36,024 nucleotides of DNA. Source: an uncultured Saprospiraceae bacterium (GTDB taxonomy: Bacteria > Bacteroidota > Bacteroidia > Chitinophagales > Saprospiraceae). The notes under the pieces are model-generated. The model ran no database searches, had not been told where the DNA came from, and saw only the letters and a list, made by a program, of their open reading frames with translations. Below, piece by piece: positions 1 through 36,024 of this stretch. Location of the stretch: NCBI GenBank assembly GCA_937951685.1, contig CALFBG010000327.1:1-36024 (forward strand), read 5' to 3'. Within the stretch, counting starts at the first letter, position 1. The number at the start of each line of letters is the position of its first letter. Made by a program: the position numbers and the translations under genes.

Positions 1-17
1 ATAGCTTCGTTTCGGTG

Positions 18-102
18 GATATGGTTAATATCATTGCCATCGCCTTCACTATTCCAACGCGGAGGCGATGGCAATGATATGGTTAATATCATTGCCATCG
101 CC
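18..102. repeat. 27-bp direct repeat pair
   Basis: Bases 18-44 and 76-102 are identical (both start GATATGGTTAATATC). The second copy overlaps the loop and right arm of the 41-bp inverted repeat, so the whole 18-126 block is a direct copy fused to a palindrome. This is what a local inverted duplication or an insertion of a palindromic element would leave. Confidence 0.8.
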
Positions 103-126
103 TCCGCGTTGGAATAGTGAAGGCGA
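40..126. repeat. Perfect 41-bp inverted repeat, 5-nt loop
   Basis: Bases 40-80 are the exact reverse complement of 86-126, with GGTTA (81-85) between them. The inner 17 bases of the right arm (86-102) also occur directly at 28-44, and those pair equally well with 64-80. Two mutually exclusive hairpins are therefore possible: 28-44 with 64-80, or 40-80 with 86-126. No T-run follows, so it is not a simple terminator. It could be the remnant or end of a small mobile element or a REP-like palindrome. Confidence 0.85.
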
Positions 127-442
127 AGCTTGCTCAATGGATTTACCGGTAACATCAATAAAAAGGCTCGATTTAAAATAAGCGCTTCTTCTTGGGCTTA
201 TTCAAAAACTGCACTCGAAAGCTTAGAAGGATAGCGTAAACACTTGCCACCACCAACTTGCTAAAGCCCGACTAAAACAGGTATTTGGTACGGATTTGGG
301 ATAGACAATAGATACGGAAAACAAAGGTCGCTGATCAACAGGAATGTAGACTTTCTGTCGGTGAAATTTTAGTTTTAAGGACTAGCTTAATCGCAAAACA
401 GCCTATTGGCTTCCGACTGATGATCATAATCCCTAGAAAAAA

Positions 443-2188
443 ATGAAAGTAAACGACAATTATCCCACAAGAAATTATTTTGCAATACTTATTTGGCTTG
501 GAATGTTAAGTGCTTGTGATAACTCACCATCAACATCTTCCCAGCAAGCCGATAGCGCTGCAACTCAAGCGACGGAAGTGGAAGCACTCAGCCTTGTACC
601 GGATGCGGAACATGGTCTCGAATCGCGTTACGATCAGCAAATGTTGAAACGCGTGCAAGATGAGATCATTGAAGCTGCTCAAAATTATGATCAACTTTAT
701 GAGAAAGGGCATCTTTTTTATCGTTCCGTTGAAGAGAGAGATTTTTATGGAGATGTTCATTTTTACAATGGTAAAGCCATCCGAGCTTCTTGGCACGATG
801 AAGCAGTCGGCCAGAACGGACAATACCTTTGTCATTTTGACGAAGGAGGGGAGGTCATTTTAATTGAATGTTTTGATCATAATGGTCAAAGCTATAATGC
901 TAGTTTTCATCGGCTTTGGGAGCAGGATATTATTTCTTTTTCTCATCACGAAGCTTTTCAAGAAGCTAGTAAGCCGGCCGCTCAACAGGCGACTTACGAT
1001 AAGGAAGGAAGTTGGATGAATCCCAATACTTTTCGTAATATATCGTATAAAGCGAAACAGCTTTTAGAAGCTGCGCAAAGCTCAGAAAGGGCTACTGCTG
1101 GGACGCGATATTACCTTGGAACCATCAATAATAAATATCCAATCCAAGCAAAATTAGATGTTTACGATAATCTGATTCATGGATATTATCATTATGAAAA
1201 TTCTGAAAATGCATTAAAACTTGTCGGAGCGGTAAAAGCGGGCGTTTTAAAACTGGAAGAGAAAAATCAGGAAAATGAGGAGGTGACGGGTCGCTTTATT
1301 GGAGCAGTTGACGCGGAAGGAAATATGGAAGGAACTTGGTTCAACGCGGATAGTAGCAGATCGTTTTCTTTTGAATTGCGCTTGAGTGAGGAGTATACCG
1401 ATGTGGATGGAACCGTTTTAAAAAGCCTTCCCCCGCTGCGGCCCGAAATTTTTCACCAATCCATTAAGACCAATTACTTTGATCTTCCAGCCGAATACCA
1501 AGCCAAGGCTGGCGAAATATTAGGCAGCACTAAGCTCGCGAAGTTGCCGTTTAATGGTGCTGGTATCACGCGGTTAAAAGATTTTTTATACCAAGAATTT
1601 ATCATGAATCCATCGTATGAAGAACAAGGATATGATGACCACGGCAGTCGACCTACCCAGCAATACTTTAATGATATTTATCTACCACTTCCGGACTTTA
1701 TTGGTTCCGTAGAAAGACATACCGGTTATTATGCGAATTCCCAAACTACCACAAGTTTGGAACGTCGATTACTTTCTTATTTGGTTTATCGCATTGATCG
1801 TTCTCCTGAAAATATTGAACTGATTTGGAAAATGTATAAGTCCGAAATTTTTCATTTGATCGACTACGAAGCGTACGAGGATTTTGAAATCAATCAAACG
1901 GTAGACGACTTGCTGCAAAGCTATGCATACCTCAGAACGGTTGATCACTTTGAAGCTCGACTGGACTCCATCTATCAGCTAACAGATCAATTTAAACAAG
2001 AACATCCAATGGCAGGCTACAATGAAAACACTTTGCCTGCTTGGAGGGCTACTCTGGAAAAAGACACCGGAACTTATCAGCGAAAAGATTGGGCATACTC
2101 GTTTTGGATGCGGAGAAATCACGAAAAGAATCTTGAACAGGTAGCCGCTATTTTAAAAGAATTTCGGGCTAATTATACTCATGACTAA
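443..2188 (+). CDS. Secreted lipoprotein, unknown function
   Basis: A 581-residue protein with a basic/polar start, a hydrophobic stretch at about 12-22 and a lipobox ending LSAC (Cys25), followed by a Ser/Thr/Gln-rich linker. It should be a lipidated envelope protein. Residues about 220-320 form a beta-rich unit with alternating Gly and aromatic residues (YYLGTIN, GYYHYEN, GRFIGA, GTWFNAD), a type common in Bacteroidota lipoproteins of unknown role. The C-terminal 200 residues are Tyr/Glu-rich and probably helical. I see no catalytic motif. The ATG at 443 is chosen because it places the signal peptide at the N-terminus. Transcription appears monocistronic; the next feature on this strand is a gene fragment. 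Confidence 0.8.
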   Translation: MKVNDNYPTRNYFAILIWLGMLSACDNSPSTSSQQADSAATQATEVEALSLVPDAEHGLESRYDQQMLKRVQDEIIEAAQNYDQLYEKGHLFYRSVEERDFYGDVHFYNGKAIRASWHDEAVGQNGQYLCHFDEGGEVILIECFDHNGQSYNASFHRLWEQDIISFSHHEAFQEASKPAAQQATYDKEGSWMNPNTFRNISYKAKQLLEAAQSSERATAGTRYYLGTINNKYPIQAKLDVYDNLIHGYYHYENSENALKLVGAVKAGVLKLEEKNQENEEVTGRFIGAVDAEGNMEGTWFNADSSRSFSFELRLSEEYTDVDGTVLKSLPPLRPEIFHQSIKTNYFDLPAEYQAKAGEILGSTKLAKLPFNGAGITRLKDFLYQEFIMNPSYEEQGYDDHGSRPTQQYFNDIYLPLPDFIGSVERHTGYYANSQTTTSLERRLLSYLVYRIDRSPENIELIWKMYKSEIFHLIDYEAYEDFEINQTVDDLLQSYAYLRTVDHFEARLDSIYQLTDQFKQEHPMAGYNENTLPAWRATLEKDTGTYQRKDWAYSFWMRRNHEKNLEQVAAILKEFRANYTHD

Positions 2189-2249
2189 GCTTGAGGGGTA
2201 GTTTAAGCATCGTTTTATTTTTACAAATTGATTGCTCTCTAAACGGAGG

Positions 2250-2277
2250 ACTTTGTAATATAAATTATCGAACATTT
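2250..2277. repeat. 28-bp dispersed repeat, copy A
   Basis: Starts ACTTTGTAATAT and ends ATTATCGAACATTT. It matches 19843-19870 at 27 of 28 positions (an A in place of a T in the central AT palindrome). This copy abuts the truncated 5' end of the Fic fragment, so it may mark a recombination or insertion junction. Confidence 0.75.
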
Positions 2278-2585
2278 CTTTATTGAAAGCTATTTACTTT
2301 TACCATGAACTCATTCGGATTCATCCTTTCATCGACGGCAATGGACGGACGACGCGGATTGCTAAAAACTGGATGTTGATGTATCCCCTTTATCCACCTA
2401 TTTTTATTAAGGATGAAGTAGAAAAGAAGGAATACATTGCGGCGCTAAGTACAAGTTTTAAAGCGATTGATCAAGATCATTCGCAATGGCATGCTGCTAC
2501 CCACGAATTCTTCTTACAAGAACTTCGCAGCGTAGCCGATAGCATTCAATTTATTCTCGATGAAATCCGGTCGAAGACGGAATAA
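2259..2585 (+). pseudogene. Truncated Fic-domain (Fido) protein fragment
   Basis: The frame opens after a stop at 2256-2258. The first usable start is TTG at 2283, giving about 100 residues. It contains the Fic core HPFIDGNGRTTR (HxFxDGNGRxxR), the AMP-transferase active-site loop. The upstream half of a normal Fic fold, including the helices before the core and any inhibitory motif, is missing. Upstream bases hold no continuation in this frame. Fic enzymes transfer AMP or other phosphate-containing groups to protein hydroxyls; this fragment is probably not active on its own. The 28-bp dispersed repeat sits at the truncation point. A very small intact Fic-like gene is the alternative, but is less likely. 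Confidence 0.7.
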
Positions 2586-2593
2586 GTAATCGT

Positions 2594-3136
2594 TTAGAGA
2601 TGCACCGTAAAACCAACATTCAACTGGAAGAAATCTTCGTAAAAGTCATTATTTAACGAGATGTTATAACGGAAACCCGGTTCTATGCTAACCTTGTTAT
2701 TAGCAAAGAAAATGGCGTAACCCGATTGTAGTCCCATAAAAATAGGATTTTCGTTGAAATTCTCTATCCGAGAGCCCGTAAAGGAAAGCTCCGCAGGAAT
2801 CTTATCAATAATATAATATTTAGCACCTACTTTATAATTGAAAACATTGAGTACCCCCGCATCTTCACTTCCTCCCGAAAACCCTAATCCTAATTTGAGG
2901 GCTAATCGATCAATTACAAAATAGCCAACATCACCACCAATAGAAAAGTAGGAGGCTCCATTCGATCGTAAGAAGGCAAACCCTGTGTTGCCTAGACCAA
3001 CGGAATTGTTGCCAAAAGCACCAAGTCCAGTATTGGTTTCAATTAATAAATTGCCTTTTTCCAGTTCTTCATTCTGGGCAAGTAAACTGCCGTAGGATAA
3101 AAATAAAGCCAAAAAAAGTAAAAATAAATTTTTCAT
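2594..3136 (-). CDS. Small outer-membrane beta-barrel protein
   Basis: 180 residues with a clear signal peptide (MKNLFLLFLALFLSYG, cleavage near LLAQ-NE). The mature part is alternating hydrophobic/polar strands with repeated Gly (GGDVGYFV, LALKLGLGF, YKVGAKYYI, FQLNVGFTVHL). The last strand ends in a hydrophobic residue, as expected for a BAM-assembled barrel of about 8 strands (OmpA/OMP_b-brl type). No ligand can be inferred. It converges on the Fic fragment with a gap of only 8 bases and no obvious terminator. Confidence 0.75.
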   Translation of the reverse strand: MKNLFLLFLALFLSYGSLLAQNEELEKGNLLIETNTGLGAFGNNSVGLGNTGFAFLRSNGASYFSIGGDVGYFVIDRLALKLGLGFSGGSEDAGVLNVFNYKVGAKYYIIDKIPAELSFTGSRIENFNENPIFMGLQSGYAIFFANNKVSIEPGFRYNISLNNDFYEDFFQLNVGFTVHL

Positions 3137-3444
3137 AATTGTTAAATTTTGAAGGTAGAATTTAAAGGTAATAGATTTTGAGAAATGTTTACTAACATTC
3201 GCTGAATTACCTAATAGAAAAATTATTGGTATCGGATTTTAACGCCCGAAAAGTAGAAAAATTTTGCCGAGCTTCGAATAAAAATTTGGGTGTAGATGCC
3301 AAGCCAAGTCTTGAAGCTTGTTCCTTTGAAAGCACACAAGAATTGTGAAAACCCAGTACTTAAATTAGGTAATTTACTTGGAAAACTGTTTCTTTAGGAC
3401 TTACAAAATACCTTGTAATCAGCATCGTAAGCAATTTATTAGAC
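3137..3444. other. Divergent intergenic region, OMP / nth
   Basis: It separates the minus-strand barrel gene from plus-strand endonuclease III and must hold both promoters. TACCTTTA-like and TACCTTGT-like -7 candidates occur on the two strands, but none has a good -33 partner. An 11-bp inverted repeat at 3205-3215/3364-3374 is within chance for AT-rich DNA. Nothing else is seen. Confidence 0.4.
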
Positions 3445-4089
3445 ATGGAGAAAATTACCAAGAAAGTTAAGGCACAAGTCATTCAGGATATGCTAGAGCA
3501 TTTCTACCCAGAAACGCCCATTCCTTTAGATCATCAAGATCCTTTTACCTTATTGGTCGCAGTGTTGCTTTCTGCGCAATGTACAGACGAACGAGTCAAT
3601 AAAGTAACGCCTGCTTTGTTTGCAGCGGCGGATAATCCTACCGATATGGCTCAACTGGAGGTCGAGAAAATCAAAGCGATTATTCGACCTTGCGGTTTGT
3701 CTCCTCGAAAATCCAAAGCGATTAAAGCGCTTTCGCAAATGATTATAGACTTACACGAGGGGGTCGTTCCGCAAGATTTCGAAGCTTTAGAAGCCATGCC
3801 GGGCGTTGGACACAAAACAGCTTCCGTGGTAATGTCGCAAGCCTTTGGCGTTCCCGCATTCCCCGTTGATACGCATATTCATCGCTTGGCTTATCGTTGG
3901 GGCTTGAGCACGGGAAAAAGTGTAGAAAAAACGGAAGCGGATCTGAAGCGTTTATTTCCAAGAGATCGCTGGAATAAGCTACACCTGCAAATTATCTTTT
4001 TTGGTCGAGAATATTGCCCAGCGCGTGGGCATGATCCGTTAGTATGCCCGATTTGTAGCAAATATGGTCGTAAGACTTTGTTTAAGTAG
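3445..4089 (+). CDS. nth: Endonuclease III (DNA glycosylase/AP lyase)
   Basis: 214 residues, the normal length of the family. It removes oxidised pyrimidines from DNA and cleaves the abasic site (base excision repair, cytoplasm). The helix-hairpin-helix reads LEAMPGVGHKTASVV with the lyase lysine at Lys124, and VDTHIHR carries the catalytic Asp142, matching E. coli Lys120 and Asp138. The N-terminal LLSAQCTDERVNKVTP is also typical. The iron-sulfur tail is unusual: only Cys191, Cys201 and Cys204 are present, with CX9CX2C spacing and no fourth Cys. The classical CX6CX2CX5C ligand set is therefore incomplete and a cluster is doubtful. Confidence 0.93.
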   Translation: MEKITKKVKAQVIQDMLEHFYPETPIPLDHQDPFTLLVAVLLSAQCTDERVNKVTPALFAAADNPTDMAQLEVEKIKAIIRPCGLSPRKSKAIKALSQMIIDLHEGVVPQDFEALEAMPGVGHKTASVVMSQAFGVPAFPVDTHIHRLAYRWGLSTGKSVEKTEADLKRLFPRDRWNKLHLQIIFFGREYCPARGHDPLVCPICSKYGRKTLFK

Positions 4090-4271
4090 GTGTTGGTATT
4101 TGAAGTTAATGAGTTGAGGTGCTGCTCCGTTGACGCTTAGCAAGGGTGGTTTGGTCCTAATATCTTGTTGCCTCAGTACAATTAGTTTATACTTGTTTGA
4201 TTTATTTCTGAATACAGCGCCGCCACTTACCAAAAGTCCCTGTAGGACAAAAACTTAGTAAAACCAATGCT

Positions 4272-6701
4272 CTAAAACGGATATCCAATGGCGAGGTTAT
4301 AGTTGAAATTCTGTAACTGAAATTTACTAAAGCGATCGACCGCCCAGTAGGATAAATCTCCATTTAAGTTGGGTGAAAGATAGGGGTTTTTGAGTTTTAC
4401 GCCTAGGTCAAAGCGTATTACGAAGTAATAATCCAAGCGAACACCGAAGCCCGTTCCCAAGGCGATTTGATTAAGAAAACTATCGCCAATCTTTTCGCCC
4501 GTTTCTTGGTCAAATTTTGCTTTCCAGAGTAATTGGGAATTAGGACGACCTTCGTCTTCGCGCAAGGTCCAGATATTCCCACCATCCAAAAAGACTGCTC
4601 CTTTGAGTCGCCAGAATAAATCGAAGCGGTACTCCGCACTAAATTCAAATTTGAAATCTCCCGTTTGGAAAAAGGGCTGCGGGTTATTTGGATCTTGTAC
4701 GTATTGGTATCCTCCCGGTCCGGGTTCACGCACGCGAAAAGCACGGATACTATTGGGTCCACCAATAAAAAATTGTTTGATGTAGGGGACGTCCTTGGAA
4801 AAACCACCAAAAGGAAAGGCAATGCCTAGGTTGAGCCGCATGGCAATGGAATGTTTCTTCGAAGGGAAGGTACGATAATGTCGACCATCAAACTCTAAGC
4901 GAATGAATTGTGCGTAGTTGATGGTATCATTCCCTGAGAAAATTCGCAAAGGAGCACTTAGGTCAAATTGATTACCCAATAAAACTTCGGCGCCAGAAAC
5001 TTCTACATTGCCATTAAATTGCCAAGATTCTCCAAATTTATTAATCCTACTCGCATAAATATAGCTGAAATCCCGAAAGAGAAATCCGGTAAAGAGTTGT
5101 TTGTCAAAACTATTTCTTAAAAACTGGTTATTAAAAACAATTTGCTCAAAATCGGGTTCGAAAACGGGGCTGAAATAATTGATCCCCAAGTGGTTAATCA
5201 AGTAACTATGCTGTGGTGAACGTTGTAATTCGTACCCCAAACTCAACTCCAAAGAGGTCGTTCGATAGGTATTGATTAGTGAAGTAATACTTCCACCAAC
5301 GGAGGCGCGCGAACGCGCTCTTTCCTTTAGGTTTCGATAAAATTCTTTATTCAAAATGCCAGTCGCATTCATTACTTTCCAAAGGCCAAGATAATCTACA
5401 AATTTAGGTTTATAAAAATCAAGTTGTCCGCTCAAATTCCAAGCAAATACCAAGGTGTCGGGGTTAAGAAAATCTAAATCCACACCGCCCTGAATGTTAG
5501 CAGAAAATTGCTCTGCGCCCCGAAAGGAGTTTCGATTCCGGAAGATTAAGCCCAGACTCGTCCCAATTAAAGTCGTTCTATTATTGTCACTGACAAAGTT
5601 GGAGTTGTTGAGCTCCGCATCATATCCAAAGACGTTGCGCTTTTTCGGCGTTAATTTGATTTCAAAATGGATTAAGCCCGGTTGTTCTGGATCGAGGTAG
5701 GGTTTGATGAGTTTTATTTTATAAATATCCAAACTACCGAGTTGTGCAGCCGTTTTTTCGTAGTTATCGATTTTATACAGCGCTCCTTTTTTAAGATAAA
5801 TGACATCGAGAATCGTTTGGACAGAAATATCCATGGTACTGTCAATCGTCATAAAATGTACGCCGCCTTCCATCCGAACGATCCGTTTAATGGAATCTTG
5901 CTTTGCATCGTAATTGGGATAAACGAAAATATCGCCAATGCGATAGACTTGATGTTCGGGACTCGTCGTGGGGAGCAAGACCGTTAGAGTGTCTTTAACT
6001 TTATAATTCGTCGAATCTCCTTCTAGTACGTCAATGTAGCTTTTGTCAAAATAAGCAAAGCCTAAGTTTTGTAATCGCCGCGTAATCCGGAATACTTCTT
6101 CATTATAATTTTCTTGACTCACCGCGGTGCCCGGCTTGAGTATCGTTTCTTTACCAATATCCGTTAAAATGCGTTGAACTTTTAAATCCTTACTTTCAAA
6201 ACTAGTACTATCAAAGGTGTAGAGTCGTTTGGGATTGATGAGATAGGTAACTTTGGTTTTGTTCTTTTTGGTCACTGCTTGGTAGCTAACAATCGCATTG
6301 AAATAACCTTTGTTTTGGAGTAAGTATTGCATAGAGCGCGCCGTACTTTCCGCACGTTCTTCATCATAAATGCTTGGTTCTTCCGAAAACAATCGCAATA
6401 CCAAACGATCCCAACGACTAGAATCATTTTCTTGGGTATGATTGTAATAAAACCATTCGCGTGGAATTCCAATGAAATTTGTATTGGGTTTTTGCTTGTA
6501 AGTTGTGCCTAAGTCATATTTTAAAGCGCGTCGATTGCTAATTTTTTTCTTATCCTGAAAAACAATTTTGTTTTCCACCAAAAAGCTTTGATCATAGTCG
6601 AGGTGCCTAGTCGTATTGCAGGCAGCTAGTACGAAGAGTAGGCTTACTACCAAGAGTAGTTGAGGGAAAGATAGGAAATGCTTAAAGTGAAATATCGGCA
6701 T
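4272..6701 (-). CDS. TamA/BamA-family outer-membrane protein, lipidated (TamL type)
   Basis: 809 residues. The N-terminal signal ends in a lipobox LAAC (Cys28), unlike proteobacterial TamA. POTRA-like segments span about residues 30-370 (ENKIVFQDKKKISNR; YLLQNKGYFNAIVSY, the usual LxxxGYF turn of POTRA domains). The C-terminal half is a 16-stranded-type barrel with the Omp85 signature FFIGGPNSIRAFR and ends in GYPF. TamL proteins are the Bacteroidota partners of TamB in envelope assembly or lipid transport; no tamB is adjacent here. It is divergent from the SpoU methyltransferase, a neighbourhood I recall from other Bacteroidota. Confidence 0.88.
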   Translation of the reverse strand: MPIFHFKHFLSFPQLLLVVSLLFVLAACNTTRHLDYDQSFLVENKIVFQDKKKISNRRALKYDLGTTYKQKPNTNFIGIPREWFYYNHTQENDSSRWDRLVLRLFSEEPSIYDEERAESTARSMQYLLQNKGYFNAIVSYQAVTKKNKTKVTYLINPKRLYTFDSTSFESKDLKVQRILTDIGKETILKPGTAVSQENYNEEVFRITRRLQNLGFAYFDKSYIDVLEGDSTNYKVKDTLTVLLPTTSPEHQVYRIGDIFVYPNYDAKQDSIKRIVRMEGGVHFMTIDSTMDISVQTILDVIYLKKGALYKIDNYEKTAAQLGSLDIYKIKLIKPYLDPEQPGLIHFEIKLTPKKRNVFGYDAELNNSNFVSDNNRTTLIGTSLGLIFRNRNSFRGAEQFSANIQGGVDLDFLNPDTLVFAWNLSGQLDFYKPKFVDYLGLWKVMNATGILNKEFYRNLKERARSRASVGGSITSLINTYRTTSLELSLGYELQRSPQHSYLINHLGINYFSPVFEPDFEQIVFNNQFLRNSFDKQLFTGFLFRDFSYIYASRINKFGESWQFNGNVEVSGAEVLLGNQFDLSAPLRIFSGNDTINYAQFIRLEFDGRHYRTFPSKKHSIAMRLNLGIAFPFGGFSKDVPYIKQFFIGGPNSIRAFRVREPGPGGYQYVQDPNNPQPFFQTGDFKFEFSAEYRFDLFWRLKGAVFLDGGNIWTLREDEGRPNSQLLWKAKFDQETGEKIGDSFLNQIALGTGFGVRLDYYFVIRFDLGVKLKNPYLSPNLNGDLSYWAVDRFSKFQLQNFNYNLAIGYPF

Positions 6702-6778
6702 ATCTAGAAATCGAAATTTTGCTAAGCTTACTACTTTAGATTTTCAGGTCTATCGTAAAGCGTTTTAAAACGAGATCA

Positions 6779-6786
6779 CAAATTTA
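6779..6786 (-). promoter_or_regulatory. Candidate -7 box for the TamL gene
   Basis: On the minus strand the bases read TAAATTTG, an exact TAnnTTTG match, about 78 bases before the start codon. The -33 position holds no TTG and overlaps the hairpin at 6796-6819, so only half of the Bacteroidota consensus is present. Confidence 0.35.
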
Positions 6787-6795
6787 AATAGAACG

Positions 6796-6819
6796 ACGCT
6801 AAAAATAGCATTTTAGCGT
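6796..6819. repeat. 9-bp inverted repeat (possible operator)
   Basis: ACGCTAAAA at 6796-6804 pairs exactly with TTTTAGCGT at 6811-6819 across the 6-base loop ATAGCA. It has no flanking T-run, and it overlaps where the -33 element of the TamL promoter should be. An operator is a reasonable but unproven reading. Confidence 0.4.
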
Positions 6820-7011
6820 GGGAATCCATATTTCCTAGGTAGTACGTTGTAAATTAACTAAGGTTCAATCCCGTAGGAATTATTTATTTTATGATGATCA
6901 GGTGTTACGTCGTAGCGAAGGGCAAGCAATCGCTTAACTTTTATAACGGAGTAGGGGGACGTATTCAAGAGAAATCCCTCAAATTAACGCAGTTGGTAAA
7001 TAAGGTATTTC

Positions 7012-7041
7012 TTGGATGTTGTTATAAAAATCTTAATTTTG
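7012..7041 (+). promoter_or_regulatory. Bacteroidota-type promoter for the SpoU methyltransferase
   Basis: TTG at 7012-7014, 19 bases of spacer, then TAATTTTG at 7034-7041, an exact fit to TTG-N19/20-TAnnTTTG. Transcription would begin near 7046, leaving about 48 untranslated bases before the ATG at 7094. The gene at 7903 has no promoter of its own that I can see and is probably co-transcribed. Confidence 0.6.
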
Positions 7042-7093
7042 AGGATGCTTATTGCCGCCAAACGGCTTCCGACAAACCTTTAATGTGCTTAAA

Positions 7094-7849
7094 ATGCTCT
7101 CAAAAAATAAAATCAAGTTCTTACAGGCTTTACAACGCAAAAAGATTAGAACCGAAGAGGCATTATTTGTCGTAGAAGGGGAGAAGATGGTGAAGGAATT
7201 GCTCACGGAGCAAGACTTTATGCTTCAGGAAATCTTTGCCACCGAGCGCTTCGCTCAAGAGAATGCCACATTGCTAAGCAACTACCAGCAGGCATTTACG
7301 GTAGTGACACCCGATCAACTCAAAAAAATATCCAGTTTACGGACTCCCAATAAAGCACTCGCCGTTGTCCAACAACGACAGCTTCCCATAGATTGGGCTT
7401 TTGCTCGGCAAGACTTATGCTTGTATTTAGCGGATATTCAAGACCCTGGAAACTTGGGCACCATTTTGCGAATTGCCGATTGGTTTGGGATTCAACAACT
7501 CTTCGCTTCTCCCGAAACGGTAGAATTATACAATCCAAAAGTAATTCAGGCATCTATGGGTGCGTTTAGTAGAATACGCTACGAAGTAATGGCTTTTTCC
7601 GAAGTGCAAGGCCAATTACAATTACCCGTCTATGGAACAGTTTTAGATGGTAATAATATCTACGAGCAAACTTTACCAGCCAAAGCTTTAATCGTGCTTG
7701 GTAACGAAGGAAATGGTATTCCTGCGGCGATTCAGGAGCAATTGGACGTGCGGATTAAGATTCCTGCGCACCCTCGTTCTGGAACGGAGTCGTTGAATGT
7801 CAGTATTGCCACGGGGATTGTTTGTGCCTTGTTCCGCAAGCCGAGTTAA
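7094..7849 (+). CDS. TrmH/SpoU-family RNA 2'-O-methyltransferase
   Basis: 251 residues from the ATG at 7094 (LSKNKIKFLQALQ...). A longer frame from a TTG at 7052 exists, but its extra 14 residues lack family similarity and the promoter leaves less room for it. The protein has an N-terminal substrate-binding part (VVEGEKMVKELL) and a C-terminal SPOUT domain with its three motifs: DIQDPGNLGTILRIADW, VLGNEGNGIP and IPAHPRSGTESLNVSIA. The last two form the trefoil knot that binds SAM. It methylates a ribose 2'-OH in rRNA or tRNA; the exact nucleotide cannot be read from sequence. Confidence 0.9.
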   Translation: MLSKNKIKFLQALQRKKIRTEEALFVVEGEKMVKELLTEQDFMLQEIFATERFAQENATLLSNYQQAFTVVTPDQLKKISSLRTPNKALAVVQQRQLPIDWAFARQDLCLYLADIQDPGNLGTILRIADWFGIQQLFASPETVELYNPKVIQASMGAFSRIRYEVMAFSEVQGQLQLPVYGTVLDGNNIYEQTLPAKALIVLGNEGNGIPAAIQEQLDVRIKIPAHPRSGTESLNVSIATGIVCALFRKPS

Positions 7850-7902
7850 GTAGCAAGGCAAAGTCACGCATTCACGAATCCAGTACCAAAAATATAAGCT
7901 AG

Positions 7903-8418
7903 ATGAAAACTCCGGAAGAATCTCCCTTAGACGCAGCAGAATTAGAAGATTACTATCTCGCCAACGAAGTAGATCGGGGAGATACGATCCGCTTTTACTT
8001 AGAATTGGTGCCAATCGCTTTATTAGTTTTAGCGTTAGTTTTAAAACATTTTGAACAAGATTACTGGTTAGAGCTCATGGTTGTGGGAGGCTTATTATCG
8101 GCATTCATTTACTTGTTTTTTTCGTGGTTCATGTTCAAAGTCAAAGAATACCATCGCTTGGAACTAATCCTTTCGGTGGTGAGTGGAATGATTTTCCCGG
8201 TTGGTATTTTGGGATTGATTGGTCAATTGAAAGGCTGGGAATTGGCGAATGATTTGATTGACAATGGCTTGTACGCAGCGTTAGGTTTATGCTTTTTTAG
8301 CATCGCTTTATTTCTATTTAATCTTCAAGACGAGCGTGCCAGCAAATTCTACCGTAATCTTTTGGCGCGATTGCTCATTTTTTCGGGAATGTTATTACAG
8401 TTGTCCAACAACTTGTAA
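7903..8418 (+). CDS. Small integral membrane protein, unknown
   Basis: 171 residues. An acidic cytosolic N-terminus (about 1-30) is followed by four to five hydrophobic segments near 34-48, 58-78, 86-107, 122-141 and 150-168. There is no recognisable domain, metal site or transporter motif. It starts 53 bases after the methyltransferase stop with no terminator between them, so it is likely the second gene of that operon. A hairpin at 8454-8486 closes the region. Confidence 0.7.
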   Translation: MKTPEESPLDAAELEDYYLANEVDRGDTIRFYLELVPIALLVLALVLKHFEQDYWLELMVVGGLLSAFIYLFFSWFMFKVKEYHRLELILSVVSGMIFPVGILGLIGQLKGWELANDLIDNGLYAALGLCFFSIALFLFNLQDERASKFYRNLLARLLIFSGMLLQLSNNL

Positions 8419-8453
8419 AGAATAAGCTTTCCTACCATAGACTAAAAATAAAA

Positions 8454-8486
8454 CATCCCGAATATTCACACGGAAAATTCGGGATG
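8454..8486 (-). terminator. Intrinsic terminator for the thioredoxin gene
   Basis: CATCCCGAAT at 8454-8463 pairs with ATTCGGGATG at 8477-8486 over a 13-base loop. Read on the minus strand, the stem is followed by TTTTATTTTTAG, so it ends the minus-strand thioredoxin transcript. It may also stop readthrough from 8418 on the plus strand, though with no T-run on that side. Confidence 0.75.
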
Positions 8487-8524
8487 CCTACCAAAATGCT
8501 TTTTCAGCGATTTTGATTATTTGA

Positions 8525-9664
8525 TTATAAATACTTCTTAACTTCTGCTTTTAGGTCCATTCTTCGCGGGTCAACTTCCCCGATGATATTTCCTTGTTTG
8601 TCAATTAAGAAGGTTTTTGGAATACCACGAACACCATAAGCCGCGGCCGCCGGAGAGTCCCATTTCGCTAAGTCACTCACGTGATATTTCCAAGCCAATT
8701 GATCCTTTTCAATGGCTTGCTTCCAACGATTTACAGAACTTTCCATTTGCTTATTAATTTTTGCTTCGTCTCCACCGAAACGAGCTTTGGTACGATTATC
8801 CAAGCCATCCAAAGAAACACTAAAAACGGTAAATCCTTTATCTTTTAACTCATTGTAAGCGTCTACTACTAAAGGATTTGCTTTCCGGCAAGGACCGCAC
8901 CAGCTCGCCCAAAAATCCAATAAAACCACCTTTCCTTTCAAATCAGATAAGCTATACGTCGTTTTACGATCTAAGCTTGGCAAAGTAATATCCGGAGCAG
9001 GTTTGCCCGAACCAATCCGCTTCGTGACTTGACTGGCGGCAAGCATTCTCTGCAAACCAACTACCCGTTCTGCTTGCTTTTTGGCAAAAGTAGAATTAGG
9101 CATTTTGTTATTTAATAAAGTGCTTACTTTTTGGTGCATACCGATAAAGTCTGCGTTATCTCTCATTTCCCGTTGGCTACTCAAGCAGATTGCAGCGTAT
9201 GGATTATCCAATTCGCTGATAAACTTAACCTTTGCATTTGCATCTTTAGGTTGCGCATAATAGTCTTTCATGATTTTATTAAAGGCAGTAGCGGCAGTAG
9301 AACCTTTAAGTTCGATATTGTAGGTATTGAAATCAGAGACATCACTCTTAACTTCTACTACATCTTCAGAGCCATCAAAGTGGAAATAAGCCTTTTTAGC
9401 ACCAATTCTCATCCGGTAAAGTCCTTCTTCAATAGGATTAGATAAGTTGATTGCAAAATTGCCACTAGGATCAATTTCTGCTTTTGATAAAACGGTATGA
9501 TTGTTTCCTTCTTCGGATTTATCCAAAAAGATCTTCAAATTAGCTGCATTGGCAATATTACCTTTAATCATCGCAGCGCTGGCACTTTGCGCCGTGGTAT
9601 TACTACAACTATAGCTTTGTGCAATCATTAAGCTGAGTAGTAAAAGTGAAAATATATTTTTCAT
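8525..9664 (-). CDS. TlpA-like thioredoxin lipoprotein with DUF4369-type domain
   Basis: 379 residues: signal peptide with lipobox SYSC (Cys20), a beta-rich N-terminal domain at about 30-130 (IKGNIANAANLKIFLDK, the DUF4369 pattern), a helical linker, and a thioredoxin domain from about 220. The domain has FWASWCGPC (Cys256/Cys259) and the cis-proline in GIPKT (Pro349). It is an envelope thiol-disulfide oxidoreductase, probably reductive like TlpA/ResA. An insertion of about 40 residues rich in charged residues lies between the CGPC strand and the cis-Pro (NRTKARFGGDEAKINKQ). It follows purL by 39 bases on the same strand and may be co-transcribed with it. Confidence 0.88.
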   Translation of the reverse strand: MKNIFSLLLLSLMIAQSYSCSNTTAQSASAAMIKGNIANAANLKIFLDKSEEGNNHTVLSKAEIDPSGNFAINLSNPIEEGLYRMRIGAKKAYFHFDGSEDVVEVKSDVSDFNTYNIELKGSTAATAFNKIMKDYYAQPKDANAKVKFISELDNPYAAICLSSQREMRDNADFIGMHQKVSTLLNNKMPNSTFAKKQAERVVGLQRMLAASQVTKRIGSGKPAPDITLPSLDRKTTYSLSDLKGKVVLLDFWASWCGPCRKANPLVVDAYNELKDKGFTVFSVSLDGLDNRTKARFGGDEAKINKQMESSVNRWKQAIEKDQLAWKYHVSDLAKWDSPAAAAYGVRGIPKTFLIDKQGNIIGEVDPRRMDLKAEVKKYL

Positions 9665-9703
9665 GTCTTTTCTATTTTTAGAATTAACGAATTAATTGAC
9701 TTC

Positions 9704-11956
9704 TTAATTAACTTCTATCTTATTTGCTAAGGTATGATCGTAGCTGTGTTTCCAATCCTTAATCGGACCATAGTTTTCTGCGTCGATCTCAATGTCTGTT
9801 CCAAAAACTTCACCAAGTTTGGTGCTGTTGATACCAGTCTTAGCGAGTGCTGCTTCGAATGCTGCTTGTTGAGCAGGTGTTACACTTACGACTACGCGAC
9901 TTTGGTTTTCACCGAAAAGATAAGCATCTTTTCGGATAGATGCTTCAGTTTGTACCCGAAACCCGAAACCATTAACCATTGCACTTTCCGTCAAAGTTAC
10001 AAATAATCCACCTTCTGAGATGTCGTGAGCAGATTGAATAAGTTTAGCAGCAATCAATTCTTTAACGGCTTTTTGTACTTTAAATTCTTCTGCTAAGTCA
10101 AAATGTGGTGCGGGAGAAAAAGGAACTTGGTGTACCGTTCGTAAATATTCTGAGCAGTTAATATCTTCTTTGGTTTCGCCCAATAAATAGATAATATCAT
10201 TTTCCGCCTTAAAATCCATCGTCATTTGCTGCGAAAAATGATCTAAAATGCCTAACATTCCAATCGTTGGCGTAGGAAATACAGGCTCGGTCGTCGTAGA
10301 ACCATCCGCTTGTTTAACGATGGATTGGTTATAAAAACTGACGTTTCCTCCAGTTACTGGCGTATTAAATTTCTCACAAGCTTCTCCCATTCCTTTCAAG
10401 GCGTGGACAAACTGCCAATAAACGCCCGTATCGTAAGGATTACCAAAGTTTAAGCAATTGGTAATGGCTACAGGTTCTCCACCGGAGCAAACGATATTTC
10501 TCGCTGCCTCGGAAACGGCAATCATGGCTCCTACGTACGGATCAGCGTAGACGTAAGCACTATTACAATCGGTCGTGACGGCGAGTGCTTTTTCACTTCC
10601 TTTGACGCGGACGAGTGCCGCATCGGAAGGTTTGTTGGTACTCATGCTATTGGTGCGGACCATCGAATCGTATTGTTCGTACACCCAACGTTTAGAAACG
10701 ATATTGGGTGCGGCAAACAACTGTTTGGCGGTAGCGACGAAATCCGTTGGCACGGCGATGCTTGCCGCATTAAATTTTTTCAATTCTGCAACGTAGGCTG
10801 GTTCTGCGTATGCTCTTTGGTAAACGGGCGCACCGCCACCCAATACTAAAGGTTCAGAAGGAACGTGGGCAACACGTACGCCATTTTGCATAAACTCGAT
10901 GTGTCCAGTATCCGTTACTTCCCCGATAATTTCACATTCTAAATCCCATTTTTCAAATACCGCTTCTAGCAAATGTTCTTTGCCTTTCTCTCCGATAATC
11001 AGCATTCTTTCCTGACTTTCAGAAAGTAGAATCTCGAAAGGTTTCATGTTGGCTTGTCGGGTAGGGACTTTATCCAAATCTACGAGCATTCCCGTACCAC
11101 TTTTAGCACTCATTTCTGAGCAAGAGCAGGTGATACCCGCTGCGCCCATATCTTGCATCCCGACAACTGCGCCTGTTTTGATGGCTTCGAGGGACGCTTC
11201 TAGTAATAATTTTTCTTGAAAAGGATCACCTACTTGTACGGCGGGCAAATCGTCCGCAGAATCTTCGGTTAAGTCGGCAGACGCGAAGGTTGCCCCGTGA
11301 ATACCATCTTTTCCAGTAGCGGAACCAACGATAAAAATGGGGTTTCCTGGACCATCCGCTACGGCAGAAACGGTTTCGCCTACTTTGACGATACCGACGG
11401 ACATTGCGTTGACCAAGATATTTTGGTTGTAGCAGTCATTGAAGTAAACTTCTCCACCTACCGTTGGAACGCCGAAGCAATTCCCGTAATTCCCGATTCC
11501 ACTAACGACGCCTTTGACGAGGTGTCGCGTATGCTTTAGATCAATATTTCCAAAACGTAAAGAGTTTAGCGCTGCGATAGGTCTTGCGCCCATCGTGAAA
11601 ATATCTCGGTGAATGCCACCAACGCCCGTTGCGGCACCTTGGTAAGGTTCGATGGCGGAAGGGTGATTATGCGATTCAATTTTGAAGGCACAAGCAAGGC
11701 CATCTCCAATATCTACCAAACCGGCGTTTTCTTCGCCTGCTTCTACGAGCAAACGTTTTCCTTCTCGGGGCAATTTTTTCAAATAGGTAATTGAATTTTT
11801 GTAGGAACAGTGCTCGGACCACATCACGGAGAAAATACTGAGTTCCGTAAAGTTGGGGACGCGCCCTAAGATGGATTTAATTTTATCAAATTCGTCTTGG
11901 GTAAGCCCTAATTTTTTGGCCGTTTCGAAAGTTACTTGCGGTTCGGTGATTTGCAT
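9704..11956 (-). CDS. purL: Phosphoribosylformylglycinamidine synthase, PurL subunit
   Basis: 750 residues, the length of the small (split) PurL that works with PurS and PurQ. It carries out the ATP-dependent step FGAR plus glutamine to FGAM in purine synthesis. [13 protein letters not shown] near residue 45 holds the active-site His, and [22 protein letters not shown] is the nucleotide-binding signature. [17 protein letters not shown] and [10 protein letters not shown] are the conserved loops of the two AIRS-like halves. No glutamine amidotransferase domain is fused, and purS and purQ are not in the window. A well-formed promoter lies about 100 bases upstream. Confidence 0.96.
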
Positions 11957-12054
11957 CGGGAAAATGGCTGTTTTAGATGTTAGTAGAATAAAGTCAAGCG
12001 CTAAAGAGAGTTACGGATTCATCCGAAAATGAATTGGGACTACCTTTTAAAGCG

Positions 12055-12085
12055 CAAAGATAACATCTACCTAGGATTAAGCCAA
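12055..12085 (-). promoter_or_regulatory. Bacteroidota-type promoter for purL
   Basis: On the minus strand: TTG (12085-12083), 20 bases, TATCTTTG (12062-12055), a full match to the TTG-N19/20-TAnnTTTG pattern. The start of transcription would be near 12050, giving an untranslated leader of about 93 bases before purL. I see no purine-riboswitch consensus in it. Confidence 0.6.
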
Positions 12086-12179
12086 TTTTAAGCCCATGTT
12101 TTAATTTGTACTTTGACGTACCATCATTACAGGGATGATGACGATCGTATGATAAGCACTTTTCAAGTGTTCAGGAAAA

Positions 12180-12794
12180 TTAGCTTAGTAAGTAATTAAT
12201 TCCAAAAAAGAGCACCAAGTAAATCCATAAAGCATCCAAGAAGTGCCAATAAATCGTCAATAAACGCAATTTTAGTTTTTTGGCGGGGTCAGAGAAATAG
12301 ACTAATACACTGACGGGTTCCTGCATTCTTTTTCTTGCGGTGAACAAAAATAGAATTAGGAAAGGGAGTCCGGCAATGACGTGTACAAAGTGGAGTCCAG
12401 AAATGATATACAAAAAGGAAGCGGCGTTATCCGAAGCAATAAAAATTTTGCTGGCAACCAATTCGTTCCAACCAAAGACTTGCATGATCATGAAAGCTAG
12501 TGTAAGGATGATCGTTAAAACGAGTGCTTTTTGATAATTCGTTGTATGATCCTCTAAGTAAGATTTTTTGGCCCACCACAAAGAAATACTAGTTCCAATG
12601 AGCAAAAAGGTATTGAAATAAAAGATGAGCGGCAATTTAATGGGGGGAATATCTCCTTGTATCCGAGAATAGACAAATGACACAGAAAAAGCCATAAATA
12701 AGGCGGTAATACTCGCTAAACTTAGGAAGAGTAGCACATTGTACGGATGAAACATCATGGAATCATACTCGTTTTCTTGGATCATTTTTTTCAT
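12180..12794 (-). CDS. Cytochrome c oxidase subunit III
   Basis: 204 residues with five hydrophobic segments, the short form of heme-copper oxidase subunit III. Typical stretches are FNTFLLIGTSISLWWA, SGLHFVHVIAGLPFLI and IYWHFLDALWIYLVLFF, where the His and Asp/Glu-region residues line the lipid-filled cavity next to subunit I. It supports assembly and proton uptake of the oxidase in the inner membrane. Subunits I and II are not nearby, so this may be a stand-alone or second copy. It is on the same strand as purL, with 223 bases and a purL promoter between them. Confidence 0.9.
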   Translation of the reverse strand: MKKMIQENEYDSMMFHPYNVLLFLSLASITALFMAFSVSFVYSRIQGDIPPIKLPLIFYFNTFLLIGTSISLWWAKKSYLEDHTTNYQKALVLTIILTLAFMIMQVFGWNELVASKIFIASDNAASFLYIISGLHFVHVIAGLPFLILFLFTARKRMQEPVSVLVYFSDPAKKLKLRLLTIYWHFLDALWIYLVLFFGINYLLS

Positions 12795-12859
12795 GTTGCA
12801 GGGTAGGTTTTAGCACTATCTAAATGTTGTAAGCGGCTTTTAGCTAATTTAAGCGTCAA

Positions 12860-12889
12860 GAAATTTACCGTTCGTATTAGGATTGGCAA
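12860..12889 (-). promoter_or_regulatory. Possible promoter for the oxidase subunit gene
   Basis: On the minus strand TTG (12889-12887) is followed after 19 bases by TAAATTTC (12867-12860), one base off TAnnTTTG. Transcription would start about 60 bases before the ATG. Confidence 0.35.
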
Positions 12890-13001
12890 GATTATGTGTG
12901 ATGATTTTTTAAACAACTGCTATACTAACAAAATCTAAATGCGAAGGTTCGTCAAATCCTTCAGAGTCTTCAAATTACAGCATTTTTTTTGTTTAGAAAT
13001 A

Positions 13002-13039
13002 AAAATCCCGAATCTTCTGGTAGGAAAATTCGGGATTTT
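13002..13039 (-). terminator. Intrinsic terminator of the TonB-receptor gene
   Basis: AAAATCCCGAAT at 13002-13013 pairs exactly with ATTCGGGATTTT at 13028-13039, loop of 14. It lies 39 bases past the receptor stop codon. Read on the minus strand, the stem ends in TTTT and runs into TATTTC. The CCCGAAT core is the same as in the hairpin at 8454. Confidence 0.75.
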
Positions 13040-13078
13040 GTTAATGCGATATAAAAACAAGTAGTCTTTTTATCTTTT

Positions 13079-15946
13079 TTATTGCATGAATTGATCGTAA
13101 GTGATAGAAACGTAAATCATTCTACCAATGAAAGGAGAACCCGTGTGGGTACGGTATTCATTTTTCAAAATATTTGAAGCACCCAGTTTAACGATTGATT
13201 TCCAATCGGCTAATTTGTAGCTCACTTGTGCATCTAATACCCCAAAAGCGTCAATATCTCCTGATCCAAAAGAACTTTCCCAGAAGAAGGCATCTTGCCA
13301 TTTGTAAGAAACACCAAAACCTAACTCTTTCCAAATCTTTCTATTCGTTAAAGATACATTGAAACGGTGTTCTGGCGTATTAAAACCAGCTTCGAAGTTT
13401 TCATCTGGAGAATCGAAAGTAGCCCAAGAGTAGTTACCGGCTAATTCAAATTTTCTGGGCAACTTGTAGGTAATTCCAATCGCTGCACCCGGAGAAGTAA
13501 TTTCTTCCGAAGCGTTTACGTAAGGACGGAATACCGTTCCAGCATCCAATTGTTCTCCTTTGTGCTCAGAAGCTTCTTTGGCGATAACGTTGAATTGAGA
13601 AATGAAGTTATTATAGATATTGTAGTATCCATGTAAGTCAACTAATAACTTCTTACCAATAATACCTTTATATCCTAATTCGAAAGAAGTTAATTGCTCC
13701 GGCGCAATAAAGTCAAAGTCGATCGTTTCTAAAAGATCACCATTACCCGCTAAAACTTCTCCGGTGTTAGCATCAATAAATCCACCAGATGCACGGAAAG
13801 CATTGTAAGAACTTTCAGAGTAAGCACCACCGTTGTGGATGCCGTAGCGTTCTGCGTTAGCAGGAGTACTTCCTAATAGAATGTTGGTCGTAGGGAAGTA
13901 AATAAACTGAGCTTGTGTCGTTGGGTTACGGAAACCAGTTTGGTAAGACGCTCTGAAGTTATGCTGCTTATTGGCTCCCGCAGAATAAACGGCAGAAATC
14001 CGAGGTGAAACTTGACCTTCAAAGTTTTCGTTCTTATCGTAACGGATAGAACCACCTAATTTTAAGCGATCATCTAATAATTTCTTAGTTATTTGTACAT
14101 ACGCACCATATTCGTCGATGGTAATTCTTTCGTTGTTTCCGGTTCCTTCTGGATCTTCGTTGAAAACAGTTCCGTCGGTAAATAGATCGTAAGTTCTCCA
14201 GTTACCACCAACTTGTAAACCAACTACATCGTTGAGTAAACGAGAGAAATCGTAGTTGAATTCTGCGTGGTAAAGTTTTGAGTCATCAATAAAACCTGCA
14301 CCACCTCTTTGGAACAAACCTTCTCGTACTGCTTTTACGGTACGGTTGAAAGCATCTGTACCTACTGCGGGTCGGTTAGCATCTGCTGCGGCACGTCCTG
14401 CTTCGTGAGCAGTCGCTTTTTGCGCGTCAGTGAAGGCCGCAGGATCAATTCCAGAAAGGGCCAACTGCATAAGTGATGCCGTATAATTTCCAGCGTAGTT
14501 CAATGCCCATTGACTTGCGGTAGGAGAAAAGGCTTCGTTGGTGAAGGCACCTAAAGCAGTCATGTTGTAAGAATCACCGTCGTCTGTTATAGAAGTATAA
14601 GCTCTCACGAAGAAATCGTTTCCTTTTAATTCTAATTTGTGAAACTGTTGGTTGAAGTTTCTCAACGCGTATCTTTCACTACCTTGATAAATGGTAGAAC
14701 CACGACCAAAACGGTAGTTATAAATTAATTCTAATTTATCCGTTAAACGGTAATGCAACGCAAGGTCAGCTTTCAAACTTTTTGCGTCGTTATTATCAAT
14801 TAAATCTTCTTCTTTGATTCCCGTTCTTCTAAAAGCAATAGGATCAAGTTTTTGGATGTTTTGAATCAAGTCAGCGGTAAGCCCAGGAATCAAATCCGGA
14901 TTTCCTTGTGCAAAAACGGGAGCTAATTGAGCCGCTAAAGGTCCTGCTAATAAAGCCAAAGGAACGGCAATTTCGGTTTCGTCACCATAAGTATTTAAAC
15001 CATCAAAGTTAGGATCACCAGCTTGACGATTAGAATTATTTCTATCCGTAGCATAATCGTTTGCCGACCAATCTGTAGCAGTTAGCACCGAGAAGTTGAT
15101 TTTGAACGCAAACTTATTATTGATTGCTTTTGCGTAGCGAATAGACATTAAGCCGTAAGGGTCGCTAGAGTCGGCAGCATCTGAACTGGTGACACCATAC
15201 TTTACCTGCGCACTTAAGCCTTGGTAGTCAAAAGGACTCTTACTGTTCATGAACAAAATTCCGTTGAAGGCATTCGGTCCGTATAAAGCAGAAGCAGCAC
15301 CGGGTACCAATTCTACATTATTGATATCCAACTCAGACATTCCCACTACGTTTCCAGAAGGAAAGTTTAATAATGGAGCAGAGTTATCCATTCCATCCAT
15401 TAATTGTACGAAACGCGTATTTCCTGCCGAAGCAAACCCACGAGTATTAATCGTATTGAAGGTCATACTGGCTTGGTTGGAGTGTACACCTTTTAATTTA
15501 GAGATTTCATCGTAATAATCCGAAGAAGCAGAACCTCGAATACTGATGATATCTAATTTTTCAATCGTAACGGGAGATTCCAAGATTTTTTCTTCTACTC
15601 TCGAAGCGGAAACCACAACTTCATTTCCAATAATGGCTTGTGTACCCAAAGCCATTTCCACTTTTTGGTTGTTTTCCGTAATTTCTACTTCTTTCGTCTC
15701 AAAACCAATGAGTGAAATGATCAAGGTATAGGGTAGCGCTTCTGAAGTTGTTAATTCAAACGTACCATCAAAATCAGAAATCGTACCTTTTACGGTTCCC
15801 TTGACCAGTATATTTGCACCAATTAATGGTTCATTTGTATCTGCATCGCTCAACATCCCGGAAACAGTGTTCTGCGCAAACGCAAAACCTCCTATCAGTA
15901 GGAAGAGAGAAACGAAAAATAGTTTTAATGTAGATTTGTAATGCAT
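13079..15946 (-). CDS. TonB-dependent outer-membrane receptor with carboxypeptidase-D-like N-domain
   Basis: 955 residues from the ATG at 15946, which puts the signal peptide (LKLFFVSLFLLIGGFAFAQ) at the N-terminus; an upstream in-frame extension to 16021 has no signal features. After cleavage comes a CarboxypepD_reg-like domain (VSGMLSDADTNEPLIGANI; GTISDFDGTFEL), then the plug (GNTRFVQLMDGMDN; NVELVPGAASALYGPNAFNG) and a 22-strand-type barrel ending in a short YDQFMQ tail. It imports a bulky ligand across the outer membrane using TonB energy. No SusD-like partner is adjacent, so a glycan role is not indicated; the substrate is unknown. Confidence 0.9.
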   Translation of the reverse strand: MHYKSTLKLFFVSLFLLIGGFAFAQNTVSGMLSDADTNEPLIGANILVKGTVKGTISDFDGTFELTTSEALPYTLIISLIGFETKEVEITENNQKVEMALGTQAIIGNEVVVSASRVEEKILESPVTIEKLDIISIRGSASSDYYDEISKLKGVHSNQASMTFNTINTRGFASAGNTRFVQLMDGMDNSAPLLNFPSGNVVGMSELDINNVELVPGAASALYGPNAFNGILFMNSKSPFDYQGLSAQVKYGVTSSDAADSSDPYGLMSIRYAKAINNKFAFKINFSVLTATDWSANDYATDRNNSNRQAGDPNFDGLNTYGDETEIAVPLALLAGPLAAQLAPVFAQGNPDLIPGLTADLIQNIQKLDPIAFRRTGIKEEDLIDNNDAKSLKADLALHYRLTDKLELIYNYRFGRGSTIYQGSERYALRNFNQQFHKLELKGNDFFVRAYTSITDDGDSYNMTALGAFTNEAFSPTASQWALNYAGNYTASLMQLALSGIDPAAFTDAQKATAHEAGRAAADANRPAVGTDAFNRTVKAVREGLFQRGGAGFIDDSKLYHAEFNYDFSRLLNDVVGLQVGGNWRTYDLFTDGTVFNEDPEGTGNNERITIDEYGAYVQITKKLLDDRLKLGGSIRYDKNENFEGQVSPRISAVYSAGANKQHNFRASYQTGFRNPTTQAQFIYFPTTNILLGSTPANAERYGIHNGGAYSESSYNAFRASGGFIDANTGEVLAGNGDLLETIDFDFIAPEQLTSFELGYKGIIGKKLLVDLHGYYNIYNNFISQFNVIAKEASEHKGEQLDAGTVFRPYVNASEEITSPGAAIGITYKLPRKFELAGNYSWATFDSPDENFEAGFNTPEHRFNVSLTNRKIWKELGFGVSYKWQDAFFWESSFGSGDIDAFGVLDAQVSYKLADWKSIVKLGASNILKNEYRTHTGSPFIGRMIYVSITYDQFMQ

Positions 15947-16078
15947 AATGATTGTTTTATTTAAATTGTAAAGTTTTAAATGGCTTTCGTAAGTTGCTGA
16001 ATGGCCGGTAAAAGTGTTCACTTGAGTTTAAATGACCATTATATTTTTTTTTGGTTGCAATTGATGATAAGTACGCCA

Positions 16079-16104
16079 CAAAATTACGGATAACTATAAT
16101 TTTG
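16079..16104. promoter_or_regulatory. Dyad of two opposed -7-like boxes
   Basis: CAAAATTA (16079-16086) and TAATTTTG (16097-16104) are exact inverted copies separated by 10 bases. Each is a perfect TAnnTTTG on its own strand. The minus-strand box would start the TonB-receptor transcript near 16073, with about 127 untranslated bases. Neither has a clear -33 TTG, so an operator is also possible. Confidence 0.4.
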
Positions 16105-16677
16105 TCTTAGTCCTTAGATTTCTTATGGGATGATATGCTTTTAATAATTTCCCTAATCCTCCCTATTCGTTAGTTGCTGCAAAAGCTTAGGGAAGTCTTA
16201 AAAGACTTGGTAGAGGCACCATTTGTCTTGTGCTTACTCAGGACAATATGATGCGATACCGTTGCAATTTAAATAGAGCCTAAGCGATATAATTGTTGAT
16301 TGAGGGGCTCGGAAATTATTAGTATTAATTGGTAATAATTCAATGGAATTATATTAAATAATTACATCAAATATATTGCAAAATAGTAAAATTCGTCTTA
16401 ATGGGAATATTATTTTAAATTTTATTTGAAATAATTTTTTGCACAAATTATTCTACTTAATCTTCTGTTTTTTGGAAAATTCAATCCTTGAGAATTTGCG
16501 AATTAGGCTTTAGGTAGCATTCCTTGGTCTTTTTCTGAGCAGATTAGGATTGCATTTAAGACCGAGTGCCTTTAATTTGCAGCGTGCAATCCATGGAGTA
16601 TCAGTCAATTGGTCTTTTATTGGCGGAAAGCCACCGCAAAATAAAGTGACCGAGTGTAAATTACTTAATCTCTTGCT

Positions 16678-16685
16678 TATCTTTG
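16678..16685 (+). promoter_or_regulatory. Candidate -7 box directly before the glycosyltransferase ATG
   Basis: TATCTTTG ends 5 bases before the ATG at 16691. If used, the transcript would begin at or next to the start codon. The -33 position has GTG, not TTG, so support is partial. Confidence 0.3.
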
Positions 16686-16690
16686 CTCTT

Positions 16691-17824
16691 ATGCCGCATC
16701 GTATTCATATCATTTCCTTTGATATTCCATTTCCCGCTAATTATGGGGGAGTGATTGTGGTGTATTATCATCTTAAGAAACTAGCAGAAAAGGGCGTTAA
16801 GGTCATTTTACACTGCTTCGAATACGGCGATCGCCACCCACAATCGATACTTTTAGATTATTGTGAAGCGGTATATTATTATCCACGTAGTCGACAATTG
16901 CATCACCAGTTGAGTACCTTGCCTTTTATTGTCAAAACGAGGCAAAATCCCAGCTTGCTAAAGCGGTTACTCGCCGATGATTATCCAATTTTGATGGAAG
17001 GTTTGCACTGTGCAGGTTTTATCAATCATCCCGCGTTGGCAAATCGCTTAAAATTGCTGCGGATGCACAATATTGAGTGGCAGTATTATCGCAATCTTGC
17101 TCAATTAGAGCCGCGCTGGTTGCATAAGCTTTATCTCTACCTAGAAAGCCAAAAACTACGGCACTTCGAGCAAAAAAATATTACTCATGCGAATCAAATC
17201 TTAAGCTTGACGGCTTTAGATGCTGCTTACTTTGGGCAATGGTCCGATCAAGTACAGCTGATTGGGCCCTTTCACGCGCACGAAAAAGTGACGAGCCGCC
17301 TAGGACGGGGAAGTTACATCTTATTTCACGGGAAATTGAGCGTGGAAGACAACGAAAAAGCAGCACTGTATTTGATAGAAAAAGTAATGCCTTTCACGGA
17401 GGCTAAGTTGATCGTAGCGGGGATGAATCCAAGTACTGCTTTGCAAGCAACTGCTGCCGGACAGCACAACGTGGAATTAATCGCTAATCCGTCGGAAGGG
17501 GAGATGTTGGAATTGGTTCGAGCCGCTCAGATCAATGTTTTATTGTCGTTTCAGGTAGCGGGCATCAAATTGAAATTATTAAATGCCTTATTTCTCGGTC
17601 GGCATTGTTTGGTAAATCCAACGATCGTTGAAGGGACGGAATTAGCGCCGCTTTGTACCATTGCAACTGACCCCAGCGCGTTTATCCAAAAAATAGAAAT
17701 GCTGTGGTCACAAGACTTTACGACGGAGTTGATGGCAAAACGGAAAATGGTTCTCCAAGAAAAATATTCTAACGAAGTTGCCGCCAAGAAAACCATCCAA
17801 ATCTTAGACGCGGGTAAAAAATAA
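16691..17824 (+). CDS. GT-B fold glycosyltransferase (GT4-like)
   Basis: 377 residues from the ATG at 16691. The next 16 residues fit the beta1/P-loop start of GT-B enzymes (IHIISFDIPFPANYGG); a longer TTG-started frame adds 47 residues with no such features. The N-terminal domain contains GGVIVVYYHLKKLAEKG. The C-terminal domain has LFHGKLSVEDNEKA, AKLIVAGMNP and the loop AAQINVLLSFQVAGIKLKLLNAL, which takes the place of the donor-binding EGF/SxxE region. The expected E(x7)E motif is degenerate. It probably adds a sugar to a surface glycan or lipid; donor and acceptor are unknown. There is no polysaccharide cluster nearby. Confidence 0.75.
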   Translation: MPHRIHIISFDIPFPANYGGVIVVYYHLKKLAEKGVKVILHCFEYGDRHPQSILLDYCEAVYYYPRSRQLHHQLSTLPFIVKTRQNPSLLKRLLADDYPILMEGLHCAGFINHPALANRLKLLRMHNIEWQYYRNLAQLEPRWLHKLYLYLESQKLRHFEQKNITHANQILSLTALDAAYFGQWSDQVQLIGPFHAHEKVTSRLGRGSYILFHGKLSVEDNEKAALYLIEKVMPFTEAKLIVAGMNPSTALQATAAGQHNVELIANPSEGEMLELVRAAQINVLLSFQVAGIKLKLLNALFLGRHCLVNPTIVEGTELAPLCTIATDPSAFIQKIEMLWSQDFTTELMAKRKMVLQEKYSNEVAAKKTIQILDAGKK

Positions 17825-17834
17825 TAAAATAATC

Positions 17835-17856
17835 ACTTTCAACAAAAACTGAAAGT
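17835..17856 (+). terminator. Weak hairpin after the glycosyltransferase
   Basis: ACTTTCA (17835-17841) pairs with TGAAAGT (17850-17856), loop ACAAAAAC, followed by TTATAAAA. The stem is short and the T-run poor, so termination here is doubtful. Confidence 0.3.
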
Positions 17857-17947
17857 TTATAAAACTGTTATACCTTTATATTTTATGCTGAGAGCAATAC
17901 AAGCGTAATATTTTTTTGTTGATCTAATTTTAAATAATGTTTTAAAC

Positions 17948-17963
17948 GTCGTCCAGAGACGAC
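17948..17963 (+). other. GC-rich hairpin in the mqnE leader
   Basis: GTCGTC-CAGA-GACGAC, a six-pair stem with a four-base loop ending 14 bases before the mqnE ATG. It stands out in an AT-rich leader and could affect initiation. No known riboswitch consensus surrounds it. Confidence 0.3.
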
Positions 17964-17977
17964 TCGGTGCAAATCAT

Positions 17978-19177
17978 ATGGAAAGTAGTAAAAATATCAA
18001 TCAAATCGTAGCCGATAAAACACTTGATGCCACCTTGCAGACGGTTGCTAAAAAAGTTATGGCTGGAGAACGGATTACGGAAGCGGAAGGGCTCTATCTA
18101 TTTGAGCATGGCGACCTCGGCTATTTGGGTAGCTTAGCGAACTTTATTCGAGAGCGGAAACATGGCAACCGGACGTATTTTAATCGGAATTTTCACTTAG
18201 AGCCGACCAACGTCTGCTTGTATACCTGTAGTTTCTGTTCTTACTCTCGCTTGATCAAAAAGCGAAGCGAAGGGTGGGAGTATACGATGGAGGAAATGAT
18301 GGATCTGATTAAAAAATACGATGACGAACCGGTTACGGAAGTACACATTGTAGGAGGTGTTTTGCCGCAGTATGATTTGAAATTCTACACCGATCTTTTC
18401 AAAAGTATCAAAGCACATCGACCGGATTTACACGTAAAGGCATTAACGCCAGTTGAATATCATTATATTTTCAAGAAAGCTAAAGTGACTTACGAAGAAG
18501 GGATGAAGTTGATGAAAGAGGCTGGTCTAGATTCCATGCCCGGCGGTGGTGCAGAGATTTTCCATCCAGAAATTCGGGATGAGATTGCAGGCGGGAAATG
18601 TTCTGGGGAAGAATGGTTAGCGATTCACCGTGCTTGGCATAACTTGGGCATGCGCTCCAATGCTACAATGCTTTACGGTCATATTGAACAGTTTAAGCAC
18701 CGCATTCACCACTTGGAAGCCTTGCGAAGCTTGCAGGAGGAAACGGGAGGATTTCAAACTTTCATTCCCCTAAAATTTAGAAATAAAGGCAATCAAATGT
18801 CGCACGTAGCAGAATCTACCATCATCGAAGATTTACGGAATTACGCGATCAGCAGAATATACTTGGATAACTTTGATCACATCAAAGCTTACTGGCCAAT
18901 GATTGGTCGGGACACTGCGCAACTGTCGCTTGCTTTTGGCGTTGATGATATTGATGGTACGATTGATGATACCACTAAGATTTATACGATGGCGGGTTCG
19001 GAGGAACAAAGCCCTTCGATGAATACGCAAGAATTGGTAAGCTTGATTAGAGGGGTAGGTCGAGAAGCGATTGAAAGAGATACCTTATATAACGTTGTGA
19101 AAGATTATAAAGATCACGTTTTTGCGGAAGATACGATCTATAAAGGTTACGTTTCTTTGCCTGTGGTTAATAAATAA
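17978..19177 (+). CDS. mqnE: Aminofutalosine synthase (radical SAM)
   Basis: 399 residues. It joins 3-[(1-carboxyvinyl)oxy]benzoate with SAM to give aminofutalosine, the second step of the futalosine route to menaquinone. The [4Fe-4S] triad is CLYTCSFC (Cys80, Cys84, Cys87; CX3CX2C), preceded by FHLEPTNV as in MqnE. Further conserved stretches are VHIVGGVLPQYDL, PGGGAEIFHPEIRD and FIPLKFRNKGN. MqnC has a similar fold but lacks the FHLEPTN/CSYSR context, so MqnE is preferred. MqnA lies 0.8 kb downstream on the same strand, which supports the pathway call. Confidence 0.93.
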   Translation: MESSKNINQIVADKTLDATLQTVAKKVMAGERITEAEGLYLFEHGDLGYLGSLANFIRERKHGNRTYFNRNFHLEPTNVCLYTCSFCSYSRLIKKRSEGWEYTMEEMMDLIKKYDDEPVTEVHIVGGVLPQYDLKFYTDLFKSIKAHRPDLHVKALTPVEYHYIFKKAKVTYEEGMKLMKEAGLDSMPGGGAEIFHPEIRDEIAGGKCSGEEWLAIHRAWHNLGMRSNATMLYGHIEQFKHRIHHLEALRSLQEETGGFQTFIPLKFRNKGNQMSHVAESTIIEDLRNYAISRIYLDNFDHIKAYWPMIGRDTAQLSLAFGVDDIDGTIDDTTKIYTMAGSEEQSPSMNTQELVSLIRGVGREAIERDTLYNVVKDYKDHVFAEDTIYKGYVSLPVVNK

Positions 19178-19191
19178 GTTTAAAATAGTAC

Positions 19192-19800
19192 ATGAACATT
19201 TACATTATTCGACACGGAGAAACGGAATTGAATCGGCAAGGTATTGTGCAAGGAAGCGGTGTAGATGCTTCTTTAAACGATAAGGGCAGTCGACAAGCTC
19301 AGGCTTTTTACGAGGAGTATCGGCAAGTTGATTTCGAAATCATTATCACTTCTAAGCTTAAACGGACACACGAAACGATCGCGCCATTTTTACGAGAGGA
19401 TCTTCCTTGGGAACAATTCGCAGAAATTAATGAAATTTCTTGGGGGGTGATGGAAGGGCAAAAGCCAGATGCTGCGATGATACAACGCTATCAATCAATT
19501 ACAAAGGCTTGGGATGCAGGCGATTTTGACGCAGGCGTAACGGGAGGCGAGAGTGCTCGGATGCTCGGGGAAAGATTGGAAAATTTTGTAAGAACCTTGA
19601 AAACGCGACCCGAAAAAAATCTACTAGTTTGTATGCACGGGCGTAGCCTGAGAGCCTTGGTTTGTTTGTTAAAAGCAGAAAGCTTAACGCAAATGAGTAA
19701 ATTTCCACATAGCAATACGGGATTGTATTTGGTAGAATATAAAGATGGACAATTTAATTTTCAGTTGGAAAATGATACACGGCACTTAGCGCGTTTTTGA
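19192..19800 (+). CDS. Histidine phosphatase (phosphoglycerate-mutase-like)
   Basis: 202 residues, starting 14 bases after mqnE and so probably in its operon. It has the phosphohistidine motif IIRHGETELNRQG (His8), TSKLKRTHET, and the second catalytic histidine in VCMHGRSLRAL. Members hydrolyse or transfer phosphate on small molecules such as sugar phosphates, alpha-ribazole phosphate or phosphoserine. Nothing in the sequence fixes the substrate. The place between mqnE and mqnA hints at, but does not prove, a task linked to menaquinone or nucleoside salvage. Confidence 0.85.
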   Translation: MNIYIIRHGETELNRQGIVQGSGVDASLNDKGSRQAQAFYEEYRQVDFEIIITSKLKRTHETIAPFLREDLPWEQFAEINEISWGVMEGQKPDAAMIQRYQSITKAWDAGDFDAGVTGGESARMLGERLENFVRTLKTRPEKNLLVCMHGRSLRALVCLLKAESLTQMSKFPHSNTGLYLVEYKDGQFNFQLENDTRHLARF

Positions 19801-19842
19801 TATTCCAGTCTGAGTCATCGTCTTGCTTTGATCACACTAAAT

Positions 19843-19870
19843 ACTTTGTAATATATATTATCGAACATTT
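19843..19870. repeat. 28-bp dispersed repeat, copy B
   Basis: Matches 2250-2277 at 27 of 28 bases. In this copy the centre is the perfect palindrome TAATATATATTA. It lies 43 bases after the phosphatase stop codon. Confidence 0.75.
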
Positions 19871-19883
19871 TGAAACTGCCTTT

Positions 19884-19912
19884 TCAAGGATTAGCCTCCG
19901 GGGCTTCCTTGA
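19884..19912 (+). other. Hairpin downstream of the phosphatase gene
   Basis: TCAAGGA / TCCTTGA with inner AGCC / GGCT pairing, a two-base bulge and loop TCCGG. No T-run follows, so it is not a standard intrinsic terminator. It could be part of the small repeat element next to it. Confidence 0.4.
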
Positions 19913-20026
19913 TTAGTACGAAAATCCAAGGCTCAAAATATTCACAAACTTAAATTGAAAAATACTAAATACACCGTCCGGAAATTGAACTTTGCTTTTG
20001 TTACCGTGTACTAAATTTCGTCTATT

Positions 20027-20812
20027 TTGAAAAAAAAGTATAGCATTACCGCTGTTAGTTATCTGAATACGAAGCCTTTCTTGTATGGCTTATTGCATCA
20101 TCCTATTCGTGAACAGCTTGATTTGCAACTGGATATTCCATCCGCTTGTGCAGAAAAATTGCAAGCGGGAACAGTTGATATCGGTTTGGTACCCGTAGCG
20201 ATTATTCCTTCTTTGCAGCAGCCGCACATTATTTCAGATTATTGTATTGGTACCAACGGAACGGTGAAAACAGTTGGCATTTACAGTCAATGTCCCATCG
20301 AAGAAATTGAAAATTTGTACCTCGATTTCCACTCGCGTACGTCGGCGCAGCTGACGCGGATTTTAATTAAAGAATACTGGAAATTGGACGTCAATTTTCT
20401 GGAAGCGAAAGAAGGCTTTCGGGAAAAAATTGTGGGTAAAACGGCGGCGCTCGTCATTGGTGATCGCACCATTGGGATGGAAGAAAAATGCGCTTATCAA
20501 TATGACCTGGGCGAAGCTTGGCGCGCACATACGGGGCTTCCTTTCATCTTTGCAGCTTGGGTCAGTAACAAACCATTGAGTGCGACTTTTATCAAGGAAT
20601 TTAACGATGCCTTGGCTTATGGTTGCACGCAGATTCCCAACTTAGCTTTATTGTTAAATTCTCCTCATCCAAAATTTGATATTCAAAAATACTACACCGA
20701 ATACATTAACTACGATTTTGACCTTCCTAAAAAGCAAGCTTTAGCCTTGTTCTTGAAAAAAATGGGGGTTCCCATTCAAGAAAGTATTCAAAAAGGACTT
20801 TCTTTGGTCTAA
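20027..20812 (+). CDS. mqnA: Chorismate dehydratase
   Basis: 261 residues. It converts chorismate to 3-[(1-carboxyvinyl)oxy]benzoate, the first committed step of the futalosine menaquinone pathway. The fold is periplasmic-binding-protein-like: ITAVSYLNTKPFLYGL at the start, AGTVDIGLVPVAIIP near 45-60, SRTSAQLTRILIKEYW and LVIGDRTIGM are characteristic. The start must be TTG at 20027 (or an ATT just upstream), because a stop lies at 20012-20014 and no ATG precedes the conserved ITAVSYL. The TTG gives an N-terminus of M-KKKYS. MqnE is upstream on the same strand; MqnB, C and D are not in the window. Confidence 0.92.
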   Translation: MKKKYSITAVSYLNTKPFLYGLLHHPIREQLDLQLDIPSACAEKLQAGTVDIGLVPVAIIPSLQQPHIISDYCIGTNGTVKTVGIYSQCPIEEIENLYLDFHSRTSAQLTRILIKEYWKLDVNFLEAKEGFREKIVGKTAALVIGDRTIGMEEKCAYQYDLGEAWRAHTGLPFIFAAWVSNKPLSATFIKEFNDALAYGCTQIPNLALLLNSPHPKFDIQKYYTEYINYDFDLPKKQALALFLKKMGVPIQESIQKGLSLV

Positions 20813-20827
20813 AGTCTAATTGCTTCT

Positions 20828-21370
20828 ATGCTCAATCGTTTCAACTTTATCAAATGCCTACCGTGGTTAATCTTGCTTTTGATTTTGACGCAGTGTCAAT
20901 CAAAAGAGCAACCGCCCATGTCGTGGGAGGAAGATGCGGCGACAATCGTTCCAAGCAAGATTGAGGGAAACTTCTTGCAATACTCCAACTATTGCCAAAT
21001 TATGCTGGTTGGTCGCGGTGCAGATCGCAATGATTTGCTCTGCTTGTTGGTCAGTCAAGAAAAAGATATTATTGGAACGCATAGTCTGAGTAACAATCGC
21101 AATAAATTGGGCATTCCCTACGAAAAAACGAGCATCAAACAGAATCATTTAAACGAAGGAATGCTAGAAATCTACATTTCTGAGGCTTGTCGTCCGAGCT
21201 CAGGCAAAGTCGTAATTACGGATTTTGATCCTGAAAGCTATACACTTAGTGGTCATTTCGAAGCTAGGTTGTGTACGACGGGGAAGTTAGGTCGCCTCGC
21301 CAAAAAACGTCTCAAAAATGGTCAATTCCATCAAATTAAGCTCAACTATTTTGATCGACGGGCGAAATAA
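20828..21370 (+). CDS. Small lipoprotein, unknown
   Basis: 180 residues with a signal peptide ending in lipobox LTQC (Cys23). The mature part is beta-rich. The stretch SGKVVITDFDPESYTLSGHFEARL resembles the C-terminal half of a domain seen in many Bacteroidota lipoproteins (xVxITxxDxxxxxxSGxF). Four further Cys residues in the mature part could form disulfides. It begins 15 bases after mqnA, so it probably rides on that transcript. Function unknown. Confidence 0.75.
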   Translation: MLNRFNFIKCLPWLILLLILTQCQSKEQPPMSWEEDAATIVPSKIEGNFLQYSNYCQIMLVGRGADRNDLLCLLVSQEKDIIGTHSLSNNRNKLGIPYEKTSIKQNHLNEGMLEIYISEACRPSSGKVVITDFDPESYTLSGHFEARLCTTGKLGRLAKKRLKNGQFHQIKLNYFDRRAK

Positions 21371-21497
21371 AATGATTGATAATCAACATTTTAGGGACAG
21401 TTCGTCCAATAAGTCTTTCCTCTTGCCATTAAGGATTTAGTAGCGTACCCTATTTCTGGTATTTCAAAATGATCACTCCGGTAATCGTTCTTAAAAC

Positions 21498-21528
21498 TTG
21501 CATCTTAATGGGAATGCGCTTAATTTTG
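21498..21528 (+). promoter_or_regulatory. Bacteroidota-type promoter for the cys leader
   Basis: TTG at 21498-21500, 20-base spacer, TAATTTTG at 21521-21528: full agreement with the sigma-factor consensus. The ATG of the first leader peptide follows only 4 bases after the -7 box, so transcription likely starts at or beside the ATG. Confidence 0.7.
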
Positions 21529-21532
21529 AAGC

Positions 21533-21586
21533 ATGAACACCGAACATACAAATATTGCGAGTTGTTGTTGTCTTCTTCGTTCCTGA
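21533..21586 (+). CDS. Leader peptide 1 with three consecutive Cys codons
   Basis: MNTEHTNIASCCCLLRS, 17 residues. The Cys codons are TGT-TGT-TGT at 21563-21571, 12 bases before the stop. It lies between a strong promoter and a terminator. Downstream, GAAAGG (21589-21594) can pair with CCTTTC (21639-21644), which is the left arm of terminator 1. A ribosome that reaches the stop would cover GAAAGG and let the terminator form; one stalled at the Cys codons would leave it free as an antiterminator and would also disturb the small hairpin TTCGTT/AACGAA (21576-21591). The geometry fits classical amino-acid attenuation with cysteine as signal. Confidence 0.75.
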   Translation: MNTEHTNIASCCCLLRS

Positions 21587-21634
21587 ACGAAAGGTGACCC
21601 TAATGATACGTAATTACAACAAATTATAATCCTT

Positions 21635-21663
21635 AAAGCCTTTCCCTGTGAAAGGCTTTTTTT
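21635..21663 (+). terminator. Attenuator terminator 1
   Basis: AAAGCCTTTC (21635-21644) pairs with GAAAGGCTTT (21650-21659) over a 5-base loop and runs into a seven-T tract (21657-21663). It stands 48 bases after leader peptide 1 and over 200 bases before the structural gene, so it stops transcription prematurely. Confidence 0.85.
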
Positions 21664-21684
21664 ATGTCTAAATCAAAAATAATA

Positions 21685-21756
21685 ATGAAAAAATATATAT
21701 TAAATAATACTTGTTGTTGTTTCACTTTTCCCTACGGAATGGCAATATGGTATTGA
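21685..21756 (+). CDS. Leader peptide 2 with three consecutive Cys codons
   Basis: A 23-residue frame beginning MKKYILNNTCCC and ending GMAIWY. Cys10-12 are again TGT-TGT-TGT (21712-21720). The start is preceded by AAAAATAATA, the A-rich context usual for Bacteroidota initiation. No promoter is seen between terminator 1 and this frame, so it should be read only on transcripts that passed the first attenuator. The antiterminator is less clear than for leader 1: only GGAA at 21736-21739 can pair with TTCC (21790-21793) of the terminator's left arm. Confidence 0.7.
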   Translation: MKKYILNNTCCCFTFPYGMAIWY

Positions 21757-21783
21757 TTGAGCATTTTCAATGATTATTTATAT

Positions 21784-21816
21784 AGGCCTTTCCATTTTTG
21801 GAAAGGCCTTTTTTTT
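21784..21816 (+). terminator. Attenuator terminator 2
   Basis: AGGCCTTTCC (21784-21793) pairs with GGAAAGGCCT (21800-21809), loop ATTTTT, followed by an eight-T tract. It shares the GCCTTTCC core with terminator 1, which suggests that the leader/terminator unit was duplicated. The cysM-like ATG is 56 bases further on. Confidence 0.88.
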
Positions 21817-21872
21817 AGCTTGAAATTGAAGTCTATTTTTAAAAAAATCAAAACACAAAATCACTATAAATC

Positions 21873-22817
21873 ATGACAGCAGCTATCAAGAAACAGCAGA
21901 ATCTTTACGCCGATCGACTGAAACAAGTCCGTCAATTAATTGGGAGAACACCTTTGTACAAAATTGCAGGGGCTTTTCAAAAACCGGGGGTAGCGATTCA
22001 CGCAAAATTGGAATGGAATCAACTCGGCGGCAGTATGAAATCCCGCCCGGCTTTTCAAATTATTAATTCCGCGATCGAAAAAGGGGATTTGTACCCTGGA
22101 AAAACTTTGCTAGATGCTACGAGTGGCAATACTGGAATTGCTTATGCAACGATTGGTGCGGCACTCGGTATTCCAGTTGCGTTGTGCCTACCAGAGAACG
22201 TTTCAACGGAAAGAAAATTGCTGTTACAGTCCTTGGGGGCAAAAATCATTTGCACGTCTAAATCTCAAGGTATCGAAGGTGCTCAGCTGCGCGCAAAAAA
22301 TTTAGCAAGGGAGTTTCCGGATCGCTATTATTACGCAGATCAATATACGAACGAACAAAACTGGAAAGCGCACTTTCACGGAACTGCCGTAGAAATCTGG
22401 GAACAAACGCAAGGGCGGATTACTCATTTTATTACGGGCTTAGGTACCACGGGGACTTTTATGGGCATCGGTCGGCGGTTGAAATTGTACAATCCAGCTA
22501 TTGAATTAGTGGCGTTACAAGCCAATACGCCAAAGCATGGGCTGACAGGTTGGAATCATTTGGAAACAACTCCCGTTCCGAAAATCTACGATGCTGATTT
22601 GGCGGATCAATTCATGGAGGCAGATACGCAAGAGGCTTATACTTGGATTCGCTGGGTAGCCCGTAAGGAAGGTTTGATTTTGAGTCCGTCGGCAGCCGCT
22701 AATTTGGCTGGTGCGGTGGCTTTGGCGGATAAGATCGATGAAGGTTTTATTGTTACTAGTTTTGCGGACGACGCAACGAAATATACGGCTTTGCTCCACG
22801 AAATTCTTAATCCATAA
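21873..22817 (+). CDS. cysM: Cysteine synthase, CysM-like (PLP fold type II)
   Basis: 314 residues. It makes cysteine from an activated serine and a sulfide or thiocarboxylate donor with PLP. LGGSMKSRPAF holds the PLP lysine (Lys56); SGNTG (84-88) is the substrate loop and GLGTTGTFMGIGRR binds the cofactor phosphate. The Lys is followed by SRP rather than the DR of CysK; this and the lack of the long CysK C-terminus favour the CysM side. There is no regulatory CBS domain. Two Cys-codon attenuators precede the gene. The next gene encodes an E1-rhodanese protein, the same pairing seen in the CysM-CysO-MoeZ route of actinobacteria. The symbol denotes the family; the substrate is not proven. Confidence 0.82.
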   Translation: MTAAIKKQQNLYADRLKQVRQLIGRTPLYKIAGAFQKPGVAIHAKLEWNQLGGSMKSRPAFQIINSAIEKGDLYPGKTLLDATSGNTGIAYATIGAALGIPVALCLPENVSTERKLLLQSLGAKIICTSKSQGIEGAQLRAKNLAREFPDRYYYADQYTNEQNWKAHFHGTAVEIWEQTQGRITHFITGLGTTGTFMGIGRRLKLYNPAIELVALQANTPKHGLTGWNHLETTPVPKIYDADLADQFMEADTQEAYTWIRWVARKEGLILSPSAAANLAGAVALADKIDEGFIVTSFADDATKYTALLHEILNP

Positions 22818-22832
22818 GTCTACGCTACAAGG

Positions 22833-22864
22833 TTTTAAAATAGTAGAATTTTAAATTAACTTTG
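22833..22864 (+). promoter_or_regulatory. Possible internal promoter before the E1-rhodanese gene
   Basis: TAACTTTG at 22857-22864 is a full -7 match ending 13 bases before the ATG at 22878. At the -33 distance there is TTT (22833-22835), not TTG. It could give cysteine-independent expression of the second gene. Confidence 0.4.
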
Positions 22865-22877
22865 TGAAAAAATAATC

Positions 22878-24020
22878 ATGAGTGATTCCGTTCAACTTTC
22901 CCCCGCCGAAATGGCGCGTTATGCTCGGCACATTGCGATTCCTGAGTTTAATCTAACCGCGCAAAAGAAATTGAAAGCAGCGAAGGTTTTGGTGATTGGT
23001 TCGGGCGGTTTAGGGAGCCCAATGTTGTTATATTTGGCGGCGGCGGGTGTTGGTCAATTGGGGATTGTAGATTTTGATGTGGTGGATGATAGCAATCTTC
23101 AACGGCAGGTTTTGTTTACGGTAGCCGATATTGGTCAATCGAAAGCCGAAACGGCAAAACGGCGCTTGCAAGCGCTGAATCCTTATATCGAGATTAAGGT
23201 TTATCATACGCAATTTACGAAAGAAAATGCCCTTGATTTGATTGCGGATTATGACGTAGTGGCTGATGGAACAGATAATTTTCCTACGCGCTACTTGGTG
23301 AATGATGCTTGTGTTTTGGGTGGGAAGCCGAATGTATACGCTTCGATTTTTAGATTTGAAGGTCAGGTGTCGGTGTTCAATTATTTACACGAAGATGGAA
23401 GCCGTGGGCCGAATTATCGGGATTTATTTCCAACGCCGCCACCGCCGGATTTGGTGCCCAATTGTGCAGAAGGTGGCGTGCTCGGTGTGCTGCCAGGTAT
23501 TATCGGGAGTATGCAAGCGAGTGAAGTAATCAAGGTCATCACTGGCGTGGGAGAACCCTTGGCCGGGCGCCTATTTTTATTTGATGCGGCGAGCTTTACG
23601 ACGCGTATTTTAAAAGTAAAAAAGAACCCGACGACTGAAATTAAAACCTTAATTGACTACGATTTGTTCTGTGGGATTCAGCCAGTTAGCACTTTAGACC
23701 CAATAAAAGAGATTAAAGTGCAGGAGTTCAAAAAATGGTTAGACGACGGGGAAGACTTTCAATTGATTGACGTGCGAGAACCTTACGAATATGAGATCTC
23801 TAACCTAAAAGGAACCTTGATTCCATTGGATCAAATCGTGGATGCAGTGGCTAACATTGCACGGGATAAAAAAGTGGTGATACACTGCCGGAGTGGCAAA
23901 CGGAGCGCAGCTGCCATTCGAAGCTTGCAAACTCATTTTCAGCTGGATAATTTGTATAACTTGGAGGGCGGTATTAACGCATTTGCCCAAGAAATTGACC
24001 AATCACTGCCTGTTTATTAG
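22878..24020 (+). CDS. MoeB/ThiF-type E1 enzyme fused to rhodanese domain
   Basis: 380 residues. The N-terminal adenylation domain has the nucleotide loop GSGGLGSP (41-48), VDFDVVDDSNLQRQ, the VADGTDNF metal site and the Cys of LVPNCAEGG (Cys196). The C-terminal rhodanese domain (from about 275) has the active loop CRSGKRS (Cys337). Such enzymes adenylate the C-terminus of a ThiS/MoaD/CysO-like carrier and load it with sulfur from the rhodanese. The zinc CxxC of MoeB is lost (Asn179 and Asp182 in GPNYRDLF). It follows the cysM-like gene by 60 bases. No carrier-protein gene is visible nearby; it must be elsewhere if this route operates. Confidence 0.88.
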   Translation: MSDSVQLSPAEMARYARHIAIPEFNLTAQKKLKAAKVLVIGSGGLGSPMLLYLAAAGVGQLGIVDFDVVDDSNLQRQVLFTVADIGQSKAETAKRRLQALNPYIEIKVYHTQFTKENALDLIADYDVVADGTDNFPTRYLVNDACVLGGKPNVYASIFRFEGQVSVFNYLHEDGSRGPNYRDLFPTPPPPDLVPNCAEGGVLGVLPGIIGSMQASEVIKVITGVGEPLAGRLFLFDAASFTTRILKVKKNPTTEIKTLIDYDLFCGIQPVSTLDPIKEIKVQEFKKWLDDGEDFQLIDVREPYEYEISNLKGTLIPLDQIVDAVANIARDKKVVIHCRSGKRSAAAIRSLQTHFQLDNLYNLEGGINAFAQEIDQSLPVY

Positions 24021-24190
24021 GCTTTTTGTTGGTAAATCATCAGTGGAAATAAAGCGCTGAGGGCTAATTCACTTAGTCCACAGCCAAGGGTTTCAAGATC
24101 CTTTAGATTTGAAATTACAAAGGAAAGTGCGCAGTTCTTAAAATATATTGTATTTTTAGCGCATATTTTCATAACAAAATCAAACACAAA

Positions 24191-25042
24191 ATGCGTTGGA
24201 GTAAACAAGATAAAAGTAGAAACGTAGATGACCGGAGGGGGAAAAATGTCAAGACGGGCGTTGGAATTGGGCTTGGAACCATTGTGATCTTTATCATTGC
24301 GACTTTGCTCGGAGAAGATCCGGGAAGGTTGATGGAACAACTGCCTGCACAGCAACAAACACAGCAAACGCAATCGAGTCCTAGAAGTGCAGCAGAAGAT
24401 GAATTGGCAGATTTTGTCGGTGCCGTTTTGACCTATAACGAAGAAGTTTGGGATAAGCTATTTCAAGAGCAGTTAGGCCGTACGTATCAGAAACCCGTTT
24501 TGGTTTTATTTACCGACAAGGTACAAACTGCCTGTGGACTATCGGGGGCTGCTACGGGACCTTTTTACTGTCCGGGAGATCAAAAATTATACATTGATTT
24601 ATCCTTTTATCAAGAACTAAAAAACCGCTTTAAGGCGCCGGGTGACTTTGCGATGGCTTACGTTGTTGCACACGAAGTAGGACACCACGTACAATTCTTA
24701 TTAGGAATTACTCAGGAAGTTCATCAAAAAAGGAACAGAATTGCGAAAGCAGAATACAATCGTTTATCGGTGTGTATGGAATTGCAAGCAGATTTTTTGG
24801 CGGGTGTTTGGGCACATCATGCGCATCAAGCTAGAAATATTTTAGAAGAAGGTGACATTGAAGAAGCGTTGCGTGCGGCTCATGCGATCGGGGATGATCA
24901 CATTCAGATGCAATCTCGTGGATATGTCGTTCCAGAATCTTTTACTCACGGTACTTCGGAGCAACGGATGCGTTGGTTTAGGAAAGGCTTAGAGTCGGGG
25001 GATTTAAGATTGGGCGATACCTTTGCGGCAAAAAGTTTATAA
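24191..25042 (+). CDS. YpfJ-family neutral zinc metallopeptidase
   Basis: 283 residues. A basic N-terminus is followed by one membrane segment (about 23-40), a Gln-rich linker, and the metallopeptidase domain. The zinc motif is HEVGHHVQ (His161, Glu162, His165). CGLSGAATGPFYCPGDQKLYID and the C-terminal ELQADFLAGVW (third ligand) are typical of this family (PF04228). It faces the periplasm and its substrate is unknown. It begins 170 bases after the E1 gene, and may have its own promoter (TAGATTTG at 24104-24111, no clear -33). Confidence 0.9.
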   Translation: MRWSKQDKSRNVDDRRGKNVKTGVGIGLGTIVIFIIATLLGEDPGRLMEQLPAQQQTQQTQSSPRSAAEDELADFVGAVLTYNEEVWDKLFQEQLGRTYQKPVLVLFTDKVQTACGLSGAATGPFYCPGDQKLYIDLSFYQELKNRFKAPGDFAMAYVVAHEVGHHVQFLLGITQEVHQKRNRIAKAEYNRLSVCMELQADFLAGVWAHHAHQARNILEEGDIEEALRAAHAIGDDHIQMQSRGYVVPESFTHGTSEQRMRWFRKGLESGDLRLGDTFAAKSL

Positions 25043-25157
25043 GTGACGTTTAAACAGATCATATTTATCCCACTTGGACTTGCGTTATCCTTTCGAGATT
25101 TTGGGATTTGGCGGTCATTTTAGGATAGTAGGATTTCTAAGCGCTTGATTTATCATA

Positions 25158-25201
25158 AAAAAACTCCCGAATTTTCAGTATCGAAAACTCGGGAGTTTTT
25201 T
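25158..25201. terminator. Bidirectional intrinsic terminator
   Basis: AAAAAACTCCCGA (25158-25170) pairs with TCGGGAGTTTTTT (25189-25201), with further inner AT pairing. T-runs flank it on both strands. It lies between two convergent genes and shares the CCCGA stem core with the hairpins at 8454 and 13002. Confidence 0.85.
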
Positions 25202-25329
25202 CATTTATGGTTTTTTCTGCAAAAAGAACTTTCGAATAAAGTCTAATGTACTAGCACGATTCTGATTATCAATTGTTTATTTTTTGGCTTAGCAAAATCA
25301 AAGCGTAGCGTGTTGATTTAGTAGATTTT

Positions 25330-26919
25330 TTATTGAAAACTTTCAGCTTTAGCCTCTTCTAAATAAATCTTATAAGCAGGTGGACAAGTTTCATTACTCA
25401 ATAAGCTTCCCGCTTCGATGTAAGGATACAACTCATCGTAGCGCATACTTACCCCAACGCTAATCCTACGGGAGATCATTTTTCGAGTAATCAAATCGGC
25501 ATCCTTAATGCCACCTGCGGCCAGCAATTCTACGAAAGACTCAACCGTTTCTTTGTGAAAATTAGCAACACGTCGTTTTTTATCACTAACCACTAAACCC
25601 TTAATTAGCTCAGGATTTTGCGTTGCGACTCCTGTTGGGCAGGTATTACTATTGCATTCCAAGGCTTGAATGCAACCAACAGCCATCATCATCGCTCGTG
25701 CGCTGTAACAAATATCGGCGCCCAAAGCTTTTGCGCGGAAAACGTGGAAACCAGTAAAGATTTTTCCGGCAGCGATAATGGTAATATCTTTTTTTAGACC
25801 AAAACCGACCAACGCATCATAAACAAAAGCGATTCCTTCTTTGAAAGGAGTTCCTACAGAATTAGAAAACTCCAAAGGCGCTGCGCCCGTTCCTCCTTCA
25901 CCGCCATCGACGGCGATAAAATCAGGTTTGATGCCCGTTTGGATCATTGCTTTGCAAATGGCAAAAAACTCAGTGATCGAACCAACACAAAGTTTGAATC
26001 CTACAGGTTTGCCACCAGATAATTTGCGCATTTTTCCCAGCAGTTCGCATAATTCAATTGGCGTAGAGAAGGCTTTATGGTACGGAGGAGATAAAACATC
26101 TGTTCCCGCTTCGACTCCACGAATTTTGGAAATTTCTTCCGTATTTTTTTTAGCGGGAAGAATACCGCCGTGTCCCGGTTTTGCCCCTTGCGATAATTTT
26201 AACTCAATCATTTTGACGTTATCGGCAGCCGTTAATTTTTGGAAAGCATCGCCATCGAAATTCCCGTCTTTAGTTCGACAGCCAAAATAGCCCGTTCCAA
26301 CTTGATAAATCAAATCTCCTTCATACTTATTGTGATAGGGACTGATGCCCCCTTCTCCGGTATTGTGCGCAAAACCGCCAATTTTTGCACCACCATTTAA
26401 AGCTTCTACGGCAGCGCTGCTCAAAGAACCAAAACTCATGGCGGAGACATTCAAAATACTAGCACTGTAAGGTTGCGTACAAGCTGGTCCACCGATTTTC
26501 ATGCGTTGATCGGCTTCCAAACTGTGCGGATCGAGAGCGGCGATGGAGTGATTCATCCATTCGTATCCTTCCGCGTAGACATCGAGTTGGGTTCCAAAAG
26601 GCGTTGTATCTAGTTGTTGTTTAGCACGTGCGTAGATAATTGACCGAAAAATTCGACTTACGGGGCTACCTTCCGTATCCGGCTCAACGAAATACTGGTA
26701 AATTTTGGGTCGCATCCATTCCATCAAGTAGCGTGTTCTGCCCAAAATGGGGAAATTACGGACGATGGCGTGTTTCTTTTGGAACATATCGTAGAGGCCA
26801 AAGAAAATAATGGGGAGTAAAAGGATAAGACTCCAGTAGATAGGCGACCACCAGAAATAGCCGACGAGTCCGACGGTTAATAAAGATAATACGGCAAAAA
26901 AGCTAAACTCATTTCTCAT
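25330..26919 (-). CDS. FMN-binding glutamate synthase-like protein, membrane-anchored
   Basis: 529 residues from the ATG at 26919; an in-frame TTG 51 bases upstream adds nothing recognisable. Two hydrophobic segments lie at about 5-20 and 27-42. The rest is the FMN-binding central domain of glutamate synthase (LSQGAKPGHGGILPAKK, AVDGGEGGTGAAPLEF, IIAAGKIFTGFHVFRAKALGAD). A Cys-rich stretch (CIQALECNSNTCPTG) resembles the 3Fe-4S ligands. No glutaminase domain is present, so it is not a full GOGAT. Stand-alone members are widespread and their reaction is unsettled. It is transcribed alone and ends at the bidirectional terminator. Confidence 0.85.
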   Translation of the reverse strand: MRNEFSFFAVLSLLTVGLVGYFWWSPIYWSLILLLPIIFFGLYDMFQKKHAIVRNFPILGRTRYLMEWMRPKIYQYFVEPDTEGSPVSRIFRSIIYARAKQQLDTTPFGTQLDVYAEGYEWMNHSIAALDPHSLEADQRMKIGGPACTQPYSASILNVSAMSFGSLSSAAVEALNGGAKIGGFAHNTGEGGISPYHNKYEGDLIYQVGTGYFGCRTKDGNFDGDAFQKLTAADNVKMIELKLSQGAKPGHGGILPAKKNTEEISKIRGVEAGTDVLSPPYHKAFSTPIELCELLGKMRKLSGGKPVGFKLCVGSITEFFAICKAMIQTGIKPDFIAVDGGEGGTGAAPLEFSNSVGTPFKEGIAFVYDALVGFGLKKDITIIAAGKIFTGFHVFRAKALGADICYSARAMMMAVGCIQALECNSNTCPTGVATQNPELIKGLVVSDKKRRVANFHKETVESFVELLAAGGIKDADLITRKMISRRISVGVSMRYDELYPYIEAGSLLSNETCPPAYKIYLEEAKAESFQ

Positions 26920-27052
26920 GTGGAATAGATTGGAATTTTCAGATTTGGGTAATATTACGAAGTTCTGCAAGGGAATCCAAATAAAATTTGCTACTGCTGA
27001 AAGTCATCTGAAAGCGACAGTGGTTTTAAATAGAAAATGGTATCTTTAATTT

Positions 27053-27445
27053 ATGAAAAAAGCAATTGAGAATCGTGCTGATTTATCCTTCCTCGTGCGC
27101 ACTTTTTATGAACGTTTGAGGCAAGACAAAAGTTTAGGACCTATTTTTAATCGGCAGGTAACAGACTGGGAATTGCATTTTGAGCACATCACGGATTTTT
27201 GGGAAAGTAATCTCTTTTTTTCCAAGCGTTATCATAAGAATCCGGTGGAGATCCACGAGGCGGTGGACGCGGCGGAATCCCACGAATTGGAACAAAAACA
27301 CTTTGGAATTTGGTTGAATTATTGGTTTAGTACCGTCGATGAATACTTCGAAGGAGAAAAAGCCAATATCGCTAAAAATAGAGCGCGGAATATGGCTTCT
27401 TTTATGTTTCTAAAAATCTACGCCGCGCGGCCCAAAAAAGGCTAG
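27053..27445 (+). CDS. Truncated haemoglobin (group III-like)
   Basis: 130 residues, normal for the family. It has FYERLRQDKSLGPIF, the helix E region ITDFWESNLFFSKRYH, and the proximal histidine in QKHFGIWL (His83). Group III is favoured by the HxxxFW pattern and the absence of the glycine motifs of groups I and II. It binds haem and small gases (O2, NO), probably for protection or redox in the cytoplasm. Its stop is 12 bases from the convergent J-domain gene. Confidence 0.88.
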   Translation: MKKAIENRADLSFLVRTFYERLRQDKSLGPIFNRQVTDWELHFEHITDFWESNLFFSKRYHKNPVEIHEAVDAAESHELEQKHFGIWLNYWFSTVDEYFEGEKANIAKNRARNMASFMFLKIYAARPKKG

Positions 27446-27456
27446 GAGTGGCGTGC

Positions 27457-28104
27457 CTATTTTGGGGCTTCGATACCAATGAAAGCCGTTTTCTTGATGG
27501 CGTGACTAATATCTTGAAAATTAATTTTCGTTTTTTTGCCCTCAATGATCAACATCGAAGCATTACCTTCCAATTTCTCAAATAACCACGTCGCGATTGC
27601 TGTCACCTCATCTTCTTTCCCAAAACTCAGGTAAATTCTCACCGTTTCGATGTAGCCCATGCTTTGTCCTTTATAACTTTCGTCGGTAATAATTTTAGCT
27701 TTGGTGCCCGGAATTTTGAAACTTTCGCCGTAAGCCAGCCAACGGTAGCGCGACCCAAAAAGGTGATATTTCAAGTCTTTGTGGCGCGTCATGATTTCAA
27801 TCTTCATTTTATCAAAAGCGAAGAGGGCAAATTCAGTGTCATATCCACCTGCCGCTGGAGCGGGAGTCGGTGGTCCGTCCAAGGCCTTTTGAAGTTTCTC
27901 CGCTAGTTTCTCAATTTGTTGGAAGCGCTCGGTTGCCATCTCCTGTACGGTTTCATCGGCAAACTTTTCGAAGTTGTCGGGATGGTATTTAGCTTGGAGT
28001 TGTTTTTTTATTTTTTTGAAACTTTCGGACGTTAGTGCGGCGAGCTCACCGAAGTATTTGCTGATGTCTTCGCGTTCTTTTGGAGTGAAGTGTTGAGGAT
28101 TCAT
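27457..28104 (-). CDS. Protein with short J-like N-domain
   Basis: 215 residues. Residues about 28-75 read FKKIKKQLQAKYHPDNFEKF followed by an amphipathic helix (ERFQQIEKLAEKLQKAL). This fits helices II-III of a DnaJ domain with the HPD tripeptide at 41-43, which would contact Hsp70. A Pro/Ala linker (PPTPAPAAGG) leads to a C-terminal domain of about 120 residues of mixed alpha/beta with no match I recognise. The helix I region is short and there is no zinc finger, so it is not a canonical DnaJ. It may recruit DnaK to a specific client. Confidence 0.7.
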   Translation of the reverse strand: MNPQHFTPKEREDISKYFGELAALTSESFKKIKKQLQAKYHPDNFEKFADETVQEMATERFQQIEKLAEKLQKALDGPPTPAPAAGGYDTEFALFAFDKMKIEIMTRHKDLKYHLFGSRYRWLAYGESFKIPGTKAKIITDESYKGQSMGYIETVRIYLSFGKEDEVTAIATWLFEKLEGNASMLIIEGKKTKINFQDISHAIKKTAFIGIEAPK

Positions 28105-28799
28105 AGTGGTTCTAATTTACAGCCAAGATACATTTTTATCTGTTTGAATGCCACTTTTTTGGGCGTAGCCTGAATGTCTAATCTATGCTTTTTCAGACTA
28201 GAATTAGCTAAAAGTTCATAACTGATATTTTTTACGATCGAAAATATTTGATTATTGTAGTTTAATTTTACTCAGTTAGAATTTTCTTTACAATTTTAAA
28301 ATAAAACTTCCTGAAATTACCAGAACAAAAGTTTTGCTACTTGCGGTTAAAAAATATTTCATTTTCAAAATGAGTATTTTCTTTTTTATGAAGTTGTTTA
28401 ATAATTCTAAAAGCAGTTGAGAAAGGCTTTGCCTTCACGCAAGTAAGCAGCGTTTTTTGTTCAAGCCTGCCTCTGTCGGCAGGCAGGTTGAAGCTCTTTT
28501 AGGAGTTCGTAGCAGCGCTACGGAGGATGAAAAAGCTGAAAAGTTGGGTAAAAAGATCAATTCGTAAACATTTTTGGAGTTTTTAAACAACTTCTATAAA
28601 ATAGGGGGGTAGCTTTGCTTCAACTATTATGAATTTGCTCAACCGAAAGAATGGGAATGATACATTAAATGCTTCATTTTTACCAAAATGCATTATCAGA
28701 TCAATGAGATGATGTTTACCGCTTGTATGGTTAGCAGTAGATTTGTGATGCATTCGTTCCTACTAATGAAAACCTTGATTGCTTCGGCTGAGTATTAGC
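28105..28799. other. Gene-free region carrying a MITE-like element
   Basis: About 700 bases between two minus-strand genes. No coding frame is convincing. The middle (28390-28594) is a compact element with terminal inverted repeats (listed separately). The flanks are AT-rich and show nothing else recognisable. Confidence 0.5.
28390..28594. mobile_element. 205-bp MITE-like element with 23-bp terminal inverted repeats
   Basis: Left end 28390-28412 begins GAAGTTGTTTAA. The right end 28572-28594 is its inverted copy at 20 of 23 positions, the outer 12 being perfect. TAT lies directly outside both ends, a possible 3-bp target duplication. Inside are three palindromes: AAGGC/GCCTT at 28423-28435, TTCAA(G)CCTGCCT/AGGCAGGTTGAA at 28460-28492, and CGTAGC/GCTACG at 28508-28522. 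There is no coding capacity, so mobility would need a transposase supplied in trans. Confidence 0.65.
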
Positions 28800-29453
28800 T
28801 TATTTTGGTTTGTCGTGATAGAATTTCACAGCTTCGGTTTTAAAAAACAGTTCGCTTTTTTCGGCTAGCATATTTTGATTAGTAATACTGTAAAATTGGA
28901 ATGTTTTTTCTTCTGTAGTTTCGGTCAACTCTTCTTTAATCTTTTTTGAAATAAGGGCATATTTCTTATTTGATTTTAACTTTCTAGCGATTCGAAAATT
29001 TCGTTCAAACCATTGAATTTCTTCTTCATCTAAGTTTGTAATCGAATCGATCAATTCGTGATTTTCTTGATTATAGAAATGGAATGAAATTATTTTCTTC
29101 TTCAGCGCTGTTTTTAGATAATGCTTGGTTAGTTTATTAAATGGATTCAAATGCAATCTCATTATTGTAGCATTTTCAAAATGCAGTAAAACTTCGATAG
29201 CAAAAGAACGCTGATCTAAATCCATCATTCGAAAATTTAGGTTTGGTCTTGGTGGTGGAAATCCAATATTAAAGTAATTCTGTATCGTTGAATTACAAAT
29301 AATAAATAGGCCCGGAATAATATGACCGTTTATCGAGCTAGTAATAGGGAAAACCTTTTGCGGGGGAATCATTTTGGCCGACTCAATCACTGCTGCAGGA
29401 TATATTATCTCGGGTTTCTTACTGAAAAAGTCTTTAATCTCTTCGATGTTCAT
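28800..29453 (-). CDS. Hypothetical protein
   Basis: 217 residues, Lys/Glu/Phe-rich, with no signal peptide and no membrane segment. The N-terminal half is mixed (GLFIICNSTIQNYFNIGFPPPRP) and the C-terminal half is mainly charged helix. No family is recognised. Base composition is more AT-rich than the neighbours, and it sits directly beside the MITE-like element, which together suggest an accessory, possibly acquired gene. The protein reads as continuous and intact. Confidence 0.55.
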   Translation of the reverse strand: MNIEEIKDFFSKKPEIIYPAAVIESAKMIPPQKVFPITSSINGHIIPGLFIICNSTIQNYFNIGFPPPRPNLNFRMMDLDQRSFAIEVLLHFENATIMRLHLNPFNKLTKHYLKTALKKKIISFHFYNQENHELIDSITNLDEEEIQWFERNFRIARKLKSNKKYALISKKIKEELTETTEEKTFQFYSITNQNMLAEKSELFFKTEAVKFYHDKPK

Positions 29454-29520
29454 TACTTTACCTTAAGTTCAATTTTGTCATTAGTATTTCCCAGCATTTT
29501 AACTCCAAACAACAAACAAG

Positions 29521-30414
29521 ATGGAAAAAATGATCAGGTCAATAATCGTATTATTTTTAATTGCGAGTACGGTTTCGTTCGTTCTGTGTCGTTGTAGTCT
29601 TTCTACGGATCGTTCGGATGTGGTTCAGTCAAAAACGGAAAAATTAGAGGAAGATAATAAGCTCACGGAAAAGGGAAGTGTTAAGCCATTAGGCAAAGCC
29701 GTGCCTAAAAATAGGGTAGATACCGTAACGCAAGAAACAGCAAAGCAAGAACGCAAAAAAGAAAAAAAACAGCGAGTGGTCAGTGTAGGAAAAGCGTTGG
29801 CAAATCCTCAAGGTGCGATTAGTGATAAAAAGATCGGAACCGTGCTGTCAAAGATCGCTGAAAATTTAGAAAAGAAAAAGCTGGCTTACCGAGCCAATTT
29901 AAAGCAAGATTGTTCCGGCATTTTTCATCAAATCAAAGATAGTTTGCAGCTTCGGTTGCCGGCTTTAGCAGCTAGTAAAAGCAATTTTAAGTATCCCGCT
30001 TCGCGGATTCGGAGTTCGCGTCAAATTGCCGATTGGTATTATAAAAACAATAATCTACTATTGGTAGAAGATGCCATCGCTTCGCGCAATGCCATCCGTC
30101 CGGGCGCTGTTTTGTTCTTTGGTAAATCAAATCAAAAATTCAAAAATATCACGATTGATCTGTTGACGGACCGAGACAATAATTATAGCTATAAAGGAGC
30201 CATCAATCACGTTGCCGTAGTAACTAGGGTGAGTAAGGATGCGCAAGGAAACGTGATTGGGTACACGATGATGCACGGAAGAAATTCTAAAATACCTGCT
30301 GCTCGCAGTAGCAGTAAAGTAATTCAAAGTAAGTACACTCCAGACTTACCTCCTTTTGGCAATTGGCGTCAGCAGTTGTTGGCGATTGCCAATATTGTAA
30401 CACCCCGTTCTTAA
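29521..30414 (+). CDS. NlpC/P60-like cysteine peptidase, exported
   Basis: 297 residues. It has an N-terminal hydrophobic segment (about 5-22) followed by LCRC; Cys23 or Cys25 could be lipidated, though the lipobox is poor. A long Lys/Glu-rich linker (30-90) leads to a domain with QDCSGIF (Cys131, nucleophile), AINHVAVVTR (His230) and a third polar site near MMHGRN (His252), the order Cys-His-His of NlpC/P60 hydrolases. RPGAVLFF precedes the His strand as usual. It should cut peptidoglycan stem peptides or related amides in the periplasm. It is next to, but 163 bases from, the biosynthetic operon and probably not part of it. Confidence 0.78.
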   Translation: MEKMIRSIIVLFLIASTVSFVLCRCSLSTDRSDVVQSKTEKLEEDNKLTEKGSVKPLGKAVPKNRVDTVTQETAKQERKKEKKQRVVSVGKALANPQGAISDKKIGTVLSKIAENLEKKKLAYRANLKQDCSGIFHQIKDSLQLRLPALAASKSNFKYPASRIRSSRQIADWYYKNNNLLLVEDAIASRNAIRPGAVLFFGKSNQKFKNITIDLLTDRDNNYSYKGAINHVAVVTRVSKDAQGNVIGYTMMHGRNSKIPAARSSSKVIQSKYTPDLPPFGNWRQQLLAIANIVTPRS

Positions 30415-30511
30415 AGTATCATTGCGATACGCTAGGGATTATGAGCTATTTGTTGACAAGTTCCATCTTTATTCCTGCTTTAGTAGGATTAACTTCTACT
30501 TAAATATAAGC

Positions 30512-30542
30512 TTTTCTAAGATTATTTTTTTTGTTAACTTTA
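30512..30542 (+). promoter_or_regulatory. Possible promoter of the biosynthetic operon
   Basis: TTTT at 30512-30515, 19-base spacer, TAACTTTA at 30535-30542; both boxes are one base off consensus. It would start transcription near 30548, about 30 bases before the methyltransferase ATG. Confidence 0.35.
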
Positions 30543-30577
30543 GGAATAAACTTATTGATTAGCTAAAGTTTAGTAAA

Positions 30578-31399
30578 ATGCAGTTGCTACTGCCTTTTGC
30601 TTACTTACTAGCGGCCATAGAAAAACGATCTCCACTTTTTAAGAAAACGATGATGGATAGAATCGAATTCATACAACGGATATTTAGGAATACCAATTTC
30701 GAAAACTATTTGGAGATTGGTTGCGAAGAAGGGGATTCCTTTTTACCAATAGCCGCAAAAAATAAGATTGCGGTTGATCCAAATTTCCAAATTCCATTTT
30801 CTGTTAAGTTGAAGTGGATGTTTAAGCAACCCCGAAATATTAGGAATCAATACTTCGAAGAAGAGAGTAATACTTTTTTCAAACGAAGGGCTTATTTAAA
30901 GCAGCTTAAACCTTTTGACGTTGTCCTCATTGATGGTCTACACACTTTTCAAGCTGCTTTGAACGACGTATTCAATTCCTGCAAATACCTGAATCCCAAC
31001 GGTGTGATTGTGATGCACGATTGTTATCCTCCGTATCGTGCGGCAGCGCTAGCCACCGCAGCATTTCCAACGAAAGCAGAACAAGCTGCGACGGTCGGTT
31101 GGGATGGAGGATGGTGTGGAGATGTTTGGAAAACAATTGTTTATCTACGCCGAAATGCTTCCTCGTATCTAGCGGTATGTGTGTTGGATACAGACTTAGG
31201 CTTGGGGATTATCCGACCACGGAAGGGAACGAACTACCAAGAACTATCAATTGATCAAGAACAGTTTGCCGAAATCAATCAATTGACTTACGATGATTTA
31301 GTGAAGGATCCCAAACTCCTCCTGAATTTGAAAGCCGAAGCCTACGCAGCCACGATACTTGATTTAGTGTTTCGTAAAGAGCCGTGCCAAACAAATTAG
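30578..31399 (+). CDS. Class I SAM-dependent methyltransferase
   Basis: 273 residues. SAM motif I is YLEIGCEEGDSF (44-55) and the acidic end of beta2 is AVDP (Asp67). Later, FDVVLIDGLHTFQAALND and NPNGVIVMHDCYPPYRAA match the Methyltransf_24 group, which often methylates O or N atoms on sugars or small molecules in biosynthetic loci. Start options are ATG at 30578 or at 30650/30653; the first is kept for its A-rich upstream context. It lies 64 bases before the aminomutase homologue and is taken as the first gene of that operon. Confidence 0.8.
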   Translation: MQLLLPFAYLLAAIEKRSPLFKKTMMDRIEFIQRIFRNTNFENYLEIGCEEGDSFLPIAAKNKIAVDPNFQIPFSVKLKWMFKQPRNIRNQYFEEESNTFFKRRAYLKQLKPFDVVLIDGLHTFQAALNDVFNSCKYLNPNGVIVMHDCYPPYRAAALATAAFPTKAEQAATVGWDGGWCGDVWKTIVYLRRNASSYLAVCVLDTDLGLGIIRPRKGTNYQELSIDQEQFAEINQLTYDDLVKDPKLLLNLKAEAYAATILDLVFRKEPCQTN

Positions 31400-31463
31400 A
31401 TTTCTCTTGATGATCAATCAAGCTATTGCGTGTACTTCGTTGAACGCCAAATAAAGCTAACAC

Positions 31464-32603
31464 ATGGAAATTATTTCAAAAATAGAAGACCTACAACAAC
31501 TACTAATTGATAAAGCTTGTCCCATTGCTATTCGTGAGGATATGATTGCGGGGATAGCGGCGAATGCAATGGCTCTACAGCTCACAAAAAACATTGTTGA
31601 TGTGATAGATTGGAAAAATGTAGCTACGGATCCCGTTCGGATGCAATTTTTACCATTGGCTTCCGAATTAGAAGAAGATCATCCTAACTTAGCTTTGGAC
31701 TCGCTGAGTGAAAAAAAAGACGAAGTTGTGGCGGGCGTAATTCACCGATACCCTAACAAGGTTTTATTTTTATTGAATAAGGTTTGTCCTGCTTATTGTT
31801 CTTTTTGTACGAGGAGTTATTTAGTCGGTCCTAGTACTCAGCGCGTGCAAAAAGATAAAATAAAAATGCCATTTAAACGTAGAGTAAAAGGCTTATTGGA
31901 ATACTTAAAGTGTCATCCTAATATTAATGATGTGCTTATCTCTGGCGGAGATTTGGTTTTGGCAAAGCTTCCTTTGTTGGAAGATTTATTAACCGAGTTA
32001 GGGCAGTTGACAACGATTAAAAGCATCCGCTTGGGGACTAGAGGTTTATTTTTTTTACCACAGTATTTTTTCAAAGATCATCCGTTTCATCAACTGCTGG
32101 CACAACAATATTTATGGCTAAAAAAGCGAGGCATTGAGTTCTCTATTCAATCTCATTTTAACCATGCGAACGAGCTTAATTCACTTTCCCAAATGGCGGC
32201 GAATGAACTCACGAGTCTGGGGATCAAGATTAGAAACCAAACTGTTTTGTTGCGCGGTGTTAATGCTGACTTGCCAAGTTTGCAGGCACTAATTGCGGCC
32301 TTGGTTGCGGCTAATATTATCCCTTACTACATTTACCAAATGGATATGGTGCCCCACGCCGAACATTTTAGAACCTCCTTGCAAGAAACGATTACTTTGA
32401 GCAAACAATTAGAAGGATGTTTTACCGGGTTTCATACACCGAAGTTTGTGGTGGATTTACCGAATGGTGGTGGGAAAACCAATATTTATGCTTTTGAAAA
32501 ATATGAAAAAGAAACAGGAACCTACCATTATAAGTCAGCGGTAAAAGCTAATGGGCCTTTTAAATATTACGACCCATTGCGCATTAGCAGAATGGAGACC
32601 TAG
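31464..32603 (+). CDS. Lysine 2,3-aminomutase family radical SAM/PLP enzyme
   Basis: 379 residues. The cluster motif is CPAYCSFC (Cys108, Cys112, Cys115) within IHRYPNKVLFLLNKVCPAYC. The PLP lysine is Lys338 in FVVDLPNGGGKTN. Asp294 (YQMDMVPHAEHFRTS) and Asp331 (VVD) correspond to clostridial Asp293 and Asp330, which hold the lysine side-chain amine. The reaction is therefore likely L-lysine to L-beta-lysine, or the same shift on a close analogue. The C-terminal zinc-binding Cys set of clostridial KamA is absent. EpmB also belongs to this family, but no epmA or efp is nearby; the neighbours are ligase and amidinotransferase genes, pointing to small-molecule synthesis. Confidence 0.88.
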   Translation: MEIISKIEDLQQLLIDKACPIAIREDMIAGIAANAMALQLTKNIVDVIDWKNVATDPVRMQFLPLASELEEDHPNLALDSLSEKKDEVVAGVIHRYPNKVLFLLNKVCPAYCSFCTRSYLVGPSTQRVQKDKIKMPFKRRVKGLLEYLKCHPNINDVLISGGDLVLAKLPLLEDLLTELGQLTTIKSIRLGTRGLFFLPQYFFKDHPFHQLLAQQYLWLKKRGIEFSIQSHFNHANELNSLSQMAANELTSLGIKIRNQTVLLRGVNADLPSLQALIAALVAANIIPYYIYQMDMVPHAEHFRTSLQETITLSKQLEGCFTGFHTPKFVVDLPNGGGKTNIYAFEKYEKETGTYHYKSAVKANGPFKYYDPLRISRMET

Positions 32604-32634
32604 TAGTTTTTTTAAATCCTAACAAAAAAATAAT

Positions 32635-33210
32635 ATGAAAGAGGAAAAACCAGACTTCCTACTGATTGATTGGTTCAAAAAATTCCTTCCCGAGGAAGAG
32701 GTCAATAGGGTGAAAAAAACAATGGCGGAAAAGCCATACAGAATTACCAAAGCGTACCAAGAGTTATTTGAAAGTCATGCGATCGCAGACGCCAGTGAGA
32801 TCATCTCCGTCACTAAGCATATTCCCAATAAGGATTACGAGGGTTTGGTCAGTGGATTAAATATTCAATATTTATCATTTTGCGAGCATCATTTTCTTCC
32901 TTTTTTTGGAACGGTAGATATTATTTATGATCCGGGAGCACTCATCCTTGGAATTGGTAAGCTTTCGCGACTAGTTGATTTTAGAACCAAAAGATTTAAT
33001 ATTCAAGAATACATTGCTAAAGAAATCTGTGAGGATATTATGAACTTCGGAAAAGCAAAAGGTTGCTTTTGTAGAGTGAGTGCAAAGCATAGTTGCCTAT
33101 GCTACCGTGGTCCCAAAAAATATACTTCTTCGAACGTCGTAAGCTATCGTACAGGAACTTGTAAATTACCATCTATACAATCCGAAATACAATTAATACT
33201 TTCCGCTTAA
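32635..33210 (+). CDS. folE: GTP cyclohydrolase I
   Basis: 191 residues. It converts GTP to 7,8-dihydroneopterin triphosphate and formate. Zinc and catalytic residues are all there: Cys83 and His85/His86 in SFCEHHFLPFFG, His152 and Cys154 in KHSCLCYRG. Lys109 and Arg112 (GKLSRLV), Gln-Glu in NIQEYIAK and Arg158 match the substrate-binding residues of E. coli FolE with the same spacing. The N-terminal part is shorter than in E. coli (222 residues). Set 31 bases after the aminomutase gene and 10 before the next, it is clearly part of the operon. It may be a pathway-dedicated paralogue rather than the housekeeping folate enzyme. Confidence 0.9.
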   Translation: MKEEKPDFLLIDWFKKFLPEEEVNRVKKTMAEKPYRITKAYQELFESHAIADASEIISVTKHIPNKDYEGLVSGLNIQYLSFCEHHFLPFFGTVDIIYDPGALILGIGKLSRLVDFRTKRFNIQEYIAKEICEDIMNFGKAKGCFCRVSAKHSCLCYRGPKKYTSSNVVSYRTGTCKLPSIQSEIQLILSA

Positions 33211-33220
33211 ATCAAATAAA

Positions 33221-34015
33221 ATGAATGAGCCAATCTTAGAAATCACGACCAACGTTGGATGCAAGGTAAATTGTAATTACTGTCCACACATGAAAACGGT
33301 TCAGCATTTAAAAGGCCAAGACTACAATATGAGTTTTGAAACCTTTAAAGCTAGTTTGGAAACCGTTCCTCAGGAGATAGAGATTTGTTTCGCTGGATAT
33401 TCCGAACCTTTTTTGAATGAATATTGTACGGATATGATTCTTTACGCTGACGCGAAGGGGCATCCCGTGAAAGTATACACAACTACGGTTGGATTGGATA
33501 TAGATCAGTTAAGGAAAATTCAACACATAAAATTCGTTTCGTTTGAATTACATATGCCAACTCGGACGGGCAACGAGCGGATTGTAGTTGACGATAATTA
33601 TTTAGCCTTACTCCAAACCATTTATCGCACAATTAATGAGGTGCATTTTATTTTTGTTTGTAACGAAAAAGGAGACGAACGTTTGGAATTGGTGGATTTT
33701 GTCAGGGATAAATCTGTCGTTCACATCGACATTGCGCAATCGCGTGCAGGAAACGTGAAGCACATCGCTCCCGAGAAATATAAGCCGGGTAAATTAGCTT
33801 GTGATAAAGATTTACGATGGAATGTTTTGTTGCCCAATGGAGATGTTGCTGTTTGTTGTCAAGATTTTCATGCGCAACATATTATTGGAAATTTGTTAAC
33901 GCAATCCTATCCGTCCATTTTTAGCTCCAAACCATTTTTAGCTTTCAAAGCCTTGCTGGAAGTCGATAATAGCAATATTCTTTGTCGAAATTGTGAATTT
34001 GCGATTGAATTGTAA
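33221..34015 (+). CDS. Radical SAM protein with SPASM/twitch-like C-terminus
   Basis: 264 residues. The SAM cluster motif CKVNCNYC (Cys14, Cys18, Cys21) is almost at the N-terminus. A C-terminal Cys set follows: Cys194, Cys212-213 (LPNGDVAVCCQD) and Cys255/Cys258 (CRNC), able to bind an auxiliary cluster. The phrase WNVLLPNGDVAVCC...IGN is typical of SPASM proteins that dehydrogenate or couple substrates. There is no peptide-recognition (RRE) domain and no precursor-peptide gene nearby. It begins 10 bases after folE. The substrate cannot be read; an intermediate of this operon is the natural guess. Confidence 0.85.
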   Translation: MNEPILEITTNVGCKVNCNYCPHMKTVQHLKGQDYNMSFETFKASLETVPQEIEICFAGYSEPFLNEYCTDMILYADAKGHPVKVYTTTVGLDIDQLRKIQHIKFVSFELHMPTRTGNERIVVDDNYLALLQTIYRTINEVHFIFVCNEKGDERLELVDFVRDKSVVHIDIAQSRAGNVKHIAPEKYKPGKLACDKDLRWNVLLPNGDVAVCCQDFHAQHIIGNLLTQSYPSIFSSKPFLAFKALLEVDNSNILCRNCEFAIEL

Positions 34016-34062
34016 GCAATGACTTGCTGCGCCTACTTACTCCTGTCAACAAAACCTTGAAA

Positions 34063-35061
34063 ATGAAAAACGAAATTTTGCTATTGTACAATTTGAGAGA
34101 AAATTTTCCAACGGAAGAAAATATTCATCCAGATATTTCGGCAGATTGGGACATTCCCGAAACGATCGACTTATTGTACAAGTGCATGACGGAAATGGGC
34201 TTGCAAGTTACCAAACAAAGCTATGAGCCCAATAATACGCCCAGTCAATTATTGAACTACGACGGAATTGTATTCAGCATTTGCGAAATGACCGGAGGAA
34301 GTTTCAGGGAAGCACTTATTCCTTCCTTCTGCGAGTTGGTCAACTTGACCTACGTTTTCTCTTCGCCGGAAGTCATGCTAAATACCTTAGATAAAAATAG
34401 CTGTAATTTTTTGGTAAAGCAAATGGGATTGAATGTCCCCGATTGGACGTACCTGACGGAGCTTGCGCAACTTAAACGGAGCGACTTCCAAGACTATCCT
34501 TACCTAGTAAAACTCTCCCACGAAGGGAGTGGCATTGGGATTTCGAATGCATCGGTTGTGTACAACGCCGAAATGCTGGACGCGAGGGTAAGGGAAATGT
34601 TTGCGCTTTTTGATCGACCCATTCTCATCCAAAAATATATTGAAGGAACAGAAGTAACAATTGGCGTTGTTGGTCCGAGCGAAGCACCAGAGCCGCTCGG
34701 TGTGATCGAAGTTTTGCTAGGGGAAGATTTGGTTTATGGCATTTTACAAAAAGAAAACGCGCAGGAAAAAGTATCCTTTCAACCGTATGCGAAGGAAGCC
34801 ATTGCAGCAAAAGTAAAACGGCACAGTGAAATCATTTATAAGAAGCTAGGCTGTAGAGATGCTGCTAGGCTCGATTTCCGAATAGATAAAAATACCAACG
34901 AGCCTTATTTCATTGAAATCAACCCCTTGCCCCATTTGCATCCCGTTATTGGTGATTTTTGTCGCTCTGCTTATGCGGCGGGCTATACTTATCCGGCACT
35001 AATCAATACAATCCTTAAACGATCTTTAACGCTAAAATTAAATCAATCATCAAATGCATAA
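34063..35061 (+). CDS. ATP-grasp ligase (D-Ala-D-Ala ligase-like)
   Basis: 332 residues from the ATG at 34063; a TTG-started extension to 34024 adds 13 residues that do not fit. ATP-grasp features in order: VKLSHEGSGIGI (P-loop-like lid), LIQKYIEGTEVTIGVVG, AARLDFRID, and the metal-binding FIEINPLPHLHP. These enzymes join a carboxylate, via acyl phosphate, to an amine or other nucleophile. A cell-wall Ddl is unlikely, because the N-terminal domain differs and the setting is biosynthetic. In this operon it could couple an amino acid such as beta-lysine or its amidino derivative to another unit. It overlaps the next gene by 8 bases. Confidence 0.88.
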   Translation: MKNEILLLYNLRENFPTEENIHPDISADWDIPETIDLLYKCMTEMGLQVTKQSYEPNNTPSQLLNYDGIVFSICEMTGGSFREALIPSFCELVNLTYVFSSPEVMLNTLDKNSCNFLVKQMGLNVPDWTYLTELAQLKRSDFQDYPYLVKLSHEGSGIGISNASVVYNAEMLDARVREMFALFDRPILIQKYIEGTEVTIGVVGPSEAPEPLGVIEVLLGEDLVYGILQKENAQEKVSFQPYAKEAIAAKVKRHSEIIYKKLGCRDAARLDFRIDKNTNEPYFIEINPLPHLHPVIGDFCRSAYAAGYTYPALINTILKRSLTLKLNQSSNA

Positions 35062-36024
35062 AAATATTGTAGATACACATAATGAGTGGGACAAGCTAGA
35101 AGAAGTGATTGTCGGTAGGGTAGAACAGGCGATGTTTCCGAGTTGGGATTTTATTCTCAAAAATACGATTCCCGACGAAGGCATGGAATACTACGAGAAA
35201 AGTTTTGCCATGAAAGGGCAAGCGATTCCTCCAGAAGTTATCAAGCTGGCGAATGAGAACTTGGAAGCCTTAATTGAAATTCTTGAAAAAGAAAATGTAA
35301 AAGTACGCAGGCCGGATTTATTCGATTATTCCAAGAGCATTAAAACGCCATTTTGGGAAGTTGCGAATGGTGTTTCCAGTGCTAATCCACGCGATGTTTT
35401 TATGGTGGTAGGAGATGTAGTGATCGAATGTCCTATGGCAGATCGAGGGAGGTATTTCGAGGCTTTTCCTTACCGCAATATTATGTTGGATTTAATCGAC
35501 TCGGGGGCGAAGTGGATTTCCGCGCCTAAGCCAATCTTGAAGGATTCTTTTTATAATAATTTTCAGGTTTTAGAAAATGAGTTTTGCATCAACAACTCAG
35601 AATTAACTTTTGATGCGGCTGATTTTATTCGCTGTGGCAATAATATTGTCGGACAATTAAGCCAAGTGACAAACCTCAAGGGCGTTGAATGGCTGCAAGC
35701 CACTTTGGGCGACAACTATAAGGTGGATTTAATCCAATCAAAATGTAAGCAAGCCTTGCATATTGATACGACCTTGACCGCGCTGCGAGAAGGAACCTTA
35801 TTGATTAATCCCGAGTTTATCTCCCCCGCAGATTTACCTGCTTGTTTTGACGATTGGGAAATACTCGTTGCCCCCAAACCAGCCTCTTTTAGTACCCAAG
35901 TTGGAGACTTTAAAATTGTTAGTGATTGGATGAGTATGAATATGTTAAGTATAGATGAAGAAAAGGTGATTGTGGAAGCCAAACAATTGGACATGATTGA
36001 TTTTTTAGCGCAGCATGGGTTTAC
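35054..36024 (+). CDS. Glycine amidinotransferase family protein (partial, cut by window end)
   Basis: The first 323 residues are present. The start ATG overlaps the ligase stop by 8 bases. NEWDKLEEVIVGR and FDAADFIRCGNN followed by SQVTNLKGVEWL are hallmarks of the AGAT/StrB family. Asp187 and His236 (ALHIDTT) match human AGAT Asp254 and His303, with identical spacing of 49. The nucleophilic Cys near the C-terminus lies beyond the window. These enzymes move an amidino group from arginine to an amine. The acceptor loop has Gln233 and Leu235 where AGAT has Asn300 and Met302, so the acceptor is probably not glycine. A basic amino acid made by the upstream aminomutase is a candidate. Confidence 0.9.
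   Translation, partial: MHKNIVDTHNEWDKLEEVIVGRVEQAMFPSWDFILKNTIPDEGMEYYEKSFAMKGQAIPPEVIKLANENLEALIEILEKENVKVRRPDLFDYSKSIKTPFWEVANGVSSANPRDVFMVVGDVVIECPMADRGRYFEAFPYRNIMLDLIDSGAKWISAPKPILKDSFYNNFQVLENEFCINNSELTFDAADFIRCGNNIVGQLSQVTNLKGVEWLQATLGDNYKVDLIQSKCKQALHIDTTLTALREGTLLINPEFISPADLPACFDDWEILVAPKPASFSTQVGDFKIVSDWMSMNMLSIDEEKVIVEAKQLDMIDFLAQHGF

Follow-up and report, generated by a model that had tools for sequence, protein, structure and literature searches.

We report here that the transcript of a cysM operon in a member of the Bacteroidota very probably passes through two cysteine-specific, ribosome-mediated transcription attenuators arranged in series. The window, that is, the whole stretch of DNA that was analyzed, is 36,024 nt long. 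Two short leader open reading frames (ORFs) with runs of Cys codons, each with its own antiterminator strand and intrinsic terminator, follow one another upstream of cysM, and these parts, their order, their conservation and their competing pairings are present in the sequence itself. The arrangement offers this part of the Bacteroidota a concrete and testable means of cysteine control.

Organization of the Leader Region

The two short frames with three consecutive Cys codons that had been recognized in the earlier note, 17 and 23 residues long, were confirmed, as was the intrinsic terminator after each (table 1). The same note placed them in series between a consensus promoter and a cysteine synthase gene. 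This order stands, while the promoter is corrected here to one of the Bacteroidota type. Bacteroidota promoters consist of a TTG followed by TAnnTTTG, and we take the TTG and the TAATTTTG box of the window to be such a promoter; TAATTTTG agrees with TAnnTTTG at every fixed position. A sigma-70 promoter was also considered for unit 1 and rejected, because the hits lie elsewhere and the Bacteroidota box fits better.

Table 1. Features of the cysM leader region and operon in the window
Feature	Positions	Strand	Details
Bacteroidota-type promoter (presumed)	21498-21528	+	TTG 21498-21500, 20-nt spacer, TAATTTTG 21521-21528
Leader peptide ORF 1	21533-21586	+	MNTEHTNIASCCCLLRS, then stop; 17 aa; Cys-Cys-Cys codons 21563-21571
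Antiterminator strand, unit 1 (predicted)	21588-21596	+	Paired core GAAAGGT 21589-21595; begins right past the leader stop codon
Intrinsic terminator 1 (predicted)	21635-21664	+	Stem 21635-21659 (10 bp), T tract from 21660
Leader peptide ORF 2	21685-21756	+	MKKYILNNTCCCFTFPYGMAIWY, then stop; 23 aa; Cys-Cys-Cys codons 21712-21720
Antiterminator strand, unit 2 (predicted)	21735-21744	+	Core GGAATGGC 21736-21743; within leader ORF 2
Intrinsic terminator 2 (predicted)	21784-21817	+	Stem 21784-21809 (11 bp), T tract from 21810
cysM-like cysteine synthase gene	21873-22817	+	First gene of the putatively controlled operon
moeZ-like gene (ThiF and rhodanese domains)	22878-24020	+	Second operon gene

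The ATG of leader 1 lies only 4 nt past the promoter box, so that this leader would begin at or beside the 5' end of the RNA and is probably leaderless. The ATG of leader 2 is found 25 nt beyond the stem of terminator 1 (another in-frame ATG, at 21664, would yield 30 aa), and a search for a promoter box ahead of leader 2 in the window found none. The hairpins of terminators 1 and 2 have predicted energies of -11.5 and -18.9 kcal/mol, respectively, and 63 nt separate the end of the second stem from cysM. Terminator-like sites by themselves are not enriched around the operon (three between 20500 and 23500, against 3.2 expected from shuffled sequence), and the case therefore stands on the combination of Cys-run ORF and terminator and on its conservation. 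Riboswitches and T-boxes were rejected as candidates, since no Rfam family matched at its gathering score anywhere in the window and a lax threshold gave weak hits only.

The product of the first operon gene is a PLP enzyme resembling CysM. Among NCBIfam models, cysM (TIGR01138) fits it best (E 4.5e-88), at a score of 295.6 bits that is below the cut-off of 394.2. The gene under putative control thus belongs to the cysteine pathway, as judged from cysM and moeZ in the window and from cysM with downstream mec, cysO and moeZ matches in relatives. Upstream, near the cysteine operon, the interval 17978-20812 holds menaquinone genes of the futalosine route, namely those for an MqnE-like radical SAM protein and a VitK2_biosynth protein.

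Conservation Upstream of cysM

Relatives of the locus were collected by searching the CysM protein in four sets of genomes, that is, relatives (60 genomes), order (396), phylum (395) and class (295). The order set comprises 74 relative loci plus the window, examined up to 3500 nt upstream; one match to a cut gene (in genome G150) was left out. A unit, as counted here, is a short ORF that holds three or more Cys codons in a row and has a terminator after it, both sought within 1500 nt. Counts over 72 loci require at least 300 nt of upstream sequence and omit three shorter loci (L053, L099 and L104).

Units were found upstream of cysM in 64 of these 72 loci, the window included, and amount to 87 in total. 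None appeared in the antisense strand (0/72), downstream of the gene (0/70), inside it (0/72) or in dinucleotide shuffles (0/360). The earlier note had proposed to look among relatives for conserved Cys codons and terminators, and this comparison gives both strong support. Cys-run short ORFs without regard to a terminator occurred in 66 of the 72 loci, and at low frequency in the same controls (antisense 2/72, downstream 4/70, in gene 0/72, shuffles 16/360). In two of the 66 (L045 and L050) the Cys run is present and no terminator was found after it, and in six loci (L072, L081, L082, L083, L084 and L092) no Cys-run ORF was found. Based on these data, a putative cysteine-specific attenuator before the cysM operon is conserved and widespread in this order.

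Units were also encountered at greater distances. Among 26 phylum-level loci examined, from 39 new genomes, 14 have units (that of L167 is doubtful), five have a Cys run alone and seven have neither. The class sample contributed nine new loci, searched within 1500 nt, with three units (L192, L193 and L197), one Cys-run ORF alone and five loci with neither.

TGT and TGC codons are mixed in 86 of 102 Cys runs, and this speaks for selection at the level of the amino acid and against repeat slippage. Beyond the run, the leader peptides vary widely in length and sequence, as judged by eye. With three codons each, the runs of both window units are among the shortest.

The content of the operon was followed in relatives by tblastn with the proteins of L006, the nearest relative (E up to 1e-4). 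Among the 58 loci that have units and at least 2000 nt of downstream sequence, moeZ was matched in all and mec and cysO in 57. The window is the sole exception, with no mec or cysO match after cysM, which is separated from moeZ by 22818-22877. The L006 Mec and CysO proteins had no match in the genome to which the window belongs either, which is 94.6% complete, nor had the Pfam Prok-JAB model, the only one of these searches that was run with a control. In a quick tree of cysM rows, five of the six loci without leaders (L072 and L081-L084) form one clade. Four of them could be followed over 3500 nt downstream and showed no mec, cysO or moeZ match, L072 having just 329 nt of downstream sequence. 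Locus L092 runs counter to this trend, with mec, cysO and moeZ present, yet no leader found.

Nine of the 75 loci have a gene that is peroxiredoxin-like by its motif at most 1500 nt ahead of cysM and, in those for which the gene order was listed, it lies between leader and cysM. In L006, the gene at 1054-1413, which stands after the tandem leaders and before cysM, matches solely the C-terminal domain of a 1-Cys peroxiredoxin, and other relatives have a longer peroxiredoxin-like gene at its place.

Competing Pairings

The pairing analysis covered 102 units, 87 from the order set and 15 from the phylum sample. In 78 of them the stretch between Cys run and terminator pairs with the left arm of the terminator better than 95% of shuffles, against 9 when the right arm was used as a control (about 5 expected). 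Together with the conservation described above, this result supports the cysteine attenuation proposed in the earlier note. The mean energy of the left-arm duplex is -15.6 kcal/mol, compared with -9.6 for shuffles, and when each genus contributes one unit per position, at most 10 of 200 shuffles are as good in 55 of 69 units. Families f20 and f8 passed the duplex test in three of eight loci each. A stricter test, based on the probability of left-arm pairing in the folding ensemble, was passed at the 95% level by just 50 of the 102 units. In the window, unit 1 passes it (3/100 shuffles as good) and unit 2 fails (20/100).

In unit 1, the left arm of terminator 1 can form 7 bp with the GAAAGGT core, a duplex of -9.1 kcal/mol that none of 200 shuffles equals; the earlier note had already pointed to GAAAGG (21589-21594), past the stop codon, as the partner of this arm. 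In the view of the same note, a ribosome that has reached the stop codon would mask this strand and one stalled at the Cys codons would expose it, and both the predicted folding in the window and the position of the strand agree with this. When the window units were folded without the right arm, the antiterminator helix was predicted whichever of the three Cys codons the ribosome was placed on, and a ribosome placed at the stop left the left arm essentially free, in both units. Across the set, 101 of 102 units (69.9 expected) have the pairing strand within the stretch that would be hidden by a ribosome positioned on the stop codon. In unit 2, GGAATGGC pairs with the left arm with one mismatch (-11.3 kcal/mol); 14 of 200 shuffles are as good, and this antiterminator taken alone is therefore weak to marginal.

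At equilibrium, a terminator that already has both arms is the predicted winner whether the ribosome is stalled or at the stop, so the choice would have to be kinetic. Kinetic choice between hairpins is familiar from other attenuators. Both window units are predicted to fold a protector (1:2) hairpin. Across the set it is no better than in shuffles (8 of 102 units with at most 10 of 200 shuffles as good), and the classic protector finds no support as a conserved feature.

These pairings bear on two alternatives. In the first, the chief effect of the poly-Cys leaders would be on how the downstream gene is translated, as reported for leaderless polycysteine ORFs of mycobacteria, with the hairpins being incidental. 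The leaderless-type start of unit 1 would suit such a mode of action, as would five loci of family f44 (L162, L165, L166, L168 and L169) in which the Cys run is beside the stop codon and no terminator was found. Nevertheless, 64 of 66 loci have a terminator after the leader, the stretch after the run is matched to the terminator left arm, and terminator stem 2 ends 63 nt short of cysM, which together make this alternative very unlikely.

The second would have the ORFs encode small Cys-rich proteins, involved in metal binding or redox, with terminators that merely end their genes. The mixing of TGT with TGC, Cys being retained, is what such proteins would show as well. On the other hand, the peptides are highly variable outside the run, the ORFs sit upstream of cysteine-synthesis operons, the DNA past the run is constrained to pair with the terminator, and the five-locus clade without leaders also lacks mec, cysO and moeZ matches wherever 3500 nt were available. 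We consider small proteins extremely improbable, and less probable still than translational control.

Proposed Mechanism

Attenuation of transcription would work as follows in each unit. A ribosome translating the short leader would trail the RNA polymerase. With plentiful Cys-tRNA it would reach the stop codon and cover the antiterminator strand, the terminator hairpin would form and transcription would halt. With scarce Cys-tRNA it would stall at the Cys codons and leave this strand free to take the left arm of the terminator before the right arm exists, and the polymerase would continue. Having passed unit 1, the polymerase would meet the same decision again, as translation would start anew at unit 2, and only after passing this second unit would it enter cysM. 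The operon would be read only at low cysteine. Stalling, termination, the cysteine signal and the multiplied, and hence steeper, response are the steps that we infer from these parts.

Tandem and Single Units

Compact tandems of two complete units occur in 20 of the 75 loci, from 15 genera and two families (15 loci in f1 and five in f12). Three further loci, all of genus g76, have two units separated by a gene, and in a third family of the same class, f27, two loci (L163 and L193) are also tandem. In the nearest relative, both units are present with runs of four and five Cys codons. The nearest ATG of the second run is 15-86 nt past terminator stem 1 in 21 compact tandems.

First and second units differ in two respects. 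A promoter box, scored as at least five of six fixed positions and at most 16 nt from the leader start codon, was found in 13 of the 23 first units, as well as in 26 of the 41 single ones, against 4 of the 23 second units, where shuffles gave rates of 0.17, 0.20 and 0.23, respectively. Since boxes before second units occur at the rate of shuffles, unit 2 is most likely reached solely through terminator 1. In 8 of the 23 first units, that of the window among them, the box ends 4 nt ahead of the ATG. Moreover, the median number of codons after the Cys run is 4 in first units and 12 in second units (21 each, P = 1.8e-5), or 4 and 11 when the sample is thinned to one per genus (16 each, P = 9e-5). 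The tails of second units match those of the 41 single units (P = 0.5), suggesting that unit 2 is the ordinary one and unit 1 an added, compact one. The split pairs (L115, L116 and L118) entered the promoter-box and pairing counts and were excluded from the tail comparison.

The earlier note described the arrangement as a serial duplication. Two units in series do recur among relatives, but the difference in tail length indicates that they are not plain duplicates. Two terminators of one locus resemble each other slightly more than terminators of different loci do (permutation P = 0.012 over 18 loci, with three near-identical g84 loci dropped). This likeness notwithstanding, we rejected a simple recent duplication as the whole story, as first and second units differ. 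On a quick and poorly resolved tree of 81 cysM rows, the tandem state needs 11 changes, and the branches starred in it force at least two.

A single active unit in the window genome, with the other a decaying remnant, was also weighed. The three-codon Cys runs, short for the set, and the mismatched, marginal antiterminator of unit 2 are what decay might leave behind. We nevertheless find this unlikely, as ORF, Cys run, terminator and antiterminator are kept in both units, tandems are found in 15 genera and L006 retains both units with its longer runs.

With two working attenuators, the differences between them may form an asymmetric two-stage gauge, a reading that we put forward tentatively. 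A leaderless, short-tailed unit 1 would be combined with an ordinary unit 2, with thresholds or timing that differ; the antiterminator would lie at or just past the stop codon in unit 1 and within the ORF in unit 2. If, on one transcript, each unit gauges Cys-tRNA independently of the other, readthrough would be the product of two decisions, and by this reasoning doubling would sharpen the response. Under the same tentative reading, many genera may have retained the design, or it may have evolved in them more than once. The same operon being preceded in some loci by one attenuator and in others by two, these loci provide a natural series in which the worth of doubling a regulatory decision becomes measurable.

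Comparison with Known Systems

The trp, his, phe and leu leaders are ribosome-mediated transcription attenuators of amino-acid operons. The units described here resemble them in having an ORF with a codon run, an intrinsic terminator, an antiterminator whose access would depend on ribosome position and a downstream gene for the same amino acid. They differ in responding, as proposed, to cysteine, in forming two complete units with the same signal in series, in being from Bacteroidota, in the probably leaderless start of unit 1 and in the lack of support for a conserved protector hairpin. At a lax threshold, the Rfam family with the lowest E value over both units was Phe_leader (RF01859; 0.0023 and 0.024, full length), whose scores of 30.9 and 26.3 bits against a gathering score of 55 indicate likeness of layout only.

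The leader ORFs of mycobacterial polycysteine leaders are reportedly leaderless, going by the title of the 2020 work of Canestrari. Those leaders share with ours a short ORF with Cys runs that precedes genes for cysteine, and unit 1 of the window probably also shares the leaderless start, whereas here each leader has a terminator and an antiterminator, and units are often paired. The passages on Mycobacterium and other bacteria in an earlier survey describe Cys-run leaders without conserved hairpins able to act as terminators (Seliverstov 2005, PMC1262725), and the pertinent part of a review treats mycobacterial polycysteine leader control as regulation of translation (PMC9031893). The present loci extend polycysteine leaders from this mycobacterial form, which lacks terminators, to a complete terminator-antiterminator form.

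Tandem short ORFs are described in the relevant passages on Salmonella mgtCBR, where they sense ATP and proline and act additively (PMC3641672). As far as these passages go, both systems have two short ORFs in series within one leader and stem-loop decisions on transcription, while here the signal is the same in both units, namely Cys codons, and a separate terminator belongs to each.

For Bacteroidota, the pertinent text on a flavobacterium reports clues for leader-peptide attenuation before amino-acid operons (PMC9723704), and the extracts of this and another transcriptome paper (PMC7366714) treat leader-peptide attenuation in general terms only. Among the matches listed from the openly licensed literature, represented mostly by titles and the first lines of abstracts, we recognized no description of cysteine attenuators in Bacteroidota. 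Extracts from PMC13236596, PMC9094748, PMC2965389, PMC8079986 and PMC4833913 also belong to this background.

Other Cys-Run Leaders

In the five f44 loci, the Cys run leads directly into Ser-stop about 140-180 nt upstream of cysM, accompanied by a conserved stretch; some show a small hairpin of the TTACCG/CGGTAA type. By analogy with mycobacteria, these runs are perhaps a translational form.

Our scan of the genome to which the window belongs covered runs of four TGY codons, which three-codon runs such as those of the window escape, and it yielded one place with a terminator after a Cys-run ORF. This second leader, MNYLNHNIVVACCCCCLETSTQNERSM, lies with its terminator at 1467-1612 of locus L142 (G000:C200, near 4450-4600) and precedes a gene for a RimK-like ATP-grasp ligase. 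This could mark a cysteine-using ligase not yet recognized. Among four relatives of the ATP-grasp gene, two (L200 and L201) are likewise preceded by a Cys-run leader and a terminator.
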